From a virus: DNA of 64,000 nt. The notes beneath the pieces were generated by a model that saw only the letters and a program-made list of their open reading frames with translations, did not search any database and was not told where the DNA came from. Within the stretch, counting starts at the first letter, position 1. Each line of letters begins with the position of its first letter. Location of the stretch: IMG/VR virus record IMGVR_UViG_3300032213_003587, positions 52,442 to 116,441 of that record; one strand, given 5' to 3'. A program made the position numbers and the translations under genes. Shown piece after piece: positions 1 to 64,000 of the stretch.

Positions 1-1
1 A

Positions 2-1024
2 AATAAGCGCACGGAAAAGACTCAGAATTTTCTAGACAATTTCCGTTCCACTGAAACACGGGCTCGACCAAATATTCTGCAGGGACAGCAGGATCAGCTC
101 ATGGGGAGTGGACCTAAAGTTAAAGTTGAAGCGCGAGCCAAGGGTGGTCCTATTGTCAAAGGTCGACCCTATCTTGTCGGAGAAAAAGGTCCGGAATTAA
201 TTGTACCTAAAAGCGATGGTCAGGTAAATCCCTTACCTAAAGCTGAGGTCAAGGAAAATACCATGTTCAGCGATGCCGGTTCATACCGAGCTGACGATGC
301 CGCTGGCCCATTTGCCAAAGGCTCGGAAAAAATTGTCAAGGCCATCAAAGAACTTACTGATGTAGTAAAAAATCAACAGAACAACGGCCCGGGCGTTCCG
401 CCTATCATTCCCACAGGCATGGGTGGTAAACCAACTGGTGGTGGCCGCCCAAATGCCGGCAATGCTGCCAAGGCCGCCAAGAACGTCAAACCCGGTAGTC
501 CCGTAGTCATGGGTCTGTCGTTAATTGCCGGCTATTTTGGCATGAACATGATCGACGACATGGAAGAAAAGGCGCGGGCAGAACGTACGGCCAAATATGA
601 TGCCATGATTGCCAGCGGAGATCCTGAACAAGTAGCCAAGGGTCAGTTCATGAAAGAACAGGAAATGTCGACCTTTGAAAAATTAGGCAACATTAAAAAT
701 CAATTCAATGAATTGAACAGTCCGGAAAGACAGGAACGCTTAAAAGATGCGCCCTGGTATACTAGATATCTGGGCATTGGCGACGACTCCGCAGTGGCTC
801 CGAGTCTGCGTCCCGCACAAGGACCGGAAATAGCGGCTCGCACTACTGCCATAGCAGATCAACGCTCCGCTGCTGCGGCTCCGGTTATTATCAACGCACC
901 TACTGTGAATGCTCCAACTACCAAGGGCGGTGATAACACAGTAACCACGGTGATGCGAGCTCCGGTGCGACCCGAAGACAATGCGTTCAATAATTACATG
1001 AACCGACTATACAACGCTTTCTAA
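2..1024 (+). CDS. C-terminal part of a virion structural protein, tape-measure-like (partial)
   Basis: The frame is open from base 2 with no stop before the window edge, so the gene begins upstream and only about 340 C-terminal codons are seen; the first in-window ATG at 101 need not be the start. The motif PYLVGEKGPELIVP (about 30 residues after that ATG) is typical of phage tape-measure and related tail proteins. A Gly/Pro/Asn-rich linker follows, then a hydrophobic segment (VVMGLSLIAGYFGMNM) and a charged helical part. It is the only convincing plus-strand gene and converges on gp32. The tape-measure role is inferred from the one motif; another baseplate or tail protein is possible. Confidence 0.6.
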   Translation, partial: NKRTEKTQNFLDNFRSTETRARPNILQGQQDQLMGSGPKVKVEARAKGGPIVKGRPYLVGEKGPELIVPKSDGQVNPLPKAEVKENTMFSDAGSYRADDAAGPFAKGSEKIVKAIKELTDVVKNQQNNGPGVPPIIPTGMGGKPTGGGRPNAGNAAKAAKNVKPGSPVVMGLSLIAGYFGMNMIDDMEEKARAERTAKYDAMIASGDPEQVAKGQFMKEQEMSTFEKLGNIKNQFNELNSPERQERLKDAPWYTRYLGIGDDSAVAPSLRPAQGPEIAARTTAIADQRSAAAAPVIINAPTVNAPTTKGGDNTVTTVMRAPVRPEDNAFNNYMNRLYNAF

Positions 1025-1031
1025 TAGTAGA

Positions 1032-1056
1032 AACCCCGCCGAAGCGGGGTTTTTTG
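1032..1056. terminator. Bidirectional intrinsic terminator
   Basis: An 8-bp GC-rich stem (AACCCCGC / GCGGGGTT) closes a CGAA loop and is followed by a T run on the plus strand. The minus strand reads an A run, the same stem with a UUCG tetraloop, then GGGGTTTCT. It sits between the plus-strand structural gene and the end of gp32, where it can stop transcription from both sides. Confidence 0.9.
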
Positions 1057-1066
1057 TTGCTTGCGA

Positions 1067-1969
1067 TTAATCGTCGGCAGCTAGCTTGGCAAAGTAGCTA
1101 AGACTTTCATCATCCTCTTCTTCAACCGCGGCCTTGGGTGCGGCTTTAGCCACAGCCTTAACAGCCGGTGTGTCTTCGTCGAGGTCCATCTTTTCAGCTC
1201 GCGCCACAGCGGCATTGGCACCACTTAGCACACCATCCAATTTCTTCTTGAGCTCTTCGTAGCTCTTGAAGTTGCTTGGATCCAGGAATGCCTGCAGACT
1301 GTGCTGGTTGTTCCAAACCTTTTCAATTTCCGCATCATCTTCACTCAATGCCGCTGTGGCATCAAATTCCGACTTGTCGTAGTTACGATAACCTTCGACA
1401 TTGCGAATCTTGAGTTTAAAGTTTGCACCCTTCCAGAAGTCAAAAGGATTGACTGGTGCTTCGTCTTCGAACTGCGGCTGCATCACATCCTTGATCTTGT
1501 CGAAGATTTTCTTGCCAAACTTAAACAGCTTGACCTTGCCTTCGTTTTCCGGATGCTTGCTATCGCTGATGATTAAGACATTACAAATATAGCTCAGCTT
1601 GCGCTTCTGCTTTCGTGCCACTTCTTTGCTGGCTTCGCTACCGCTGTTCCAGAGCTCGTTGTTGAGTTCGGATACTGGATCAGGTTTGCCGATGGTGGTC
1701 AGTGAATTCTCAATATACCACTTCCCGGTTGGACCCTGAAAACCATGATTCCAAATACGCACCCAGGGCAGCTCTTCACCTTTGGGCGGGGGCAAGAAAC
1801 GAATTACTGCATAGCCATTGCCGGACTTATCTACTTCCGGTTGCCAAAAACGATCGTCATCCCGACTGTTACTACCACCTTCGGGTTTGCCAATCTTTTC
1901 AACTTCCTTCATGAGGTTGTCAAAATTACCGCGGCTGCTGCGTAGTTCGCTTAGACTATTGAATGCCAT
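1067..1969 (-). CDS. 32: Single-stranded DNA-binding protein, T4 gp32-like
   Basis: At 300 aa it matches T4 gp32 (301 aa). It binds ssDNA cooperatively at forks and recombination intermediates and organises the replisome. The N-terminal basic segment is followed by the gp32 core (WQPEVDKSGNGYAVIRFLPP, then PWVRIWNHGFQGPTGKWYIE, then KLSYICNVLIISDSKHPENE). The C-terminus is an Ala/Lys linker and an acidic tail (EEEDDESLSYFAKLAADD) like the gp32 protein-interaction tail. Only one Cys is present in the core, so the T4 His/Cys zinc site appears to be missing. It lies downstream of gp33 and gp59, the same neighbourhood as in T4. Confidence 0.96.
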   Translation of the reverse strand: MAFNSLSELRSSRGNFDNLMKEVEKIGKPEGGSNSRDDDRFWQPEVDKSGNGYAVIRFLPPPKGEELPWVRIWNHGFQGPTGKWYIENSLTTIGKPDPVSELNNELWNSGSEASKEVARKQKRKLSYICNVLIISDSKHPENEGKVKLFKFGKKIFDKIKDVMQPQFEDEAPVNPFDFWKGANFKLKIRNVEGYRNYDKSEFDATAALSEDDAEIEKVWNNQHSLQAFLDPSNFKSYEELKKKLDGVLSGANAAVARAEKMDLDEDTPAVKAVAKAAPKAAVEEEDDESLSYFAKLAADD

Positions 1970-2011
1970 ATTAGTATCTCCTTGTATTTACGTTGTATAG
2001 GCGTTGTATGT

Positions 2012-2179
2012 TTACTGCTGTTCTTCATCTAGTTCCTGCTCATCAAAATCCAATTCTTCATCGGACATCATAGTATATATGGTCTGAGGATATTTGTCAA
2101 TACGTTTTTCCGACCGATATTCTCTTTTACTTCGAACTTCGTCATCATAATCCGATGTACGATACTTCTTTACCGACAT
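2012..2179 (-). CDS. Small hypothetical protein
   Basis: This 55-aa protein (MSVKKYRTSDYDDE...) has a basic, Arg/Lys/Tyr-rich first half and a strongly acidic C-terminus (DEELDFDEQELDEEQQ). I chose this start because GGAG lies 7 bases upstream; a further in-frame ATG at 2206 has no such site. It lies between gp32 and a small coiled-coil protein in the gp33-59-32 operon. I do not recognise the family. Confidence 0.65.
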   Translation of the reverse strand: MSVKKYRTSDYDDEVRSKREYRSEKRIDKYPQTIYTMMSDEELDFDEQELDEEQQ

Positions 2180-2202
2180 TTCAATCTCCGTATTTTCCCG
2201 AA

Positions 2203-2409
2203 TCACACCTTAATAAATGGCCAACGACTTACTCGCTCAGCCAAATAAGCCTGATTCTTTCCAAGTTGAATAATAAATTTATGCGTTTCGCGGATCATGT
2301 CATGCAGTTGGTTGATTTCAAAAACCATGTCCTGCACTCGATGTTCGAGATTTTCAAGGCGTGCTTCAGTTAAATCAGGTAAATCTTCCGAGGATAGTTC
2401 TGTAGTCAT
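2203..2409 (-). CDS. Small coiled-coil protein
   Basis: The 68-aa product is mostly one predicted coiled coil: heptad-like hydrophobics run from LTEARLENLEHRVQDMVFEI to about residue 60. Its start overlaps the end of gp59, suggesting translational coupling. No family is recognised. Its position between gp59 and gp32 suggests, but does not show, a role near replication. Confidence 0.65.
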   Translation of the reverse strand: MTTELSSEDLPDLTEARLENLEHRVQDMVFEINQLHDMIRETHKFIIQLGKNQAYLAERVSRWPFIKV

Positions 2410-2977
2410 CTTCCTTGATCCGTAAAAATGGATTATACTTGCGAATAAGTCTGCTAAGATCCGGCCATATCAAAGTATCCTTGCAATTGTCATTGACGTT
2501 GGCTGCCCAATTCATCAATTTGTTTAAAATCACCAGAGTTTCGATTTGAATGGTCTTTCTCAAATAACAGCGCACAATCAGCGGATGTTGACCTTCGATG
2601 CTGTTTAATGCATCAGCCAGGTTATTTATTCCGGCCTCGTCACATTCTGTCTGTAAAATATGCAGATCCTGTTCAAATCGATAACGCAGACTTTCTCGAC
2701 GAGCCAACCATTGACGATAACATTCGGTGGCTTCACTATCATACACTCCACCATAGCGATTACCATCCACAAAGTTGGCTAGAAAGAAGTCACAGATTTC
2801 GGCATCCTTGTACTGCTTGACCAGACGACGAAACTGCGGTTCCTTGCCGGTGTCGAAAAAGCTCTTGCGACTTGCTCGAATACGACCCCGCATTTTTATA
2901 ACGTCGTAGTCTTCGGTTTGAAAGTGATTGCGCATTGCCAGGTACATCTTATAGGCTTCAAACTCAGTCATAATCAT
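2375..2977 (-). CDS. 59: Replicative helicase loader, T4 gp59-like
   Basis: The 200-aa protein is close to T4 gp59 (217 aa), the all-helical factor that loads gp41 helicase onto gp32-coated forks. It opens with MTEFEAYKMYLAMRNHF, characteristic of the family, followed by the K-FDTGKEPQFRRL region and a helical C-terminus. The start overlaps the gp33 stop in an ATGA; an alternative start two codons in (2971) is equally plausible. Its location between gp33 and gp32 supports the assignment. Confidence 0.9.
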   Translation of the reverse strand: MIMTEFEAYKMYLAMRNHFQTEDYDVIKMRGRIRASRKSFFDTGKEPQFRRLVKQYKDAEICDFFLANFVDGNRYGGVYDSEATECYRQWLARRESLRYRFEQDLHILQTECDEAGINNLADALNSIEGQHPLIVRCYLRKTIQIETLVILNKLMNWAANVNDNCKDTLIWPDLSRLIRKYNPFLRIKEDDYRTILGRFT

Positions 2978-3324
2978 AGAGGTAGTCTACCACTTTTCTT
3001 CATCATATTAGACTCTTCGGCTTCTAACCGAATCTTTTCTCGGAGGCTTTTATTGATCAGTGGAGCCACTACTTCAATATCAATGTCTTTTTCCGCACAG
3101 TAATTGATTACAATTTCCATGTGCGGTACACCGCTTTCAACATGCTGTCGTTCCACAAACAAACTAAACTCGTTAGCTGAACTAAACTCACGACTAATGA
3201 CAAATTGAGTAGTAATCTCCGGTCCATTTTCCGGTACTATGCGTTGATCTACAATCTCACCTTTTTTATTGGTGAGCTGCAGACCAACTATTTCCCTGGC
3301 ACCAATCTTTTCGTTGATTGCCAT
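2974..3324 (-). CDS. 33: Late-transcription co-activator, T4 gp33-like
   Basis: The 116-aa protein is the size of T4 gp33 (112 aa), which binds RNA polymerase and links it to the sliding clamp for late transcription. The region FSLFVERQHVESGVPHMEIV aligns with the gp33 helix-turn-helix-like segment (IIEKMVEEFGMSYLEA in T4). The C-terminus ends in Leu (GRLPL), as expected for a clamp-binding tail. Position immediately upstream of gp59 fits T4. Similarity is moderate, so confidence rests partly on context. Confidence 0.75.
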   Translation of the reverse strand: MAINEKIGAREIVGLQLTNKKGEIVDQRIVPENGPEITTQFVISREFSSANEFSLFVERQHVESGVPHMEIVINYCAEKDIDIEVVAPLINKSLREKIRLEAEESNMMKKSGRLPL

Positions 3325-3325
3325 A

Positions 3326-4237
3326 TTACACTTCTACGGGAGTTACACCAGCATGAGCCTGTTGATTCTGTGCCTGCAGATGCTGCTGTGTAAATGTGGC
3401 CACTGCTGCCAGATCACAGACATACTCATAGGTTCCTACATGCACGGTACGAGTCCAAGGTGCCAACCAAATTTTGCCGCCGAGTTGACGCCAGCGTTTG
3501 CAGAAGGTAAAGTCTTCGGAGGTATAGGCACGAGTTTCTGGATCAATGCTAACATCGAAGTAAGCATGAGCTTCACGATGTGGATCTGTAACACGAGTCA
3601 TGGTCTTTGGATCCATGGTTTCGGAACCGCCGCTGATGATCTTGATCTCCGGCAATTCAGCTGCCATCTTGGTAAATACATCGCGGTTAACCAACATCAG
3701 GCCAGTGGCAATGCTTTCTACTTCTACTGGCTCGGCAATATTAAATGTCAGGCTGTCACCTACGGGCTTGAAGGTTGATTCCGCAACCACGGCATTGATG
3801 GCATGACCAGGAATGTCGGGATTGCCTTTGACCACATTCTTAACTACTTCCCAGTTAATTTTCTTCTTGGCATATTGACCGCCAATAATGTCTTTGTCGC
3901 ACTGAATCATGCGCATCACATCGTCGGCATCAAAGCCCAGGTCGGCATCCAGGAACAGCAGATGTGTGGCCTGTGATTTAAGGAATCCTTCCACCAGAAT
4001 ATTACGAGCCTTGGTAATCAGGCTTTCATTGGCGGCAATTTCAAACATCGCTGGAATACCGGCCTGACCAAGGCGGTTCAAGAGATTGATCAAACTGATC
4101 ATGTACATGTAATTGCATTGGCCGCCGAACATCGGAGTAGCGATGAATACGCTCTTCTGCTTAGGTGGTTGGGGTTTATTAATGAACAGCGGATTAATCT
4201 GTTTGTTAGGATTACGCTGCGGCGGCTTTAGTTTCAT
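3326..4237 (-). CDS. GT-A fold glycosyltransferase (family 2-like)
   Basis: The 303-aa protein has a disordered Pro/Asn/Lys-rich N-terminus (about 1-28), then a GT-A domain: KSVFIATPMFGG, the nucleotide-sugar/metal motif LFLDADLGFDADD with DAD at 97-99, and a distal SEDFTFCKRWRQLGGKIWLA acceptor-side motif. Such phage enzymes modify virion glycoproteins, DNA or host surface sugars; the substrate cannot be told here. The last residues are Gln/His/Ala rich. It sits between the wall hydrolase block and gp33. Confidence 0.82.
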   Translation of the reverse strand: MKLKPPQRNPNKQINPLFINKPQPPKQKSVFIATPMFGGQCNYMYMISLINLLNRLGQAGIPAMFEIAANESLITKARNILVEGFLKSQATHLLFLDADLGFDADDVMRMIQCDKDIIGGQYAKKKINWEVVKNVVKGNPDIPGHAINAVVAESTFKPVGDSLTFNIAEPVEVESIATGLMLVNRDVFTKMAAELPEIKIISGGSETMDPKTMTRVTDPHREAHAYFDVSIDPETRAYTSEDFTFCKRWRQLGGKIWLAPWTRTVHVGTYEYVCDLAAVATFTQQHLQAQNQQAHAGVTPVEV

Positions 4238-4240
4238 GAT

Positions 4241-4435
4241 CTACCAATCTCCATTGTCGAAACAAAAATAAAATTTAAAAAATAAGCACTTCAGATTGAT
4301 GGTAGGGTAGTCTTTGCGACATCCCCAACCATCTTCATAGTATATATCTAACTTCCACCAACTCCAATTTACTGGGTTTAAAATAATTGTAAACTCTAGA
4401 GTGCTGAAAGTCAATAACTTCTTCCAGGTTTTCAT
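4241..4435 (-). CDS. Small hypothetical protein
   Basis: This 64-aa frame is rich in aromatic residues and Cys (WSWWKLDIYYEDGWGCRKDY; CLFFKFYFCFDNGDW). It fits exactly between the hydrolase at 4438 and the glycosyltransferase, which is the main support for it being translated. No family is recognised. Confidence 0.5.
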   Translation of the reverse strand: MKTWKKLLTFSTLEFTIILNPVNWSWWKLDIYYEDGWGCRKDYPTINLKCLFFKFYFCFDNGDW

Positions 4436-4437
4436 GA

Positions 4438-4974
4438 TTAGTAAAAGATGTGATTGCCAATTCTAGCCTTGGGTTTGCGTTTCCAGCCCGGGTTTACATA
4501 GGTGGCATGAAAGAATTTTGCGCCTCGAAGTTCCGGTAGACGCACACCGTCAAGCATTACACGTCGCGCTACTCGCAGACTTTCTGCATACAATTCCGGT
4601 GCACGAATTTTTAAATTGCCTTCACATACCCAGCTGAACTGACATACAGTGATTCCCTGGTTGTGAGACTTTTGATGTACAACACCACAGACGGTACCGG
4701 GATAGTCTCCGCTCTGCACTCGATTCATGGTAACCTGGGCCACGGCAATTTTACCGCGATAGGGTTCGCTGCCGCTTTCAAAGTAAATATTGCGAGCCAT
4801 GCAGACAATTTCTTTCTGCAATCTCTGCTCTTCCTTCTTTCTAAATTCTGCATATTTCTGCTGCATAGCAGCATCGGCAGCCTGTGCCGGTGTGATGGGA
4901 TTACTGACTGTACCTAAACCAAACGATAAAAACATTACTGCAAAGAAAATTTTTGTGATGTGCTTGTTTAGCAT
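4438..4974 (-). CDS. Secreted SleB-type cell wall hydrolase
   Basis: The 178-aa protein starts with a signal peptide (hydrophobic core FFAVMFLSFGLG, likely cleavage after PAQA at about residue 32), then a helical linker and a Hydrolase_2/SleB domain. The family signature CMARNIYFESGSEP includes the catalytic Glu at about residue 66; AVAQVTMNRVQ and CQFSWVC follow. SleB-type enzymes cleave the glycan strand of peptidoglycan. A periplasm-exported or signal-anchored hydrolase suggests a lysis role that does not need a holin, alongside the GH19 endolysin at 11.1 kb. GGAG lies just upstream of ATG. Confidence 0.88.
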   Translation of the reverse strand: MLNKHITKIFFAVMFLSFGLGTVSNPITPAQAADAAMQQKYAEFRKKEEQRLQKEIVCMARNIYFESGSEPYRGKIAVAQVTMNRVQSGDYPGTVCGVVHQKSHNQGITVCQFSWVCEGNLKIRAPELYAESLRVARRVMLDGVRLPELRGAKFFHATYVNPGWKRKPKARIGNHIFY

Positions 4975-4994
4975 TACTTCTCCTTTAAGTTGCA

Positions 4995-5010
4995 GGGCGG
5001 CGAACCGCCC
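4995..5010 (-). terminator. UUCG-loop hairpin upstream of the wall hydrolase
   Basis: On the minus strand GGGCGG and CCGCCC form a 6-bp stem around a UUCG tetraloop, in the gap between the 89-aa gene and the SleB-like gene. There is no clear U run, so it may stabilise or process mRNA rather than terminate. Confidence 0.5.
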
Positions 5011-5017
5011 CTTCCCG

Positions 5018-5287
5018 TTAGGCAGATTTTTTGCTTACTTTATCTGTGGGTGTATTGGAAACGAAGCCGTTGAGCTCTTTGGCTTTATTGATGACATCGG
5101 TTTCACTGGGATATGCTGGCACTGCTGGATGGTCTGGAATAGCGCCGCCGTTTAATTTGGCAACCTCGACCCTAATGCGCCAGTCTTCTTGAAGTTGATC
5201 ACGCTTGCCAAAGTATTCTTCGACCAGCATGTCTTTCGCCATTTTTAGAAGTTCAAGGCGAATCTCGAACGGAGTTAGATTACTCAT
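5018..5287 (-). CDS. Conserved small phage protein
   Basis: The 89-aa protein (MSNLTPFEIRLELLKMAKDM...) has a long N-terminal helix followed by a Pro-rich segment (GGAIPDHPAVPAYPSE). Proteins with this opening are common hypothetical genes of marine T4-like phages, but I know of no function. Its upstream gap contains pqqA. A weak NATAAATA late-type element lies about 65 bases upstream. Confidence 0.8.
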   Translation of the reverse strand: MSNLTPFEIRLELLKMAKDMLVEEYFGKRDQLQEDWRIRVEVAKLNGGAIPDHPAVPAYPSETDVINKAKELNGFVSNTPTDKVSKKSA

Positions 5288-5360
5288 GATGTTACCTTTC
5301 TGTGTTGTGAGTGTGTAGTGGAAGTTTTAGGGATCTTCCAACCCTAAGATTATTTATCTA

Positions 5361-5435
5361 TCAACGATTTGCGATGTACATGGTGATTTCAAAACCAAAA
5401 CGCAGATCCTGTGCTGAGGGGGTGGTCCATTTCAT
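5361..5435 (-). CDS. pqqA: PqqA, pyrroloquinoline quinone precursor peptide
   Basis: A 24-codon frame (MKWTTPSAQDLRFGF followed by EITMYIANR, then TGA) matches the PqqA family along its whole length. The family has an MKWTKP-like start, the -DLRFGFE- core, and the invariant Glu and Tyr spaced E-x3-Y (Glu16, Tyr20), which the radical SAM enzyme PqqE crosslinks to start PQQ synthesis. AGGAG lies 7 bases upstream of ATG, so translation is well supported. PqqA is consumed as a substrate, so one gene can feed the host PqqBCDE pathway; no other pqq gene is in the window. Upstream is a short hairpin (5453..5468). Confidence 0.92.
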   Translation of the reverse strand: MKWTTPSAQDLRFGFEITMYIANR

Positions 5436-5452
5436 ATCAATCTCCTGGTTGT

Positions 5453-5475
5453 GCAGAAAAATTTCTGCTATTATA
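5453..5475 (-). promoter_or_regulatory. pqqA leader: hairpin and possible -10 box
   Basis: Reading the minus strand, TATAAT at 5475-5470 is followed by a near-perfect inverted repeat GCAGAAATTTTTCTGC (5468-5453), 17 bases before the pqqA ribosome binding site ends at the ATG. No good -35 is found at 16-17 bases, so the promoter is weakly supported; the hairpin may protect or tune the pqqA message. Confidence 0.35.
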
Positions 5476-5504
5476 TCTATGCAAATCACCGCTACAGGAA
5501 ATCA

Positions 5505-6161
5505 TTAATCTGCCATAATAGTATCGCGCCATAACTTGGCTTGATTTAAATCATTATTTCTCAATGTATTTATGATGTCTTTATCAACGAGATTGGGATC
5601 AACCCACCAATCTTCAAAAGCACCATAACCTTCCACACTAACATTACTAATCACCAATTCATATCCATGATTGGTCAAATATTCTCTGCTTTGATCTCGA
5701 ATGTCGTTGCCAGCCAAATAGCTATCATGTTCGAATGTAATTACTCGATAACGACGTTGGCTGGTATTAAAAATCTGCTGCAGAGCTTGAAATGTAATGT
5801 TCGGTGGATCGCAGTCCATGCTCAGATAATCGATGATCTGATCGGTGATGTCTGCTTGATTGAGCAGATCATTGTAGTCCACATAACAGGCATCGGCCAG
5901 GACTGCGGGATTGGCTCGTTCAGCATTGAACTGATTCACTGCATGCGGTAAAATATCCAGGCTCACCCCTCGCCAGGTAAAGGCATTTTCCAGCAACCAG
6001 GTGTTGTTGGTGTATTCCGGAACATTGCAGCCAATCTCCAGATAGGAGCCGTGTTCTTTGCCATCCAGCATCTGTATGACAAACAAATCCTGACCGGCCT
6101 GACTGCCGTTGCGATCTATGTCTTCACTGCCGGGAAATTTATGCTTTAAATTCAAATTCAA
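5505..6161 (-). CDS. FkbM-like SAM-dependent methyltransferase
   Basis: The 218-aa protein has the FkbM-type opening GQDLFVIQMLDGKEHGSYLEIG with the SAM-binding acidic/Gly motif EIGC, then GVSLDILP (motif II) and IDYLSMDCD (motif IV-like). FkbM enzymes O-methylate sugars or small molecules. It sits with oxygenases and glycosyltransferases, consistent with surface or virion glycan modification. It is one of two FkbM-like proteins in the window (see 14177..15046). Confidence 0.78.
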   Translation of the reverse strand: MNLNLKHKFPGSEDIDRNGSQAGQDLFVIQMLDGKEHGSYLEIGCNVPEYTNNTWLLENAFTWRGVSLDILPHAVNQFNAERANPAVLADACYVDYNDLLNQADITDQIIDYLSMDCDPPNITFQALQQIFNTSQRRYRVITFEHDSYLAGNDIRDQSREYLTNHGYELVISNVSVEGYGAFEDWWVDPNLVDKDIINTLRNNDLNQAKLWRDTIMAD

Positions 6162-6164
6162 CTC

Positions 6165-6725
6165 CTAGGGATTGGTTGCGTGATGCGGTACATCAAATAT
6201 AAATGACACTCGTGGAACATCCGCAACATTCTCACTCCAATGATGATACTTGTTATTGAACCACATCAGGGTACCGGGTTCGATGACCACCGCTTCGACG
6301 GTGCCATCGGGATCTTCCACACTATACTTATAGCGTCCCTGCAGACTCAGATGATATCGATCCTTGTCCAGATAATAGCTTCCATGATCAATGTGACGTC
6401 CAACCTTCATGCCTACGGGCAGACTGAAGAACGCACAGCGTCGCACTGCATGAAAATTTTCCTTTAGGAAATCCACCATGGCGCGATGATGCTTCAGCGC
6501 CGGTGTTTGATGACAAATTTCGGTATCACCGACATATTGACCTAATCGCTCAATACCACCCATGACTAACTGTAGAATATCTACAGTGGTTTCGTATTTA
6601 GCCGGATCCTGCAGAGCCGTGCCCGGAAGCTTTTTCTGCGCACCCCAATCGTCTTTGAATTCTTCTAACTGTGCAAGAATTTCATCAACATTGATGCCGG
6701 TTCTAATTATGCGAATATTCTTCAT
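6165..6725 (-). CDS. Aspartyl/asparaginyl hydroxylase-like 2OG-Fe(II) oxygenase
   Basis: This 186-aa protein carries the double-stranded beta-helix signature: HID (His-x-Asp) in VGRHIDHGSYYL, RYHLSLQG after it, and the distal His and 2OG-binding Arg in NNKYHHWSENVADVPRVSFIF. This is the layout of the Asp/Asn/Pro hydroxylase family (AspH-like). Such oxygenases are frequent in aquatic T4-like phages, with unknown targets. It starts 4 bases downstream of the next gene's reading block, behind a sigma70-like promoter. Confidence 0.82.
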   Translation of the reverse strand: MKNIRIIRTGINVDEILAQLEEFKDDWGAQKKLPGTALQDPAKYETTVDILQLVMGGIERLGQYVGDTEICHQTPALKHHRAMVDFLKENFHAVRRCAFFSLPVGMKVGRHIDHGSYYLDKDRYHLSLQGRYKYSVEDPDGTVEAVVIEPGTLMWFNNKYHHWSENVADVPRVSFIFDVPHHATNP

Positions 6726-6734
6726 TGAAATACT

Positions 6735-6763
6735 ATTATGTATTAAATCAGCAATAAAGTCAA
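6735..6763 (-). promoter_or_regulatory. Sigma70-type promoter
   Basis: TTGACT (6763-6758) and CATAAT (6740-6735) are separated by 17 bases. Predicted +1 falls about 3 bases before the ATG of the oxygenase at 6725. Confidence 0.6.
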
Positions 6764-6764
6764 T

Positions 6765-7028
6765 TTATTCGTCAAATACTCCGGCCACATCGTCTTCGCT
6801 GAGGAAGTAGGTTGGAATACCATCGATTGTAGTTGGATTGACCTTGTTCCAATCCACCAACAAGGTGTCGCCTACTCGAAGCAAGGTTACGTCTGGTCCA
6901 ATGGCAATGGCCTGGGCTTTGTCGATGCTGGCACCGACATTGCCTTTGATGATCAATCCAGACTCGGAAGTTTCTTTGTTTTTGAGACGCACGACTGCCA
7001 CGGTTTTTTTCAATGGTTTAATGTTCAT
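6765..7028 (-). CDS. 31: GroES/gp31-like co-chaperonin
   Basis: The 87-aa protein has the co-chaperonin pattern: N-terminal strand MNIKPLKKTVAVVRL, a short mobile-loop region (KNKETSESGLIIKG), AQAIAIGPDVTLLRVGDTLLVD, then a C-terminal strand with FLSEDDVAGVFDE. T4 gp31 (111 aa) replaces GroES on host GroEL to fold the large capsid protein gp23. This protein is shorter, closer to bacterial GroES in length. Confidence 0.88.
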   Translation of the reverse strand: MNIKPLKKTVAVVRLKNKETSESGLIIKGNVGASIDKAQAIAIGPDVTLLRVGDTLLVDWNKVNPTTIDGIPTYFLSEDDVAGVFDE

Positions 7029-7047
7029 ATCATCCTTAGTATATAAT

Positions 7048-7761
7048 TTAATTCCAATATTTTGAATAATCTATTTCATTCCAATACTTTGCGTTGTTGC
7101 GATTCCAAAAATTTTTAATCAGATACCGGGCCATGCCAAAGTATCCCATCTTCTGAAATCTGCGACTATCCTGACCTAGATAGTGATTCATCAATTTGAA
7201 CTTGTTGACTGCATACATCTTGGACAGGAAGAAATCTTCACTGGTACCATACTTTTCAGCAAATCCACCAAATTCTTCAAACTTCGATCTGCGGGTCAAC
7301 ATATATGCACCAACAGCAAATGGTACCCAGTGTTTCATTATGTTGTTGATAGCATTGAACAACATAAATCCAACGTTGGCTCTGAAGTCGTTGTCATAGC
7401 ATTTTAAATAAAGACCAATTAAATCCAAATCTCTGTCTTCTAATTCACGCACAGTATCTGCTATAACGGTGTCGGAGAAAAATCTAACATCGCTGTCAAT
7501 GAATAGTATATATGGAGTTGTTACAAGTCTGGCGCCATTGTTCTTGGCAATGGAAACTGGGCCCCCGTCAATAATTTCAACATTTTGATCTTGATGAGTG
7601 TGATAACGTATAACCTGTCTAGTATTATCTGTAGAACAATCAGCAATTATAATTCTGGTGTTACCAATATCTTGTTTACGCAAAGACTCCAACAAGTGAG
7701 GAATATAGTCCGCCTCATTCTTGCAGGGAACAACAATGGTGATTTTGTCACTGAGTTTCAT
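7048..7761 (-). CDS. Family 2 glycosyltransferase
   Basis: The 237-aa protein opens with ITIVVPCKNEADYIPHLLES, the GT2 nucleotide-binding start, then IIIADCSTDNTRQV and the metal-binding YILFIDSDVRF (DSD). A C-terminal half with FAVGAYMLTRRSKFEEFGGF and SEDFFLSKM follows the GT2 catalytic layout. The end is rich in Asn/Tyr/Trp (NRNNAKYWNEIDYSKYWN). It overlaps the LpxH-like gene upstream by 14 bases, suggesting a shared role in envelope sugar chemistry. Confidence 0.88.
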   Translation of the reverse strand: MKLSDKITIVVPCKNEADYIPHLLESLRKQDIGNTRIIIADCSTDNTRQVIRYHTHQDQNVEIIDGGPVSIAKNNGARLVTTPYILFIDSDVRFFSDTVIADTVRELEDRDLDLIGLYLKCYDNDFRANVGFMLFNAINNIMKHWVPFAVGAYMLTRRSKFEEFGGFAEKYGTSEDFFLSKMYAVNKFKLMNHYLGQDSRRFQKMGYFGMARYLIKNFWNRNNAKYWNEIDYSKYWN

Positions 7762-8518
7762 TAATTTTATCCTTTTCCTGGGTCCAGGTTACAATCTCCC
7801 ATGCTCCATCATGATGTTCCACCAATGCTGTGCAACTCTCAACCCAATCACCATCGTTCATATAAACTATGCCATCTATCTCTTTGATCTCTGCGTGGTG
7901 GATGTGTCCGCATATCACTCCATCAAAACCACGCTTGCGGCAATAGCCAACAAGATTACGCTCAAACTGAAACATAAAGTCCATGGCCTTCTTGACCTTA
8001 TGCTTGAGATACTTAGATAGACTCCAATAACCAAAGCCCATGCGATGGCGTATCCAATTATACTTGCTGTTAAGACTGAGTACAAAGTCATAGGCCTTAT
8101 CTCCTAGAAAACTTATCCAGGGGGCTAGTCTGGTTATGCCGTCAAAGAGATCGCCATGTACCACCAGATAATGTTTACCGTCGGCACCTATGTGCTCAAT
8201 CTGATTTGTTACTTCAATTAATCCAAAACCTATGCCATAGGGCATCAGTGGTCTTAAAAATTCATCGTGGTTGCCGGCTACATAGACTACACGAGTTCCA
8301 CGTTTAGCGTGACCCATGATTCGGCGCACTACATTGGTATGACTCTGCTTCCATCGCCATTTATTCTGCTGTATACGCCAGGCGTCGATGATATCACCCA
8401 CCAGGTACAGAGTGTCACAGGTATTGTGTTTAAGAAAATTGTTTAACTGTTCAGCCTTGCAATCTCGGGTGCCAAGATGCACATCGCTGATAAAAATACT
8501 GCGATAGGTTTTTTGCAT
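7748..8518 (-). CDS. LpxH-like UDP-2,3-diacylglucosamine pyrophosphatase (calcineurin-type phosphoesterase)
   Basis: The 256-aa metallophosphoesterase has all family blocks: SDVHLG (Asp12, His14), VGDIID (Asp42), AGNHDE (Asn83-His84), VVHGD and the final GHIHHAE. The overall pattern, including KWRWKQSHTNVVRRI and YMNDGDWVESCTALVE, matches the LpxH/UDP-diacylglucosamine hydrolase subfamily, which makes lipid X in lipid A synthesis. Substrate is inferred from subfamily resemblance. It lies just downstream of the tmRNA. Confidence 0.8.
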   Translation of the reverse strand: MQKTYRSIFISDVHLGTRDCKAEQLNNFLKHNTCDTLYLVGDIIDAWRIQQNKWRWKQSHTNVVRRIMGHAKRGTRVVYVAGNHDEFLRPLMPYGIGFGLIEVTNQIEHIGADGKHYLVVHGDLFDGITRLAPWISFLGDKAYDFVLSLNSKYNWIRHRMGFGYWSLSKYLKHKVKKAMDFMFQFERNLVGYCRKRGFDGVICGHIHHAEIKEIDGIVYMNDGDWVESCTALVEHHDGAWEIVTWTQEKDKINETQ

Positions 8519-8536
8519 GTTATTTTTATTAGAATT

Positions 8537-8820
8537 GCCGGCTGATTGGATAATAAGGACAGCCGGCGAAACCTCATCTAGTGCTTAAGCAGCTAGAGCG
8601 TATAACTCGTCGTTTGCAGTTATAGGTTTTGCTTCTTTTACGGAGATCGCCTACCGTGTTGTCCATGTCAGTACTTGTTACCCTGTCGAAACCAGGTCAG
8701 CCCCATCAGAAACATACTTCGTCCTGCAGTACAGTCCTTTTCACAAGGTGTGGCACGGTCTGCAAATATGCTTCTGGTGGAGCTGGGCGGAATCGAACCG
8801 CCGTCCAGAATACTTTTCCA
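8537..8820 (-). ncRNA. ssrA: Circularly permuted (two-piece) tmRNA
   Basis: Read on the minus strand, the acceptor piece comes first: a T arm GGCGG-TTCGATT-CCGCC then CAGCTCCACCA ending at 8775. A spacer of about 70 nt follows, and then the coding piece begins at 8704 with GGGGCTGACCTGGTTTCGAC. GGGGCTG pairs with CAGCTCC over 7 bp including the G3-U pair recognised by alanyl-tRNA synthetase. CAGGGTA and TATTCTG can form helix P2. The tag frame starts at GCA 8617-8615 and encodes ANDELYALAA, stop at 8587-8585. An 8-bp hairpin (8567-8560 with 8544-8537) ends the coding piece. The outer 5' limit is approximate. Confidence 0.93.
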
Positions 8821-8842
8821 TCTACTTCATACAACAATATCT

Positions 8843-9238
8843 TTATTTAGTGGAGTTGGCTAGCTGCCGATAACCTCGACCCGTAGGATGCACCCCATCC
8901 TTGCTAAGTTCCGGTATGGGCAATACGGTATCGCCATAGACTTCGGCAATTTTGCGAATCATTTCTTGCCGATCCGGTTTAATAGCCGGAAGAATCCAGA
9001 ACACTCGCTCAGCCTTAACCTGTTCACGCAGAGCCTTTAAATTGCCCATGGTGTTGATGCTGCGCCAATCGTTGCTGCCCAGACTGATGATCACAGCACG
9101 CGCCTGCAGAGATCCACTTAAATAGATGCGATTCCAGTCCGCAGTATTGATGCCACCGTTGGCCAAGGCCACACATTCAGGTCGGTGATGATGCGTACCA
9201 ACCGCAATGCTGTCGCCGAGTATCATGCAGTCAATCAT
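8843..9238 (-). CDS. Small SGNH/GDSL-type hydrolase
   Basis: The 131-aa protein has the SGNH blocks: ILGDSIAVG (Ser10), a Gly in ALANGGIN, SLGSNDW (Asn56) and DGVHPTGRGY (Asp114, His117). This family includes lipases, acyl- and carbohydrate esterases; many remove acetyl groups from envelope polysaccharide. It is shorter than most. Its ATG overlaps the rubredoxin stop (CTATGA), so it is co-translated with the redox pair. Confidence 0.82.
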   Translation of the reverse strand: MIDCMILGDSIAVGTHHHRPECVALANGGINTADWNRIYLSGSLQARAVIISLGSNDWRSINTMGNLKALREQVKAERVFWILPAIKPDRQEMIRKIAEVYGDTVLPIPELSKDGVHPTGRGYRQLANSTK

Positions 9239-9369
9239 AGAACCTCGTAGTCTTCTTTATAGGCACCGCACTCTGGACAGGTAAAATGGTCTGGCAATGT
9301 ATTCCAGGCACCTTCCAATTCTTCGTCGTGTTCATGACCACAGACTACGCATACATGTACTTCGCTCAT
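9235..9369 (-). CDS. Rubredoxin-like protein
   Basis: A 44-aa protein (MSEVHVCVVCGHEHDEE...) has the two rubredoxin knuckles, CVVCGH (Cys7, Cys10) and CPECGA (Cys32, Cys35), which hold one Fe(Cys)4. It is slightly shorter than free rubredoxins (about 52 aa) and resembles the C-terminal domain of rubrerythrin. Its ATG overlaps the stop of the rubrerythrin-like gene just upstream (ATGA), so the pair probably works together as electron donor and diiron peroxidase. Confidence 0.88.
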   Translation of the reverse strand: MSEVHVCVVCGHEHDEELEGAWNTLPDHFTCPECGAYKEDYEVL

Positions 9370-9815
9370 AGTGTCTCCTTGATTTGTTGATATGCTTCGG
9401 CATGACGTTTCTCAATCTTGGCCAGTGCCGCAAATCTACGTTCTGCTTTTTTCAATACATCGGCAAATGCTTCAGCGTGTTCACGACTTTCATCGATCTG
9501 ATGGGCGGCTTCTTTGGCTGCTTCAACATTGCCTTCGGCTTCTGCAATGACCTTGAACTGCGGATACATCTGCGTGTATTCGTAGGTCTCACCTTCGATG
9601 GCCTTCTCCAAACATTCTTTGGTATTAGGACGGCCAATCAGCAGTTCTAGATGACCCCAGGCATGCACAATCTCCTGATCCGCGGTATGCTCGAAATGAC
9701 GAGCAATTTCTTCATGACCTTCTTCGCGCGCAATTTTGGCAAAGTAGCGGTACTTAATATGTGCCATGCTTTCGCCAGCCAGGGCACTTTCAAGATTTTT
9801 TAATGTAACACTCAT
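9366..9815 (-). CDS. Rubrerythrin-like diiron protein (lacks its rubredoxin domain)
   Basis: The 149-aa ferritin-like four-helix protein has the rubrerythrin pattern: LAGESMAHIKYRYFAKIA (Glu15 ligand), EHTADQEIVHAWGHLELL (Glu48, His51) and a C-terminal repeat with E-x2-H (SREHAEAF). Rubrerythrins reduce hydrogen peroxide using rubredoxin electrons. Classic rubrerythrin has a C-terminal rubredoxin domain; here that domain is a separate overlapping gene. A peroxide-defence role in the infected cell is inferred. Confidence 0.88.
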   Translation of the reverse strand: MSVTLKNLESALAGESMAHIKYRYFAKIAREEGHEEIARHFEHTADQEIVHAWGHLELLIGRPNTKECLEKAIEGETYEYTQMYPQFKVIAEAEGNVEAAKEAAHQIDESREHAEAFADVLKKAERRFAALAKIEKRHAEAYQQIKETL

Positions 9816-9823
9816 TGTTTCTC

Positions 9824-10369
9824 CTAACTGTAGTGTAGGTAACCACCTACGATATATTTTGGTCCCGACCGCGGCATCAATCCTGCGTGCAGATATTGAA
9901 AGCCGGTGGGGAACATGATCAGTCTGGATCGACGAGGCTGCACTCTAATGGGCCGGTCCAGGCCATAGATTTCAGTTTCACCGCCATCTTCGACGTCGTT
10001 TAAATACCAGAAATAGACTAGAAAGCGTTTCATGCTCGCTCCATTCCAGGTATCACAATGAGGGCGAAATTCATCGATGTGCGGCAGATACCGCTTCATG
10101 CGAATTTCTTCCCAGCTGTGATCGGGTTGCACGTTGCGATCATCTAGACCGCATTCCGACCAATAACGTGCCTTGTACTGCTGTATGGTTCCAAGCAAGG
10201 GCCGGTAATCCCAGGCGGCCTGCATTAGATTGATTTCTGTGAACTTCTTGATACCATCATCCTGATAATGTTTCCGATCATAGGCTTCAAAGTCCTTGAT
10301 TAATCGGTCGCAATATTGTGGCGGTAATGTATTGTCATATACTTTTACGTAATCACTTAAATTCATCAT
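9824..10369 (-). CDS. 2OG-Fe(II) oxygenase, prolyl 4-hydroxylase-like
   Basis: The 181-aa protein opens with VKVYDNTLPPQYCDRLI, the usual start of phage P4H-like oxygenases. It has HCD (His-x-Asp) in FRPHCDTWNG, YFWYLNDVEDGGETEI, and the distal His in LHAGLMP followed by PKYIVGGYL for 2OG binding. The family hydroxylates proteins or small molecules; target unknown. A sigma70-like promoter lies just upstream. Confidence 0.86.
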   Translation of the reverse strand: MMNLSDYVKVYDNTLPPQYCDRLIKDFEAYDRKHYQDDGIKKFTEINLMQAAWDYRPLLGTIQQYKARYWSECGLDDRNVQPDHSWEEIRMKRYLPHIDEFRPHCDTWNGASMKRFLVYFWYLNDVEDGGETEIYGLDRPIRVQPRRSRLIMFPTGFQYLHAGLMPRSGPKYIVGGYLHYS

Positions 10370-10396
10370 CGATCCTTATTATCAGTCTACACCGCT

Positions 10397-10425
10397 ATTA
10401 TAGGCTACCTGTCAATAGCTGTCGA
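10397..10425 (-). promoter_or_regulatory. Possible sigma70-type promoter
   Basis: TCGACA (10425-10420) and TATAAT (10402-10397) are 17 bases apart, upstream of the P4H-like oxygenase. A second, perfect TTGACA lies only 7 bases from the -10 and is probably irrelevant. Confidence 0.4.
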
Positions 10426-11097
10426 TAGATTTTCATAATTATCTCGCCACATCAATAATTCACTGACCCATTTATCTCTGAACTCAGTAAACACCTGCGG
10501 TTCGCCTTCTTCCACGGCAATCAATACTGCCAATCTATTAATGGGTATTTTAGTGAGCTCTTCATACATTATGGCATAAGCAGCGGCCTGCATAAAATAA
10601 CTAGAAATCCATTCTTTTTTCTTGGGTTTTGTGCTAGATTTGAAGTCGATAATTGATAATTTACCGTCAAATTCGCCAATACAATCCACAGTTCCGGCCA
10701 GTCTGAGGTGATGAGAATACAGAGCTGTCTCCTGGCAATGTATATTATCAACGCGATCCAACAAGGGCATCAACTTTTTAAACATTTCGAAATGCAGGGG
10801 ATTGATGGTCTTAGATGTATCGAACGGAGATTGATTGTCCAGATAGCGCTCTGCGGCCTTGTGCATGCCCGTACCTCGACCTGCGGCTACTCGACTTATG
10901 GTGTTGGCCTGTTCGGCTCCTACGCGTTTTCTCCAATCTAAAATTACGTCTCGATTTTTTTCGGAGAGAACGGTGGTAACGCTGGGATAGCGAAGACCGG
11001 TCGGAGTATTATAGACTCGGCGACCGGTGCTTTCAGTTATTTGTTCAAGTCTGGGAACGGGCTGTCCCAGCCCGAATCCCACATGATTAAAGGTCAT
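10405..11097 (-). CDS. PD-(D/E)XK exonuclease, MGME1-like
   Basis: The 230-aa protein shows PSVTTVLSE, a helical region with GRGTGMHKAAERYL, then the nuclease core: LAGTVDCIGEFDGKLSIIDFKSS (Asp...Asp-Phe-Lys) and YFMQAAAYAIMYEEL, the helix typical of MGME1/Cas4/RecB-like phage exonucleases. It is likely a single-strand-specific exonuclease in recombination or repair. It overlaps nothing and is followed 30 bases later by an oxygenase gene. Confidence 0.85.
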   Translation of the reverse strand: MTFNHVGFGLGQPVPRLEQITESTGRRVYNTPTGLRYPSVTTVLSEKNRDVILDWRKRVGAEQANTISRVAAGRGTGMHKAAERYLDNQSPFDTSKTINPLHFEMFKKLMPLLDRVDNIHCQETALYSHHLRLAGTVDCIGEFDGKLSIIDFKSSTKPKKKEWISSYFMQAAAYAIMYEELTKIPINRLAVLIAVEEGEPQVFTEFRDKWVSELLMWRDNYENLSTAIDR

Positions 11098-11098
11098 A

Positions 11099-11716
11099 TT
11101 ATGATAGGTGTTTTATATTTTCTTCAAAGTGTTTCTTACGCTCAGCCAGACCGAGATTACCGCCGTTGATTACTTTAGTAGCTTTGGTCATGTCCTTGGC
11201 ATCGGCAATGGCATTCAGGCCATTCTTTTTCCAGAACCAGCAGGCACTTTCAATGGCGCCTTCCAGAGTGTCTAGATACGCCACAGTCTCATCCATGGTT
11301 TTACCAACAGCCTTGCTGAATGCTGTATAGTTATCTTTGCCGGTGAGCTGAATAGCACCACGACCACGATACTTCCAACCATCGCCGCTGGCTTCTGGAC
11401 CATTGCCCATGCGATCCGAATATACCTTGTTGGCAATCTTTTCTGGATTACGCTCATAGGGCTTGGCCGCTTCTTCGGAAACGAAACGCTTGGGCCAGGT
11501 GCCGTGCAGTCCCTTAGCTGAATAGTTTAGATTCTCTTTGAGTTTGGTGAAGTCCACACTCTCATGGCCGCATTGAGCCATGAAGGCTGCCACACGCTCT
11601 TTGGTGTTGATTTCATACTTAGGTAAAACTGCGGCAAGAGCTGCATGCAGTTTTTCCGGTTCTTTGTTATTATGAGCGCACTTGGCGATCTGGTCTTTAG
11701 TGAAGTTGAAAGTCAT
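11099..11716 (-). CDS. GH19 (chitinase-like) endolysin
   Basis: The 205-aa protein is a single glycoside hydrolase 19 domain: MAQCGHESVDFTKLKENLNY carries the catalytic Glu, and WKYRGRGAIQLTGKDNY is the family hallmark, followed by ESACWFWKKNGLN. Phage GH19 enzymes cut peptidoglycan glycan strands. No signal peptide is seen, so a holin or the membrane protein at 46.7 kb would have to release it. The start overlaps the upstream gene's stop. Confidence 0.9.
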   Translation of the reverse strand: MTFNFTKDQIAKCAHNNKEPEKLHAALAAVLPKYEINTKERVAAFMAQCGHESVDFTKLKENLNYSAKGLHGTWPKRFVSEEAAKPYERNPEKIANKVYSDRMGNGPEASGDGWKYRGRGAIQLTGKDNYTAFSKAVGKTMDETVAYLDTLEGAIESACWFWKKNGLNAIADAKDMTKATKVINGGNLGLAERKKHFEENIKHLS

Positions 11717-12513
11717 GCTAGATCCTTTACATAGAGTTTATTGTAATGTTCTACTAGATTTGGATGACGGTCCCACTGATGTACTACCGCAGGTCGTTGT
11801 CCGTATATTATAAGTTCATCACCATCAAACTTAATCTTATTAGGGTGAGTTAGACATATTGTAGCTACACCATCACCATTTTTATGCTGCACATGATCTA
11901 AGAGATTTTTATGGAAGATCCAGTTATGGCAGGCCTGCTCATCGGGAATGCCGCCGGCCTTCTGCATGGCATCTAAACTACGTTCGTTGATCAGGGCCAG
12001 GATATAGCGCATGATGCTTTCGGCATCGCCGAGCGTGGTACCTGAGCAGATGATGGGCTTGTCTTCGAAGAATTCAATTTCTTTCTCACCGTAGTTATTG
12101 ATGAGAATGGCGCGATTGAATCTTTCGGTGCCAGCTGTAAATTCCAGATCTTCCTGGAAGGCATGCAGGCCAGCGTCGGGAATTTGTGCAAATACATCGC
12201 CTTGGAATACTAGATCGCGCACGTCGCAGAGGAATACCTTGTCGTAGTAACCGCGACCTTCCAGCAGTATGTCCAGATATTTGAAATAGCGAGTGTTATG
12301 AATGGCACTGGGAATCCAGTATGCCGCGGTAAAGAAACGCACATCCACGCCCTGGTCAAGCAACCAGTTAATTTTTTCCTGAGTGCAGTCAGGCTCGATG
12401 AGCAGCACCAGCGGATGCTGACTGCAGTAGCGTTTCCAACTTAATACAAAAGGTGCAATGGCATCAATTTTATAACCAAATGCCGTACCCAAAATTAAAT
12501 TAGTCTGTTCCAT
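11713..12513 (-). CDS. Putative nucleotide-sugar glycosyltransferase (GT-A, GT8-like)
   Basis: From its SD-supported start (MEQTNLILGTAFGYKID) this 266-aa protein resembles phage GT-A transferases: YFKYLDILLEGRGYYDKVFLCDVRDLVF holds a DxR/D metal-like motif, then a QACHNW segment and a distal His (VVHQWDRHPNL). The family is not certain. It belongs to the 11.7-17.4 kb sugar cluster. Confidence 0.6.
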   Translation of the reverse strand: MEQTNLILGTAFGYKIDAIAPFVLSWKRYCSQHPLVLLIEPDCTQEKINWLLDQGVDVRFFTAAYWIPSAIHNTRYFKYLDILLEGRGYYDKVFLCDVRDLVFQGDVFAQIPDAGLHAFQEDLEFTAGTERFNRAILINNYGEKEIEFFEDKPIICSGTTLGDAESIMRYILALINERSLDAMQKAGGIPDEQACHNWIFHKNLLDHVQHKNGDGVATICLTHPNKIKFDGDELIIYGQRPAVVHQWDRHPNLVEHYNKLYVKDLA

Positions 12514-12520
12514 ATCATCC

Positions 12521-13279
12521 TCAATCATAAATCATTGTGCCATTGGGTCCGATGGTGCCCATGAAATGAACATAGTCAAATTCAATGGCGTTATCCGGAC
12601 CGATGTGTTTGTAAAGCAGATGTTCAATGTCGATGTATTTATTTTCATCGGCCAAGGCCTGCAGGTCTTCCATCATCCTATCATACTTATCTATGACTTC
12701 GTTGAGCAGCGCAGCATCAAAACTCCAGCAGCGACTCTGGAAGCAGTGATCGGTGCCTACTGTTTCTAGGGGATTGTGAATCCAGCTCGGGGTGCGTTCC
12801 TTGAAGGCATACTTGCCAGTGGTTACTCGATATACATCGGGATTGAACAACGGACTAAGCTGATAGCGGCCAGTTACTTTAAAAATACGATCTACTTCTT
12901 TCAGCGGAGCAATTTGTTCATAGTCACGCAGAGTTAGCAGAGCCTGTTGAAAGATGGTCATCTCGGCCATGCTCTTTACCAGACCAGCCACACCACCCAT
13001 CTCTCGTTTATGATTGGTTGGAATGGTATGCAGATGTTGAATCTGCTCATCGTCGGTTAGATCTAGAAATGCACCCACTCTATCCTTGAGATTTTCCAGC
13101 AAGGGATGCTGCGTAGTTTTTAATTCGGTTTTACCGCCGTCAACAAACAGTACATTGGCGTCGGGAAACTTGGCATAGATGCTGTCCAGAGTCTGGTGTG
13201 TTTGTTGAAGACGAGTAGTTAGATCAAATACTCCGATATCGGTGACTAGAGCCGATGTTACAATAAATGTAGTTTTCAT
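12521..13279 (-). CDS. Unrecognised protein of the sugar cluster, possibly a glycosyltransferase
   Basis: The 252-aa protein has an alpha/beta start (TTFIVTSALVTDIGVFDL; ANVLFVDGGKTEL) and VDRIFKVTGRYQLSPLF. These hints of a Rossmann-like, nucleotide-sugar-related fold are not diagnostic. It overlaps genes on both sides, so it is in the same operon as clear glycosyltransferases and methyltransferases. I would call it a putative glycan enzyme only by context. Confidence 0.5.
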   Translation of the reverse strand: MKTTFIVTSALVTDIGVFDLTTRLQQTHQTLDSIYAKFPDANVLFVDGGKTELKTTQHPLLENLKDRVGAFLDLTDDEQIQHLHTIPTNHKREMGGVAGLVKSMAEMTIFQQALLTLRDYEQIAPLKEVDRIFKVTGRYQLSPLFNPDVYRVTTGKYAFKERTPSWIHNPLETVGTDHCFQSRCWSFDAALLNEVIDKYDRMMEDLQALADENKYIDIEHLLYKHIGPDNAIEFDYVHFMGTIGPNGTMIYD

Positions 13280-14196
13280 AGTGCCTGTGGTTTAGTAAGA
13301 ACTTGGTCAATGGTGTATCTCAGCACCGACAAAGCGTCGGGATGACTGACTTTATCGGTAAATAAAAATTTAGCCGGCCATCGTTGTTCGGCATTTAGAC
13401 AGGATGTGGCCTGCGTACTGAAACAAAGAAAGGTTTTATTGCCATCAAACATATTAACACGATGATGAGCAAAGCTATAGGGTCCGCTGTTTTTACCAAC
13501 AATCAAATCGCAGTGACGACTCAATAGAGCAATTTCATTTAAGTCGCATTTACCTTCCACATCAAAGGCAAAAATGTCGTGGGTATGACTGACATTTAGT
13601 CGACGAATTTTTGTGCGCTCCGTAGCAATAAACTGAATGTCCGGATACTCCTGACTCAGCACATCTATCTCCGCAATAAAGTTACCCATCTGGCTCTGTC
13701 CGCTGTTGGCTGGTCCGTTGCAGATCAGTATCTTGCGTTTCTTGGCATAGCCCTGCATGTAGTTGCGAATTAGATCGGTGCGATAAAAGCTATCATCAAT
13801 ATATGGAACATAGATCTGCGGATCATCGCCAAAGGGCAGATCCAGGCCCAATATTTTACCGATGGCAGCATAGTAACGACGCCAGATATCGTGCAGTCGT
13901 TTAAAATTAATATGCTCACCAAAACCAAAAATCTCACCCTGCCAGCAGCCTACCCAGGTATTGACTACAATGTCCTCACCCATGCGACCGATGCGCAGCA
14001 TGCGATCTACGGGCAGACCATTTACTGGTCGATAGGTGGCTGGAACATCCAACAGGAGCTGTGGATGATTGTTGTGAGCATATTCAAACTCAACATCTGG
14101 TTTGCTGGTCCGTATGGTTTGAATTAAATCCCTAACATAGCTTTTGCTAACAAAGCAATCGCCGTTGTGGAACTGATTATAAAAAATAATTTTCAC
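13276..14196 (-). CDS. GT-B glycosyltransferase, heptosyltransferase-like
   Basis: The 306-aa protein begins MKIIFYNQFHNGDCFVSKSY, a GT9-like N-terminus, with a central linker and a C-terminal nucleotide-binding half: KILICNGPANSGQ, DIQFIATERTK, LNEIALLSRHCDLIVGKNSGPY. The last motif (Cys-Asp-Leu-hhG-x-(N)SGP) is the GT9 donor-binding signature. GT9 enzymes add heptose to LPS core. It overlaps the FkbM-like gene by 20 bases. Confidence 0.68.
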   Translation of the reverse strand: MKIIFYNQFHNGDCFVSKSYVRDLIQTIRTSKPDVEFEYAHNNHPQLLLDVPATYRPVNGLPVDRMLRIGRMGEDIVVNTWVGCWQGEIFGFGEHINFKRLHDIWRRYYAAIGKILGLDLPFGDDPQIYVPYIDDSFYRTDLIRNYMQGYAKKRKILICNGPANSGQSQMGNFIAEIDVLSQEYPDIQFIATERTKIRRLNVSHTHDIFAFDVEGKCDLNEIALLSRHCDLIVGKNSGPYSFAHHRVNMFDGNKTFLCFSTQATSCLNAEQRWPAKFLFTDKVSHPDALSVLRYTIDQVLTKPQAL

Positions 14197-15046
14197 CGTC
14201 TTTTTCCTGTACTTTTTCTGCTGTTAAATTCAATGTTTTAAGTTTAACTCCTTCAGGAGCTATCAGATAATTGTGCTGATATATTTCAACCACAGTATAA
14301 CCGATGTCGGCTACAAAGTTAAGATAGTCGCTGGCTTTTTCTTGGAACCATTTTTCAGTGATGTAACTTTCCAATTCAAAAACAATGATGGGCCGACAGC
14401 GTTTTATGGTTTCCCTGGCACCTCGCATGGCTGCTAGATCCGAACCCTGTACATCGATCTTTATGGCATCTACTCGTGGCAGATTCAACTCATCCACTGT
14501 CATGGAATGCACAACGTGGCCATGCGGCGATATTGCTGCCAGCGGTTCAATACCAAAACTCGAACGATTGCGCCAACGCGAATAATCTTCGCGAGGATAA
14601 AACAGTTCTTTATCTGAGGTATCCCAGATTGCTCGATGATAGGCCGTAATATTTTTGACGTTGTTTTCTGCAAAGTTCATGGCCATGACTTCATAGATCA
14701 GGGGATGCGCTTCCACGGCATGTACCCAACCGCGTGCTGCATGTTTGGCAAATGCCTGCGACATCTGGCCAAGATGTGCTCCAAGATCGATGATTACTGC
14801 GTCATCGGGAACATTGATGGCTATCATGTCAAAGACTTCTTTGTCATATAATTTGCCCAGCGCCGTACAGGCCGCTACTTCATCGTGCGGCTCCAAGGGA
14901 ACCCAATTAACTCCGAGCTCCGAAGGAAACCGCATGATTTGTTCGCCCATGAGTTCTTTGTATTCATAGCCCTGGCCATGTCGACTAGCAGTCCAATGGC
15001 TCAGGATCTGACCATTGTTCCACTCCTGCATGGGTGTGTCGCTCAT
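14177..15046 (-). CDS. FkbM family methyltransferase
   Basis: The 289-aa protein has a complete SAM methyltransferase core: VIIDLGAHLGQMSQAFAKHA (motif I), VHAVEAHPLIYEVMAMN (acidic motif II) and VDAIKIDVQGSDLAAMRGA, the FkbM hallmark (KIDVxG...L-G). It likely O-methylates a sugar. Its start overlaps the upstream C-methyltransferase stop by four bases. Confidence 0.86.
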   Translation of the reverse strand: MSDTPMQEWNNGQILSHWTASRHGQGYEYKELMGEQIMRFPSELGVNWVPLEPHDEVAACTALGKLYDKEVFDMIAINVPDDAVIIDLGAHLGQMSQAFAKHAARGWVHAVEAHPLIYEVMAMNFAENNVKNITAYHRAIWDTSDKELFYPREDYSRWRNRSSFGIEPLAAISPHGHVVHSMTVDELNLPRVDAIKIDVQGSDLAAMRGARETIKRCRPIIVFELESYITEKWFQEKASDYLNFVADIGYTVVEIYQHNYLIAPEGVKLKTLNLTAEKVQEKDGENYFL

Positions 15047-16266
15047 CGTTTAACAATTCTGAAATTCGGGCAAGGCACCAGCAGGGCGCCGCCTTTGTCC
15101 AGATAGTCGGACTCACGACGTTCAAACTCATCGATAAAATGCCAGGGCAGAACCAGCAGATAGTCCGGTTGTGCGGCTCGCATTTCTTCTTCACTGATAA
15201 TAGGAATGTTGGTGCCAATGGTTCTCAGACCAAACTTATAAGGACTGCGTTCTGCAATCGCCGTAATTTTAGTATGATCCAAATCAAAATATTGCAGCAG
15301 GGTATTGCCTTTGGTTGAAGCACCGTAGCCCATTACTGTCTTGCCTTCGGCCAGGGCCTGGTCAATGAATGTTACTACATCGTGCTTCAACTCGGCTAGT
15401 TTAGCACCAAAGTCCGCCCAGGTTTCTTTTCTAGTGATGTCGTAGCGCGGTTCTTTTTCCAGATTAAAAATGCTTTCTACTCGATAGTTGCAGACATCAC
15501 GCTGTGGTGCGGTGGCAAAGCTATCGATGCGAGCCACCTCCTTCTGCAGGTAAACTCTGAAGCTGCCGCCGTTGGTGTCGTTCAGGGAACAATCCACAAT
15601 GCGGAAACCTGCGGGTACAAAAATGCTTTCAATGCTGTGCAGATTATAGTAATAGGTATGCTCATGACAGATGTTATCAAAGGCCAGCTGTTTGATCATC
15701 AGCGGCGTATAGCTCATCTGCAGCACCAGTGTGCCATTGTCGTCCAGCACTTCGTAGAGATCCCGGACAAAGCCGCGCGGGTTATCGAGATCATAGAACA
15801 TGGCGATGCAGGTAATGACCTTGGCCTTGTGGCTGATGCCGCTGTCCGCATAGGCCTGGGCGCTGAAATAATCCTGCACAATGGTGGCATGCTGTCGGCT
15901 CTCTTTGGCATAGTCATCATTGCAGGGATCGATGCCCAGGCGACGACATTTTTTCGGTGTCATGCTCAGCAGGGTACCGTCGTTGCAGGCAATGTCCAAC
16001 CAGACGTCGCCTTCAGCGAGTTTAACTCGATCCGTAACTTCAGTGACAATGCGCTGCAGTTCATCGCGCATGCTTTGATTGATGCCGCTGCGATACCAGT
16101 ATTGACCCCACATGGTGTCCGGCGGTGCAAGATTGTGCAGACGCACGGCCATCAGGCTTTCGTCAAAATAAAGGTCCAGGGGATATTTTTCGCGAGTGGG
16201 TTGATCTTTGACAAAGTCACTCACATAGTGTGAACCCATATGAAGGGCCAATTCAGGTCTTTCCAT
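15043..16266 (-). CDS. Sugar C-methyltransferase (class I SAM, C-methyltransferase C-terminal domain)
   Basis: The 407-aa protein has a SAM domain (VWLDIACNDGTLLSMTPKKC; HEHTYYYNLHSIESIF) and a C-terminal domain with VMGYGASTKGNTLLQYF and YLLVLPWHFIDEF, the layout of NDP-hexose C-methyltransferases that build branched deoxysugars. The N-terminal zinc-binding Cys cluster common in the family is not evident, unlike the paralogue at 35273..36490. It would supply methyl-branched sugar for the glycan made by this cluster. Confidence 0.84.
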   Translation of the reverse strand: MERPELALHMGSHYVSDFVKDQPTREKYPLDLYFDESLMAVRLHNLAPPDTMWGQYWYRSGINQSMRDELQRIVTEVTDRVKLAEGDVWLDIACNDGTLLSMTPKKCRRLGIDPCNDDYAKESRQHATIVQDYFSAQAYADSGISHKAKVITCIAMFYDLDNPRGFVRDLYEVLDDNGTLVLQMSYTPLMIKQLAFDNICHEHTYYYNLHSIESIFVPAGFRIVDCSLNDTNGGSFRVYLQKEVARIDSFATAPQRDVCNYRVESIFNLEKEPRYDITRKETWADFGAKLAELKHDVVTFIDQALAEGKTVMGYGASTKGNTLLQYFDLDHTKITAIAERSPYKFGLRTIGTNIPIISEEEMRAAQPDYLLVLPWHFIDEFERRESDYLDKGGALLVPCPNFRIVKR

Positions 16267-16277
16267 GCTATCTCCAA

Positions 16278-16649
16278 TTAATAGTACAGTTTTTCTTCAA
16301 CAATGGCTGAGCCAGTGATGTTATTTATCTCTCGTTTGATTTTGTTGCGAGTGTCGTTGGTTTGATGCGCTAGCTTAGTAAAGGTGGTAAATCTTGCTCC
16401 ATATTCATTGGTGCGCATCAATACGCGAATTTCGTCTTCGGCATCCCAGAGTACCTGATTGGCGTCTTTAAGCTCAATAATCAACTTACTGAGTAAAGGA
16501 GTAATCGGGGGCCTGAGCCGGCGAAGTTCGGTGAGTTCCAGAACTATGTTCTTTAACTTGTCTTGGTCCTGGGTGTGTTCTCGTTTGAGTTCGAGAATGG
16601 TGATTTTATCGAATAGCTCACCAATGCTAATGGGTGCATGAATTAACAT
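16278..16649 (-). CDS. DUF6165-like protein
   Basis: The 123-aa helical protein begins with HAPISIGELFDKITILELKREH and continues QDKLKNIVLELTELRRL, the pattern I associate with DUF6165, a family found next to polysaccharide genes in bacteria and phages. Function is unknown. It overlaps the neighbouring glycosyltransferase by seven bases. Confidence 0.75.
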   Translation of the reverse strand: MLIHAPISIGELFDKITILELKREHTQDQDKLKNIVLELTELRRLRPPITPLLSKLIIELKDANQVLWDAEDEIRVLMRTNEYGARFTTFTKLAHQTNDTRNKIKREINNITGSAIVEEKLYY

Positions 16650-17410
16650 TTTGCTTCAACATAACGATTGTGGTCTTGTATATATCTCTGCATGTCTGCA
16701 GTTAAATCGCGAGTGCGTTTTAGATATGTGTTTTCGTAGGCATCGTTCATCCATTCAATGCCCAGGGTATGATGTCGTCCGGCCTGTATCCAATCCGGTA
16801 CTTTATCGCCGATGCCCAATTTACGACCTACTGCGGTCTCATTCAACGGACACCAGCCATAGTAAAAGATGACCAGCTTATCTGTGGTATAGGAAGTATA
16901 GTGACGACCCTGGCCCGGATATTGCACAGGCGTGCGATGAATGCTGCGAGCCTGACGCCAGCGGAAACAATCGCCGCCGTGATCGGGTTCGGGATCAGTC
17001 CAGGCAAAGCCATCGAACTTCTGTGCATACAAGGGCTGGTCGTGGCTTACTTCATCTAATTGTCGATCCACAAAATACAGAGCCGGCATCAATAGTTGAT
17101 TCTCTTCGGTGGTGTCTAGTATGCTCCAATCACCAACAATCTGTTCAGTGACGTTCAAGCACACTCTCCAGCCTTCGAGACTGCGTTCAATGTCCATGAC
17201 TTCCTGATCTACTGGGCCGGGATCAAACCATTGATTGCGACTATCTATGATGTCCCAGCCTGGGCAGAGCTCTTTGATAATCTCCACACTACGATCTGTG
17301 CTGCCATAGTTAATCATTATGCCATGGTCGAATACCTGCCTGTGGTGTTTTAGGAACCAGGGAAGCAGGTATTCTTCATTATAAAAGTGACTTATCAAAG
17401 TTTTCTTCAT
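16643..17410 (-). CDS. Glycosyltransferase family 2-like protein
   Basis: The 255-aa protein opens KKTLISHFYNEEYLLPWFLKHH and HGIMINYGSTDRSVEII, the start of GT2/GT92-like enzymes that lack an obvious long donor domain. A DTTEE segment takes the usual DxD place. It probably acts on the same glycan as its operon neighbours. Confidence 0.72.
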   Translation of the reverse strand: MKKTLISHFYNEEYLLPWFLKHHRQVFDHGIMINYGSTDRSVEIIKELCPGWDIIDSRNQWFDPGPVDQEVMDIERSLEGWRVCLNVTEQIVGDWSILDTTEENQLLMPALYFVDRQLDEVSHDQPLYAQKFDGFAWTDPEPDHGGDCFRWRQARSIHRTPVQYPGQGRHYTSYTTDKLVIFYYGWCPLNETAVGRKLGIGDKVPDWIQAGRHHTLGIEWMNDAYENTYLKRTRDLTADMQRYIQDHNRYVEAKC

Positions 17411-17416
17411 ATCATC

Positions 17417-18178
17417 CTATACGTGTTTTGATTCATACTCCATGCGAGCTAGTATATATTCCTTGACAATATCTGAACGCACAATATCATCGACTTCAAA
17501 TTCCACGGTGCGGAAGCTCGGCATGCGTTCAGTAATACCAATGAACTTATGTATGCCGCTGATGTCGCCTTTTTTACAGAGATCGGTCTGTCGGAAGTCA
17601 CCGCAGAAAATGATCTTGCTGTTATCTCCAACTCGGGTCATTATGCTGTTCAATTCCATGTCAGTCATGTTCTGGCATTCATCCACAACAATGATGGCAT
17701 TGTCTAGAGTAATGCCTCTCACAAAGCTGGTAATCATGAACCGGATGGCTTTCTGTTCCTGCAGTCTTTGAAATGCATCATGTCTATTATTAAATAATCT
17801 GCTGCAGATGTCAATATAAGGAGCGGTATAAACCTGAGTTTTTTCGTTCTCGTCTCCGGGTAAATGACCGATGTCACGGCTGGCCACCGCTGATCGGACT
17901 ATGATTACCTGCTCAAAACTATTGGCCTTATCTAACACCTCCTCTAGGGCGCGATATAGTGCAATGAATGTTTTTCCGGTACCAGCCACACCATGCAATA
18001 GGGTGCATTGAGTCTGCTGTTTATACAGTTCAAAAAAGGTTGCTTGATTTTTGGTCAGTGGAGCTATTGTAATCATGTCATTTAAGGTGACACGCAGTTT
18101 CTGCTGTGGTACGGATTTTATTTTAACCTGTGGATCTACGGAGTGAAGTAATGCGGCGTTAGAGGATTTCTTGGCCAT
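17417..18178 (-). CDS. phoH: PhoH-like P-loop ATPase
   Basis: The 253-aa protein has a Walker A GVAGTGKT (about residues 63-70), Walker B IIVVDECQN and the PhoH sensor region KIIFCGDFRQTDL. PhoH-like proteins, very common in T4-like phages, are RNA- or DNA-acting ATPases with poorly known roles. I chose MAKKSSNAALLHS because AAGG precedes it; an ATG 11 codons upstream lies close to the terminator and is less likely. Confidence 0.9.
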   Translation of the reverse strand: MAKKSSNAALLHSVDPQVKIKSVPQQKLRVTLNDMITIAPLTKNQATFFELYKQQTQCTLLHGVAGTGKTFIALYRALEEVLDKANSFEQVIIVRSAVASRDIGHLPGDENEKTQVYTAPYIDICSRLFNNRHDAFQRLQEQKAIRFMITSFVRGITLDNAIIVVDECQNMTDMELNSIMTRVGDNSKIIFCGDFRQTDLCKKGDISGIHKFIGITERMPSFRTVEFEVDDIVRSDIVKEYILARMEYESKHV

Positions 18179-18214
18179 GGGCGCCCTTCGAAGTATGCGT
18201 TGATGGGTCATGTC

Positions 18215-18245
18215 AAAAGAAAAGGAGAACAGTCACCCGTTCTCC
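18215..18245 (-). terminator. Intrinsic terminator between the FmdB-like gene and phoH
   Basis: GGAGAAC (18245-18239) and GTTCTCC (18230-18224) form a 7-bp stem with an 8-nt loop, followed on the minus strand by TTTTCTTTT. It ends the transcript of the uvsE/FmdB-like block. Confidence 0.8.
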
Positions 18246-18269
18246 TCCGCTATTCATCAATGTTTTTGA

Positions 18270-18527
18270 TTACCATTTACTGTTCAAATTAGATTTAGGA
18301 TTGTTCTGATGGATCTTCTGCAAGACTTCCTTGAAGCCATTGTCAATTTTACGTATCCCCAGTCTAACTGAATCACCAATCGGAGGAGCACCTATGGATA
18401 AACTGACTGTTCCTGTCTTACCGCAGGCGGGGCAGGCTTCTTCTGAAGGTTGGTGTCGGTTTCCGATTGAAAGAATCTTTTCGAATGTTTCGTTGCATGC
18501 TGAACATGCATAATCATAAGTAGGCAT
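18270..18527 (-). CDS. FmdB-like zinc ribbon protein
   Basis: The 85-aa protein starts MPTYDYACSACNETFEK, the FmdB/putative regulatory zinc-ribbon signature, with a second pair CPACGKTG and a basic tail. Four Cys probably hold one zinc. The family is widespread in bacteria and T4-like phages and is thought to bind nucleic acid or protein; no role is proven. Confidence 0.85.
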   Translation of the reverse strand: MPTYDYACSACNETFEKILSIGNRHQPSEEACPACGKTGTVSLSIGAPPIGDSVRLGIRKIDNGFKEVLQKIHQNNPKSNLNSKW

Positions 18528-18539
18528 ATGTTATGTATA

Positions 18540-19553
18540 TCAAAAGAAGTTTTGAACTAGCTGATCACGAGCTAGATTTTTTGCCTTGCTTTCGCATTGA
18601 ATGTCAAAGTTCGGAGTAAAGCTCAGGGCCCAGTCATTCGCAGCTTGGTTCCAATAATAGTCGCTGTGTGCTCGCAGGTTGCCCCGTTTGACCCCGGACT
18701 GAAGCAGACTTTCAAGGTCGGGTCTGGTATTGACATCGTGCCCAACCAGGACATCTTCTCGGCTAATGCTATAGTGCATAGCAGGACGCACACCGCGCCA
18801 GCTATCTTGAATGCGTTTAACGCGGTCATCGTCTGGTTCAATATATTCTCCGGTTCTTACCCAATGGTGGTGGATGTCTAAAACCAATGCGACGTCATCC
18901 TGGAGTTCGAGGCTGGCGTCCAGGCCGTGCTTGGTTTCGTCGTTTTCAATGGTGATGCAGTTGCGTGCTTCGGTGCTGAGACGACCCAGCACGTCTTTGA
19001 TGCCTTGGGGTCCGCGTTTGCCGGCAATGTGGACATTGACTTTGAAGTCCTGGAACTTCTGGCCGTAGCCCATCCATCTAACCATATCTGCATGATATTC
19101 AAACTCCTCTACGGATCTATTAACGATGTCAGGGTGATGACTAGCAAGCACACAAAACTGACCAGGGTGAAAACTGAGGCGTACATCAAGGGCTCGTGCA
19201 ATCTCTCCGACTCTAGAAAAATGTGACTCACAGTAAGCACGAACATCGCTCCGGTGCCAATAATAGCGCCAATAAGGCTCAGTATAGACAGGGAGAAGAT
19301 CGCTGCCGAGACGCACCATCTTTTTATGTTCATCCAATGCTCCTACTCGTTCAATTAAAAGCCGCACACTCTCGATGTTATGCACCATCAAATCCCAGAG
19401 CCGTTGTTCGGCTACGTTCTGTTCCTGTCTATTAAGCCAGGCCACAGTAGTGGTGCGGGTATTGAGACGACGTGCGTCATCATCTTTTTGGAATCCGTCG
19501 ATTTGTTCTGGGTGGTCAATCCATTTACAGCAAAACCCGATGCGAGATGTCAT
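18540..19553 (-). CDS. uvsE: UV damage endonuclease UvsE/UvdE
   Basis: The 337-aa TIM-barrel protein (MTSRIGFCCKWIDHPEQ...) shows the UvdE motifs: RLGSDLLPVYTEP, RLSFHPGQFCVLAS (metal His), VNVHIAGKRG, CITIENDETKHGL (metal Glu), VALVLDIHHHW and AHSDYYWN. It nicks DNA 5' of UV photoproducts, an ATP-independent repair entry. The start is placed at 19553, where a consensus promoter puts +1 on the ATG; an in-frame ATG 16 codons upstream lies upstream of that promoter. Confidence 0.92.
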   Translation of the reverse strand: MTSRIGFCCKWIDHPEQIDGFQKDDDARRLNTRTTTVAWLNRQEQNVAEQRLWDLMVHNIESVRLLIERVGALDEHKKMVRLGSDLLPVYTEPYWRYYWHRSDVRAYCESHFSRVGEIARALDVRLSFHPGQFCVLASHHPDIVNRSVEEFEYHADMVRWMGYGQKFQDFKVNVHIAGKRGPQGIKDVLGRLSTEARNCITIENDETKHGLDASLELQDDVALVLDIHHHWVRTGEYIEPDDDRVKRIQDSWRGVRPAMHYSISREDVLVGHDVNTRPDLESLLQSGVKRGNLRAHSDYYWNQAANDWALSFTPNFDIQCESKAKNLARDQLVQNFF

Positions 19554-19559
19554 GATATA

Positions 19560-19588
19560 ATTATAGTATAAGCGTAGTATAAAGTCAA
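19560..19588 (-). promoter_or_regulatory. Consensus sigma70 promoter of uvsE
   Basis: TTGACT (19588-19583), 17-base spacer, TATAAT (19565-19560). Six bases separate the -10 from the uvsE ATG, so +1 is expected at the A of ATG and the message would be leaderless. Confidence 0.8.
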
Positions 19589-19863
19589 GTTTTTCGTACA
19601 CTCTCCGTATTGGCTAGTATGCGTTTGATGACGTTTTTGGTGTTGGTGGAAAATACCGTACTCAATCGACCCAACATCAGGCACTGCCAGACCGTCTGGG
19701 CATCCAGATACTGCAGGTCTTCTTCGTTGAAACGGTATTTTTGTCGGCTATAAACATTGATGGCTGCCAGAGTAACTTCAACTTCTTCCGCTGTGTACAG
19801 GGGAATCATCAGACCGGTTTGAATGCGTGGTCGTTCCGGAAATTGAATTATACTGGCTGTCAT
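19585..19863 (-). CDS. Hypothetical protein
   Basis: The 92-aa protein (MTASIIQFPERPRIQTGLMI...) has a short Pro-rich start and a helical body (YTAEEVEVTLAAINVYSRQK; TVWQCLMLGRLSTVF). It lies upstream of uvsE. A late-type AATAAATA element ends five bases before the ATG and no ribosome binding site is visible. I do not recognise the family. Confidence 0.65.
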   Translation of the reverse strand: MTASIIQFPERPRIQTGLMIPLYTAEEVEVTLAAINVYSRQKYRFNEEDLQYLDAQTVWQCLMLGRLSTVFSTNTKNVIKRILANTESVRKT

Positions 19864-19871
19864 ACCAGTAT

Positions 19872-20159
19872 TTATTCTTTTTCATCGTTGCCCTGGGCCT
19901 GCATGCTGCCGATGAGATCTACTACGCTGCCATGATCATGTACATCCTGATCGGTGGCATCAATGATGGCCTTGAATTCAGCCACTACTTCTTCTACAGT
20001 GCGGGGCGAATCCCGGTCGTGCAGATCGTTCAAAAACTGCTTGCAGGCCAACAGCAGCAGTTCTAGCTTGTACTGGGCCCAGATCTCATTGCCACTGACA
20101 AAGGTTTCTACTTCTGAATCCGAAGACTGGGTTCGACGGTTGTATATCGATTTCTGCAT
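19872..20159 (-). CDS. Hypothetical protein
   Basis: The 95-aa protein has a polar N-terminus and two helices (IWAQYKLELLLLACKQFLND; VEEVVAEFKAIIDATDQD). It overlaps the small membrane protein upstream by 52 bases. No family is recognised. Confidence 0.6.
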   Translation of the reverse strand: MQKSIYNRRTQSSDSEVETFVSGNEIWAQYKLELLLLACKQFLNDLHDRDSPRTVEEVVAEFKAIIDATDQDVHDHGSVVDLIGSMQAQGNDEKE

Positions 20160-20311
20160 GCTTCTCTCACTGAATTAGGAATATCGGGGTGCCACTCAGC
20201 CATGCCACAATCATAGAATCGTGAATTGGGAGCTGGTAAAAATACTATGATGAAAAACATCATTAACAGCAGGCCAATTACTATTAAATTTATTTTGTTT
20301 GGAGGTCCCAT
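20108..20311 (-). CDS. Small membrane protein
   Basis: The 67-aa protein has one N-terminal membrane segment (INLIVIGLLLMMFFIIVFLP) followed by a Cys-containing soluble tail (FYDCGMAEWHPDIPNSVREA). It could be a signal-anchored periplasmic protein. It overlaps both neighbours, which is unusual, and its function is unknown. Confidence 0.55.
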   Translation of the reverse strand: MGPPNKINLIVIGLLLMMFFIIVFLPAPNSRFYDCGMAEWHPDIPNSVREACRNRYTTVEPSLRIQK

Positions 20312-20496
20312 GATGTCTCGCTTTCTGGAATACCAAGGTTTAGAGATTCAGCTAAACCAGCCAACAACCGGCGCGGCATAACCAATGTAGTACTGCCATT
20401 TGCCTGATTATATATGGTGAATTTGCAGACAGAACCGCTGTGTTCAACCGTTGCCCACATGCGGTCACCGTCACGTAGTTCAAAGAATTTTTCCAT
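20290..20496 (-). CDS. Hypothetical protein
   Basis: The 68-aa protein appears to be mostly beta strands (FFELRDGDRMWATVEHSG; KFTIYNQANGSTTLVMPRR). Its start overlaps the DNA ligase stop by one base, so it is probably co-translated with ligase. No family is recognised. Confidence 0.65.
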   Translation of the reverse strand: MEKFFELRDGDRMWATVEHSGSVCKFTIYNQANGSTTLVMPRRLLAGLAESLNLGIPESETSWDLQTK

Positions 20497-21824
20497 TATT
20501 TTATATCCTTTGCTTCATCGGCCGCTGACTTGTCTGATCTAAACTCAACAAATACTGGGAGGAATAGACTCTCTGTACTTGAAGTCTTGTCCTTGATTCG
20601 GGCGTTGTATTTGACGGAAACGATTCTTCCGACGCTATTTGAAGAATTAATGCTAAGCCGATCAGCATCGCTAAAGCCCGTACCCACATTGACCCGGATA
20701 CCACGACAATTAGACTCAAGCACCAGAGCACCAAGACGACCCACATTTTTTCCTGTCCCTTCTTCCCAGCCAACGACCACTAGGTCGCATTCTAGCTCGC
20801 CCTTGAACTTAATCAAGCTCTTGCTGCGTTTATTTTCCCAGATACCTTCCTGGGTCTTAAGTATGATGCCTTCCTGACCTTCGGCCAAGAAACGTTCAAA
20901 TATCTGCTTGGCTTCATATTCACTGTCAATCTTTTTAGTATATACCAGACTCACATAGTGCGCAAGGTTGCGCTGTTTCTGCAGATCATCCATGCACTCA
21001 TAGAGTCGAGTCAATCGCTGATTATAGGGCGTGTTGTCCACACCGGCCTCAAAACCGGACAATGGTATGGCGTCCCAGACAGTAGCGCGTACTCGCAGGG
21101 CCTCGGCTTCACTCATGGTGCCTTTGACTGCTTTGTTCAAGATGCCATTGCCGGTTTTGCGATCTAAGATTTTTCCGGCAGCGTCAACCACAGTTAGTTC
21201 ACCATCAAACACCATGTCGTCTTTGTAGAAGTTGGCCATGTGTCGGAATGGTTCTTCAAATACTGCATTGGGTACGACAACTTCTTTACCATTGCGGCTG
21301 CGAAATTCTACCTTGCCATTTTTTACTATCGCGTTGAAGCGCATGCCATCCATTTTGAGCTGAGCAAACGCTGGCCATCGTACTCTTTCAACTAACTTGT
21401 GATCATAGGCTGACGCCAGCATGCAGGGATAGCTAGGAATAAGATCCGGCCATATTTTATTGACTGTGGCTTCGCTAACTCCACATTTCAAGTCCTTGGC
21501 AATGATGCGTTCGATAACTCGGGCATCTACCGGAGCCACGCTCTCTAGCACAATCTTCAGGTGTTCAATACCGGCATTGCCGGTCAAGGTACGACTGCTG
21601 AGCAGATTTAGACGCAGCATGGCCTGATCCAGGGTATCCTGCTTCTTGCTAATGAGGTTGAAAGTATAGTCCGGAATCTTACGGATATAAAAATTCACGA
21701 AAGGATTGAGTGCGAGTTTGATCACCGACTTCAAAGTTTCGTTGTTGATGTTATCGCGCAGCACCTGTTCTTTGTAGAGCCGACTATTATTGCTGGCCAA
21801 GTCTTCTAGTATATCCAAGATCAT
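20496..21824 (-). CDS. 30: ATP-dependent DNA ligase, T4 gp30-like
   Basis: The 442-aa protein (T4 gp30 is 487 aa) has an N-terminal helical domain, the adenylation motif KMDG (Lys157) in FAQLKMDGMRFNAIV, EFRSRNGKEV (motif III region), DGELTVVD, EGIILKTQEGIWENKRSKSLIKFK (motifs IV-V) and an OB domain. It seals nicks in lagging-strand and repair synthesis. The start at MILDILEDLASNN has AAGGA upstream; a longer frame (to 21917) runs over the preceding gene and is rejected. Confidence 0.93.
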   Translation of the reverse strand: MILDILEDLASNNSRLYKEQVLRDNINNETLKSVIKLALNPFVNFYIRKIPDYTFNLISKKQDTLDQAMLRLNLLSSRTLTGNAGIEHLKIVLESVAPVDARVIERIIAKDLKCGVSEATVNKIWPDLIPSYPCMLASAYDHKLVERVRWPAFAQLKMDGMRFNAIVKNGKVEFRSRNGKEVVVPNAVFEEPFRHMANFYKDDMVFDGELTVVDAAGKILDRKTGNGILNKAVKGTMSEAEALRVRATVWDAIPLSGFEAGVDNTPYNQRLTRLYECMDDLQKQRNLAHYVSLVYTKKIDSEYEAKQIFERFLAEGQEGIILKTQEGIWENKRSKSLIKFKGELECDLVVVGWEEGTGKNVGRLGALVLESNCRGIRVNVGTGFSDADRLSINSSNSVGRIVSVKYNARIKDKTSSTESLFLPVFVEFRSDKSAADEAKDIK

Positions 21825-21825
21825 A

Positions 21826-21969
21826 TCAATTATCCTTGCGCACTTGACGCTGTAGTTCACGACGAAGCTGTTCCAACACAATCTTCCAATGCTGCTTGGC
21901 CCAGGTACTGCGGGCATCGGCTAGCACTGCTTCAACGCGACTCATTCTTGCCATGGTCTGTTCAATCAT
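21826..21969 (-). CDS. Small conserved phage protein
   Basis: The 47-aa basic helical protein (MIEQTMARMSRVEAVLADAR...) starts after a strong AGAGGAG. Proteins with this wording (MARMSRVEAVLADAR..WAK.HW) recur in T4-like phages, always small. It lies directly upstream of DNA ligase and behind a sigma70 promoter. Confidence 0.75.
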   Translation of the reverse strand: MIEQTMARMSRVEAVLADARSTWAKQHWKIVLEQLRRELQRQVRKDN

Positions 21970-22000
21970 ATAATCTCCTCTATCATTTGGATCATACGTC

Positions 22001-22029
22001 ATTATAGCAGAACTCGGATTGAATGTCAA
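22001..22029 (-). promoter_or_regulatory. Sigma70-type promoter upstream of the ligase operon
   Basis: TTGACA (22029-22024), 17-base spacer, TATAAT (22006-22001). Predicted +1 at about 21994 gives a 24-nt leader with AGAGGAG before the 47-aa gene and DNA ligase. Confidence 0.82.
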
Positions 22030-22223
22030 GCCCCGAGATGGGTATAGGGATGCACGTGTATTTCCACACAAGCGTGCTGAGATTCGATCTTATCTCGCAT
22101 GGCTGTAATTTCCGCATCGTTTTTAGCCAGGCCGCCGAAGCACCAATCACGGGTTCGCCCCATGGTGTCACGCGGAGCATATTCTATGATATAAAAGGAC
22201 TGCTGTAGTTGATCAAACATCAT
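22026..22223 (-). CDS. Hypothetical protein
   Basis: The 65-aa protein (MMFDQLQQSFYIIEYAPRDT...) has a beta strand start and ends near a His-rich strand (ACVEIHVHPYTHLGA). It overlaps dsbA by four bases upstream. The first or second Met could be used. No family is recognised. Confidence 0.65.
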   Translation of the reverse strand: MMFDQLQQSFYIIEYAPRDTMGRTRDWCFGGLAKNDAEITAMRDKIESQHACVEIHVHPYTHLGA

Positions 22224-22489
22224 GAGCTCGTGGTCTGGTTGGTGATGGTTTCATACAAGGCTTCAAATTCCGCATGCTCGGCCACCTCTTCGCTGAACGT
22301 ACTCTTGTGATATACTTTGACCATGCGACGGAAAATTTTCTTATCCAATTCAAACTTCTCGCAGGTGTCGGCTATGGCTTCTTTGATTAAGTCACGCTCC
22401 GCAGCAATGCGTGTCATGCTGTTGCTGATTTCCTGCATGGCTCCATTAATAGCCTTGCGGTCCGCTGGATTACTTATCTGCTTGCTCAT
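22220..22489 (-). CDS. dsbA: dsDNA-binding late-transcription protein, T4 DsbA-like
   Basis: At 89 aa it equals T4 DsbA in length. The body, RDLIKEAIADTCEKFELDKK followed by FRRMVKVYHK and EAL..Y, matches DsbA (RAKDELGVDGKMFNRLLALYHK in T4). DsbA binds dsDNA and modulates late promoters. It has its own predicted sigma70 promoter inside the upstream gene. Confidence 0.82.
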   Translation of the reverse strand: MSKQISNPADRKAINGAMQEISNSMTRIAAERDLIKEAIADTCEKFELDKKIFRRMVKVYHKSTFSEEVAEHAEFEALYETITNQTTSS

Positions 22490-23432
22490 TCACATCTCCA
22501 TTAAAGTAAGGATTCATAATGTCTTCATAAAACTCAATCATGGTGCGCTGATTCCAGCTATCGTAAAATGGCTGCAAGGGTTCAATACCTGCTGCGATTA
22601 TATCACGAATTGGAGTTTTTGTCAAGTCTCGGCTCTCCGCATATACATGACGGAAATGCACACTCTTATTCACCGCAATGGGCTTACGAGCTGCTAAGGC
22701 TAGATCCATGCTAGCACTCACACCTTCGCTGTTACCGATGCCGCCGTAGTCATAGTAAAAGATGTTGATGTCGTTCTGATTCATCCAGGCTACCAATTCT
22801 CGATGTTCGAGAAACGCATGCGTAATCTCAACACGGATATTGGCATTGGCCATGCTTCTAGCCTGATTGCCGATGTTTTCCGCTAGCTGCTGAGCACCGG
22901 GAATATAATCGCCAAGTGATAGATGCAGACGCAGATCAATGGGTTCTTCGGTGAACTCCGCATTTATGATGGCCATGATGTCCGGCAGCTTCTTGCCGTC
23001 GTGACCAAAGCCGCTGGTACCAATTTTTAGTCGTTCACCGGGCGGCGCGTACACGATGTCATCATAAAAGATCACTGGTCGCGGACTATGATGTCTGGGA
23101 TCGGTACCCACCGGAGAGATATGAATCTCGGCCCTGGTGTTATCCAACTCAGTGAAACAATCGTGACCGTCGATGTAGAACTGCGGTACAGCGATTCGTC
23201 GAGTAACGTCGGATGTCAGCCAGGCAGTGGTCATTGGATGCCAATTATAGAGGATGCCATCCACCGCATACTGCTGCAGATAGTCAAACAGTTCCTGCTC
23301 ACTGCCAATCTCTGCCAGATAAAAATTGTAGTTTTCCGAACCACTGAGCAGATTGAATACATTGCTGCTATAAGCATGAATACCGCACTGGCGTCGAGGA
23401 CCAGTGACAAGTATTATGTTGGGCTTACTCAT
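22470..23432 (-). CDS. GT-B glycosyltransferase-like protein
   Basis: The 320-aa protein begins PNIILVTGPRRQCGIHAYSSNV, a GT4-like N-terminal motif. It has a central LKIGTSGFGHDGKKLPD and a donor-side NIFYYDYGGIGNSEGVSASMDLALAARKP, the position where GT4 enzymes show E-x7-E. Its C-terminal layout is shared with the protein at 38266..39231. Likely a surface-glycan or virion-glycan transferase outside the main sugar clusters. Confidence 0.68.
   Translation of the reverse strand: MSKPNIILVTGPRRQCGIHAYSSNVFNLLSGSENYNFYLAEIGSEQELFDYLQQYAVDGILYNWHPMTTAWLTSDVTRRIAVPQFYIDGHDCFTELDNTRAEIHISPVGTDPRHHSPRPVIFYDDIVYAPPGERLKIGTSGFGHDGKKLPDIMAIINAEFTEEPIDLRLHLSLGDYIPGAQQLAENIGNQARSMANANIRVEITHAFLEHRELVAWMNQNDINIFYYDYGGIGNSEGVSASMDLALAARKPIAVNKSVHFRHVYAESRDLTKTPIRDIIAAGIEPLQPFYDSWNQRTMIEFYEDIMNPYFNGDVNEQADK
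22597..22625 (-). promoter_or_regulatory. Sigma70 promoter for dsbA (inside upstream gene)
   Basis: TTGACA (22625-22620), 17-base spacer, TATAAT (22602-22597), within the 3' part of the glycosyltransferase-like gene and about 100 bases before dsbA. Confidence 0.75.
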
Positions 23433-23595
23433 CGCTGCTTTCCTGGGTGCGACGTTCTTTCTTTGGACGGATCATGCTTTGAAGCTGGGCCGTAATCATG
23501 GCACGACGCAGTTCGCCGCGTTCATGCACATCGCTGATCTGCGCCAGCATGCGCTTGGTTTCTTTCTTCATCTTAAATCCGGAATTTGCCTTCAT
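23425..23595 (-). CDS. Small basic hypothetical protein
   Basis: A 56-aa frame (MKANSGFKMKKETKRMLAQI...SDVHERGELRRAMITA) ends IRPKKERRTQESSDE. The start has GGAGCAGCA upstream, and both ends overlap neighbours by a few bases, as is usual in this genome. The basic helix could bind nucleic acid, but no family is recognised. Confidence 0.65.
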   Translation of the reverse strand: MKANSGFKMKKETKRMLAQISDVHERGELRRAMITAQLQSMIRPKKERRTQESSDE

Positions 23596-23828
23596 TGCTG
23601 CTCCTTAAAGTGATTTCTAATTGCATCTTCAACCAATACACGGCCGGTGTAATCCAGGCTCATGCCATGGCGTTCTAATATGTGACGTCGGCCAACTAAC
23701 GCACACTCATTGACAATCAAGTCAACAAGTCGGTCAATGGCCCGTCGATCGTATTCATCCATGTCGTCCAGACTGCCCTGAGCAGTTAGACCAGACTCAT
23801 ATAGTAGATTTTCTAATTTATCGTTCAT
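23592..23828 (-). CDS. Small paralogue family protein, copy 1
   Basis: The 78-aa protein (MNDKLENLLYESGLTAQ...) shares with the next two genes a start MN[DE][KR][IL]E-L, a central DRLVDLIVNECA motif (versus FAELIVRECA) and a C-terminal Phe near a His. The family is common in T4-like phages of marine hosts; function is unknown. Confidence 0.75.
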   Translation of the reverse strand: MNDKLENLLYESGLTAQGSLDDMDEYDRRAIDRLVDLIVNECALVGRRHILERHGMSLDYTGRVLVEDAIRNHFKEQQ

Positions 23829-24037
23829 TGATCAAGCCCAAAATGTTTAAGAATAGTTTTATCAATTCTGCGCTGATACTGTTCATCGGTAAATGTCAGA
23901 GGAAACAAAGAAGCACATTCCCTGACAATCAACTCGGCAAACTTTTGATTATACTTGCTCATATCGCAAATACCATTGGGACGTGATTGAACAGCATTAA
24001 CTGCTTCTTCAGCAAGTTCTTTAATTCTATCGTTCAT
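23825..24037 (-). CDS. Small paralogue family protein, copy 2
   Basis: The 70-aa protein (MNDRIKELAEEAVNAVQ...) carries KFAELIVRECASLF and ends ILKHFGLDQ. It overlaps copy 1 by four bases (ATGA). It is the most typical of the three tandem copies. Confidence 0.78.
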   Translation of the reverse strand: MNDRIKELAEEAVNAVQSRPNGICDMSKYNQKFAELIVRECASLFPLTFTDEQYQRRIDKTILKHFGLDQ

Positions 24038-24040
24038 TCT

Positions 24041-24310
24041 TTAACCCTTAGGCAAGTTATATTCTCTTTCATACTGAGAATTTACGCTTCCATCACGTTC
24101 AGGACTAGGATATTTGATGTTACTTTCTACTTCTAATCCAAATGATTTAAGTATGTTCCTCTGGTCAGCTTGGCTACCGCATCTATCAGTACATTCTCTA
24201 ATAATTAACTCGGCGAACTTTTCAAGTAAATCTCTGCGGCTGCCTTCGGCATAATTATTACCCAGGGCAATGCCGGACTGATAGGCCAGCTCTTCAATTC
24301 GTTCGTTCAT
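24041..24310 (-). CDS. Small paralogue family protein, copy 3
   Basis: The 89-aa protein (MNERIEELAYQSGIALGNNY...) carries KFAELIIRECTDRC and NILKSFGLEVE, with a longer C-terminal tail than copies 1 and 2. I start it at MNERIEEL because its paralogues start at the same residue; a longer frame reaching 24376 runs into the lipoprotein region. Confidence 0.76.
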   Translation of the reverse strand: MNERIEELAYQSGIALGNNYAEGSRRDLLEKFAELIIRECTDRCGSQADQRNILKSFGLEVESNIKYPSPERDGSVNSQYEREYNLPKG

Positions 24311-24448
24311 TGCCAAATGTCCTGATCCAGTCTGCTTTGAAGCCATCGATATCCTGCTGAACTCCGAGCCGAACATCAGCTACAACGTTGTGTACAACTG
24401 CACAACCTGTCATCATCAAAATGCAGCTCAATAATATAAGTTTTTCAT
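24294..24448 (-). pseudogene. Small lipoprotein with a -1 frameshift in its start region
   Basis: ATG at 24448-24446, overlapping the preceding stop (GGATGA), is followed by five A's and reads MKNLYY then stop. Re-reading one A gives MKKLILLSCILMMTGCAVVH, a textbook lipoprotein signal with lipobox MTGC, and stays open for about 50 codons to a TGA at 24296-24294. So either one A has been lost (mutation or assembly error in a homopolymer) or -1 slippage occurs. Sequence otherwise looks intact. Confidence 0.6.
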
Positions 24449-24822
24449 CCTCGCCTCATAGTAGAAATGTCCTTGGCTTCTTTGTCGCTAAAGATTGGAA
24501 CCATGTTACTCTTGTGCATGGTACCTATACCTATCATCTTATCGCCAGTATACTGCTGCTGCCGAACCGGAGCCGTCGTGCCCAGGCCGGTATCTACGCT
24601 GGGTATGTGGCGAGTATTGCGCTCCATGTTCATATTCTTAGGGCCAGTATATACATTGCGCTGCAATTTTCTAGCTGGCGCCACCGGATATTTTTTCTGC
24701 AACTCTGACCACGACTCGGCAAGCTGCTGCTCCTTCTGCTTGTGTTCAGAGCTGCGATACTTCTTCTTGCCGCGACGTTTGCCGGTGGTGCTCAACCAAG
24801 GGCCTTCCAGATGCATGCTCAT
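24445..24822 (-). CDS. Conserved T4-like phage hypothetical protein
   Basis: The 125-aa basic protein opens MSMHLEGPWLSTTGKRRGKK and contains WSELQKKYPVAP. This opening recurs in marine T4-like phages. The second half is Met/Thr/Gly-rich and ends DISTMRRG. Function unknown. It overlaps the neighbouring membrane protein gene by four bases. Confidence 0.78.
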   Translation of the reverse strand: MSMHLEGPWLSTTGKRRGKKKYRSSEHKQKEQQLAESWSELQKKYPVAPARKLQRNVYTGPKNMNMERNTRHIPSVDTGLGTTAPVRQQQYTGDKMIGIGTMHKSNMVPIFSDKEAKDISTMRRG

Positions 24823-25037
24823 TTTAATTTTACTGCCAGATTGAGAAACATATGAATAATAACCACACTGCTCCAGGTACTCATATTATAGGGAATGCTG
24901 AGAGCAAACAAAGTATTCAATGCCTGAATAACCAACAATGGACCTATAATACCTATGAGCACTAAGAGTGCCAACATTACCCAAAGCATGGCGCTGCTGG
25001 ATTCCGCAGAAGTAAAAGGTCGCAGTAATTTAAGCAT
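24819..25037 (-). CDS. Small membrane protein with two transmembrane segments
   Basis: From MLKLLRPFTSAESS (AAGGA upstream) the 72-aa product has two hydrophobic helices (MLWVMLALLVLIGIIGPLLV and SSVVIIHMFLNLAV) around a polar loop. It could be holin-like or an envelope protein; nothing more specific can be said. Confidence 0.65.
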   Translation of the reverse strand: MLKLLRPFTSAESSSAMLWVMLALLVLIGIIGPLLVIQALNTLFALSIPYNMSTWSSVVIIHMFLNLAVKLK

Positions 25038-25051
25038 AATATAAATCCTTT

Positions 25052-25249
25052 TTAATAGGGGGTACAAATTTCTCGGACGCCCACCGGCTGACCACTTTCA
25101 CTGTAATACTTGGGCTGAAGAGTGCAGGTACGTATGGGTTGATTGGTCTGTACACGATCATAGAACACCTGAGTGACAGTACCATACTTGGGCAGCGGCG
25201 TGACGGCAGCCGCTACTGCTACTACTACTGGGGCTAGAGCAAAAGGCAT
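25052..25249 (-). CDS. Small exported or membrane-anchored protein
   Basis: The 65-aa product begins with a hydrophobic Ala/Val stretch (MPFALAPVVVAVAAAVTPLP) that could be an uncleaved signal, followed by a soluble part with two Cys (RTCTLQPKYY; REICTPY) that may form a disulfide in the periplasm. No family is recognised. Confidence 0.6.
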   Translation of the reverse strand: MPFALAPVVVAVAAAVTPLPKYGTVTQVFYDRVQTNQPIRTCTLQPKYYSESGQPVGVREICTPY

Positions 25250-25473
25250 TATAGCGAATCTATGGGTAGGTTGCTGGAAAACTCTGCACTAAATTCGTCG
25301 GTCATTGCATTATATTGCAGATCAGCAGCCATGTCAAATGCTTCTTCAGCCAATAGCTGAAGTTCAAAATTAATGCGGTCTTCTTCTATTTGAGCCATCC
25401 AACCATTGAACCCACCGAAGGCCGCATCCCATTCTTTAACATCAATCATTTCCATAACAATCTCCTTATCCAT
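25249..25473 (-). CDS. Hypothetical acidic protein
   Basis: The product (74 aa) is acidic and helical (MDVKEWD-like region, then FELQLLAEEAFDMAADLQYN). Two starts compete: ATG at 25473, which is exactly where +1 of the upstream promoter falls (leaderless), and ATG at 25455, which has AGGAG at the right distance inside the first six codons. Either may be used. No family is recognised. Confidence 0.65.
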   Translation of the reverse strand: MDKEIVMEMIDVKEWDAAFGGFNGWMAQIEEDRINFELQLLAEEAFDMAADLQYNAMTDEFSAEFSSNLPIDSL

Positions 25474-25479
25474 ACCTAT

Positions 25480-25507
25480 ATTATAGCACCTTGCATCAAA
25501 ATGTCAA
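25480..25507 (-). promoter_or_regulatory. Sigma70 promoter, repeat-family copy
   Basis: TTGACA (25507-25502), 16-base spacer TTTTGATGCAAGGTGC, TATAAT (25485-25480). Nearly identical to the promoters at 33.6 and 34.0 kb. The ATG at 25473 lies at predicted +1. Confidence 0.88.
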
Positions 25508-25535
25508 GCAGGAAACATCAAGCAGATCAATGGGT

Positions 25536-26015
25536 CTACGCCGGCTCTTTGGCTTTCTTGGCCTTGGGCTCGGGATCTGGACCTAAAATGCCGGGAAATG
25601 CCTGGCGCACTACTGCCTCAGTAACTCCGCGATACCGGCGATGCAGTTCTTTGTCTTTGAGTGCGATAAACATATCGGCTTCAATGCCGTTGATGCCTTC
25701 GAGCATCTGGATGAAGATGTTTTCAATCTGAGTACGCTTCAGTGACTTGGGACGACGTGGATGGTCTTTGATCACCAGATACAGACGTCGCGACTCTGCA
25801 TAGAAATTGGTCTCGGCCATGTTTACTGGATGCGGTGATCGTTTATACGGAGGTTCGCCTTTGGGTAGATCAAATTCCACCTTTGGATCAAAGTTCAAGG
25901 CCAGTACATACTTCAACATCTTGTTGCCTTCGAACTTTTTTAGATGTGCTACTCGTTCGGCTTCGCCCTTGATGGCGCTGACCTGTTCTAGAATTTCCGG
26001 TATCAGATAATGCAT
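25536..26015 (-). CDS. DUF6433-like conserved phage protein
   Basis: The 159-aa protein (MHYLIPEILEQVSAIKGEAE...) contains HLKKFEGNKMLKYVLALNFD and ENIFIQMLEGINGIEADMFI, the pattern of a conserved T4-like family next to RNase H (DUF6433, from memory). It ends in a Lys/Ala/Pro-rich tail. Linkage to RNase H suggests a replication or lagging-strand role. Confidence 0.76.
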   Translation of the reverse strand: MHYLIPEILEQVSAIKGEAERVAHLKKFEGNKMLKYVLALNFDPKVEFDLPKGEPPYKRSPHPVNMAETNFYAESRRLYLVIKDHPRRPKSLKRTQIENIFIQMLEGINGIEADMFIALKDKELHRRYRGVTEAVVRQAFPGILGPDPEPKAKKAKEPA

Positions 26016-26914
26016 TAAAAATCTCCCAATGATTCGATCATGTTCTTCATCTTATTTTCAATGAAGTAATTGAGCAGTTGACTGCGGTCCTTGCGTGGCT
26101 GAGTAGTCCAGGCCTCCACAATGCCGTTGCGCACTGTATCTGGTATATAGTCAAAGTCAATGAGATAGCGATTGCGATTGAAATTGCGCTGAGTGGCATC
26201 ATCCACCAAGGGTGCAAATTCGTCCGGAGTTACTTTGACCCATTCTGCGAGCTTTTTACTGCTCACCGGTTTCTGTCGTGTCTCAGTAATAAAGCAATCA
26301 TCAGGGCTAAGAATATTAGGAATGCCATCGCCTTTGTCGCCTTTAATAATATGTTCCATCAAATAGGCATTGATGGAACCTTCGGGTTTAATCCATTTTT
26401 TATGTATGGGCGAATATTGACTGACATTCTTATAGCGTTGCAGTTGAATGAAGTCATGGTCACCGCTCAGAATAAGCACGGGCTCGGGCTCGGCTCCACC
26501 AAACATGCCATCCTGTCGCAGATTGTTGGTCTGTGTCCAGGTAGCCAGGGTGGCAATTACGTCGTCAGCCTCGGCTCCATCCACATCAATGACCTGATAG
26601 GGAAAGAACTGATGCAGTTCCGCACGAATTTCTGCCAGCGTGTCAAAGATCAGCTTCCAATCAAAGCCACTGTCTTGACGAGCCTTTTTACGGCTAGCCT
26701 TATAGTGTGGAAACTTATCCTTGCGCCAGTATTTGCGATTGTCGCAGGCAATGACCATTTCGCCAAACTCGTTGCCGAACTTAACTCGGTAACTGCGTAT
26801 GGCATTGACAATCATGTGACGGATAAGATCCTTGCGAATCTCTACGTCGGTACGGCCTGCCAACTCCGCCATCAAGGTACTGATGGCGGTCTGATTAAAA
26901 TCAACTATGATCAT
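26015..26914 (-). CDS. rnh: RNase H, 5'-3' exonuclease (T4 Rnh-like)
   Basis: The 299-aa protein (T4 Rnh 305 aa) has the FEN-family acidic clusters: MIIVDFNQTAISTL, VIACDNRKYWRKDKFPHYKA, VDGAEADDVIATLA and LILSGDHDFIQLQ, with ...GDKGDGIPNILS as the helix-hairpin-helix. It removes RNA primers from Okazaki fragments ahead of ligase. It overlaps the DUF6433-like gene by one base. Confidence 0.94.
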   Translation of the reverse strand: MIIVDFNQTAISTLMAELAGRTDVEIRKDLIRHMIVNAIRSYRVKFGNEFGEMVIACDNRKYWRKDKFPHYKASRKKARQDSGFDWKLIFDTLAEIRAELHQFFPYQVIDVDGAEADDVIATLATWTQTNNLRQDGMFGGAEPEPVLILSGDHDFIQLQRYKNVSQYSPIHKKWIKPEGSINAYLMEHIIKGDKGDGIPNILSPDDCFITETRQKPVSSKKLAEWVKVTPDEFAPLVDDATQRNFNRNRYLIDFDYIPDTVRNGIVEAWTTQPRKDRSQLLNYFIENKMKNMIESLGDF

Positions 26915-26915
26915 T

Positions 26916-27527
26916 TTATTCTTTCGTTGCGTTGATTTGTTCTACTTTTTGTGCTTCAATTCTATTGACTTCTTCTTCGAGTTCACGGAATGCCTTGCTG
27001 GCCTTGAACTTGGTAGCCAAACCGGCATCGCGTTTAATTTCCTGCATCAACAGACGATTGCTTTCGTCCGCACTATACTTCAGTCTTACGAATGCACGAT
27101 AACCGTCTTTTTCATGCACCACTTTGAACTGATCACGATGCACACCAATCAAGTTTACCTTGGCAACCACCATCTTGGTGGTACGTTCGATGTCGGCATG
27201 CGACGCTTTGCTGGTACCACTCTGATAGGCAAAGTCCTTCATCATGGCGCTGGTATATGAACTGAAGTTAGCAGCCAATTCTCTTTTAGCACTCAACATG
27301 GCACGGTCCACAGCAAACTGAAAATTGTCGCTGTCTTCGGTAGCCACGGCATAGAGATTTTTATCTTTGGCATCGGGCTGAGCCGTATACCAGCTCGGAT
27401 AATTTACTTCGTTGCTGAACATGCGCTGTCCTGGACCTTCGATTTCTACTCCGGTGTTATATTTTACGGAACCGCATGCAGTTAATGCCAATACTAAGGG
27501 AGTTAACACGTATAATTTTTTCATCAT
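26916..27527 (-). CDS. LPP20-like outer membrane lipoprotein
   Basis: The 203-aa protein has a lipoprotein signal (MKKLYVLTPLVLALTACGS; lipobox Leu-Thr-Ala-Cys), then PSWYTAQPDAKDKNLYAVAT and FQFAVDRAMLSAKRELAANF, the LPP20/LPP-like fold. A C-terminal coiled coil follows (AFRELEEEVNRIEAQKVEQI). In bacteria such lipoproteins pair with FlgT/DUF4384-type partners. It is overlapped by the exported partner gene upstream. Confidence 0.8.
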   Translation of the reverse strand: MMKKLYVLTPLVLALTACGSVKYNTGVEIEGPGQRMFSNEVNYPSWYTAQPDAKDKNLYAVATEDSDNFQFAVDRAMLSAKRELAANFSSYTSAMMKDFAYQSGTSKASHADIERTTKMVVAKVNLIGVHRDQFKVVHEKDGYRAFVRLKYSADESNRLLMQEIKRDAGLATKFKASKAFRELEEEVNRIEAQKVEQINATKE

Positions 27528-28261
27528 TTCCTCGATATAATTAATGGATAATTAACAATTTTTCTACCGGTGAACGGTATACTATTTACTAGGTGCTCAA
27601 ATTCCATTCTAGTATATTTCGGCCGGATTGTCAAGCTTTTTTCCGCATACAAAACTACAAGCAGTTCGCGGCTTTGATACAGTCCGTTGGGCACGGTCGC
27701 GACTAATTCGCGTTCTCCGGTCAACGAAGTTTCGGAATCAGCCGTAGATAACGCACCGGCATGCACCGTGGTATAGACATCGTCATAGAGATTGAAGATT
27801 ACATAGTGGCCAGGACGATTGGCAATGGCGTTCACAGTAAAGCGTTCTCCGTGATCGAGATCGTGCTTACTGGTTATGGTTAAATGGATTTTATTTTCTA
27901 ATTTGATGACATCGGCTTGGATGTTCACAGTACAGACCGAGGATCGGTTGTCGGGTGCAACTACAGCGGTTTTATTGATGATGCGACGAATTTGACCGGT
28001 GGTTTCGGCGTATAATTCGCGATGAGTAGAACAGGCTGCATTTCTACAGACTTCGTTGGTCTGGTATTCAATGCTTTCGCCGATGGCATTTTCTATGGCA
28101 TTGCGACGAGCTCGATCTAAGGCATATTCACAGGCCACGGATTCCGCAGTATCCGGACCAAAACGATATTCGCCAGTGCCGTGCACTATGGCAGCATTGG
28201 CAGTGGCAGACAATACAAGTAACGCTGCTGCCGATCTAAATCCCACCCGCAAAATATTCAT
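27524..28261 (-). CDS. Exported protein with FlgT/DUF4384-like domains
   Basis: The 245-aa protein has a signal peptide (cleavage after ATANA, about residue 23). An N-terminal domain, TAESVACEYALDRARRNAIE, resembles FlgT-N. A C-terminal part, HDLDHGERFTVNAIANRPGH then YVIFNLYDD, resembles DUF4384. It overlaps the LPP20-like lipoprotein gene, so the two probably act together in the periplasm or outer membrane. Whether they alter adsorption or superinfection is not known. Confidence 0.7.
   Translation of the reverse strand: MNILRVGFRSAAALLVLSATANAAIVHGTGEYRFGPDTAESVACEYALDRARRNAIENAIGESIEYQTNEVCRNAACSTHRELYAETTGQIRRIINKTAVVAPDNRSSVCTVNIQADVIKLENKIHLTITSKHDLDHGERFTVNAIANRPGHYVIFNLYDDVYTTVHAGALSTADSETSLTGERELVATVPNGLYQSRELLVVLYAEKSLTIRPKYTRMEFEHLVNSIPFTGRKIVNYPLIISRK
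27606..27634 (-). promoter_or_regulatory. Possible sigma70-type promoter for the LPP20-like gene
   Basis: TTGACA (27634-27629), 17-base spacer, TAGAAT (27611-27606), inside the 3' end of the exported-protein gene, about 80 bases before the lipoprotein ATG. Confidence 0.6.
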
Positions 28262-28439
28262 TGACTCGCTCCCGTGCTTCTTCCAAGCTCACGGCCCATA
28301 CTGTGACAGTGGCAACGCCGCCACTGATTTTCATGTCATAGGGCACTGGTCCATAAAAATCAAATTCTTCAGGTACTGCAGTAACAATCTGCCACTGCTT
28401 CAATTCCTTCATTCTCTGCACCACATCTTCAACTTTCAT
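28236..28439 (-). CDS. Hypothetical protein
   Basis: The 67-aa protein (MKVEDVVQRMKELKQWQIVT...) is a small alpha/beta protein with VATVTVWAVSLEEARERVNE, a strand-helix unit seen in many small phage proteins. GGAGG precedes its ATG. Unknown function. Confidence 0.7.
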   Translation of the reverse strand: MKVEDVVQRMKELKQWQIVTAVPEEFDFYGPVPYDMKISGGVATVTVWAVSLEEARERVNEYFAGGI

Positions 28440-28448
28440 GATACCTCC

Positions 28449-28477
28449 AGTATATATGAAATGATCCTAGTTGTCAA
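28449..28477 (-). promoter_or_regulatory. Sigma70-type promoter
   Basis: TTGACA (28477-28472), 17-base spacer, TATACT (28454-28449). Predicted +1 falls about three bases before the ATG of the 67-aa gene, so its GGAGG would lie upstream of +1 and serve only read-through transcripts. Confidence 0.65.
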
Positions 28478-28748
28478 GCTTTTCTTCGTGCAGCCTTCGT
28501 TGATCGAATCGGCGTTCCTGCACAGTGCGTTCTCCATCGGCCCGACGTGGATTCATGCACATATAGCATTTCGGATCTCCGCAGTTCAAAATTGCTTTTT
28601 TATGATTTCGATGTGGCTGATCAATGTATTTCCATTTCCGATCTTTGTGCATATTATAGGCACGAGCAATCTCCATCTGTCGCTGAATTTTAGTTTCTTT
28701 TTGATGCAGTCTTTCACTGTGATGAATTTTATCGTCTTCGTGACTCAT
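28467..28748 (-). CDS. Conserved small phage protein with a Cys/His cluster
   Basis: The 93-aa highly charged protein contains HRNHKKAILNCGDPKCYMCM, a motif recurring in T4-like phages; the four Cys/His could bind zinc. Flanking regions are Arg/Glu/His-rich helices. Function unknown. Confidence 0.78.
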   Translation of the reverse strand: MSHEDDKIHHSERLHQKETKIQRQMEIARAYNMHKDRKWKYIDQPHRNHKKAILNCGDPKCYMCMNPRRADGERTVQERRFDQRRLHEEKLDN

Positions 28749-28750
28749 GT

Positions 28751-29536
28751 TTACTCCGCATAATGGTACATCAGATCTTCCACCGTTCGTGTGCGTTGAT
28801 TCACACTATCGGTGCCCAATACAATCACGCTAAACCGTCGACCGTTCTTTTCCACAATCATGGCTAGACAACGACCGGCAGCATTGGTAAATCCGGTTTT
28901 ACTTACTACGGCATTATCAAATTCAAACAGCAGTTGAAAATTGGTGTTGCGAAGATGCACCTCTTGAAAGCGAAACTTACGACGCTGTTGCACCGGTACA
29001 GTCAGAGTTTTTTCTGCCACCGGCGATATTTCCGTAATGGCAGCATACTTCAGGGTGTGCATGAGCATCAGATTGATGTCATATACTGTAGTAACATTCA
29101 AGGCACTGCGTCCGCTGGGATCATCAAAAAAGGTGCGGTGCATGCGCAGCTCTCGGGACTTGATGTTCATTTCTTGAATGAATGCCGAACGACCGCCGGG
29201 ATGATTGCGAGCCAGATATTCTGCGGCTTCGTTGTCACTGCGGATCAGCAGATAGTTAAATACATAACCCCGTGGCATGCTGCGTCCGCGAAATTTTACG
29301 GCTCGCTGTAGATCCGAGTCATGGTCTAAACTGACCATGGCAGTCATGAGCTTGGTTATGCTAGCCAGGGGACGACGTTGATCGGGATTGCGCATTAGCA
29401 CAGCACGATCGTCGGTCAGATTGTAGAGTAGCACACTTGGTGGGATTCTTGCAGCCGCAGGTTTTCTCTGTGGGTGTGCCGGTCGAGCAGCGGCATTTGC
29501 AGCCACAAGCAGAATTAGCAGCAGAATTTTCTTCAT
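28751..29536 (-). CDS. D-alanyl-D-alanine carboxypeptidase/endopeptidase-like (peptidase S11)
   Basis: The 261-aa protein has a signal peptide (MKKILLLILLVAANAAA) and all three penicillin-binding-protein motifs: SITK (Ser59, Lys62), SDN (Ser100-Asn102) and KTG (Lys213-Gly215). It resembles PbpG/DacA-type low-molecular-mass enzymes without a C-terminal membrane anchor, and would trim or cut peptidoglycan crosslinks in the periplasm. It lies behind a T4-type late promoter, so a lysis or wall-remodelling role late in infection is plausible. Confidence 0.87.
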   Translation of the reverse strand: MKKILLLILLVAANAAARPAHPQRKPAAARIPPSVLLYNLTDDRAVLMRNPDQRRPLASITKLMTAMVSLDHDSDLQRAVKFRGRSMPRGYVFNYLLIRSDNEAAEYLARNHPGGRSAFIQEMNIKSRELRMHRTFFDDPSGRSALNVTTVYDINLMLMHTLKYAAITEISPVAEKTLTVPVQQRRKFRFQEVHLRNTNFQLLFEFDNAVVSKTGFTNAAGRCLAMIVEKNGRRFSVIVLGTDSVNQRTRTVEDLMYHYAE

Positions 29537-29563
29537 TGAAGCGCATATTAGTTGGTGATCCGG

Positions 29564-29571
29564 TATTTATA
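29564..29571 (-). promoter_or_regulatory. T4-type late promoter
   Basis: TATAAATA on the minus strand, 28 bases upstream of the S11 peptidase ATG, matching the gp55/gp33-dependent late consensus. It overlaps the last codons of the 39-aa membrane protein. Confidence 0.75.
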
Positions 29572-29686
29572 GTAGGATGATGGCGGCAACCGCAAAAAGC
29601 AGCACCCATTCCATGAATGTGAACTGCAACCAAAGATCCAACAATCGAGGAAAATGTTTATTCAACCATGCCTGAAGTTTCCACAT
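29567..29686 (-). CDS. Very small membrane protein
   Basis: A 39-aa frame (MWKLQAWLNKHFPRLLDLWL...) ends in a hydrophobic helix (WVLLFAVAAIILL) with no residue after it. The start has only weak ribosome-binding context. A tail-anchored small protein beside an S11 peptidase could be a lysis accessory; this is a guess. Confidence 0.5.
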   Translation of the reverse strand: MWKLQAWLNKHFPRLLDLWLQFTFMEWVLLFAVAAIILL

Positions 29687-29721
29687 TGGCGTCTACTCCG
29701 TGTAAAATAAAGTTAGATTAA

Positions 29722-29913
29722 TTACGGTCCTTGTTGTGGTTCTAGAGCCGCCGGCGGTTCTTCTTTGCGTTCTTCCTTCTTGGGTTGCACTATTACCACC
29801 GGTGTAGCCTCGGGTTTAGGATCCCAGTACTTATCGATTACAAAGTGGTTGGCACTCCACCAGCCTATGCCGGAAAAGAAACCGCCGATCAGAAGCTCTA
29901 TAATAGGGGTCAC
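29722..29913 (-). CDS. Small membrane protein with Pro/Glu/Lys tail
   Basis: The 63-aa protein has a Gly-rich hydrophobic N-terminus (TPIIELLIGGFFSGIGWWSA) and a charged Pro-rich tail (QPKKEERKEEPPAALEPQQGP). Its ATG overlaps the stop of the 360-aa gene. Possibly an envelope or holin-like protein; not recognised. Confidence 0.6.
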   Translation of the reverse strand: MTPIIELLIGGFFSGIGWWSANHFVIDKYWDPKPEATPVVIVQPKKEERKEEPPAALEPQQGP

Positions 29914-30992
29914 AAAATCCTTAGTATAAGTATATCGTCATTGAAACGACCATTCAACGGAGTCTCGGTTGTGCTGAGGTCACTCAATATGCGACGCAGC
30001 GGAACCTTGCTGGCCTTCATCATGGCTGCAATCACGTCTGCTGGTTTGCGCAGAGTGCGCTGCACACTAGCTTCTGGATCATAGCTCTGCAGGCTGGATC
30101 CTTTGACGCTAAAACCCGCAGCCCCTGTGGCGTGGTATACGCCAAGTTTTTTATTCTTTGTATTATAAACCCAGACCTGCTGCGCTCCCACCATGTTAGC
30201 CGGATGCAGACTTTCTAAATTCAAAGCTTCCGAGGTTTTCAGATACTTTAATTTGGCTACCTGCTCACCTGCGGGCTTCTGCTTCTTGGCTCGAGGCTTG
30301 CGATTGGCCTTCTTGAAGTTGGCATATTTTTCTGCATCTTCTACCAGACTGTTTAAAAAGTCTACATAGGCTCGCAGATTGCGCTTGCCCAGATGTGCAT
30401 AGGCTTCGGTTATCTGTTCATCAGTACCTATCATAGCGAGTTCGGCTGCACGTCGTATGCAGATGTCTTCCACCGCTGTCATATACTGCTTGGCCACATT
30501 ATGTGATTGACAGTACTTGTACAAACTAAAGCCCGTAGAACGATAGCCGTTGATAATGAAATTATCGATCTCACCTTCGACTTCGCCGAGAAATTCTGCC
30601 TGCTTTTCAGCCATGGCAGCTTGAATGCTTTTCTTGGCTGTGACTGCCGGTACTACTGGTTCAGGGTCCGTATTCTCTACTGCGGTTTTTAAGCAGTCCG
30701 AAATATGAGTCTGTAGACGCTGCAGGGTGCGTTCATCAAAGGTCGAGCCCTGCAGGATCATGCGAGCGATCCAGCCATAGGTTGGTACAAAGTAGTTACC
30801 ATCGATTCGGTCCCAGGTCTGCACACTCTTGGCATCGTGCTTTTTCAAGTAGGCGCGCACAAACGCCAGGGCATCCTTGCGTTCTTTTTCGTAGCTATAC
30901 CAGTTGAGATTGCGCATCAAGATGCCGCGATTGTCTAGCTCGGTATAATCTAAAGCCTTGGGTTCCGGGCCATTGATAACAGCATTAGACAT
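29910..30992 (-). CDS. Conserved phage protein of unknown function
   Basis: The 360-aa protein (DYTELDNRGILMRNLNWYSY...) has an N-terminal helical domain, a basic linker (KKANRKPRAKKQKPAGEQ) and a C-terminal domain with QVWVYNTKNKKLGVYHATGA then GFSVKGSSL. I recall similar proteins in cyanophages. The C-terminal part looks like a small beta-barrel and the linker could bind nucleic acid. No function is known to me. Confidence 0.7.
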   Translation of the reverse strand: MSNAVINGPEPKALDYTELDNRGILMRNLNWYSYEKERKDALAFVRAYLKKHDAKSVQTWDRIDGNYFVPTYGWIARMILQGSTFDERTLQRLQTHISDCLKTAVENTDPEPVVPAVTAKKSIQAAMAEKQAEFLGEVEGEIDNFIINGYRSTGFSLYKYCQSHNVAKQYMTAVEDICIRRAAELAMIGTDEQITEAYAHLGKRNLRAYVDFLNSLVEDAEKYANFKKANRKPRAKKQKPAGEQVAKLKYLKTSEALNLESLHPANMVGAQQVWVYNTKNKKLGVYHATGAAGFSVKGSSLQSYDPEASVQRTLRKPADVIAAMMKASKVPLRRILSDLSTTETPLNGRFNDDILILRIL

Positions 30993-31317
30993 GCAGTTCT
31001 CCTAGAGAAAATGAAAATTCCCGAATGCTGTCCCAGCGGAAACTGCGCCAATCCTGTTTATCAATGTCCCACACAGTCTGAGCTTCTTCTGAGCGTTTAC
31101 GAGTGCTGGCTTCTTCTTTCTGCAATTTATCTGCAGGAATAAGATCCGGATGCAGGCTACCATGCAGCCAGCGTTCTGTACCATCGGATTTGATGAAGCA
31201 GATATTGACTCGTTCAGTGCGAAGTACTCCGCGAAACCATTCACGGAAGCCGGCCTGATCGCCTTCGCTGGCCTGAGCATACCAATTTGGTGTCCAACTA
31301 TCTAACAAGGGATTCAT
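30985..31317 (-). CDS. Small beta-barrel phage protein (SH3-like, DUF2693-type)
   Basis: The 110-aa protein has VNICFIKSDGTERWLHGSLH and, after a charged helix, VWDIDKQDWRSFRWDSIREF, the pattern of a phage family thought to fold as an SH3-like barrel. These are common in T4-like phages and uncharacterised. It overlaps both neighbours by a few bases. Confidence 0.7.
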   Translation of the reverse strand: MNPLLDSWTPNWYAQASEGDQAGFREWFRGVLRTERVNICFIKSDGTERWLHGSLHPDLIPADKLQKEEASTRKRSEEAQTVWDIDKQDWRSFRWDSIREFSFSLGELHV

Positions 31318-31547
31318 CGTACATACCTTTCACATATATGGCGCTTGGCATCGCGCACAGATTTAAACTTAACATCGTCGATTATAATTGAGCGTCCGGT
31401 GATTGTCAAGTTAATTTTTGGCGATGAGAATATGTAGGCCTTCTTACCTCGGATGGTGTCTTTACTATACACAGCATCAAAGCCACCGAAGTATAAAGTG
31501 TCAGCCAATTCATCACGCCACTGCAGGGCTATAAATGCATCGTTCAT
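31314..31547 (-). CDS. Hypothetical protein
   Basis: The 77-aa alpha/beta protein (MNDAFIALQWRDELADTLYF...) ends FKSVRDAKRHICERYVR, a helix seen in small phage proteins. A strong sigma70 promoter lies inside its 3' part, so the downstream genes can be expressed separately. Unknown function. Confidence 0.68.
   Translation of the reverse strand: MNDAFIALQWRDELADTLYFGGFDAVYSKDTIRGKKAYIFSSPKINLTITGRSIIIDDVKFKSVRDAKRHICERYVR
31381..31409 (-). promoter_or_regulatory. Consensus sigma70 promoter (inside a gene)
   Basis: TTGACA (31409-31404), 17-base spacer, TATAAT (31386-31381), about 65 bases upstream of the ATG at 31317. Confidence 0.75.
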
Positions 31548-31828
31548 TGCAAGGTAAACCTTCTCAGATATTCGTTGGCCAGGGCGTAGTCTGGTTCTAT
31601 GTCCAGGATGCGGTCAAAATGCTCTAGCAGAATAGTAACAATCAGACTATCCACAATCTGGCTTTTGGCCAGGGGCAGACTTTCTTGCCATTCCTGCAGG
31701 TCTTCTTCGTCTTGAAAACTCCACATGGCATCCAATAGCTCGGCCTGTTCTATATTCAAGCCAACAATTTCGATGCCCTGTCCTTGACGGTCATTGCTCA
31801 TCAATTTCTTGCTGCGGTATCCACTCAT
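31544..31828 (-). CDS. Conserved small phage protein
   Basis: The 94-aa acidic protein (MSGYRSKKLMSNDRQGQGIE...) has a helical body (NIEQAELLDAMWSFQDEEDL; LAKSQIVDSLIVTILLEHFD). I chose this start because GGAGC lies 8 bases upstream and the longer frame would overlap the neighbouring gene by over 100 bases. Similar proteins occur in cyanophages; no function. Confidence 0.72.
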   Translation of the reverse strand: MSGYRSKKLMSNDRQGQGIEIVGLNIEQAELLDAMWSFQDEEDLQEWQESLPLAKSQIVDSLIVTILLEHFDRILDIEPDYALANEYLRRFTLQ

Positions 31829-31829
31829 A

Positions 31830-32156
31830 TCATGCTCCAAAAATCTGCTCACGAGCGCAGGCCATGACTTCTTCAACATCAACTTTGATGCTGCGAGTAA
31901 AGCGTACGTCTTGATTGTTGCGTTCCTGTAGACTAAACTTACCAAATTTGGTTGGCTTTAGTGTCTTGGCTTTGCCACCCTTGCCATAGGTAACCAGGCT
32001 GCCGGTGGTTGAACAGAAATAATAACTATTATAGGCCATGTCAATGCCACGACCTTCGACGTTGACTCGTTTGAGTTTATAGCCCAGCAAAGGACCTAGA
32101 CGACCTTCCACAAAAATAGTTTCTGGGTTGGCATTGAATTCAGCATAGCTTTTCAT
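31830..32156 (-). CDS. Hypothetical protein
   Basis: The 108-aa protein (MKSYAEFNANPETIFVEGRL...) is beta-rich with Gly/Lys (SLVTYGKGGKAKTLKPTKFG) and ends with a helix (VDVEEVMACAREQIF). Its ATG overlaps the stop of the 31-aa membrane peptide (TAATG). No family is recognised. Confidence 0.7.
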   Translation of the reverse strand: MKSYAEFNANPETIFVEGRLGPLLGYKLKRVNVEGRGIDMAYNSYYFCSTTGSLVTYGKGGKAKTLKPTKFGKFSLQERNNQDVRFTRSIKVDVEEVMACAREQIFGA

Positions 32157-32251
32157 TATTTCATCTCCCGACGATCAATCTCAGCATCAACTACAATATA
32201 CACACCCACTACTGCGGCTAAAACCGCAAATACAATCTCAATCATTTCCAT
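32156..32251 (-). CDS. 31-aa membrane peptide
   Basis: The frame MEMIEIVFAVLAAVVGVYIV, then VDAEIDRREMK, is one transmembrane helix with a charged tail. GAGGAG lies 6 bases before this ATG, and its stop overlaps the next ATG (TAATG). An ATG two codons earlier is too close to the ribosome site. Function unknown; size and topology fit small regulatory membrane peptides. Confidence 0.62.
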   Translation of the reverse strand: MEMIEIVFAVLAAVVGVYIVVDAEIDRREMK

Positions 32252-32265
32252 CGTCATCTCCTCAA

Positions 32266-32565
32266 TTACATGCTATAATAGGCTTCGCTGCTTGGGCTGC
32301 AATAGTTCGGTGTATCGTAGCGTTCTTTGAACTCTTTGCCGTTCAAAAAGTTCTTTTGGACGACATAAGTCTCAAACAAATCAACAACGAACCCCTGCTT
32401 GCGTTTAGCGGCGACTACGGTATCAATATAGTCTCGGGTAACGGGTGCAAAGTCTATGACTTCTATGAAACGCAGTCCTGCTTTATTACGACCATAGCGT
32501 TCGTCACGCTTGATACGACGATCTGCTTTATAAATTTCTAGGCTATATTCTGTGAGCTTTGTCAT
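32266..32565 (-). CDS. Hypothetical protein
   Basis: The 99-aa protein (MTKLTEYSLEIYKADRRIKR...) is a charged alpha/beta protein with FIEVIDFAPVTRDYIDTVVA. It has AAGGAGAG upstream and its own sigma70-type promoter. No family is recognised. Confidence 0.72.
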   Translation of the reverse strand: MTKLTEYSLEIYKADRRIKRDERYGRNKAGLRFIEVIDFAPVTRDYIDTVVAAKRKQGFVVDLFETYVVQKNFLNGKEFKERYDTPNYCSPSSEAYYSM

Positions 32566-32594
32566 TTCGTTCTCTCCTTATTTACTATACCTCT

Positions 32595-32622
32595 ATTCTA
32601 TAGGAACGAACCGAAATGTCAA
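32595..32622 (-). promoter_or_regulatory. Sigma70-type promoter
   Basis: TTGACA (32622-32617), 16-base spacer, TAGAAT (32600-32595), with a short leader and AAGGAGAG before the 99-aa gene. Confidence 0.65.
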
Positions 32623-32810
32623 GCCTTTTCTGCCGTGTCAGAAGCCACGCTGTCTGTGGGTTTTGCAACGGGTTTCTTCGGCGCCCCGTACTTCGAACAC
32701 CAAATACAGCGGGTGCTTGGTGTCCCTGAGAAGTATTCTTGTATGTCGAAGCCCGTGTATCCGCAGCCTCGACATACAAACTTCTTCAAATCAGCGTCAG
32801 TATCAGTCAT
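32619..32810 (-). CDS. Small zinc ribbon protein
   Basis: The 63-aa protein has CRGCGY and CIWCSK, two Cys pairs about 20 residues apart, which should bind one zinc, followed by a Lys/Pro/Ala tail. Its ATG overlaps the stop of the 53-aa gene (ATGA). A longer frame to 32942 crosses that gene and is rejected. Possibly nucleic-acid binding. The stop lies against the promoter of the next gene. Confidence 0.72.
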   Translation of the reverse strand: MTDTDADLKKFVCRGCGYTGFDIQEYFSGTPSTRCIWCSKYGAPKKPVAKPTDSVASDTAEKA

Positions 32811-32964
32811 GGAATGTGGTTGCTTCGGCGACATAGTGCATGTGTGGAATGTCTGCGTACTTGGCACGGATACGTGCTTCGGCGTCGTCGCGACTGTCTG
32901 CAGCAACAACGTAGTGATAGATTTCGGTTGAACTGAGTTCAACTAAAAAGATGTATTGGTTCAT
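32804..32964 (-). CDS. Small hypothetical protein
   Basis: A 53-aa frame (MNQYIFLVELSSTEIYHYVV...) continues AADSRDDAEARIRAKYADIP, a beta-alpha unit similar in style to other small proteins of this region. AAGGAG precedes its ATG, and its stop overlaps the zinc-ribbon ATG. No function is known. Confidence 0.68.
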
Positions 32965-32997
32965 GGTTTCTCCTTGATGCCGACATTGGCTCGATAT

Positions 32998-33225
32998 TTA
33001 TTCATTTAAAAAATCGTAGGTTTTTTCAAAGATAGGACCGTCACAGATATAGAGCTCACCGTCAATGCCTCGCATGAGATAGTCGCCAGGCTTGCCCTGC
33101 TTATAATCGCCTTCCAGGGTATTGACTCGGAATTCCACCTCCATCTTTTTAGCATGAACTACGATAGGTCGTTTCATGCAATGCTTCATCCCAACTACCT
33201 CTTCAAACGTATCAAACGTCTTCAT
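32998..33225 (-). CDS. Hypothetical protein with a PGD-type beta fold
   Basis: The 75-aa protein has RPIVVHAKKMEVEFRVNTLE, then GDYKQGKPGDYLMRGIDGEL, then YICDGPIFEKTY. This 'permutation of a beta roll with KPGDYL' is widespread in phages, where it resembles a PGDYG-type protein of unknown role. Its stop is immediately before an AATAAATA element. Confidence 0.75.
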   Translation of the reverse strand: MKTFDTFEEVVGMKHCMKRPIVVHAKKMEVEFRVNTLEGDYKQGKPGDYLMRGIDGELYICDGPIFEKTYDFLNE

Positions 33226-33449
33226 TATAATACCGCCTTTTCAATAACAGCGTAGTCGTCCAACTCGTTCAAATCACGCTCGAATTCAGCATAGCGTACC
33301 GCATCTTCAAAGGTAGCAAATACACGCAAGACTACATCGCCCACGCTATCCTCTTCGGTAATACGATTGGTGACAACATAGACCTTGCTAACTCCAACTT
33401 CTGCACTGCGGTCTTCTTCAAAAACTACTCTTTCACTTAAAACTCTCAT
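33225..33449 (-). CDS. Hypothetical protein
   Basis: The 74-aa protein (MRVLSERVVFEEDRSAEVGV...) has a beta-alpha pattern with FATFEDAVRYAEFERDL. I start it where AAGGAA precedes the ATG; the longer frame upstream overlaps the 59-aa gene. It overlaps the next gene by one base. Confidence 0.7.
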   Translation of the reverse strand: MRVLSERVVFEEDRSAEVGVSKVYVVTNRITEEDSVGDVVLRVFATFEDAVRYAEFERDLNELDDYAVIEKAVL

Positions 33450-33612
33450 TTTTATTCCTTTCAATCCAAATTTTAGCATCATATTTTCTACTGAAGCTAT
33501 CAATAATATAACCATCTTCGGCAACAACATGCCAAAGCACATATTCTCTGCCTGTGGCTGTTGCGCCATAACCTTTAACTATTGTCATCGATGTGTCTTT
33601 ATCATTTACCAT
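33433..33612 (-). CDS. Small hypothetical protein, probably leaderless
   Basis: A 59-aa frame (MVNDKDTSMTIVKGYGATAT...) contains YVLWHVVAEDGYIIDSFSRK, an alpha/beta pattern. The ATG sits exactly six bases after a consensus -10 (TATAAT), so the transcript should begin with AUG. No ribosome site is visible. It overlaps the following gene by 17 bases. Confidence 0.6.
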   Translation of the reverse strand: MVNDKDTSMTIVKGYGATATGREYVLWHVVAEDGYIIDSFSRKYDAKIWIERNKNESFK

Positions 33613-33649
33613 ACTACCATTATAGCACCTTGAATCAAAATGTCAAGCC
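33610..33649 (-). repeat. 40-bp direct repeat, downstream copy
   Basis: This 40-bp segment, covering promoter to ATG, matches 33961..34000 at 38 of 40 positions. The two copies bracket the GIY-YIG gene. Confidence 0.85.
33619..33646 (-). promoter_or_regulatory. Sigma70 promoter, repeat-family copy
   Basis: TTGACA (33646-33641), spacer TTTTGATTCAAGGTGC, TATAAT (33624-33619). The stop codon of the GIY-YIG gene lies within the -35 box. ATG at 33612 is at predicted +1. Confidence 0.9.
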
Positions 33650-33963
33650 CGCTTAATTCCGGTGCTGTTCAATGCTGGCTGATATGTTGCGATCAATTCG
33701 CGTTCTAATGCGTGGGCTGCTGCCTTGCCTCTGACAACCTGGTAAATGCCATAACTATGGGCTATGGTACCGTATGTCACGATGCTGTTGCAGAGAGCCC
33801 AGCCCTTGTTCTCATTCTTAGCACGCCAAACGTGCTTCTGTATTCTAACTAACAATGCTTTTCTGTTGGAACCTGCTGTGATACCCACATATTTCTCACC
33901 TGTGACGTTATTGGTGATAACATATACTATGTGGTTTCTATCGGATCGCTTTTTTCTCATCAT
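33643..33963 (-). CDS. GIY-YIG endonuclease-like protein
   Basis: The 106-aa protein has the GIY-YIG core: HIVYVITNNVTGEKYVGIT (hhYVIT...KYVGIT), a catalytic Arg in RIQKHVWRAKNE, and a C-terminal Glu (ALERELIATYQP). It lies between two near-identical 40-bp promoter repeats, and its stop overlaps the next promoter. Small solo GIY-YIG proteins are often homing endonucleases (T4 seg genes are examples). The ATG lies at predicted +1 of its promoter. Confidence 0.82.
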   Translation of the reverse strand: MMRKKRSDRNHIVYVITNNVTGEKYVGITAGSNRKALLVRIQKHVWRAKNENKGWALCNSIVTYGTIAHSYGIYQVVRGKAAAHALERELIATYQPALNSTGIKRA

Positions 33964-34000
33964 ACTACCATTATAGCACCTTGATGCAAAATGTCAAGCC
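33961..34000 (-). repeat. 40-bp direct repeat, upstream copy
   Basis: Matches 33610..33649 at 38 of 40 bases, from GGCTTGACATTTTG to the ATG. A third, more diverged copy lies at 25471..25510. Confidence 0.85.
33970..33997 (-). promoter_or_regulatory. Sigma70 promoter, repeat-family copy
   Basis: TTGACA (33997-33992), spacer TTTTGCATCAAGGTGC, TATAAT (33975-33970). The GIY-YIG ATG begins at predicted +1 (33963). Confidence 0.9.
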
Positions 34001-34033
34001 GTAGGAGAACCATTGATATCACTGGCTCTGTGA

Positions 34034-34432
34034 TCAAAGTTTTACGTGACTTCGGTGAATTCGGCACTGAATAATGCCGTTGTACCAGGCTTCGGGCTGC
34101 TCCAGGACCCTGAATGAGAATTGTTCGCGAGCTTCGATGTAGCTTAGAGTGCCCTTGGTTTTGCAGAGATAGAGTATTTCGCGACGGAAGTTTGCTGCGC
34201 CAAGTCGTTCCACATCAGCCTGTAGTTCAGGACTCGAACTCCAGTAGGTTGGCCAGTCGCTGAGGACCTTGGTTCTTTTTTTCCGGCCTTTGACTTGACG
34301 GGTTTTGCTAAAATAAAATAATTTCTTTCCGATGTATCGACGTCCATCGGTGAGATTGGTTATCATGTAGACGTAACCGATATTGTCGGCAATATCGGAT
34401 TCTTGAAACTCTCGACCTTCAAATAACCACAT
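34034..34432 (-). CDS. GIY-YIG-type putative endonuclease
   Basis: The 132-aa protein has NIGYVYMITNLTDGRRYIGKKLF, matching the GIY-YIG core, then a Lys-rich insert (KGRKKRTKV), SDWPTYWSSSPELQADV and FRREILYLCKTKGTLSYIEA with the likely catalytic Arg and Glu. This form, found in many cyanophages, may be a homing-type nuclease or a structure-specific nuclease. It is downstream of a palindrome containing TATAAT. Confidence 0.82.
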   Translation of the reverse strand: MWLFEGREFQESDIADNIGYVYMITNLTDGRRYIGKKLFYFSKTRQVKGRKKRTKVLSDWPTYWSSSPELQADVERLGAANFRREILYLCKTKGTLSYIEAREQFSFRVLEQPEAWYNGIIQCRIHRSHVKL

Positions 34433-34441
34433 AATAAATCC

Positions 34442-34455
34442 CCGATTATAATCGG
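34442..34455. promoter_or_regulatory. 14-bp perfect palindrome
   Basis: CCGATTATAATCGG lies 10 bases upstream of the 34432 ATG and includes TATAAT. It also follows an AATAAATA late-type element (34452-34459). It could be an operator or a fortuitous hairpin. Confidence 0.4.
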
Positions 34456-34459
34456 CTAT

Positions 34460-34609
34460 TTATTCCTCTTCGATGTCGTAGTTATCTTCCTGGTCCAGCT
34501 GTTCACCGCAAAAAGGACAATGGCTGACTCGATAATAGTGGTCATCCATGTCATATTTTATTCTAAAAACCGCATCACAGTTATCACATTCATGGTGCGT
34601 AGTTGGCAT
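34460..34609 (-). CDS. Small zinc ribbon protein
   Basis: The 49-aa protein (MPTTHHECDNCDAVFRIKYD...) has CDNC and CPFC pairs and an acidic tail (LDQEDNYDIEEE). It begins inside the end of the dCMP deaminase gene. The longer frame upstream is in the deaminase and is rejected. Such mini zinc ribbons are frequent in phages. Confidence 0.72.
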   Translation of the reverse strand: MPTTHHECDNCDAVFRIKYDMDDHYYRVSHCPFCGEQLDQEDNYDIEEE

Positions 34610-35126
34610 TATTACTTTCTCGATACTCATGACAGGATACACCATGAGCTCGTAAATAGTTGATTCCGTCGTCGCTGCGATATGGCCGAGCATACCAAAC
34701 TGCCTTAATACCACTCTGCAGTATGAGTTTGGCGCATTGTTGACACGGCGCATGGGTAATAAACAGGGTGGCTCCTTCGCCACTTTCGTGACTGCGAGCC
34801 AGCTTGGCTATGGCATTTTCTTCGGCGTGGATTACGTTGTCACGAGTCTTCAACCGATAATGCCATTGACCATATTCCGGATGCTCTCCAACCAGGGGAT
34901 ACATCTGATGAATTTCATCGGGGTTTAACCAGCCGCCGGTGTCACGTGGCATCCACTGAATGTCTTCACAGTTATTGTCATCGCCTGGTGCTGTACCGTT
35001 ATAGCCAATACTTATAATTCTATCGTTTTTGACTACTATGGCTCCGACCTTAAGCCTCCGGGCCTTGCTTAGCTCGGCGTAGCGCTGGGCAACATCCAGG
35101 TGAGCTTTGATCATCTTTAGTTTCAT
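34590..35126 (-). CDS. cd: dCMP deaminase
   Basis: The 178-aa protein has the deaminase zinc site HAEENAIAKLA (His-Ala-Glu) and APCQQCAKLI (PCxxC), with an LKVGAIVVKNDRIISIGYNG start. Like T4 gpCd it converts dCMP to dUMP, feeding the phage thymidylate synthase ThyX encoded at 44.9 kb. It overlaps both neighbours. Confidence 0.94.
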   Translation of the reverse strand: MKLKMIKAHLDVAQRYAELSKARRLKVGAIVVKNDRIISIGYNGTAPGDDNNCEDIQWMPRDTGGWLNPDEIHQMYPLVGEHPEYGQWHYRLKTRDNVIHAEENAIAKLARSHESGEGATLFITHAPCQQCAKLILQSGIKAVWYARPYRSDDGINYLRAHGVSCHEYRESNNANYAP

Positions 35127-35283
35127 CTATTTTTCCCCAATGTCCATCTGGACAGCTTTTGCTTTTCATTAAAACTTTGCCGGGCATGAAGCAGCCACAG
35201 CTTTTACAGATGCGGGCTATGCGATTAAACTTCTCGCAGCCCTTGCATATATCCATGCGTTTCTGTGCATACTCAGGTAACAA
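35050..35283 (-). CDS. Cys-rich zinc-binding protein (DUF6171-like)
   Basis: The 77-aa protein has CKGCEKF, CKSCGCFMPGK and CPDGHWG, six or more Cys in paired arrangement, characteristic of a small phage and bacterial zinc-binding family (DUF6171-like, from memory). The 3' end overlaps the deaminase gene by 77 bases. Role unknown. Confidence 0.7.
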   Translation of the reverse strand: MLPEYAQKRMDICKGCEKFNRIARICKSCGCFMPGKVLMKSKSCPDGHWGKIDETKDDQSSPGCCPALRRAKQGPEA

Positions 35284-36490
35284 TTTCTACCTCTGGAAAA
35301 TATCGAATAAAATGATCGGGATTGGCGCGCACTGCCTGAACTCGACGCTGAATCTCATCAAAGAAATTCCAGGCCAGGGGTACAAACACCAGCGGAACAT
35401 TTTCATACTTCTGCAGTTCATCGATGCTAACTATGGGTGTATGACGACCCGGAGTGTAACGACCCTGCTTCAGCGGATTGTCGTCGATGATAAAGTCCAG
35501 ATCCAGTTCGGCAAAATTGGTGACTACCATGCCCTTGGCTGCCGCACCATAGCCCACAACCTTGAATCCCTGACTGCGATAATTGGCTACTGTGGCATTT
35601 AATTCATCCATCAATCGACGTGCATTGGTTCCCCAGCGTTCATAGGTACTGAGATCATACATGCCATCGGCTCGGTCCAGGGCAATTAAATTTTCAATGC
35701 GATACGGATTGCCATAGCTGGTGCTCATGATCACAATATAGCTATTGCCGTGAATAGGTTGCTTTACGATGTCTTGAATAAACAGACCGGCTCGTTCTGC
35801 AATCTTACTCAGGCTCTGAACATTGAAGAAATTGATGTGTTCATGATAACAGGTATCAAATTCATTGTTGCGAATCATATCTACCTGACTGATCTGCATG
35901 AAGAATACTGTGTCTTTGTGCATCACATCTCTGACATTTTCCAGGAACCGCAGAGCATCATAGTTATGAGCCACTACATTCTGAGCCACAATTACGTCGG
36001 GTTTGAAACTGCGCAGAGTCGGCACTACTTCCGCAGTAAAATAACCGCAGGCCACATCATGACCTTTTTCTACTGCGGTAGGTACAATGTTCTCCGCTGG
36101 ATCAATGCCATAGGTTTTCCAACCTTTTTCTTTGAAGAAGTCCAGTTGTGTACCGTCGTTGCATCCGATGTCCAGCACGTTGCCGTAGTTTCTGTTGGTG
36201 TATTCCTGCACAAATTCTGTGAACCACAGCATGTTCTTTTTCAAGGTGTCGGTGGTTCCGCTGACATACAGATAATTTTTAAACATCAAATCCGGATGTA
36301 TGGCATGACTCAACTGCACATGACAGCATTCGGTGCACACCATGGCCGTCAGGGGAAACGCGGTTTCCGGTTCAATGGGCGACTTTAGATAGCTGTTGGC
36401 CAGGGGCTGTTGACCCAGATCCAGAGCCACCCGCAGATCTTCGCTGCCACAGGCGCAGCATTCGGTCAATTGTTTTGCATTTTCAATCAT
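35273..36490 (-). CDS. Sugar C-methyltransferase with N-terminal zinc domain
   Basis: The 405-aa protein has an N-terminal Cys cluster (CCACGSEDL; CTECCHVQLSHAI), the class I SAM domain (NVLDIGCNDGTQLDFFKEKG) and a C-terminal domain (VVGYGAAAKGMVVTNF; VFVPLAWNFFDEI). This is the complete NDP-hexose C-methyltransferase layout. It is a paralogue of 15043..16266 and is co-transcribed with an epimerase/dehydratase and glycosyltransferases. Confidence 0.88.
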   Translation of the reverse strand: MIENAKQLTECCACGSEDLRVALDLGQQPLANSYLKSPIEPETAFPLTAMVCTECCHVQLSHAIHPDLMFKNYLYVSGTTDTLKKNMLWFTEFVQEYTNRNYGNVLDIGCNDGTQLDFFKEKGWKTYGIDPAENIVPTAVEKGHDVACGYFTAEVVPTLRSFKPDVIVAQNVVAHNYDALRFLENVRDVMHKDTVFFMQISQVDMIRNNEFDTCYHEHINFFNVQSLSKIAERAGLFIQDIVKQPIHGNSYIVIMSTSYGNPYRIENLIALDRADGMYDLSTYERWGTNARRLMDELNATVANYRSQGFKVVGYGAAAKGMVVTNFAELDLDFIIDDNPLKQGRYTPGRHTPIVSIDELQKYENVPLVFVPLAWNFFDEIQRRVQAVRANPDHFIRYFPEVEIVT

Positions 36491-37374
36491 TGATATTCCT
36501 TTGGAGTATTGCGATCACCTTTTCTGCACAGGTTGAGATTGGCAGCTACCTCGCCGATCACCTCTTGACGAGTAGCGGTAAATCGATAATCGAACTCTCG
36601 ACTAAATCGTTCGTTGTTAATAACAAAGTCATACACACCGGCTCGGTCCGGCGTCTCTTGTAATTCTACATCCATATAATGACATACATCTTCCGCAATG
36701 TCAATTACTCTGTCATTGAAACTGCAGAGATCATAGATTCCACTGCGCGGCGCCGGCACATCAATCATGGCTTCCATGGCACCACAGACATCACTCAATG
36801 CCAAAATCGGTCGGCGCACATACTTGTTGTTCACCGTAATCTTGCCTTGACTGACTGCATTGTTGACCATGGCATTGATCATCAGTTCCGATCTTAGATT
36901 GGTGCTAAAACCGTTCACAGTACCAAATCGCAGACCCAGAATTTTATAGCCGTCGTTGATGAAACGCTGGGCTTCTAGATCCAGCACATACTTGGTGATG
37001 TCATAGTTGTTTACTGGTTGGAATACACTGCTGTTGGCATTGCCATACACCGATCCGGAGCTGGCATAGATCAATTGTTGATCACGTCGCATTTTACTGA
37101 CCAGGTCCACGAAGTTGCTGACATTGTTGCGCCAGCTGTGCTGTATTTCGTTGTCACACATCTTGACGCCGCTGTGGCCGGCCAGCAGAATAATTACATC
37201 GGCGGCCTTGACTACATCAGCGGGGAGATTGCGATAATCTTTGACAATGGTTTTGGCACTACCAGCACCAAACCATTCTGTGTCTACACCGGCCACATCG
37301 TGCAGGTCGTCTAGATGTTTTTCCAAACGACTACCAATATAACCGGCATTACCAATGATTAAAATTTTCTTCAT
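36487..37374 (-). CDS. NAD-dependent epimerase/dehydratase
   Basis: The 295-aa extended SDR protein has KKILIIGNAGYIGSRLEKHL (NAD-binding GxxGxxG), VIILLAGHSGVK, YASSGSVYG and the catalytic YDITK. Such enzymes alter nucleotide-activated sugars (4-epimerase, 4-reductase or 4,6-dehydratase); which one cannot be told. It likely supplies the sugar methylated by the adjacent C-methyltransferase. Confidence 0.88.
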   Translation of the reverse strand: MKKILIIGNAGYIGSRLEKHLDDLHDVAGVDTEWFGAGSAKTIVKDYRNLPADVVKAADVIILLAGHSGVKMCDNEIQHSWRNNVSNFVDLVSKMRRDQQLIYASSGSVYGNANSSVFQPVNNYDITKYVLDLEAQRFINDGYKILGLRFGTVNGFSTNLRSELMINAMVNNAVSQGKITVNNKYVRRPILALSDVCGAMEAMIDVPAPRSGIYDLCSFNDRVIDIAEDVCHYMDVELQETPDRAGVYDFVINNERFSREFDYRFTATRQEVIGEVAANLNLCRKGDRNTPKEYQ

Positions 37375-38276
37375 TTAAGTCTCGAATACATGTTGGGTTC
37401 AATGGTTAATTTGCTCTTCACTTCATCAATCTTACCCAGTAATTTATCACCCCAGTTTGTCCACAGCGTGTCGTCATCTTCTTCGTTGAGGTTCTGTCTC
37501 CACCAACTATCTAATGCTACTTCAGTAAATGTATCTTCGGGCGGACGATCAAATCTATAACCTCTGGGCTGTTTAATACGAGTAAACCATTCATAGCTCT
37601 TGCACCAGTAGTGATTGATACGAATGATATTATGGCTTGGTGTACCACCTTGATTCCAGCCCTGATGAGGAAGAATTGGACGACCTTCTAAATCTGTGGT
37701 ACCAAATTCTGTGGTGTAGACATGCGGATTGGTTGCTTTGACCCAACCACCGCGACCACGGCCGCGTACCACGCTCTTCATGTGATGATGCAAGGGATGA
37801 TTTAAATGACCACGTTTAGTATAGGCCTGAGTTACCAGCGGAGGGCAATCGCCGGGCTCGTTATGACCATTGCTGCCATAGTAGGTCCAGTAAATGCCTA
37901 GAGCGGAAATTGGATCATCCCAATGGTCCCAGAAGATATCCTTCACGGTTTTATCGGCACCCACTGGCATCATAAACTCATCGGTATCATTATAACTGAT
38001 CCAATCACATTCCGGACGATAGGTGTCCAGGTAATGCTGCATCATGGGATAGCTTACATTGTGACCTTCTACATCATGAATAGTAATGTCATAGTGATCG
38101 CTGAGTTGTTCGTAGATTTCACGAGTGTTATCTTCACTCATGTGATTATAGATATAGAACTTGCTAAAGCCCTGCAAGAGATGCCAGCTCACCCATTCAA
38201 CAATCCATTTACTTTCATTCTTTTGAATACTGGCAATACCCAGTACCTGCTCATCTTTGGTCATATCAATCCTCAA
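37371..38276 (-). CDS. GT92/GT2-like glycosyltransferase
   Basis: The 301-aa protein opens with LGIASIQKNESKWIVEWVSW and FSKFYIYNHMSEDNTREIYE, typical of GT92-like family 2 enzymes. A metal-binding DWISYNDTDEFM (DTDEF) is followed by a distal His-rich segment. An in-frame ATG four codons in is an alternative start. It sits between the epimerase and another GT-like gene. Confidence 0.82.
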   Translation of the reverse strand: MRIDMTKDEQVLGIASIQKNESKWIVEWVSWHLLQGFSKFYIYNHMSEDNTREIYEQLSDHYDITIHDVEGHNVSYPMMQHYLDTYRPECDWISYNDTDEFMMPVGADKTVKDIFWDHWDDPISALGIYWTYYGSNGHNEPGDCPPLVTQAYTKRGHLNHPLHHHMKSVVRGRGRGGWVKATNPHVYTTEFGTTDLEGRPILPHQGWNQGGTPSHNIIRINHYWCKSYEWFTRIKQPRGYRFDRPPEDTFTEVALDSWWRQNLNEEDDDTLWTNWGDKLLGKIDEVKSKLTIEPNMYSRLK

Positions 38277-39231
38277 ATAGAATTTCTTTCAATCTGCGTT
38301 GGCAACTTGTCCAGCTCCAGTCCTCCTGCATGCGTCGCACCGCATCGGCGTGCTTTTCTATGGCACCGGTGATGCTGCGATCCGGATAGGCTCGGCAATA
38401 GCTATGTATGTGTCGGAATGTTTCATTGCGACTAACTAACAAGGGACGACCCGATGCAATGGCCTGATCGGTAACCGCGGCCAGGCCGGGCATATGACGA
38501 TCATACATGAACATATTCAGGGTATTGCGACTGCACCATCGAATCAATTCTTCATCGGTAAAAAACTCACGAGTGAATTCTACTTCAATGCCGGGCCGAG
38601 CCTTGGACAAACAGGATTGACGAATCATTTCATACATGGTGTCCTGTGGATCAGCATAGCTGGCCTTGGGAATATTGATCTTAATCTTGGCTTCGTTCAA
38701 TTCCTTGGCCGCGGCTTCCACAATGCGATCAAAGTATTTGTCCTGAGTAGCAAATCCAAAGCTGCCGATTACTGGAACATCCTGATGCTGATATTCATCA
38801 ACAACAGCAGAAGGAATAGGTCTAGGGAAGGCATGAAAGCGAGCATTGTTGCTAACAAAAGTAGGATCCATAACCAGATAGCCATCAAAGTCGTCACTGA
38901 ATAATCGACTATACGGGTTATTGGGCTCCATCTCCAGGATGATGCTATATTTAATTCCAGCCAATCTTGCAAAGTTTTCCGACCGGATATTCTCAGTACC
39001 ACGCATAGTAATATCGTGGTAATTAAAGATGTAAACATCGTAGGGCTCTAGCTCCTGATCATTAACAACAATGCGCCCCTGATAGAGGGCAGCCACATCA
39101 AAGTCCGGAATTTCTACGTAGTCCATGTCCCAGTGCTCGGCATCAGCCAAGGCACTGTAGATTTGGAGACCTGATTTATAGATGCTGCAGTTGGCTTCTC
39201 GTGTATTGAGAAATAGAAATCTTGGTTTCAT
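38266..39231 (-). CDS. GT-B glycosyltransferase-like protein
   Basis: The 321-aa protein has an N-terminal FLFLNTREANCSIYKSGLQI and a C-terminal GLAAVTDQAIASGRPLLVSR and ETFRHIHSYCRAYPDRSI, resembling the protein at 22470..23432 (both share the A.RKP-like stretch then F-R-H-h). It probably adds a sugar to a surface or virion glycan. It overlaps the GT92-like gene by 11 bases. Confidence 0.66.
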   Translation of the reverse strand: MKPRFLFLNTREANCSIYKSGLQIYSALADAEHWDMDYVEIPDFDVAALYQGRIVVNDQELEPYDVYIFNYHDITMRGTENIRSENFARLAGIKYSIILEMEPNNPYSRLFSDDFDGYLVMDPTFVSNNARFHAFPRPIPSAVVDEYQHQDVPVIGSFGFATQDKYFDRIVEAAAKELNEAKIKINIPKASYADPQDTMYEMIRQSCLSKARPGIEVEFTREFFTDEELIRWCSRNTLNMFMYDRHMPGLAAVTDQAIASGRPLLVSRNETFRHIHSYCRAYPDRSITGAIEKHADAVRRMQEDWSWTSCQRRLKEILFED

Positions 39232-39243
39232 AATTTACCATGG

Positions 39244-40221
39244 TTAAGCCCACACCTCTTCCCAGTTACCACTCAAGGCACCTTTGGCATAGTCTGTGGC
39301 GCGATTTTCAAAAAAGTTCGTATGAGTTGGAGCATTGATCATTTCTTCAACCCAAGGCAAAGGATTCTTTTTAACTTTGAAGATACCTTTTAGACCAAGA
39401 CTAATCAGACGGCGATCAGCGATATAACGTATATATTGTTTGACTTCGGCAGCAGTTAAATTTTCCATGCTGTTCACACCAAAGGCCAGGTCAATAAATT
39501 TATCTTCGAGCTCCACCATCTTTTCTGCGATTGAATAGATGCGTTCTTTGAGTTCGTCGTTCCAGATTTGCTTGTTCTCTTCCACATAGGTGCGGAACAG
39601 TTTGATCATGCTCTCGCAGTGCTGAGTCTCATCCACGATTGACCAGGTAATAATCTGTCCCATGCCCTTCATTTTACCGTGGCGTGGGAAGTTAAGTAGC
39701 ATGATAAAGGAACTGAATAACTGCATGCCTTCGGTGAAAGCACTGAATACTGCAATGTGAGCAGCAGTACTAGCAACATCGCCATTCTGTGCGCTAATAC
39801 CAAGTACGTAATCATGTTTATCCTTCATCTCCTGATATTCCAGAAATTCCGCATAGGTTGAATCTGGCATACCCAGAGTCTCAATGAGGTGACTATAGGC
39901 AGCTACATGCAAGGCTTCACGCGCAGCAAATCCCAGCAACATCATGCGAACTTCGGGCTGTTTAAAATACGGCAGATAGTTCTTTACATAACCACCGGCC
40001 ACATCAATGTCGCCCTGTGTAAAGAAACGAAAGATGTTGGTCAAGAAGGTCTTTTCAGCTTCGGTTAATTTGTTCTTCCAATCTTTGACATCTTCCAACA
40101 TGGGTACTTCGGTATGCAGCCAATGACTCTGTTCGTGTTTCAACCAGCTGTCATAGGCCCAGGGATAGTTAAAGGGCTTGAAACTATTTCTATCGTCTGT
40201 TAAATTGGTTTTTTTCTTCAT
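39244..40221 (-). CDS. nrdB: Ribonucleotide reductase small subunit (class I)
   Basis: The 325-aa protein has the diiron/tyrosyl-radical signature REALHVAAYSHLIE with Glu102, His105 and Tyr109 spaced as E115-H118-Y122 in E. coli NrdB, and DETQHCESMIKL for the second iron site. With NrdA it makes deoxynucleotides for phage replication. It is separated from nrdA by two genes (secreted nuclease and a conserved hypothetical) and by the GATase-like gene. Confidence 0.95.
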   Translation of the reverse strand: MKKKTNLTDDRNSFKPFNYPWAYDSWLKHEQSHWLHTEVPMLEDVKDWKNKLTEAEKTFLTNIFRFFTQGDIDVAGGYVKNYLPYFKQPEVRMMLLGFAAREALHVAAYSHLIETLGMPDSTYAEFLEYQEMKDKHDYVLGISAQNGDVASTAAHIAVFSAFTEGMQLFSSFIMLLNFPRHGKMKGMGQIITWSIVDETQHCESMIKLFRTYVEENKQIWNDELKERIYSIAEKMVELEDKFIDLAFGVNSMENLTAAEVKQYIRYIADRRLISLGLKGIFKVKKNPLPWVEEMINAPTHTNFFENRATDYAKGALSGNWEEVWA

Positions 40222-40862
40222 TACTTCTCCATTAGGGTGTCGACAAAATCCAACAATAATTTATGTTGTACGCCACCGTGATACTCGTTTTTCATCCAGC
40301 TGTGATAGGTGTACCAGATAGGTGTGCTTTCTGGATGACAGCCTATGATGCCGATGTTGTTTTGTATAATAGCCATGGGATCGCCATTGGCATATCTTGC
40401 AATCGTCGTAAATTTTGTTTCATCGCCTGCCAGGGCACAACCGTCGAAGAAGAACATTTTATGTGGTTCACCATTCCAGGTTATGGGCATGGCCTTGGCG
40501 TGCGGTCGTTTTGTATCAGTATTTGGTCTTGTAATATATTGCACAGCATCCACATCCTTTAGTATATCAAAATAATGACTGCCGGCCCAATATGCGCCCA
40601 TGCAGATACCCAAATACTTACCACCACGATTTAGAAAATCATATATCTTTGTTCCATTGTTATTGAACAGCTGATGCCAGGATTCGGAATCGCCTTCGCC
40701 ACCGGGAAATGCTACTAGATCTACATCATCAAAAAAATCTCGTTCTACTGTGTGCTTGGTAAAAATTTTAAATGTATAGTTGGGAGATAACGCTTCGATT
40801 ATACCATTGCCGCATTGTATGGAACATCGAGGGTGATGGATAAAAAGTGCTACTTTACGCAT
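40221..40862 (-). CDS. Class I glutamine amidotransferase-like protein (BPL_N type)
   Basis: The 213-aa protein resembles the N-terminal domain of eukaryotic biotin-protein ligase: VALFIHHPRCS, LVAFPGGEGDSESW, and the nucleophile elbow GGKYLGICMGAYWAGSHYF with Cys. GIIGCHPES is like the GATase His-x-Glu. Function is unknown. It overlaps nrdB by one base, so a link with nucleotide metabolism is possible. Confidence 0.78.
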   Translation of the reverse strand: MRKVALFIHHPRCSIQCGNGIIEALSPNYTFKIFTKHTVERDFFDDVDLVAFPGGEGDSESWHQLFNNNGTKIYDFLNRGGKYLGICMGAYWAGSHYFDILKDVDAVQYITRPNTDTKRPHAKAMPITWNGEPHKMFFFDGCALAGDETKFTTIARYANGDPMAIIQNNIGIIGCHPESTPIWYTYHSWMKNEYHGGVQHKLLLDFVDTLMEK

Positions 40863-40896
40863 TTTAATTTAATCTCCACTATTTGTCAATATATTT

Positions 40897-41661
40897 TTAA
40901 AGGCCAGGCCAGGCTGCAAGATTGGGTTTTTCGGTTTCGATGCGATTATTGGACGGCAGGGCAGGCATGAAATTGATGCCAGTGGCAGCTTCTACATCCG
41001 CAATGCTGACAGCATAGTGAGGAAGATCTTTAACCGGCAAGGCGGCATTTGGCATCAAAAAGGCTATGGCAGTATTGGACTTGGCATCAATCACTACTTT
41101 GAACAGACGGCTGGGTATGCCTACTTGACGACCGATGTTTTTATAACCGGGATCGTACACAGTGCCACTGACAACATAGATGTCGCGACCAGATCGAACC
41201 CAGCCTCGCACCGCTGTTTCCAGCTGTTTCCAGATGCCGCGATTGTTGTTGGGTACCTGTGGCACCATGTTGCTGAGGAAGAAACTTTCGCTCATTATTT
41301 CTGCGGTCTGAGTATTGTCGGCACCGGGACTGAGATGACCGCGGTCAAAGGGCAGGCCAGCATAATCGCCGAGCACCGACTGATGCTGTTTTGGCACATC
41401 TGGATCTGCTCTAAAATCGTCCTTGCGTTTGGCCGGACCGCTGATGCTGGCCAGGGTGAGGTGCTGTACTACATACTCCGCTGTCTTGGTGTCATAGCGA
41501 TAATGAATGGCATAGTTTTTCTTGCAGATGTACTGAGTATTGGCAGCAATGGCAGTAACCGGTGCGCCGTTGAATACAAATTGACCGCACTGGTCATCTA
41601 TGGGATTGGCTGCGGCTGCTGCACCAATCAAGCACAGAATCGCAAACATTATTTTTTTCAT
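40897..41661 (-). CDS. Secreted DNA/RNA non-specific endonuclease
   Basis: The 254-aa protein has a signal peptide (MKKIMFAILCLIGAAAAANP) and the NUC1/DNA-RNA non-specific endonuclease motif FDRGHLSPGAD (DRGH at 106-109), then SNMVPQVPNNNRGIWKQLE with the metal-binding Asn. I start at the ATG with GGAG upstream; the longer frame (to 41718) is not plausible. It acts in the periplasm, outside its own cell's cytosol, and lies between nrdB and nrdA. Confidence 0.9.
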   Translation of the reverse strand: MKKIMFAILCLIGAAAAANPIDDQCGQFVFNGAPVTAIAANTQYICKKNYAIHYRYDTKTAEYVVQHLTLASISGPAKRKDDFRADPDVPKQHQSVLGDYAGLPFDRGHLSPGADNTQTAEIMSESFFLSNMVPQVPNNNRGIWKQLETAVRGWVRSGRDIYVVSGTVYDPGYKNIGRQVGIPSRLFKVVIDAKSNTAIAFLMPNAALPVKDLPHYAVSIADVEAATGINFMPALPSNNRIETEKPNLAAWPGL

Positions 41662-42314
41662 TGTTTTTTCTCCTTGGTTGTTTCGTACATCACAGTATCG
41701 GTATCTCCCAAAAACCATTTTGGATTTTGTTCCACCACATATTTTTTAGTGCAGACCTTGAAGTCCGGAAATTTAAGTTCCGGCGGGTTGCTGGCTGCAT
41801 CTAAAAATATGCAGCGGTTGTTGGGCTGGGCCGCATACTGTCCATTGTCTAGTTCAATAAAATTAAAACTCTTATGATCCTCCGGCCATTCAGCATAGCC
41901 GGTGTCCAATACATTGAAGTCCGGTGCACTGTGGTCCACGGTAAACATGTAGTTACCGTTGTAGAACTTTTTGTTTTTTGCGTAGAATTTGCAGCTGAGA
42001 TTGCTTAAAAATGCTTTTTTGACTACGGTAAAATCATGACTGAAACAATCCCAGATCTGCAGGGTGTCTAGATCCAAAAAATTCCGTGCGTCAATATTTT
42101 CTCGGCGAGACACAAACGCTGATATTGGTAACTTGTCATACAATGCTCCGTAGTTAGGTAGATAGGCTTCGATGCGAAATGCCTGGCCGCGAATGCTTTT
42201 TATGCTGACCCAGATGCAGGGTTCAAACTCGCCGTGCCCAGATTTAAAATCATATAAAAACTCTCGTCGAACCCAGCAGTGTATGGGTGGTATGTTGGCT
42301 GTTAAATGTGCCAT
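41658..42314 (-). CDS. Conserved hypothetical protein between nrdA and the nuclease
   Basis: The 218-aa protein (MAHLTANIPPIHCWVRREFL...) continues ACIWVSIKSIRGQAFRIEAY and LPNYGALYDKLPISAFV. Proteins of this wording are neighbours of nrd genes in cyanophages. Beta-rich, no motif recognised. It may be an accessory of nucleotide metabolism by context. Confidence 0.75.
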   Translation of the reverse strand: MAHLTANIPPIHCWVRREFLYDFKSGHGEFEPCIWVSIKSIRGQAFRIEAYLPNYGALYDKLPISAFVSRRENIDARNFLDLDTLQIWDCFSHDFTVVKKAFLSNLSCKFYAKNKKFYNGNYMFTVDHSAPDFNVLDTGYAEWPEDHKSFNFIELDNGQYAAQPNNRCIFLDAASNPPELKFPDFKVCTKKYVVEQNPKWFLGDTDTVMYETTKEKKQ

Positions 42315-42316
42315 GA

Positions 42317-44119
42317 TTATCCTTCGCAGGCTATGCAGACATCGTCACTGCTGGCCAGGGCCTTGAGATCAATTTCCTGGATTACCTGACGTTCAATTTT
42401 TTTAGCTACTTTATCGGCTTTGCCAATTTTTTCGCTTCGGCAATAGTATAAAGTCTTGAGACCGCTCTTCCAGGCTTGAAAATGTACTGCATGAATATAC
42501 TTGACATTTGCGTCGGGTCGGAAGAAGAGATTGAGAGACTGAGCTTGGTCGATATGGGTCTGCCGGTCAGCGGCATGCTGTACAAGCCATCGTTGGTCGA
42601 TTTCCATGCTGGTTTTGAACACATCTCGAGTCCAGTCGTCCAATAGGTCGGTAAGGTGTTGCACGCTACCGTCGTTGGCAATGATGCTGGCCCAGATTTC
42701 GTTGTAGTCCAGGTCATGATCTGCGGCGCACTTTTCCTGGATGATTCGGTCCAGCCATTTGTTTTTATTGAGCATGCTTCCTGATAATGTGTCTTGTCGA
42801 TAAGCATTAGCACGTAGTGGCTCAATACTAGGGCTAGTATTACCCATGAGGATGGATGAACTAGCATTGGGAGCAATAGCCATAACATGAGCGAACCGGC
42901 GACCAGTGCCACTACAGTCAGGAGCTTCACCTCGTTCCTTACCCAATTCAATATTTGCATGATCTAATCCTTGACGAATGTGTTTAAAAATTTGTTGATT
43001 ACGACCTACGGCCATGGGACTTTCCCAGGCCAGATTGTTCTTCTGCAGATAAGCATGCCAGCCTAAAGCACCAACGCCGATGCTGCGCTCACGAGTAGCA
43101 GAGTAAATGGCTCGGCTGATTGCACTAGGAGCATTATCAATAAAATACTGCAGCACATTGTCCAGCATTTCAGCAACGTCTCGGAGGAACAAGGCATCAT
43201 GCTTCCACTCATCGTAGTATTCCAGGTTAAGCGAACTCAGGCAGCATACCGCGGTGCGTTCCTTGTTGGTGGGTAGAATAATTTCCGAGCATAGATTGCT
43301 TTGACGAATCTGCAGGCCGAGCTTCTTTTGAAACTCCGGCAAGGCTCGGTTACTGGCATCGATGAAGTGAATATATGGCTCACCGGTCTGCATGCGCATT
43401 TCCAGAATACGCTGCCAGAGTTCACGGGCACTGACTCGATCCTTGACCGTGCCGCTGTTGGGATCACGCAGTTCCCAGGTATCGTCTGCGGTTTTATCTA
43501 GCATGCAGCGTTCAATGATGTGCATGAAGTCATCGGTGATGTTGATGCCGTGATGCAGGTTCAGGGTGCGCATATTGGGATCACCCGTAGGCTTTCTCAT
43601 TTCAAGAAAACTAATAATGTCTGGATGGCTAATATCAAGATAAGCGGCATAACTACCGCGGCGAGTACGACCCTGACGATAGGCGAGACTTGAAGCATCA
43701 TATGTACGTAGATGAGGCATGATGCCCACAGACTTATCATCAGCACTGCGGATTCCCAGTCCAATTCCAACTCCTCCGCCCAGCATGCTGAGCCAGTTTA
43801 CTTCGCTGAGAGTGTCGACAAGACCTTCTGCACTATCATCCAAATAGGGAAGAAAGCAAGAAATAGGCAGACCACGCTTACTGCGGCCAAAAGATAAAAT
43901 AGGAGTGCTATAAGATAGCCAATGCCGACTGCTATAATCGTAAAGACGCTGAGCGTGAGCATCATTGCTTCCGAAACTTTTGCTAACATAGGCGAACCTT
44001 TCCTGTGGTGATTTCTCATCTTCCTTCATATAACTTTCCCGGAGACGCTTGATGCCTAATTCATCAAACAAATCGTCGCGAGAATAGTCTACCGTAATGC
44101 CGTGTATCTTACCTGACAT
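42317..44119 (-). CDS. nrdA: Ribonucleotide reductase large subunit (class I), no ATP-cone
   Basis: The 600-aa protein has the RNR alpha motifs: LSYSTPILSFG, GVGIGLGIRSA, NLCSEIILPTNKERTAVCCL (redox and catalytic Cys region), GVGALGWHAYLQ, and a C-terminal Cys pair CIACEG. It is about 150 residues shorter than T4 NrdA (754); the N-terminal ATP-cone that senses dATP seems absent, so feedback inhibition by dATP is probably relaxed. It pairs with nrdB 2 kb downstream. Confidence 0.94.
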   Translation of the reverse strand: MSGKIHGITVDYSRDDLFDELGIKRLRESYMKEDEKSPQERFAYVSKSFGSNDAHAQRLYDYSSRHWLSYSTPILSFGRSKRGLPISCFLPYLDDSAEGLVDTLSEVNWLSMLGGGVGIGLGIRSADDKSVGIMPHLRTYDASSLAYRQGRTRRGSYAAYLDISHPDIISFLEMRKPTGDPNMRTLNLHHGINITDDFMHIIERCMLDKTADDTWELRDPNSGTVKDRVSARELWQRILEMRMQTGEPYIHFIDASNRALPEFQKKLGLQIRQSNLCSEIILPTNKERTAVCCLSSLNLEYYDEWKHDALFLRDVAEMLDNVLQYFIDNAPSAISRAIYSATRERSIGVGALGWHAYLQKNNLAWESPMAVGRNQQIFKHIRQGLDHANIELGKERGEAPDCSGTGRRFAHVMAIAPNASSSILMGNTSPSIEPLRANAYRQDTLSGSMLNKNKWLDRIIQEKCAADHDLDYNEIWASIIANDGSVQHLTDLLDDWTRDVFKTSMEIDQRWLVQHAADRQTHIDQAQSLNLFFRPDANVKYIHAVHFQAWKSGLKTLYYCRSEKIGKADKVAKKIERQVIQEIDLKALASSDDVCIACEG

Positions 44120-44141
44120 TGTTACTCCAATTTAATTGTTG

Positions 44142-44402
44142 TTATTTAACTTCTTCGAATATTTTACGTTGACTGTCGTACCATTCTACCCAAGCGTCAT
44201 GCTTGATACGACATTCATGATATGTTGCATAATTTTGTGTTACTGTGCTGAGTATGTCGCTTAATTTTGATTCTACTGCTACCTTCTTTAAATCTGGACA
44301 GGTTACTTTTAATTCATTGGGTACTTCTGGAAATGTGCGTTTCACCGGTACAGCTGTTGAACATCCACCGAGCATTAAAAGTAAAACTAGAAATTTTTTC
44401 AT
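44142..44402 (-). CDS. Rz1-like outer membrane lipoprotein (o-spanin candidate)
   Basis: The 86-aa lipoprotein has MKKFLVLLLMLGGCSTAVPV (lipobox LGGC) and RTFPEVPNELKVTCPDLKKV, then HDAWVEWYDSQRKIFEEV. The motif is conserved in T4-like cyanophages beside an inner-membrane coiled-coil protein. Its ATG overlaps the stop of that gene, so I read the pair as a spanin complex that joins the two membranes at lysis. Confidence 0.75.
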   Translation of the reverse strand: MKKFLVLLLMLGGCSTAVPVKRTFPEVPNELKVTCPDLKKVAVESKLSDILSTVTQNYATYHECRIKHDAWVEWYDSQRKIFEEVK

Positions 44403-44848
44403 TTAGCTTCTCCCGGTGTTTCAGCAGCCCGATTGTGTATATCAATGACTGCAGGATCTATTTCGCATTTTTCGTTGATGACCTTTTCTACTTCTCGTAT
44501 CTTTTCCTGAACTACAATTTGAGTATCGTGCACCACCTTTGTTTTGGTGATGATTTTGTTTTTGATGACGGTGTTGACCTTCTGAGATTTGGCTTCGGCC
44601 GCCTTGATCTTTTCTTCAAGTTCTGCTACTCGGGCGCGCCATACTAATTCGTTTTCTAGACTGCCTTTGAAATACACAGAAATTAAAAGTATGCCAACAC
44701 AGACCAGACGAATAATTTTAGCATATCCGCCGATCATGGGCAATCGACTCAGCAGCCAGGTTGCTGCCAGCCCAATAACGCTGACTGCGATGGCTAGATT
44801 TACGGCTGCGGTAATCCAGGCATCGGGTATGAAGTTAAGCATCCACAT
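44399..44848 (-). CDS. Inner-membrane coiled-coil protein (i-spanin candidate)
   Basis: The 149-aa protein has two hydrophobic segments (AAVNLAIAVSVIGLAATWLL; IIRLVCVGILLISVYF), then a long coiled coil (ELEEKIKAAEAKSQKVNTVI; VQEKIREVEKVINEK). This fits an Rz-like i-spanin, paired with the lipoprotein that follows. A late-type CATAAATA lies about 30 bases upstream of its ATG. It lies between nrdA and thyX. Confidence 0.7.
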   Translation of the reverse strand: MWMLNFIPDAWITAAVNLAIAVSVIGLAATWLLSRLPMIGGYAKIIRLVCVGILLISVYFKGSLENELVWRARVAELEEKIKAAEAKSQKVNTVIKNKIITKTKVVHDTQIVVQEKIREVEKVINEKCEIDPAVIDIHNRAAETPGEAK

Positions 44849-44877
44849 GAACTTTTCCTTGTTATTATTTGGTCTTC

Positions 44878-44885
44878 TATTTATG
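44878..44885 (-). promoter_or_regulatory. T4-type late promoter (CATAAATA)
   Basis: CATAAATA on the minus strand ends about 30 bases upstream of the spanin-like gene ATG. Confidence 0.5.
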
Positions 44886-45597
44886 CAGATTTATCGGTCG
44901 AGTGATCAAACTCTATAATACTGGGGAATAATCGTGCAATTACTTCGGCGCATTGACGAGCCAGAATCTGATGCTCCAATTGAGTGCCTGGCTCGGTACG
45001 GACATCTATATAGTGCAGCCAGCTGCGCAGAGTTCCGTTGACATAGAGCCGGCTCATGGTCAATCCTTCGGGAAGAATTGCTCGGGCCTGTTCTTTGGCC
45101 ATGCCGTTTTCTATGGCCCATTTATAGGTAGAATCAACCCAATCAATGAGTTCTCGTTGTTTTTTCTCCCATACGTGAGCAAAATACGCCTGTTCCACGT
45201 CGTTTTTATCAATGGCAATGCTATTTTGTCGGTTCTTGGTGTCTTGTAGGCGCGCCTCACGAAAGACATAGTTAAAACCACTGCCCGCAAGTTCACTGAC
45301 ATCGGCATAGCGTTGACTGAATTCCTGAAAACTAAATGAGCGATGTCGCAGCAGTTGACGAGCTATGTCACGAGTTGTATTGACTTCGATGCAGATGTTG
45401 ACCATTTCAAACGGACTCCAGTGCCGATTCTTTACCAGATAGCGAATAAGTTTTTCCGATGTTTCAGTATTGTGTTGATTGCTGGGATTGCTCACTCGAG
45501 CGCAGTATGCCACCAGTTCCTGCAGATCACTGACTTCACCCACGCCAGCAAAATTCAAGGCCTGCTTACTATAACTAACTAACTGTGCATTTGACAT
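44881..45597 (-). CDS. thyX: Thymidylate synthase ThyX (flavin-dependent)
   Basis: The 238-aa protein has the ThyX motif RHRSFSFQEFSQRY (RHR-x2-S-x4-S-x-R-Y). It makes dTMP from dUMP with FAD and methylene-tetrahydrofolate. The dCMP deaminase at 34.6 kb supplies dUMP. Cyanophages and many marine phages use ThyX in place of T4 Td. It overlaps primase by a single base at its start. Confidence 0.95.
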   Translation of the reverse strand: MSNAQLVSYSKQALNFAGVGEVSDLQELVAYCARVSNPSNQHNTETSEKLIRYLVKNRHWSPFEMVNICIEVNTTRDIARQLLRHRSFSFQEFSQRYADVSELAGSGFNYVFREARLQDTKNRQNSIAIDKNDVEQAYFAHVWEKKQRELIDWVDSTYKWAIENGMAKEQARAILPEGLTMSRLYVNGTLRSWLHYIDVRTEPGTQLEHQILARQCAEVIARLFPSIIEFDHSTDKSA

Positions 45598-46650
45598 TCA
45601 AACCCTCTTCCATACGTTAAATTGTGCCTGGGCCTTCAGACCCGCAAAACTATGCTCATCAATGATGTCCTGCAATCTTCGACTATTAAAGCCCGGATTG
45701 GCCAACACCACGTCGTTGATGTCTTTTTGTTCGGCAAAACGGCCCGGCCAGATAAAGACTCGATAGCCCGCATCAATCACCTTTTTATAAATCGCCACCA
45801 CTTCACGATTGCGCGGTTGATTGTCGATAACCACGGTGATGCGACGCTGCTCAATTCCAAGATCATCAAGCCGGCTAAAGCCAGTACCACCAACAGCAAC
45901 AGAATTTGGAAGAAATAGACTATCAATTGGACCCTCCACAGCGTAAACAGTGGTCAAAGGATTGATGTCTTCTCTACCAAAGATCAACGGAGCGTCCTCA
46001 TCAATGCGCACTACTATATATCGCAGAGCTTCACCGCGCAGGGCTCGGCAGGTTACGCCAACCAATCGTCCGGTGCGGTCTCTGAATGGCATGACCAGTC
46101 TAGGTTCCGCGGTTACTATCTTGTCCTGCATCCGGGGACTGAGCTGCACAATGCGGCGCATGTCATCGATAAAATACAAGCGACTCAGCTGATAGTTTGG
46201 TATGGCTCGAGCTCGGCAAAACTGTCGGACTTCGTGATCTTCGGGCAAGGTATTGACTCGGGGTAAGAGTTCATCCAATAGACTGGCCGGCGGTTCAAAA
46301 GTTTCTTCGGGCAGGGCAAAACTAAACTGACTCATCAAATCATGTTCGGGATTGCTGTGAGCCCGACGGTTCTCACCGTTGCTATATCGTTCCAAAGCAT
46401 ATTGACGATAGAGACCGTTGTCAAAGTTCTTCAAAAAGGTACCAAAATGCTGGCTGGCATCGCAGTTATGGCATTTATAGAATAGATCGTTTTTCTGTTT
46501 AAAGAAGTAGCCGCGAGCCTTGTTCTTCTTTTTACTGCTGTCGCCGCAGATGGTGCAACGACAGTTCCACAGATGATCGCTCTTCTTTTTAAATAACGGA
46601 AGACGACTACCGATCTGATTCAAATATTTGATGTCGATGTAAAGGCTCAT
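45598..46650 (-). CDS. 61: DNA primase, T4 gp61-like
   Basis: The 350-aa protein (T4 gp61 342 aa) has an N-terminal zinc-binding domain CRCTICGDSSKKKNKARGYF and CHNCDASQHFG, and a TOPRIM domain with YAVEGPIDSLFLPNSVAVGG and ITVVIDNQPRNREVV. It makes RNA primers with the gp41 helicase. Its own promoter and hairpin lie upstream. Confidence 0.94.
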   Translation of the reverse strand: MSLYIDIKYLNQIGSRLPLFKKKSDHLWNCRCTICGDSSKKKNKARGYFFKQKNDLFYKCHNCDASQHFGTFLKNFDNGLYRQYALERYSNGENRRAHSNPEHDLMSQFSFALPEETFEPPASLLDELLPRVNTLPEDHEVRQFCRARAIPNYQLSRLYFIDDMRRIVQLSPRMQDKIVTAEPRLVMPFRDRTGRLVGVTCRALRGEALRYIVVRIDEDAPLIFGREDINPLTTVYAVEGPIDSLFLPNSVAVGGTGFSRLDDLGIEQRRITVVIDNQPRNREVVAIYKKVIDAGYRVFIWPGRFAEQKDINDVVLANPGFNSRRLQDIIDEHSFAGLKAQAQFNVWKRV

Positions 46651-46659
46651 GATTGGAAA

Positions 46660-46707
46660 AGGCTCCTATTAGAGCCTAAGTATATGATACTACTGTGAAA
46701 GAGTCAA
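46660..46707 (-). promoter_or_regulatory. Sigma70-type promoter overlapping a hairpin upstream of primase
   Basis: TTGACT (46707-46702), 17-base spacer, TATACT (46684-46679); +1 near 46672. AGGCTC (46677-46672) and GAGCCT (46665-46660) form a 6-bp hairpin with a short T run after it. Its 3' arm holds GGAG, the likely ribosome site of primase. A transcript starting at 46672 has lost almost all of the 5' arm and cannot form it. Confidence 0.65.
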
Positions 46708-47193
46708 TTACTTTATTACAAAGTCCACCATTCCAATTACCTTGGTCAAAACATAACCACCAACAATGCCCGCACCTACCAGAGTATAGCGCCAACGCTC
46801 CAAACTAGCGATTCTATCTTCCAGACTTTTTTGCTTTTCGTTGTGATACCGCTGATCTTCTTTGAGTTCTCGTTTGAGATCTTCGATGCCATTGACTACG
46901 CAGTGCTGCACATTGGATATTTCGGTGCTGAGTTCGCGAGTGGTGGTGGTGATTCTGCTATGCAGTTCTTTGATGTCGGCGTCCATTTCGTGTCTGCGTT
47001 TTTCTAGAAGGTCGAAGATGTCGCTGGTTGCCTTCTCACCGCGTTCCAGCCGCTGGTCATGTACCGCCAGTATTTTGCCGATGTCCGCCGTTACGTCGGT
47101 TAGTTTTTCTATAGCATGGTCTACCCGAGTCAGCAGAGTCTGAGTCTGGACTAGCTCTTGTTCAACCACGGCTATTTGTGTTTCGATAGACAT
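46708..47193 (-). CDS. Coiled-coil protein with C-terminal membrane segment
   Basis: The 161-aa protein is mostly coiled coil (VEQELVQTQTLLTRVDHAIE; HDQRLERGEKATSDIFDLLE) and ends with a hydrophobic stretch (WRYTLVGAGIVGGYVLTKVI). This shape resembles XhlA-type hemolysin proteins and phage membrane accessory proteins linked to holins. It could help the GH19 endolysin reach the wall. No ribosome site is visible; a late-type TATAAATA lies directly upstream of the ATG. Confidence 0.7.
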   Translation of the reverse strand: MSIETQIAVVEQELVQTQTLLTRVDHAIEKLTDVTADIGKILAVHDQRLERGEKATSDIFDLLEKRRHEMDADIKELHSRITTTTRELSTEISNVQHCVVNGIEDLKRELKEDQRYHNEKQKSLEDRIASLERWRYTLVGAGIVGGYVLTKVIGMVDFVIK

Positions 47194-47197
47194 CGGT

Positions 47198-47205
47198 TAT
47201 TTATA
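47198..47205 (-). promoter_or_regulatory. T4-type late promoter close to the ATG
   Basis: TATAAATA ends four bases before the ATG at 47193. If it is used, +1 falls on or next to the start codon. Confidence 0.45.
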
Positions 47206-47207
47206 TG

Positions 47208-48299
47208 TTAACTGTTGTCAATGGTTATTTCATTGACCGTAAGGATGATGCTAGGAATGCTGGGCAAAAATGGTGTGGTTGCTGTTGCTGCCTGACTGGT
47301 TGTGGCTGCTATAAATGTATGTGTTTGATCGGCGACAAACCACATGAGCTCAATGTATTCATTGACATTGGTTGTTCTTATAAAGAAATTCCAACCAGCA
47401 ATAATTGCTCCATCGACATTTCCCTGCTTGCCTGGCACGGTTATCTGACTATTAGTTTGTTGTATATCCATGCCGTTTTGCCGATACCAGATAAACACTG
47501 GATCAATGGCATTGCCACTGTTGACAAGTTGTGCACTAAACTGCAGATTATAGGTACCAGGATGAGCAATGACAATGCGACTAATACTGCTAGTAATGCC
47601 GTTGCTGGTCATGCTTACGCCACGACTATAATCCATGATTTCACATGCAATGGCCGTGGCACTGGTAGCCGAGCTGGTCTGTGTTACATTGCTTTGAAAG
47701 GCACCATAGTAGATGTTTTTAGTGCCATGATCAAATACAAACTTTTTAGTGGGAGCATTGTATCTTAAATACTGACCGTCGTCGATGGTAGACCGATCAA
47801 CATCGTCCAGATATCGCAGGTTTACTTCTCCACCGCCGGGTCCGGTGGCAGCTATTTTGCCCACCCATTCTTTGAGATATTTTACTTCGCGTTCTAGATC
47901 TCGCTGAGGCTGAGCCAACACCGGTTCGGGATTGACCACCGTACTTTCTCGGACATTGCGTTTGATATAATCCGCTACCGCATCCTGAAGTCTAGGCGTG
48001 GGTACGGTTATTTCTAATACCTGATCCGCCGGGGTCTCGGTGAGGGTAACGGGCAAGGCTGCGGGGGTCGCCGCAGCGGGCTCGGGCGATGGTTGAACCA
48101 ACTCATTGATTTCTGCCTTTCTAAACATGGTGTTTAGGTCAGTTGCAATGCGTTCACGAAGATCGGATTCTCGTTTTAATCGTTGTTCTTCATCTCTTTC
48201 TAATATTGCCAATTCTTCAAGTAGACGAGGTGCAGGTTCCTGGCCAAATCTTCGAGCCAGTTCCACCAGTGTTCGTTTTTCTTGAAGTGCACGATTCAT
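47208..48299 (-). CDS. Virion structural protein, fibre-like with jelly-roll C-terminus
   Basis: The 363-aa protein starts with a charged helical domain (LVELARRFGQEPAPRLLEEL), then a Pro/Ala/Thr/Glu-rich linker, then a beta-rich C-terminal domain (STIDDGQYLRYNAPTKKFVF; IVIAHPGTYNLQFSAQLVNS) like C1q/TNF-type fibre heads. Such domains occur on cyanophage fibres and neck proteins. Exact virion position is unknown. Confidence 0.72.
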   Translation of the reverse strand: MNRALQEKRTLVELARRFGQEPAPRLLEELAILERDEEQRLKRESDLRERIATDLNTMFRKAEINELVQPSPEPAAATPAALPVTLTETPADQVLEITVPTPRLQDAVADYIKRNVRESTVVNPEPVLAQPQRDLEREVKYLKEWVGKIAATGPGGGEVNLRYLDDVDRSTIDDGQYLRYNAPTKKFVFDHGTKNIYYGAFQSNVTQTSSATSATAIACEIMDYSRGVSMTSNGITSSISRIVIAHPGTYNLQFSAQLVNSGNAIDPVFIWYRQNGMDIQQTNSQITVPGKQGNVDGAIIAGWNFFIRTTNVNEYIELMWFVADQTHTFIAATTSQAATATTPFLPSIPSIILTVNEITIDNS

Positions 48300-48547
48300 T
48301 TACTTGGCTTTTTGCTTTTCTTTTTCTCTGCCGCTGTTTTTGGTACCACCGGTTTATTGGAGGGTTTGGCATTTTTTGCCACAGCTTTTTTAATTTGTTC
48401 GGCCTGCGAACTTTGCACCGTAACTTCAACTTTAGATTGAGTTTGAACCTGGCTCTGTACTGGTGTAGCATCTACACGAGCGGCCAGACGGCTTTGATCG
48501 ATGGGTGGTGTGGCGGGCCAGATAGCGTTGATTAATTTTTTAAACAT
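48296..48547 (-). CDS. Small Lys/Ala/Pro-rich protein
   Basis: The 83-aa protein is a short hydrophobic start (MFKKLINAIWPATPP), a Gln/Val/Thr-rich middle and a strongly basic tail (KTAAEKKKSKKPSK). It resembles scaffold-like or DNA-associated linkers. It overlaps the fibre-like gene and the next gene by a few bases. Function unknown. Confidence 0.65.
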   Translation of the reverse strand: MFKKLINAIWPATPPIDQSRLAARVDATPVQSQVQTQSKVEVTVQSSQAEQIKKAVAKNAKPSNKPVVPKTAAEKKKSKKPSK

Positions 48548-49112
48548 TGGGTTTCTTTCTTCTAAGTATTTTGTTGCGCGTCAATAATCCCATGTCACGA
48601 CCAGCCAAATTAGGATTGGCTACTGGTGTGGCCTGGCTGCTGAATCCAAGCCCCACGGCATTGGATATGCTTACATCCTCCAGGTATTGGCGAAAACCGG
48701 GTACTGCGGATCCGTCAATACCGCGACCTGCGAGAAAGTTTTCTACTACAAACAGTTCTTCTTCCAGATCCAGGGATTCAGTAATAGTTAAAAGACGCGA
48801 TTCAAATTCCGACGGCAAGGGCTCGGCGGTGGCGTCAATGTGTTCTTTGATTAGACTCAGGGCAGCAGCAAAGCTGACTATGCGCTTGTTTTCAATGGGC
48901 ACCTTTTCAATGATGCGTTTGAGGCGATAGATCATGCGATGCAGCAGAGTATAGCTGTCGCGTTCTTCCACGCTGTTTAATTCGGTTTGTTTTTTTAATA
49001 CTCGGCCTTTGGCATCAATGATTCCCAATCTATAGGCATCGGTTTGATCAAAAGGCGTAGTAAGTATCTTTAAAATTCTGTAGGTTATGACAGCATCAAC
49101 AAAGCGAGACAT
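48540..49112 (-). CDS. Conserved T4-like virion-region protein
   Basis: The 190-aa protein (MSRFVDAVITYRILKILTTP...) continues DQTDAYRLGIIDAKGRVLKK and LLHRMIYRLKRIIEKVP. This family is conserved in marine T4-like phages and is often annotated as structural or head-core related. No direct evidence of role in this sequence. Confidence 0.74.
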   Translation of the reverse strand: MSRFVDAVITYRILKILTTPFDQTDAYRLGIIDAKGRVLKKQTELNSVEERDSYTLLHRMIYRLKRIIEKVPIENKRIVSFAAALSLIKEHIDATAEPLPSEFESRLLTITESLDLEEELFVVENFLAGRGIDGSAVPGFRQYLEDVSISNAVGLGFSSQATPVANPNLAGRDMGLLTRNKILRRKKPNV

Positions 49113-49501
49113 TAAATTTTCCTTAGTTTTTCAACAATGGTTTGATCCAAGGGTATCTGGCTTTCTGGTATGCGAATGCCGGTACTAACTATAACGTGCT
49201 GAGGCATGAAGTTTAAAAACACCAGAAAAGTTTTTAAGTAGGTCCAGAGTTCTTGGGGCATGCGAAAAAACAATAAACTGGTGGCAGCTTCCACACCAAA
49301 TACATTGTACAATATCATCAAGTGATTTATAATCAAACGCTCTTTGAGCTCGCCACCGACATGGTAGCGGCCCAGCAGTCGTTTTACGTAGCGCAGACGT
49401 TTTACGTCGTCATGAAATTCCGACAATCCCGAACATCCGGGATTATCGTAATTCTTTATTGCATACATTAAAAAGTTTTCGTCAGTCAATTCAGGCTTCA
49501 T
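49112..49501 (-). CDS. Conserved T4-like protein (DUF7207-like)
   Basis: The 129-aa protein has FHDDVKRLRYVKRLLGRYHV then GGELKERLIINHLMILYNVF, a family common to T4-like phages of many hosts that I recall as DUF7207. It is helical and of unknown function. It overlaps the neighbouring virion gene by one base. Confidence 0.76.
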   Translation of the reverse strand: MKPELTDENFLMYAIKNYDNPGCSGLSEFHDDVKRLRYVKRLLGRYHVGGELKERLIINHLMILYNVFGVEAATSLLFFRMPQELWTYLKTFLVFLNFMPQHVIVSTGIRIPESQIPLDQTIVEKLRKI

Positions 49502-49505
49502 TGTT

Positions 49506-51158
49506 TTACCAGGTTGTTAACGCTGCACGTCTCCAGGTATCAGTTGCTACACATATGTACACATGGCTTGAACTGTAAGCTAGTTGTCCAGCCGTGCCGG
49601 TGCTGGTTACTGTTACTGGAACACTGGAGGTTGGGCAGGGTATGTTACATATAACTGAATTACCAGAACTATTAAGAATATCACCACCCGCTGATAAAAT
49701 TAATCTATCAGCATTGATGTACTGACTGTAGGAATTTGCGTTTAATGACACCCCTGTAAATGTAGAGTTTGGTTTATCATAAACAGAATGAAGAATAGAA
49801 TAATATCCTCCAAAACTATTTCTTGCTACATTTGATAAATCGGGTATTAGTGTCTGACTATTATTTAATGTTAATACCGATCCAGCACTTTGAGTTATGG
49901 CGTTAGACGTATTAGTAGCAGAGTAGATCAGTGTGTCAGCAAGCTGTAGCGTTCCTGCGGTCAGCGTCACTGGACCCATGCTGATAACTGCTTTGGCCAG
50001 AACTGCAGCAGCGGAATTATTCACAGCAACTGTAAAATAATTACCACCATCCATTACAACTGTGCCATTACCAGTAACACTTAATGTAGCTGTAGATAAA
50101 TCACATCCTCTGAATACTGTGTATGCACTGGATGTCTTTGATACAGCTGTTGATACTGTACTACCTATGATATCAACTGTTCCATTTGCAGAACTAGCTG
50201 TGATAACTAGATTGTTCATTTTTAGACCATCAATGGTACAGCCTTTGGTAATGGTCAGTGTACCAGATAGTGTGGTGTTTTTACCCACCAACTCATGCGT
50301 GGTTAGTACAGTATACTGAGTATCTATGGTTACATTTTCAGTATAATTACCTGGATGCAGAACAATTGTTTTTCTTTCACCAACCCCAGTGGTTTCAAAC
50401 GCTGCTGCAGCCAGTACTTGCGCTCGAGCAATGGTTTTAACTGGATCACCAATAGTTCCATTACCAGAATCATCAAGAGCAACTGGGCTAACATGAACTT
50501 CTGAACTATAACCTGTGATGTATGGACTTACAGCATCTAATTTATTGCTATAGGTTATTTCTTTTGTAGTCTCATTGTACTGCAATACTCTGTTGGTTGC
50601 ATACGCACTAATACTGCTAAATTGTCTGATTGGTGCAACATAAAAACTACTTGTTTGTCCACTAACGCCATTGACCGTACTATCGCTGGCATTAAATATA
50701 ATTGTGTTAGCAGCCTGATTAGTAACACCAGCTCTGTAGCCAAATGATACAGAAGTGTTTGCATTATCTTTTATTTGAGCATTGTTTGGTAATGTTACGC
50801 TTCCAGATGAATTCAGTTGAACAGTAAGACTGGAATACTGTAATTTACTAACTGTAAACGCTGCCAGTGTACTGGTCAAGTTAGCATTTGTGGTGTAACT
50901 AGCCAATGTTGATGTCAAATTAGCATTGGTAGTGTAACTAACCAAAGTACTGGTCAAATTAGCGTTAGTTGTATAGTTAACCAATGTCGCAGTAACATAG
51001 GCCATGGTAGCATACGATGAATTAACCAATGTTGCCAAGCTGGTGACGAAAACATTAACTGCAATTCGTTTGCTTACTCCACCTTGAACCAAGTACAGCA
51101 GGTCGGAATAACCTGCTGTACTTGCTGTGGCTAAGTCGCTGAGTTTAGTATCAGCCAT
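49506..51158 (-). CDS. Virion fibre-like protein with repeats and beta-helix
   Basis: The 550-aa protein has an N-terminal attachment part (MADTKLSDLATASTAGYSDL), a run of 13-residue repeats of the type YTTNANLTST, a Ser/Thr-rich region, and a long beta-helix (from about 230: SPVALDDSGNGTIGDPVKTI and IVLHPGNYTENVTIDTQYTV) similar to pectate-lyase-like phage fibres. It is likely a host-recognition fibre or tail-spike. Confidence 0.8.
   Translation of the reverse strand: MADTKLSDLATASTAGYSDLLYLVQGGVSKRIAVNVFVTSLATLVNSSYATMAYVTATLVNYTTNANLTSTLVSYTTNANLTSTLASYTTNANLTSTLAAFTVSKLQYSSLTVQLNSSGSVTLPNNAQIKDNANTSVSFGYRAGVTNQAANTIIFNASDSTVNGVSGQTSSFYVAPIRQFSSISAYATNRVLQYNETTKEITYSNKLDAVSPYITGYSSEVHVSPVALDDSGNGTIGDPVKTIARAQVLAAAAFETTGVGERKTIVLHPGNYTENVTIDTQYTVLTTHELVGKNTTLSGTLTITKGCTIDGLKMNNLVITASSANGTVDIIGSTVSTAVSKTSSAYTVFRGCDLSTATLSVTGNGTVVMDGGNYFTVAVNNSAAAVLAKAVISMGPVTLTAGTLQLADTLIYSATNTSNAITQSAGSVLTLNNSQTLIPDLSNVARNSFGGYYSILHSVYDKPNSTFTGVSLNANSYSQYINADRLILSAGGDILNSSGNSVICNIPCPTSSVPVTVTSTGTAGQLAYSSSHVYICVATDTWRRAALTTW
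50860..50999 (-). repeat. Tandem 39-bp repeats in the fibre gene
   Basis: Three near-identical 39-base units encode LV[NS]YTTNANLTST-type 13-residue repeats near the N-terminus of the 550-aa fibre protein. Repeat number can vary by recombination, changing fibre length. Confidence 0.8.
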
Positions 51159-51167
51159 TTAACTTCC

Positions 51168-52094
51168 TTAGATAGTTGTTACAACACTTGTGCTACCACC
51201 GTCATTGGCTGCACCAAGAACATCAACAAGTGCAATGCTCAGATCCGATGTAACGGCCAGGGTTCCGTAATTCACCAGACCAATGCTGAGTGTCTGACTT
51301 GTAATGCTCAGAGTCTGGCCAGTGGTATTTGGAGAGGTAAACGCAAAGCGAGCAATGCTTGTACCATCCAATGCACCAGTGCGTGTAGCAGTAATGGTGT
51401 AGCCGCTGGTGTTGGTAGCAGTAACAGTCATTGTACCAGTGGTCGTAGCAGTTACTAGATCATTCCACACCACTACTACGCGTCCAGTGCTACCGGTGCT
51501 GTAGCTATTGGCATCAAAGTATACGCTGGTAATAGTTGCTTGGTTATATGATGTAACCAAGGTGCTGGTACCGTTGGAAACCAAGCCTGCGCTAACTACA
51601 TCGCCGCTGGCAATAGTAAGGTCCGAAGTAACATCGGTTAAACCATAGTCATTTACACCCAGAGTAATGGTCTGAGCCTGCACTGCCAAGGCCGCACTAG
51701 ATACCGGAGCACGGAATTGGAAGTCCAGATAGTTCGGACCCGGTGTACCGTAACGAGTAGCAGTAATATTCGCGCTGTTGGTGAGATCACGCACAACCAA
51801 TGTACCAGTGGTTGTTGGTGTAATGCGTTCGTTCCACACTACACGTACGGTGCTTAACGTACCGACGTTTACATTAGCGTTGGTAAAGTACACCTGGCTG
51901 ATGGTTGCTGCGCCAAGTTTAGTACTGGTTGTTGCACCACCGCTGAGATTGCGAATAGCAACAATAACTTCGTCCAGGCCGTCTGGGCGACGAATCTCCC
52001 AGCCGCGGGTTGTCGCGAAAGTGCGACTTTTTTCTTCAGCGGTCAAGTTTTTAGGCTTGCTCTCATCGCTGGTTGTTGCGCCCCATAATGGCAT
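51168..52094 (-). CDS. Virion protein with two Ig-like repeats
   Basis: The 308-aa protein begins MPLWGATTSDESKPKNLTAEEK and FATTRGWEIRRPDGLDEVIV, the common N-terminus of a cyanophage virion protein. Two tandem repeats of about 105 residues follow (ATISQVYFTNAN and ATITSVYFDANS start them; both contain VVWN and TATR), which look like Ig-type beta domains. It is likely displayed on the capsid or tail. It has a strong ribosome site and a late promoter upstream. Confidence 0.76.
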   Translation of the reverse strand: MPLWGATTSDESKPKNLTAEEKSRTFATTRGWEIRRPDGLDEVIVAIRNLSGGATTSTKLGAATISQVYFTNANVNVGTLSTVRVVWNERITPTTTGTLVVRDLTNSANITATRYGTPGPNYLDFQFRAPVSSAALAVQAQTITLGVNDYGLTDVTSDLTIASGDVVSAGLVSNGTSTLVTSYNQATITSVYFDANSYSTGSTGRVVVVWNDLVTATTTGTMTVTATNTSGYTITATRTGALDGTSIARFAFTSPNTTGQTLSITSQTLSIGLVNYGTLAVTSDLSIALVDVLGAANDGGSTSVVTTI

Positions 52095-52124
52095 GTTACT
52101 TCTCCTTAAAAATGGATTACTGTT

Positions 52125-53120
52125 TTATTTATCGTCGTCGTCTTCACCGGTTTCTTTGGCTTCTTTGCTGCGTGGAGCCGCCGACATGGTTTCCACCTTC
52201 TTGGTGCTGCCATGATAGATGTGACGAGTGCGTTTACCTGCTGGTGTTGTTACTACAAAACTATGATGAGCTTGACCACCTTTGCTGCTAGTGGTTTCAT
52301 TGCTGATCTTATTGCCGGCTTTCCTATGAGCGTCTTTAACTGCCATAAGATCGCTGGCCATGTAGGCTTCTAGAAATACATCTTCGTTCTTGGCTTTGAA
52401 GCCCGCATCCACTTTATTGAAGAACGCCTTCTTTTCTTCGTCGCTCATATCGCCAATGGATTTGCCAGCGGACTTTAATTTAGCACGGAAGTATGCATCG
52501 TAGTTCTTATCGGCTTCGTCGATGCTGTATTCGCGATCTTTGTAGATAATGGTTTCATCTACTGGATCGAAATCTTCCTTCATACGCTGCGGCATCTTGC
52601 TCAGGGTCTCATACTTCTCTTTGGTCTTTTTATGACCAGCGGCCTGCACTTCATCGGCTTCAAATTTTTCTTCTTTTTCTTCTTTGGTCACACCCTGGTG
52701 TACAATCTTATCGATCTCACCGGTGGTGCCCTGCTTGTTGGCTGCATCTAAAGCGTCGTCCATGGCCTTTTTCTTGATGGCCTGTTTAGGATCGATGCTG
52801 ACCGGAGCATTGGTGTTCAGGGCTTCAGCAACCTTTTTGGCCTTTTTCATGCTGTGCATGTGACTTTCAGCCCGCAGGATATTGAGTTCCGCGGTTGGTA
52901 CACCGCGCTCCAGACCGTGTTCGAACATTACATCATACCAGGCAATGTTACCATAGCGGTCTGGATCGGCATGTTCTTCGCTGATGCAGTTGCCCTGACC
53001 CCATTCAGCGTGTTCGACGTGTTTAGCACAGTTATGCACAACCTTGCCGTCGTCCTGCATCATGGTAGCTTCGGCCTGCGCAGCATACATGTTGCGAATC
53101 GATTCTAACAGATTTTTCAT
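52125..53120 (-). CDS. Candidate internal capsid protein with two domains
   Basis: The 331-aa protein starts MKNLLESIRNMYAAQAEATM (AAAGGAA upstream), resembling a capsid-targeting peptide. It contains a conserved phage domain (HVEHAEWGQGNCISEEHADP then IAWYDVMFEHGLERGVPT) and an IDEA site at residues 200-203 like those in the 504-aa neighbour. The N-terminus is less like the T4 targeting sequence than those of other cassette members. An ATG 12 codons upstream is weaker. Confidence 0.68.
   Translation of the reverse strand: MKNLLESIRNMYAAQAEATMMQDDGKVVHNCAKHVEHAEWGQGNCISEEHADPDRYGNIAWYDVMFEHGLERGVPTAELNILRAESHMHSMKKAKKVAEALNTNAPVSIDPKQAIKKKAMDDALDAANKQGTTGEIDKIVHQGVTKEEKEEKFEADEVQAAGHKKTKEKYETLSKMPQRMKEDFDPVDETIIYKDREYSIDEADKNYDAYFRAKLKSAGKSIGDMSDEEKKAFFNKVDAGFKAKNEDVFLEAYMASDLMAVKDAHRKAGNKISNETTSSKGGQAHHSFVVTTPAGKRTRHIYHGSTKKVETMSAAPRSKEAKETGEDDDDK
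52126..52133 (-). promoter_or_regulatory. T4-type late promoter (GATAAATA)
   Basis: GATAAATA is about 32 bases upstream of the Ig-repeat virion gene ATG, at the 3' end of the preceding gene. Confidence 0.6.
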
Positions 53121-53195
53121 TTTATTTCCTTTTTTACTATTGACAGTTATTGACAAACCCTATACCATCACGGTGTGGCTATTTAATGATACTAT

Positions 53196-54464
53196 TTAAT
53201 CTTTACTATGCATATTGACGTACCAATGTGCTAACTGCTTCTTTCGTGGACTGGCTGATGCCGATGATCGGATCTTTCTAAGCGCACTTAGACTCTTGCC
53301 TTTTAATCCATGTCTGGCCATGTCGCCACGGTCCTGTGGACGACGTCCGTCTTGAAAGTTTTCTCCGAGCTGATGTCCCAGATGCTGCTTAAACTCATGT
53401 GCGTGTTGCTCATTGGTCAAATCACGATGCTTTTCAGGATTGGTATGACTCATATTGGCAAATTCTTTCATCACTCCTTGTTTAGGGCGATGTGCTGCCT
53501 GAGTACTACCGGTTGTTGTTTTTTCAATGCTCAGCGTACCATTCAATCGTTCCAGGTCATTGTCGCTTAAATGGCCGAGCTTGGTCTTGCCTTTGAGCGA
53601 ATTTTTATTGCCGATGGTGAAGGTGGTGCCGCGCTTTTCTTTTTTATTGTGAATGTGCAGGGTATTGACATTGCTGGAGCGCAAGTAATGCTGTGCCATG
53701 CCCGCAGGTGCTGGTATGGAATACGGACGATCAATTACGCCGTTGGGATGATGTTCGTTGAGATGCTGAAGAATGGGCTTGCCATCGATCTGGGCTTTTT
53801 CCATGTGCGGCGCCAGAGCCTCGTTGGTAAAATGCCAGCCCCGTTCTTTGGTATGCTTTAGGGTACTCTGTCCCATCTTGCCTTTGTCTAACTTGCTCTC
53901 TCCGCGCACCACCGGAGTAGCACCGCCGGTTTTCTTATCTACTTCTGGTACGTGTTTAACCTTGCCACGAACTTCGTTATCGCCGGCGCCATAGTGGAAA
54001 TCATAGCCGTGTTTAGTTGATCCCGCTGCTGTGGTGCCCAAGTGTCGGGCAATGGTGCCTTCCACATCAAAGCCTTCGCGAGTAATTGCCGGCTTCTTCA
54101 AACCTTCGGGCTTGTTCAAAGCAGCCATGCTGATCTGACCGTGCTGTTGGGTATGAGCAATCAAACTATTGTTGGCGCCTTGACTGACATGAGTTACTCG
54201 CACTGGTGTACCTGCGGCGTGTTCGCCCTGCTTGGTTGCCAGAGTAAAGTTGTGTGTAACTCTGGGATCATAGTGAGTGCCATGACCTTCATGATCCATG
54301 CTACCGTGTTGCGCAAATTCATCGGCAGTCTTTTTACGTCCTTCGGCACTCAAGTAAGGCATGACATAGTTTTTAAGATGCCGTAGGCCTTTCTTGTCTG
54401 ATCCAATGGTTCCCACCATTTTATCAGCGGCTTCGTGTAAACGGATGTCTGTAAATAATTTCAT
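53196..54464 (-). CDS. Candidate internal capsid protein with His-rich domains
   Basis: The 422-aa protein starts MKLFTDIRLHEAADKMVG and is rich in His, Gly and Lys. Blocks include PRVTHNFTLATKQGEHAAGT, GWHFTNEALAPHMEKAQIDG and a C-terminal QLGENFQDGRRPQDRGDMAR. No enzyme motif is seen. The start is placed at the ATG three bases after the upstream stop; an ATG five codons earlier overlaps that gene. It is a large basic protein in the candidate internal-protein cassette. Confidence 0.68.
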   Translation of the reverse strand: MKLFTDIRLHEAADKMVGTIGSDKKGLRHLKNYVMPYLSAEGRKKTADEFAQHGSMDHEGHGTHYDPRVTHNFTLATKQGEHAAGTPVRVTHVSQGANNSLIAHTQQHGQISMAALNKPEGLKKPAITREGFDVEGTIARHLGTTAAGSTKHGYDFHYGAGDNEVRGKVKHVPEVDKKTGGATPVVRGESKLDKGKMGQSTLKHTKERGWHFTNEALAPHMEKAQIDGKPILQHLNEHHPNGVIDRPYSIPAPAGMAQHYLRSSNVNTLHIHNKKEKRGTTFTIGNKNSLKGKTKLGHLSDNDLERLNGTLSIEKTTTGSTQAAHRPKQGVMKEFANMSHTNPEKHRDLTNEQHAHEFKQHLGHQLGENFQDGRRPQDRGDMARHGLKGKSLSALRKIRSSASASPRKKQLAHWYVNMHSKD

Positions 54465-54466
54465 TG

Positions 54467-55324
54467 TTAGCAGTTCCATTTCCTTAGAGCCAGAGCCTTG
54501 CGTGTTGGACGACCCTTTTCATCTTTCATCGGACCTTTGCTGCCGCCCATTCTAGCGCAGAAACTACGACGTCGACCTGCGGCTTTGCCGTCGGGATCTA
54601 ATTTGCTCGGCGGAGTAGTTACTGCCATGCTCAACTTTGATCCAGGATTGGCTCGGCGATAGCTGGCTATGCCCTTGGCATTCAAACCGCCGCTGGGACT
54701 CTTGCCTTCTTTGCGAGTCCAGGCTGGAGCGGCTTCGCTAAAAGAATTGTAGTGCGCCTGTGCTTCTTTTTTACTTTTAAATCTATGAATTTCTCCGGTT
54801 GGACCGGTAACCTTCCATTCAACATGATCTGAGGTACGGCCTGCGGGTTCGGTAGAACGTTCAATCTTCGGAGTAGTCTTGACTACTGGTCTAATATACT
54901 TTTTAAATCTATCTGCGCTGGTGTTTTCTTTGACCTCGCCCTTTTCGCTCTGCATGTAGTCTGCAGCTGTGCTGATATAATCGGCAGCCAGGGTAATTTT
55001 GCTCTGCACCCATTCAGCCATGTTGGTGTCAGGCTTGAGCATGTCATGTACAGCCTGTGCATTGGCTATGATGCTGCGCAGTTGACTACGGGCCATGTCA
55101 CCTTCGTAATCATATTCCTGCCGTTCCTTGGCTTCACCAATTTCAGTTTCTTCTTTGCGAGCTGCCCAGATATTGTCCACCATGTTGGGATAGGGACGGC
55201 CCGCACTTCGAGCGCGATTACGAGCCCGAGCCTTATCGCTGGGACTTAGTTTGCTGTGATTTTTCACAGGATTGGGTTTATCCCATACTGCTTTTTCTTC
55301 GCGTATTTTTCTTAGATTTTTCAT
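54467..55324 (-). CDS. Candidate internal capsid protein with DUF6321-like domain
   Basis: The 285-aa protein starts MKNLRKIREEKAVWDK, contains the conserved phage block MARSQLRSIIANAQAVHDML, and ends with a DUF6321-like domain (APAWTRKEGKSPSGGLNAKG; SFCARMGGSKGPMKDEKGRP) found in many T4-like phages. The acidic-basic N-terminus with I-R-E-E fits a prohead-protease-cleaved targeting peptide. Confidence 0.75.
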   Translation of the reverse strand: MKNLRKIREEKAVWDKPNPVKNHSKLSPSDKARARNRARSAGRPYPNMVDNIWAARKEETEIGEAKERQEYDYEGDMARSQLRSIIANAQAVHDMLKPDTNMAEWVQSKITLAADYISTAADYMQSEKGEVKENTSADRFKKYIRPVVKTTPKIERSTEPAGRTSDHVEWKVTGPTGEIHRFKSKKEAQAHYNSFSEAAPAWTRKEGKSPSGGLNAKGIASYRRANPGSKLSMAVTTPPSKLDPDGKAAGRRRSFCARMGGSKGPMKDEKGRPTRKALALRKWNC

Positions 55325-55551
55325 GCTCCGTCTCCGTTACCACCGCCGCCGTTTCCGCCGCCACCGGTGCCTCCTCCGCTACCTGATCCGCTGCCTTCGC
55401 CGCTGGGGCTGCTGGCCGTACTTGTTCCACCGCTTTTACTGCTGGCACTTTTGCCGGCCTTGCGACGAGCAAAATGAAAATGCTGGCCTTTGTAGTAGCC
55501 TTTTTCTACTCTCGGTGGTGACTCTTCACGAATCTGTTTAAAAGATTTCAT
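55321..55551 (-). CDS. Small Gly/Ser-rich protein with capsid-targeting-like start
   Basis: The 76-aa protein starts MKSFKQIREESPPRVEKG, has a short conserved segment (GYYKGQHFHFARRKAGKSA) and then a low-complexity Ser/Gly tail of about 35 residues. The first ten residues are one of the best matches to T4's MKTYQEFIAE targeting signal. It is likely an internal virion protein or linker. Confidence 0.7.
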   Translation of the reverse strand: MKSFKQIREESPPRVEKGYYKGQHFHFARRKAGKSASSKSGGTSTASSPSGEGSGSGSGGGTGGGGNGGGGNGDGA

Positions 55552-57065
55552 TATTTGTTTCTTAAACCAGTAAATGTTCTCTGACCGCCAGGATGTGGTT
55601 CTGGAGCTACGGTATGTAGCCGCTCGGTGCTGCCCTGATCTGCTTTCATGGCATCAATCTCTGCCTGCTTTTGTTTGGCCAATTTTAAATAATGGCTGGG
55701 GTCCGGCAAGCCGCTTTTCTTGCGGAGCTCTTGATGACGATCGTACAGACTCTTGGCCTCGGTCTTCATCTTCTTTTCTTTGTGTTTCAAACTACGAGCC
55801 CGGGCCTGAGCATCCTTTTCCGGCTTGATTAGATGCACGGGTTTAACCAAACCGCTGTGACTCATGCTGCCTGCGCTAACACCCACACTCTGTCCGGTGT
55901 TATCGAAAGTAATATTGCTCATTTCGTTCTGCTGTTTTTTATCCTGATATTCTTGTTTCTGTTGAGCTTGTTTTTCTGGTGACATAACAGCCGTCTGTTT
56001 CTGCTTTCTCATCATAGCCTTTACCAGAGCCGCACTTTTCATACCGCCGGCTTCGTCAAGCTTCACATCTTCGTTTTGCTTGATCTTGTTCATCTGATTT
56101 TTAACCATGTTCATTTTACTCATATGAACTTTTACTGCTTCATGATCGCCGGCTTTATTGGCCGCTATGGCCTTCTCTGAATGACGAGCATGTGCTGCCT
56201 GAAGATTGGCCAGCTTGTCTTTACCCCAGGCTGCTTCGTCAATGCCAACTTCTTCAGCATGCATTTTGATGTTCTTTTTGTCTAGCTGAATAGAACCACC
56301 GTCATGGTCCACTGTATATGTCTTGGGTGCGCCTTTGAAGGCACCGTTGCGAATTTCGCCGACATGACCGGTTTTACCATGATAGCTCTTGCCGGGTGCA
56401 TGAATCATTACCTTGGAGCCGAGCTTGATGGCTTCGTCTAAATCGATTTCTTCGTTGACAGTACCAATGTAGTGATGATCATGTACTTTGTAGCCTTTGC
56501 GTTTATAATGTGCAATGGCGCCCTTGATGGCTGTTTCACGGTCATCGCCTTTTATACGTATTGTTTTCTGAATGGTTTCCTTGCGCTTGCTAACCATGGG
56601 ATGGTTAGGATCAGTTACAGTCAATCCAATGCGATGCATGTTTTCCTGTTCGGCCATGGCATAGGGACGAGTCTTAGTACCGCCGTGCCATACCGCAGCA
56701 TTGCTAGCCGCAGAATTGGTAACCGAAACCTGATGGTTGGGATTGCGTTTTTTATGTTCTTTGGCATGACGTTCCGCACCTTCACGAGTGGGAAACTTCA
56801 TGACATGCGCTCCGCTGGGAGTAGTCTTCAAGGCATTGTTGACCTTGACATAGTATTCTTCTTCGATTTCAGTTTCTTCGTTTTGTCGTTTAGCACCATA
56901 GGCTGCACCTAACGCCATGCGGATGCGTTCTTTTTTACTCTTGCCGGCAAACTTGGGATTGTCACTGTGCACAAAATCCGATATCCATTTACCCGTAGGA
57001 TCTGCGGCTCGCAGTTTTTCCATGAGCTCGGCTTCTTCGCGAATATCAAACAATGTCTTTGCCAT
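55551..57065 (-). CDS. Multi-domain candidate internal protein, possible polyprotein
   Basis: The 504-aa protein starts MAKTLFDIREEAELMEKLRA. At least five segments are joined by acidic linkers holding I/L-x-E sites: IEE at 67-69, LDE at 209-211, IDE at 275-277 and LDE at 336-338. Segment 1 has WISDFVHSDNPKFAGKSKKE, a widely shared phage motif. A later segment (LGSKVMIHAPGKSYHGKTGH) looks SH3/KOW-like. I/L-x-E is the consensus of the T4 gp21 prohead protease, so cleavage in the capsid into separate domains is possible. Confidence 0.72.
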   Translation of the reverse strand: MAKTLFDIREEAELMEKLRAADPTGKWISDFVHSDNPKFAGKSKKERIRMALGAAYGAKRQNEETEIEEEYYVKVNNALKTTPSGAHVMKFPTREGAERHAKEHKKRNPNHQVSVTNSAASNAAVWHGGTKTRPYAMAEQENMHRIGLTVTDPNHPMVSKRKETIQKTIRIKGDDRETAIKGAIAHYKRKGYKVHDHHYIGTVNEEIDLDEAIKLGSKVMIHAPGKSYHGKTGHVGEIRNGAFKGAPKTYTVDHDGGSIQLDKKNIKMHAEEVGIDEAAWGKDKLANLQAAHARHSEKAIAANKAGDHEAVKVHMSKMNMVKNQMNKIKQNEDVKLDEAGGMKSAALVKAMMRKQKQTAVMSPEKQAQQKQEYQDKKQQNEMSNITFDNTGQSVGVSAGSMSHSGLVKPVHLIKPEKDAQARARSLKHKEKKMKTEAKSLYDRHQELRKKSGLPDPSHYLKLAKQKQAEIDAMKADQGSTERLHTVAPEPHPGGQRTFTGLRNK

Positions 57066-57073
57066 ATCTTTCC

Positions 57074-57283
57074 TTATTGCACGCCGATAGCGGCCTGCGT
57101 AATTTCGTTGACCCAGGCCGCAATTTCTGGTCGGTTTTTATAACGATCAGCGGCCGCTGTAATCTTTGCATCCTTCTGTGCTTTATCGATCTTTTGACTG
57201 ATAAACTCTACAAGTATGCTGCGAATTTCTTCGTGTAGTTTTTCATCCTGTGCTGCAATTGCCTGCTGTTTTTCTGGACCCAT
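57074..57283 (-). CDS. Hypothetical helical protein
   Basis: The 69-aa helical protein (MGPEKQQAIAAQDEKLHEEI...) has SILVEFISQKIDKAQKDAKI and PEIAAWVNEITQAAIG. It lies between the Dps-like and the 504-aa genes, behind an AATAAATA late-type element. No family is recognised. Confidence 0.65.
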   Translation of the reverse strand: MGPEKQQAIAAQDEKLHEEIRSILVEFISQKIDKAQKDAKITAAADRYKNRPEIAAWVNEITQAAIGVQ

Positions 57284-57307
57284 AGTTAATCTCCTAGCTC
57301 ATCGCAG

Positions 57308-57315
57308 TATTTATT
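57308..57315 (-). promoter_or_regulatory. T4-type late promoter (AATAAATA)
   Basis: AATAAATA lies about 25 bases upstream of the 69-aa gene, with AGGAG following 10 bases before the ATG. Confidence 0.55.
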
Positions 57316-57742
57316 ATTTAATTAGGCTGCGCAGCATCCAGGCCAGCTTCTTGTGCGCATCATAGCGGTCCTGCAGGAAGTTACTCAAACCAACTTCGCC
57401 CGCAGCATCTGCGCTCATATACGCAGTAAGCAGACCTTCCATTACAGTTTCGTTGTCAGCCAACAGTCTTTTGAACATATCCAGAGCCGCAGGTATGGTA
57501 TTGTCGTCCTGAATTTTAGTAAGTTCCATGAGCATGCGATGAGCGGCTGGAGCATAGCTCTGTAGGGCTCGGACCTGCTCGGCAATGACATCAACGGCCG
57601 CAAAAAGCTCTTCGTAGATCTTGCCCAAAAATTCATGGTACTGTACAAAGTCCGGACCTTCTACATTCCAATGATAATAGTGAGACTTGGCATATAGGGC
57701 GAATGTATCGGCCTGCACTCTTTTTAAATCATCTACCAACAT
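57314..57742 (-). CDS. Dps-like ferritin protein
   Basis: The 142-aa four-helix protein has the Dps ferroxidase pattern SHYYHWNVEGPDFVQYHEFL with GKIYEELFAAVDVIAEQVRA (His, Asp, Glu ligands), and a C-terminal helix DRYDAHKKLAWMLRSL. Dps shells bind DNA and detoxify iron and peroxide. It lies inside the internal-protein cassette but lacks a capsid-targeting-like start, so it probably acts in the cell or is carried with other proteins. Confidence 0.85.
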   Translation of the reverse strand: MLVDDLKRVQADTFALYAKSHYYHWNVEGPDFVQYHEFLGKIYEELFAAVDVIAEQVRALQSYAPAAHRMLMELTKIQDDNTIPAALDMFKRLLADNETVMEGLLTAYMSADAAGEVGLSNFLQDRYDAHKKLAWMLRSLIK

Positions 57743-59584
57743 TTAAACCTCCATCTTGCGAAATTGTTTGAGGCGTCGCACACCTTTGTGTTGTTCGGGT
57801 TTAGGTAAAGATCTCAATCCGTCTTGAGTTGTTACACCGGCAAGTGCGGTTGCGATGTTTGCTACCTTAATCTCTATGGGTGCAGCATCATTCTGTTCGT
57901 GCTGATGTTGCAGGCGTTCCTGTTCAAGTTTACGCAGTTTAGGTAAAAGACGATTGCTGATTCTTGTTACCGCGGCTCGGCTTTTGCTGACTATGTTTTC
58001 AATGCGATTCTTTTCGGCTGCACTTAGATCGGCTTTATTACGACCTCGCAACAAGCGCGACATAATCATGGTGCGGGCACCGACAATGGCTCGCTTCTTT
58101 AATTTGGCTGGTGTGCTGGCACGATGACGAGCCACACGCGCAGCTATTTCACGACGTGACCGAGACTTTAAGAAGTCCAGCTTCTTTTTCATGCGTTGAG
58201 CCGCTGTTAGATCTTCGGATAGTGCATCACCATCCAACTCAAATTCTTCTTCGGCTTCCTGGTGTTCCTGATCGGCATATAGATGTCTGATGTCGGCCCA
58301 GCGCAGTTGATTGATGTGACGTTCAATTTCTTCCAAATCTTTTTCATCCACACCATCTTTATCCTGGTGTTTATTGGGATCAAAGGCTTCGCTGTGCAGC
58401 TTGATATGCGATGCAATCCTCATCATTCTATGAGCCGCATCCTGCATGTAATTGTGATGATGATCCAGGGCCTGTGCACCGGCCAGCAGGCCGGCTGCCT
58501 TGGCCATGTTGCGTTCAAATTCTGCGACTGCGTGATCATCTAACTTACCTTCTTGTTCGGCCCAATCCAAGATATTCAAATAATGAGCAGTGCTATCCAA
58601 GGCACCGGCCAGCATGGTTGGATCAACATCTCCGCGCTGCGCATCAGTGTGAAATGCGGAGTGTGCCTGAGCATGACCGCGAATTCGATCTAGACTGCGT
58701 TCTGTGTTGATGTGCTGCGGATCTGCCTTGGCAGTCTGACTAGGGTTGTTCATATATGCAGCAAAACTACGACGTGCTGCCGGAGCGTCTTCTTCCATCA
58801 AACTATCAACCGCATCCAACCAGCGTTTTACTGCTAGTTCTTCGTCAATCTGTACAGTGACATAGGTTGGACCACGATATACAATGCGGCCATTTAGACC
58901 GGTATAGGTGTCGTTGACCATTTCGCCAAGACGCAGAACCTCGCCGGCTACATAGGCTTCTCTCTGATTCTCTTCGTGCATGCCCATGCCGTGACGCACG
59001 TCGCTGTAGATAGCATGACTGTGCTTTTCTGAAGCGCGAATCTTGGATGGTAGATTGGCTTTGAACTTTTCGTAGTTGCCGCTGGCAGCGTGCTTGCGCA
59101 TGTCGGTGCCACTGATGCCTTCTTTTCTTTCGCCGGTGTTTTCCGTAGTGATGCGATCAAACTTGTAGTAGCCGTGACTCTTGCCATGCACACCGTTGTA
59201 GTCATGCAGCAACTTGTGATATCCTGCGGCTCTATCGCCACCACCGGCAAGGATCAGATGTTTGACACCGGCAGCATGTGCTTTGCTGGCCTGATGCAGA
59301 ATGCTGGGCTCGTCCGGTGAACTGGTGCTGATATGCGTATTTTCCAGATGACCAAAAGCTCGTTTCAGATGTGTGGCCTTTTGTTCGCGAGTCAGGGGAT
59401 TCTTTTTCTTGTCATGGGTATGACTGGCCACCACATGCAGTTCCGCACCATGAGCCTGCGCAATCTTATGCGCTGCCTTGACATTTTCTTCGTGTCCACT
59501 GGTGACCGGATTCATGCGACCAAACAACACAACCCGGGATTTGGGTTTGGTTGCTTCGGCAATTACGCTGCGAAAGCTTTTCAT
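57743..59584 (-). CDS. Nucleotidyltransferase (NMNAT/cytidylyltransferase-like) with basic C-terminal domain
   Basis: The 613-aa protein starts MKSFRSVIAEATKPKSRVVL, then LFGRMNPVTSGHEENVKAAH, the (T/H)xGH nucleotidyltransferase motif (Thr28-His31), and later EGISGTDMRKHA, an ISxTxxR-type motif. A middle region has KRWLDAVDSLMEED. The C-terminus is a basic helical domain, from LTAAQRMKKKLDFLKSRSRR to NRLLPKLRKLEQERL, recurrent in phage capsid-region proteins. The start looks like a capsid-targeting peptide with I-A-E. Confidence 0.8.
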   Translation of the reverse strand: MKSFRSVIAEATKPKSRVVLFGRMNPVTSGHEENVKAAHKIAQAHGAELHVVASHTHDKKKNPLTREQKATHLKRAFGHLENTHISTSSPDEPSILHQASKAHAAGVKHLILAGGGDRAAGYHKLLHDYNGVHGKSHGYYKFDRITTENTGERKEGISGTDMRKHAASGNYEKFKANLPSKIRASEKHSHAIYSDVRHGMGMHEENQREAYVAGEVLRLGEMVNDTYTGLNGRIVYRGPTYVTVQIDEELAVKRWLDAVDSLMEEDAPAARRSFAAYMNNPSQTAKADPQHINTERSLDRIRGHAQAHSAFHTDAQRGDVDPTMLAGALDSTAHYLNILDWAEQEGKLDDHAVAEFERNMAKAAGLLAGAQALDHHHNYMQDAAHRMMRIASHIKLHSEAFDPNKHQDKDGVDEKDLEEIERHINQLRWADIRHLYADQEHQEAEEEFELDGDALSEDLTAAQRMKKKLDFLKSRSRREIAARVARHRASTPAKLKKRAIVGARTMIMSRLLRGRNKADLSAAEKNRIENIVSKSRAAVTRISNRLLPKLRKLEQERLQHQHEQNDAAPIEIKVANIATALAGVTTQDGLRSLPKPEQHKGVRRLKQFRKMEV

Positions 59585-60234
59585 TTTGATTCCTCGGAAT
59601 GGAACTTCTGTAAACTACCGTCGGGCTGAGCATGCCAGGCATGGAAGTTGGTCGAAGGATATTCGTGTTTTAGTTTTAAAAAGTGATGCAAATTGGTTTT
59701 ACTGTCATCGTACATATGCACACTACCATAGGGATGCTTGTCCAGATAGCGGCGCAGCACAGCGTTCTTTTTAACGGCCGGCAGATCGTTGCCGGGCTCG
59801 TTGCCGGCGCGATGTGCATGTATGGGCTTTTCAGCATGATCCACAGCCACACCATGTCGGCGAAATGTATCCAAGAACTTATTCTTATCATCAAAGTCGG
59901 CTCGAGCAGTATTCATGATAACACGACTATGCGGAACATTGACTACGTGATGATGTATGGCCTTGATCTTTCGCAGCATTTTTGGTATAGGCTGACTTGT
60001 TGTAGCAAACTTACGAGCACTTCTAAACTCATGAAAGTCGTAGCTATGACCTTTTTCCAGCTTGTGATCATTGAATTCGGAATTGCTCAGAGTCTGTACG
60101 GTCTTGCCTGTGCGATCCTTTACATGGATCTTGGCATGCGTATGGAACAGGGTATCGTCGATGTCAAAGACATGCAGGCTGCTCTTCTTGGCAGCCTCAT
60201 CCAGCGTTTCTATGTGTTCTAATAGACTTTTCAT
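59581..60234 (-). CDS. HAD-like phosphatase with capsid-targeting-like start
   Basis: The 217-aa protein starts MKSLLEHIETLDEAAKKSSL, then HVFDIDDTLFHTHAKIHVKD, the HAD motif I DxDxT (Asp24, Asp26), motif II in RVIMNTARADF and motif III/IV near HMYDDSKTNLHHF. It could be a phosphatase or part of a polynucleotide-kinase-like repair system; its substrate is unknown. It overlaps the nucleotidyltransferase by four bases. Confidence 0.8.
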   Translation of the reverse strand: MKSLLEHIETLDEAAKKSSLHVFDIDDTLFHTHAKIHVKDRTGKTVQTLSNSEFNDHKLEKGHSYDFHEFRSARKFATTSQPIPKMLRKIKAIHHHVVNVPHSRVIMNTARADFDDKNKFLDTFRRHGVAVDHAEKPIHAHRAGNEPGNDLPAVKKNAVLRRYLDKHPYGSVHMYDDSKTNLHHFLKLKHEYPSTNFHAWHAQPDGSLQKFHSEESK

Positions 60235-60590
60235 TGCTTGTAATGCGCGTGTACTTCGCGTCCTTGGAATTCCACGTAATGAGCATGAGTTACCGGAGTA
60301 TTATCGTCTTTGTGAACGAACGGATGCTCAATGTTACCGGGATTAAATTTAATAGCTCTTTTAACATGACCCTTAGGTATTGCTTTGGCCGGTGTTCCGT
60401 GCATATATGCATAAACTCGTTTGCCGGCTTCCTGTGCATCATAATCGATGTGCGGACGAGCATTCTTCAATATTACATGTGGATGCTCGCCTTTGAGTCC
60501 GTGACCTTCGCTGTCATGACGCATCTGCCAATGTTGATTGGTATGATTGTAGTTCACCATGTCTTCGCGAATCTGTCGCAGAGTCTTCAT
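60231..60590 (-). CDS. Hypothetical protein with capsid-targeting-like start
   Basis: The 119-aa protein starts MKTLRQIREDMVNYNHTNQH and is His-rich (GEHPHVILKNARPHIDYDAQ), ending YVEFQGREVHAHYKQ. The first nine residues match the T4 targeting signal pattern well. No enzyme motif is recognised. It is in the cassette between an HAD-like and a KxDG protein. Confidence 0.66.
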   Translation of the reverse strand: MKTLRQIREDMVNYNHTNQHWQMRHDSEGHGLKGEHPHVILKNARPHIDYDAQEAGKRVYAYMHGTPAKAIPKGHVKRAIKFNPGNIEHPFVHKDDNTPVTHAHYVEFQGREVHAHYKQ

Positions 60591-61792
60591 TTAAATCCGC
60601 CTTTGCTTAGATTAGCCTGAGCAAATCCGCCGCTGCCTCGATTAATGTATTTGGTGGGGCGATTCTCTCGGGTAACTGCCACGGTACCTTCGGCGGTGCT
60701 GGGCTGTCCGTTGATTGAATATTTATAACCGGTTGTATCGCCACGAGTTAGAGCCGGCAAGAGAGCGTTCTTGGCATTGGCGATGTGCTGATGCATCTTC
60801 AATACTGCATCCAGATGTTTTTTGTGCTTTTTAATATGAGCCAAATCGGATTCCATGGCCATCTGCTTCTGTGCCTTGGCCTTGTCGGTTTTCACGCTGT
60901 CTATGGCCTTCTGATGCTTGGCAGCAACGTGCTTGGCCAGTCCTTCCACGCTCGGAGTTTCGCCGTGCACCACACTCTTGTTGATGTAGGTGGTTACATG
61001 ATCCTGCGGTAAAGCATTCAAAGAACTGAACAGCTGATGTCGATCCGCACCGGTGAGTATTTTACCGGCAGCGTTCATTTCCCGTTTGAACGTGCCATGC
61101 TCTTCGTCGGTGTATTTGGCCTTCTTGGAATCAAAGCCCTGATTCCAGAGATGCATATGCACATCTTTGTGCTGCTTAAATCCCGATACGTCAGGCGTAT
61201 AATCGGCCTTGAGATTCTCTAGATTAGTACCTCGGTAGCCGGTATGCACATAGAAGCCCATTTTAGCCTGAGCAATACGAGCAGCCTGATCGCTGCCCTT
61301 CTTGGCTTCGTAGTTTACTAGCTGAGGCTTAAAGTGGTAGTTACCTTTTTCGTCCTGATGCACATCACCGTCTTCTTTGTTGTATAGGAAATCGCCCTGA
61401 TATACTCCGTGCTTTGGAGCAACCTTGGGTAGATGTTTGAGTGCGGCTTTTAATTTGCTGACCAGACCCGGAGCGTGACCGTGATGTTTCAGGATATCGG
61501 CTTCGGTATAATTGATCTTGGGATCTTTGTTGAAGGCTGACTTGCTGGCCACAAAGAAGCGTCCGGTTTCCGGATGATGACCAAAGACCACGCTGGGTGC
61601 GCCATCGTATTTGGTCATTAATCGGGTGCCAGTGTCATGACCCTGCAGCGTTTCAGCCGTGGTTTTCAGGGTATTGAAGGCGTGATGAAAGCCAGGCTCG
61701 CCGGCTTTGATTAGATGATCTTCGGGATGCTCAAGATGCTTGAGTTTATCTTCGGTGGTTTCTTCCACCAGAAAGCTGGTAAAACCTCTCAT
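60587..61792 (-). CDS. KxDG nucleotidyltransferase-like protein (DUF6267)
   Basis: The 401-aa protein starts MRGFTSFLVEETTEDKLKHL and contains MTKYDGAPSVVFGHHPETGR with KYDG (Lys61-Gly64), the adenylation motif of ATP-grasp ligases and RNA ligases, then FVASKSAF and YQGDFLYNKEDGD. I recall the family as DUF6267. It could be a nucleic-acid ligase-like enzyme. A TATAAATA late promoter lies 32 bases upstream of its ATG. Confidence 0.78.
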   Translation of the reverse strand: MRGFTSFLVEETTEDKLKHLEHPEDHLIKAGEPGFHHAFNTLKTTAETLQGHDTGTRLMTKYDGAPSVVFGHHPETGRFFVASKSAFNKDPKINYTEADILKHHGHAPGLVSKLKAALKHLPKVAPKHGVYQGDFLYNKEDGDVHQDEKGNYHFKPQLVNYEAKKGSDQAARIAQAKMGFYVHTGYRGTNLENLKADYTPDVSGFKQHKDVHMHLWNQGFDSKKAKYTDEEHGTFKREMNAAGKILTGADRHQLFSSLNALPQDHVTTYINKSVVHGETPSVEGLAKHVAAKHQKAIDSVKTDKAKAQKQMAMESDLAHIKKHKKHLDAVLKMHQHIANAKNALLPALTRGDTTGYKYSINGQPSTAEGTVAVTRENRPTKYINRGSGGFAQANLSKGGFK

Positions 61793-61823
61793 GATCGCCC
61801 ATTGGAATAAATTATCAACCTAG

Positions 61824-61831
61824 TATTTATA
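61824..61831 (-). promoter_or_regulatory. T4-type late promoter
   Basis: TATAAATA about 32 bases upstream of the DUF6267-like gene; matches the late consensus exactly. Confidence 0.75.
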
Positions 61832-61842
61832 CCAAAACATCT

Positions 61843-62628
61843 TTAGGCAAAGGCATTGATCAGCGGATTTTTTTCTAGTTTTGCTTTGTCGATGCCCGCC
61901 GATCCCAGCAAGGGAGCGATGTTATAGGGCGACGGTGCCACTCGACCAAACTGCAGGGTCATTACGAACTGATAGTCTCCGCCACTCTTATTTTGACAGC
62001 GCACTCGGATTTTAGCTGATGTGGCTGTGGCAAAATTGGGTATGTTTCCGTAGCCCTTTTGAGCTAATACTGTGTTCAAGCCCAGCTCATCTTTGCCATT
62101 TAGAGTATAGAATCCCGTGGTTCCAACATTGATGTAGCTGCAGTGCTTCTTAACATAGTAATCGCAGATAGCCTTGGCTGGTATGGGGATATGAACTTCG
62201 TTCTGTGCGCCGTACTGAGCCAGATCCTTTTTATAGGCTTCTTCCTTGGACTTGGCTAGCACAATGATCTTGCGACCCTGGGCATCGTTCTGCAGCCGCG
62301 GCGTACCCTTGCGCCAACGAGCGCCGTACTGACCGCTGGTGTTCATTTCTGTGAGCAGCTTGTACTGCTTGGCCAGGGCTACTAGAAACTCTTTTTCCGG
62401 ATCACCCTTGGTGTCGCCGAACATCCATTTGCCGTTGTAGTATTTTAGCACTAGACTTCCGGCTGCGGTAGGGCTGAGTTTTAACTCTACCCCGCTGGTA
62501 ATCTTGCCCTTTTTCACGGTTAGGTCGGGCTTGTCATGACTGGCTCCGGCCACTCCGCCGGTGCTGATCTTGTATTTCTGCAGTGCTTCGTACGCATTGG
62601 CTTCGTACACAAAACCTTGTTGGGCCAT
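61843..62628 (-). CDS. PD-(D/E)XK-like nuclease domain protein
   Basis: The 261-aa protein has Glu9 in FVYEANAYEALQ and then PDLTVKKGKITSGVELKLSP with Asp35, Glu48 and Lys50, the D-x12-E-x-K core of the PD-(D/E)XK superfamily, though a substitute for catalysis is not proven. Later GDDKP-like and SGGDYQFVMTLQFGR segments are conserved in cyanophage homologues. Its translation start is within a hairpin-controlled leader (see regulation). It is next to the internal-protein cassette. Confidence 0.72.
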   Translation of the reverse strand: MAQQGFVYEANAYEALQKYKISTGGVAGASHDKPDLTVKKGKITSGVELKLSPTAAGSLVLKYYNGKWMFGDTKGDPEKEFLVALAKQYKLLTEMNTSGQYGARWRKGTPRLQNDAQGRKIIVLAKSKEEAYKKDLAQYGAQNEVHIPIPAKAICDYYVKKHCSYINVGTTGFYTLNGKDELGLNTVLAQKGYGNIPNFATATSAKIRVRCQNKSGGDYQFVMTLQFGRVAPSPYNIAPLLGSAGIDKAKLEKNPLINAFA

Positions 62629-62633
62629 GAAAA

Positions 62634-62663
62634 ACTCCGGTGGATTAGACCGGAGTATTTATC
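62634..62663 (-). promoter_or_regulatory. Late promoter overlapping a hairpin that covers the ribosome binding site
   Basis: GATAAATA (62663-62656) is the -10 of a T4-type late promoter. Its final A begins the hairpin arm ACTCCGGT (62656-62649), paired with ACCGGAGT (62641-62634) across a 7-nt loop, then TTTT. The 3' arm holds GGAG, 6 bases before the ATG. A late transcript starting near 62650 keeps only two bases of the 5' arm, so the site is free; a longer transcript folds it shut or terminates. Confidence 0.72.
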
Positions 62664-62678
62664 TTTTCTAGCCTTCGA

Positions 62679-63056
62679 TTACTCGTCGTAATTGATGCTG
62701 TGAATCATTTTAAACTTCTTTTCCAGCGGCCAGCTGCGCAGATAGTCGTTGTCTTCGTCGAACATGCGGAGATATTCTGCGCGATCGATTTCACGAGTGC
62801 TGAGTATGACTTCGCCGAGATGCTGCTGGCTCAATTCGTCGCCCACTCGCTCCATCACCACTTCATCGGCAGCGTGTGATACTTCGTCGCATTCAACAAC
62901 ATAGCGCATGCGATACTGACTCACAGTCTCTACCAACACCAATTTTTTGCCATTGGCTGGTTCTGTGAGAGTAGGTATTGGTGCTTCCTGTACGTACTGA
63001 AATACGCCCTGCTGACCTTTGTAGTTAATTACCGGTAAAAATACTTGTTTAGTCAT
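62679..63056 (-). CDS. Hypothetical protein
   Basis: The 125-aa protein (MTKQVFLPVINYKGQQGVFQ...) is alpha/beta with KLVLVETVSQYRMRYVVECD and a C-terminal DYLRSWPLEKKFKMIHSINY. I chose MTKQ, overlapping the metallophosphoesterase stop by few bases; earlier in-frame ATGs lie in that gene. It resembles small phage proteins of unknown function. Confidence 0.66.
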   Translation of the reverse strand: MTKQVFLPVINYKGQQGVFQYVQEAPIPTLTEPANGKKLVLVETVSQYRMRYVVECDEVSHAADEVVMERVGDELSQQHLGEVILSTREIDRAEYLRMFDEDNDYLRSWPLEKKFKMIHSINYDE

Positions 63057-63915
63057 GATATCCATCATCCTCATATTCAATGGTTACTTCGGGATTGAGT
63101 TCTACATACTTCATTTTAAAGGTGTCGGCCTTGTCTTCGTAGCCGTCATAGCCTCGGGGATTGCAGACGATACGACATGTGCCGATTCTATAATCAAAAT
63201 CTTCGTGGGTGTGGCCATGAGTCCACATTTTAATCTGTCGACGATCTAATATCCATTCATCGAGATTGCTGCTATAGGCGCCGTTGAGATAGTATTCGGT
63301 CTTATATCGAGGATGCGTGCTGAACTTGCTGGGGGCATGATGCCCCACAACCACTGCTGGATGATTGGGATACTTGGCCAGCACATCATCCAAGGCTCGG
63401 CGAAACGCATAATGATCTTCCACAGAATCCTGCGGCAAGAACTTACCGCCGGCCAGAGGTCCGGTGTTTTTAATTTGCCGATAATCATTCATAACACCCA
63501 GTACACGACTCATGGTTACTGGATCTTCGCCATTCATGTCGGTCCACAGCGAACCACCGAAGAACAGCACACCGTTGATGATGCGCCATTCCTTGTCCAG
63601 GAGATGGAAATTTTTTAAATCTCCGAAGGTACCGCGCAGGATGGTGGCAGTCTCCGCAAAGTCGCCGTGATAATGTTCGTGATTGCCCATGATCATGAGT
63701 ACGTGTTTAAACTTAGCACAACAATTGACTATGAATGCGTGATAGCGATCTGCGCGTTCATGCACACTCTTAGTAACCGGCAACACCGATCCCGCAACCA
63801 GATCCGAGGCAATGAGAATATCACCGCCCAGTATCAGCACATCAGCATCTTCTTCGTTGTTGATTTTAAGATCACCGAACTCAAGATGTAGATCTGAACA
63901 CACTGCAATTTTCAT
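63049..63915 (-). CDS. Calcineurin-like metallophosphoesterase
   Basis: The 288-aa protein from MKIAVCSDLHLEFGDL has all blocks: DLHLE (Asp-x-His), LGGDILIAS (Asp), IMGNHEHYHGD (Asn-His), VVGHHAPS and MWTHGHTHEDF. Cyanophage homologues are annotated as phosphoesterases, perhaps nucleotide or cyclic-nucleotide phosphatases. I chose the second ATG, which begins the fold without extra residues. Confidence 0.88.
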   Translation of the reverse strand: MKIAVCSDLHLEFGDLKINNEEDADVLILGGDILIASDLVAGSVLPVTKSVHERADRYHAFIVNCCAKFKHVLMIMGNHEHYHGDFAETATILRGTFGDLKNFHLLDKEWRIINGVLFFGGSLWTDMNGEDPVTMSRVLGVMNDYRQIKNTGPLAGGKFLPQDSVEDHYAFRRALDDVLAKYPNHPAVVVGHHAPSKFSTHPRYKTEYYLNGAYSSNLDEWILDRRQIKMWTHGHTHEDFDYRIGTCRIVCNPRGYDGYEDKADTFKMKYVELNPEVTIEYEDDGYHD

Positions 63916-63917
63916 TT

Positions 63918-64000
63918 TTATGTCCAAAGTGAACCACGAATTTTAATTAGACGAATCATCATGGCCTCGTCTTCGGCCTCATACTCCGCTTCAATTTTAT
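63918..64000 (-). CDS. C-terminal end of an unidentified gene (partial)
   Basis: The minus frame is open from the window edge to TAA at 63920-63918 and reads KIEAEYEAEDEAMMIRLIKI then RGSLWT. It is an acidic to basic helical tail with the usual short gap before the phosphoesterase. The rest lies beyond the window. Confidence 0.6.
   Translation of the reverse strand, partial: KIEAEYEAEDEAMMIRLIKIRGSLWT

Follow-up and report, generated by a model that had tools for sequence, protein, structure and literature searches.

The closest described counterpart of the gene considered here comes from Lake Baikal, where T4-like phages of Methylophilaceae carry pqqA together with a methanol dehydrogenase and the gene was interpreted as auxiliary (Coutinho et al., 2020; PMC7678222); the idea of pqqA as an auxiliary gene of T4-like methylophages has thus been published since 2020. 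Viral pqqA is also listed in a sediment study of 2026 (PMC13188868). The papers on phages MEP301, MEP401/402 and Venkman do not mention PQQ, and the Melnitz paper names it as a medium ingredient only. On the bacterial side, the residues of PqqA that are joined by PqqE are numbered Glu16 and Tyr20 (PMC10906245), and Methylophilaceae carry 3–12 copies of pqqA and generally one pqqBCDE set (PMC4109929), an imbalance consistent with precursor dosage already mattering in these hosts.

This report describes a pqqA gene in a viral DNA stretch of 64,000 nucleotides (the window; positions 52,442 to 116,441 of IMG/VR record IMGVR_UViG_3300032213_003587) and its relatives, gathered by four DNA pattern scans of IMG/VR. 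Four points were absent from searchable papers and appear to be new: the breadth of pqqA over unrelated cultured methylophages, its host specificity, its missed annotations and a recurrent 5' hairpin. On the basis of sequence comparisons it is considered likely that viral pqqA is a functional, stand-alone auxiliary metabolic gene supplying the consumable substrate for PQQ synthesis by the host.

A Complete pqqA Gene in the Window

The initial annotation placed a complete pqqA gene at 5361-5435. The interval stands, but the coding strand is the minus strand: the frame runs from 5435 to 5361, with ATG at 5435-5433 and TGA at 5363-5361, and translation of the same interval on the plus strand gives no coding frame.

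5361..5435, minus strand: pqqA, 24 codons plus TGA, encoding MKWTTPSAQDLRFGFEITMYIANR; supported by translation, PF08042, TIGR02107 and a pN/pS below 1 in relatives

Profile comparison confirms the frame as a genuine and complete PqqA. The peptide scores 38.9 bits (E 7.9e-10) against Pfam PF08042 over profile positions 1-19 of 19 and 36.7 bits against the NCBIfam equivalog TIGR02107 over positions 1-21 of 21, far over the curated cut-offs of 21.1 and 20 bits, respectively. Full-profile matches above both cut-offs and the presence of Glu16 and Tyr20 with three residues between them (E16-x3-Y20) place the predicted peptide in the PqqA family, and the identity, residue pair and strong AGGAG site first proposed are all borne out. 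The match is the single one in the whole 116-kb record (E 8.4e-10) and the PqqA profile gave none in 14 control genomes; a chance ORF was excluded on the profile scores, the conservation of the frame and the small number of ORFs of 20-40 aa in the entire record (956). A PDB search with the peptide returned no structural relative.

A peptide of this kind might instead be the substrate of another enzyme, as a different RiPP or a signalling peptide to which PQQ is incidental, and the literature yielded neither a functional test of any viral PqqA nor expression, cross-linking or PQQ measurements for any phage PqqA. Such a role is nevertheless extremely improbable given the full-length match to the TIGR02107 equivalog, an E-x3-Y spacing identical to that of the PqqE substrate (PMC10906245) and the association with hosts that depend on PQQ enzymes.

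Carrier Phage and Probable Host

The record, a linear fragment, comprises 116,441 bases with 46.9% GC. Its T4-like nature, as originally suggested, is upheld by genes for gp32 (PF08804, E 5e-48), gp59, PhoH, DNA ligase, T4 RNase H, NrdA and NrdB, and pqqA itself is surrounded by gp32, gp59, an endolysin-like hydrolase and other phage genes. This site among phage genes, the homology to host genes and the purifying selection described below together argue for classifying pqqA as a phage auxiliary metabolic gene. The record also encodes a tmRNA:

8494-8867, minus strand: permuted two-piece tmRNA of the betaproteobacterial family, with tag ANDELYALAA

Permuted tmRNAs occur in 40 of the 336 pqqA-bearing loci listed, in several of them near pqqA.

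The window phage would infect one of the betaproteobacteria as formerly defined, probably a member of the Methylophilaceae. The same supply role could be played in a non-methylotroph, a member of the Burkholderiales whose glucose or alcohol dehydrogenases would be fed by the peptide: the beta-type RFGFEITMYIA core of the peptide is common among Burkholderiales and Rhodocyclales, which leaves room for a host that is no methylotroph, and a betaproteobacterial-type tmRNA does not single out Methylophilaceae. This alternative is rather unlikely, as all pqqA-bearing phage records with a named host (9/9) are from Methylophilales and the best score of gp32 of the record, 310 bits, is with the Methylophilales phage Melnitz, though cyanophages come close.

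Signals and Neighbors of the Gene

The window pqqA fills the gap between two ORFs of the minus strand (5505-6161 and 5018-5287) and is preceded by a series of signals:

5018..5287, minus strand: downstream ORF of 89 aa, without a family; synteny with pqqA is found in several related contigs, among them L384, L399 and L396
5442..5446, minus strand: Shine-Dalgarno AGGAG with a 6-nt spacer to the ATG, read from the sequence
5453..5468, minus strand: stem-loop GCAGAAATTTTTCTGC, directly upstream of the ribosome site; stems changed in relatives, pairing kept
5474..5481, minus strand: promoter-like element CATAGATA, retained in 10/11 aligned relatives; putative function
5505..6161, minus strand: upstream ORF of 218 aa with similarity to proteins of cyanophages/marine viruses

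The CATAGATA element overlaps a TATAAT at 5470-5475 and may act as a promoter. In the lineage of the window the order is constant: the element (CATAGATA/TATAGATA), a gap of 5-6 nt, the stem-loop and the ribosome site. The consensus of T4 late promoters is TATAAATA; if the element is a promoter of this type, with the spacing generally known for them, transcription would start roughly where the stem begins and yield a short transcript with the hairpin at its 5' end. The stem-loop is therefore probably the 5' end of the pqqA mRNA and may have a stabilizing role.

The 5' signal is conserved beyond the window. Stem variants that retain pairing among relatives include GCAGAA/TTCTGC, CAGGC/GCCTG and TGTAGGC/GCCTGCA. 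Across 191 de-duplicated viral pqqA genes, with genes of the same contigs as controls, a stem of at least 5 pairs located 50 to 8 nt before the ATG was found in 51% of viral pqqA vs. 25% of control genes, and one of at least 7 pairs in the same region in 32% vs. 11%.

Distribution and Missed Annotations

The frame recurs in hundreds of viral contigs. At least 330 IMG/VR viral loci carry pqqA and encode 126 distinct peptides, all of 23-25 aa; among the loci listed, the 22-codon core exists in at least 249 distinct DNA versions and a Shine-Dalgarno-like motif lies within 18 nt of 329 of 331 copies, compared with 12% at random positions. The sub-type WTTPxAxDxRFGFEITMYIANR occurs in 108 contigs in a completed IMG/VR scan and accounts for only 3 of the 112 newly fetched loci among the matches listed in the general scan, which suggests thousands of viral pqqA genes in total, a probable figure that has a broad margin of error and presupposes that the matches listed are a random sample. 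In one viral record of 94.5 kb (L048) pqqA is present twice, with 70 kb between the copies.

Two independent PqqA queries agreed on the same 12 matches among 50,697 phage records: four Melnitz isolates, Venkman, MEP301, MEP401, MEP402, P19250A, a Manatee Spring phage and two contigs labelled 'Acinetobacter phage'. The nine genuine matches with a named host all infect Methylophilales; the phages differ in kind (Kyanoviridae, Zobellviridae and others). A Methylobacterium-type PqqA query (an approximate sequence) found no match in these records. The two 'Acinetobacter phage MD-2021a' matches were discarded, since at least one of them has a complete pqqABCDE and a bacterial look; in CAKLQF020000010.1 (L125), positions 6001-9261 hold ppk, fur and the full pqqABCDE operon.

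The expectation that gene callers miss so small a gene held: pqqA lacks annotation in P19250A, Venkman, MEP301 and MEP401/402, in Melnitz and the uncultured Manatee Spring phage the strand opposite to it carries an annotated CDS, and PHROGs contains no family matching phage pqqA. The opposite-strand 'hypothetical protein' CDSs (L121 7967-8062 in Melnitz; L126 2067-2195 in MW202481) are probably miscalls.

Gene-sharing clusters of pqqA contigs swing with the threshold (6, 36, or 74 groups) and do not give a lineage count. On balance, it seems probable that pqqA is near-core in phages of PQQ-dependent methylotrophs and was repeatedly acquired by unrelated lineages (T4-like, Zobellviridae, other tailed phages), usually as one gene of 23-25 codons that has a promoter and a 5' hairpin of its own, a counterpart of cyanophage psbA which annotation pipelines drop or mis-strand.

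Purifying Selection on a Solitary Gene

Since the search patterns fix many residues, pN/pS was computed only at codons they leave free; a first value of 0.117 was dropped for including residues fixed by the patterns. At free codons the nearest-neighbor pN/pS is 0.245 overall, 0.441 in the N-terminal part and 0.098 in the four codons after the tyrosine. The cultured phages and the window, with matches taken from tblastn, have a value of 0.231 (22 codons). The values lie well under 1, as expected under coding constraint, and viral pqqA is under purifying selection. A pattern in which Glu and Tyr were left free found at least 120 contigs, and both residues are retained in all 288 of the 288 fetched copies among the matches listed.

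Searches with PqqB, C, D, and E (tblastn) found no match at the viral pqqA loci listed, and PqqE had no match in the 116-kb fragment of the window record. Of 120 betaproteobacterial pqqA loci, 85 were positive with the same queries and the other 35 had no pqqB-E nearby, which argues that the viral gene is pqqA alone. Adjacency to pqqBCDE, a usual but not a defining trait of PqqA, is thus missing from the window record; orphan pqqA is normal in Methylophilaceae, so this is no argument against membership in the family. Bacterial contamination of the viral contigs was ruled out because sequenced isolates have the gene and the viral loci listed, unlike this control, lack pqqBCDE.

The solitary state bears on two further explanations. 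The gene could be a passenger, recently captured from a host or a contaminant, with no role in the phage: pqqA is tiny and present in several scattered host copies (PMC4109929), which would make its capture easy, and some bacterial loci too have no pqqB-E nearby (35/120). Its presence in sequenced isolates, purifying selection at codons left free, the diversity of DNA versions (at least 249), the near-universal Shine-Dalgarno motif (329/331 copies listed) and the synteny of the L384 contig with the window at ~76% DNA identity over 4.4 kb make a passenger very improbable. Alternatively, surplus phage PqqA could act as a decoy or brake, titrating host PqqD/PqqE or feeding back so that PQQ is lowered or radical-SAM capacity redirected, and a pqqA without its enzymes is also what a titrating decoy would look like. 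A decoy would, however, tolerate or even favor non-reactive residues, whereas the chemically converted Glu and Tyr are invariant, and in two viral settings pqqA is joined with a methanol dehydrogenase that needs PQQ; this explanation is therefore judged quite improbable.

Methanol Oxidation and the Proposed Supply of Precursor

PqqA is the only consumed part of PQQ synthesis, one peptide being spent per cofactor. Under the favored reading, viral pqqA as a source of precursor, host PqqD would present the phage peptide, PqqE would link Glu16 to Tyr20, and a protease, PqqB and PqqC would then complete PQQ. As host transcription declines during infection the host PqqBCDE enzymes would remain, and phage pqqA, expressed from its own promoter, would maintain the supply of precursor, so that the host could keep its main energy source, a PQQ-dependent dehydrogenase of methanol (or another alcohol), charged until lysis. 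Expression and its timing, flux through host PqqBCDE and a fitness benefit are the presumptive parts of this scheme.

Some observations count against a supply role. No PQQ-repeat dehydrogenase was found in the 116-kb fragment, and one above the family cut-off occurs in only 1 of 50 whole pqqA-bearing records; the host is a probable one. In Acetobacter, overexpression of pqqAB raised PQQ by 29% only and that of pqqABCDE eightfold (PMC7936290).

Besides pqqA, IMGVR_UViG_3300025120_009955 (L465-L467) encodes a methanol dehydrogenase of 624 aa that is nearest to XoxF enzymes of solved structure; its gene adjoins that of a formate dehydrogenase alpha subunit, and a quinoprotein-associated SoxYZ-like carrier lies beside pqqA. 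In the scanned parts of this record neither a capsid nor a terminase gene could be confirmed, and its viral nature thus rests on the IMG/VR classification and PHROG matches. An apparent viral methanol oxidation set spans L465 8989-17789 and L467, and the record has curli, DnaK, GroEL and tail-fibre-like genes as well.

If viral pqqA does supply precursor, a gene of 75 bases would yield the cofactor precursor for methanol oxidation, a one-gene solution reached repeatedly by viruses. Cultured host-phage pairs carry the gene unrecognized (Melnitz and Venkman with H5P1, MEP301, MEP401/402, P19250A) and so offer a clean experimental system. The data also suggest that blindness to short genes may conceal viral effects on C1 metabolism that are common in lakes and coastal seas; pqqA would further be usable as a sequence marker of methylophages.

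Comparison with Known Systems

The Lake Baikal phage population VP_266 (PMC7678222) resembles the window phage in being T4-like, in its methylotroph hosts (probable ones for the window phage) and in a pqqA interpreted as auxiliary, but it encodes a methanol dehydrogenase and its GC content is 35%, whereas the window record has 47% GC and no PQQ dehydrogenase was found in it. The Baikal study dealt with one population only, and the spread over unrelated cultured phages is absent there (Coutinho et al., 2020; PMC7678222). Bacterial PqqA (PF08042/TIGR02107) shares with the window peptide its length, the W-P-D-R-G-E-T-Y skeleton, the E-x3-Y pair and the beta-type RFGFEITMYIA core; the window copy differs in being phage-encoded and in having no pqqBCDE after it. 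Melnitz (MZ577095-8) is also T4-like, with a permuted tmRNA and a pqqA whose peptide is 70.8% identical, but its pqqA lies at a different genomic site, unrecognized under an opposite-strand CDS, and its tmRNA was reported as alphaproteobacterial-like while that of the window is of the beta type. Through psbA, cyanophages renew a fast-turnover protein of the energy metabolism of their host. The likeness to viral pqqA lies in a component that is continually renewed, which is a protein in the case of psbA and, here, a peptide substrate spent one per cofactor.
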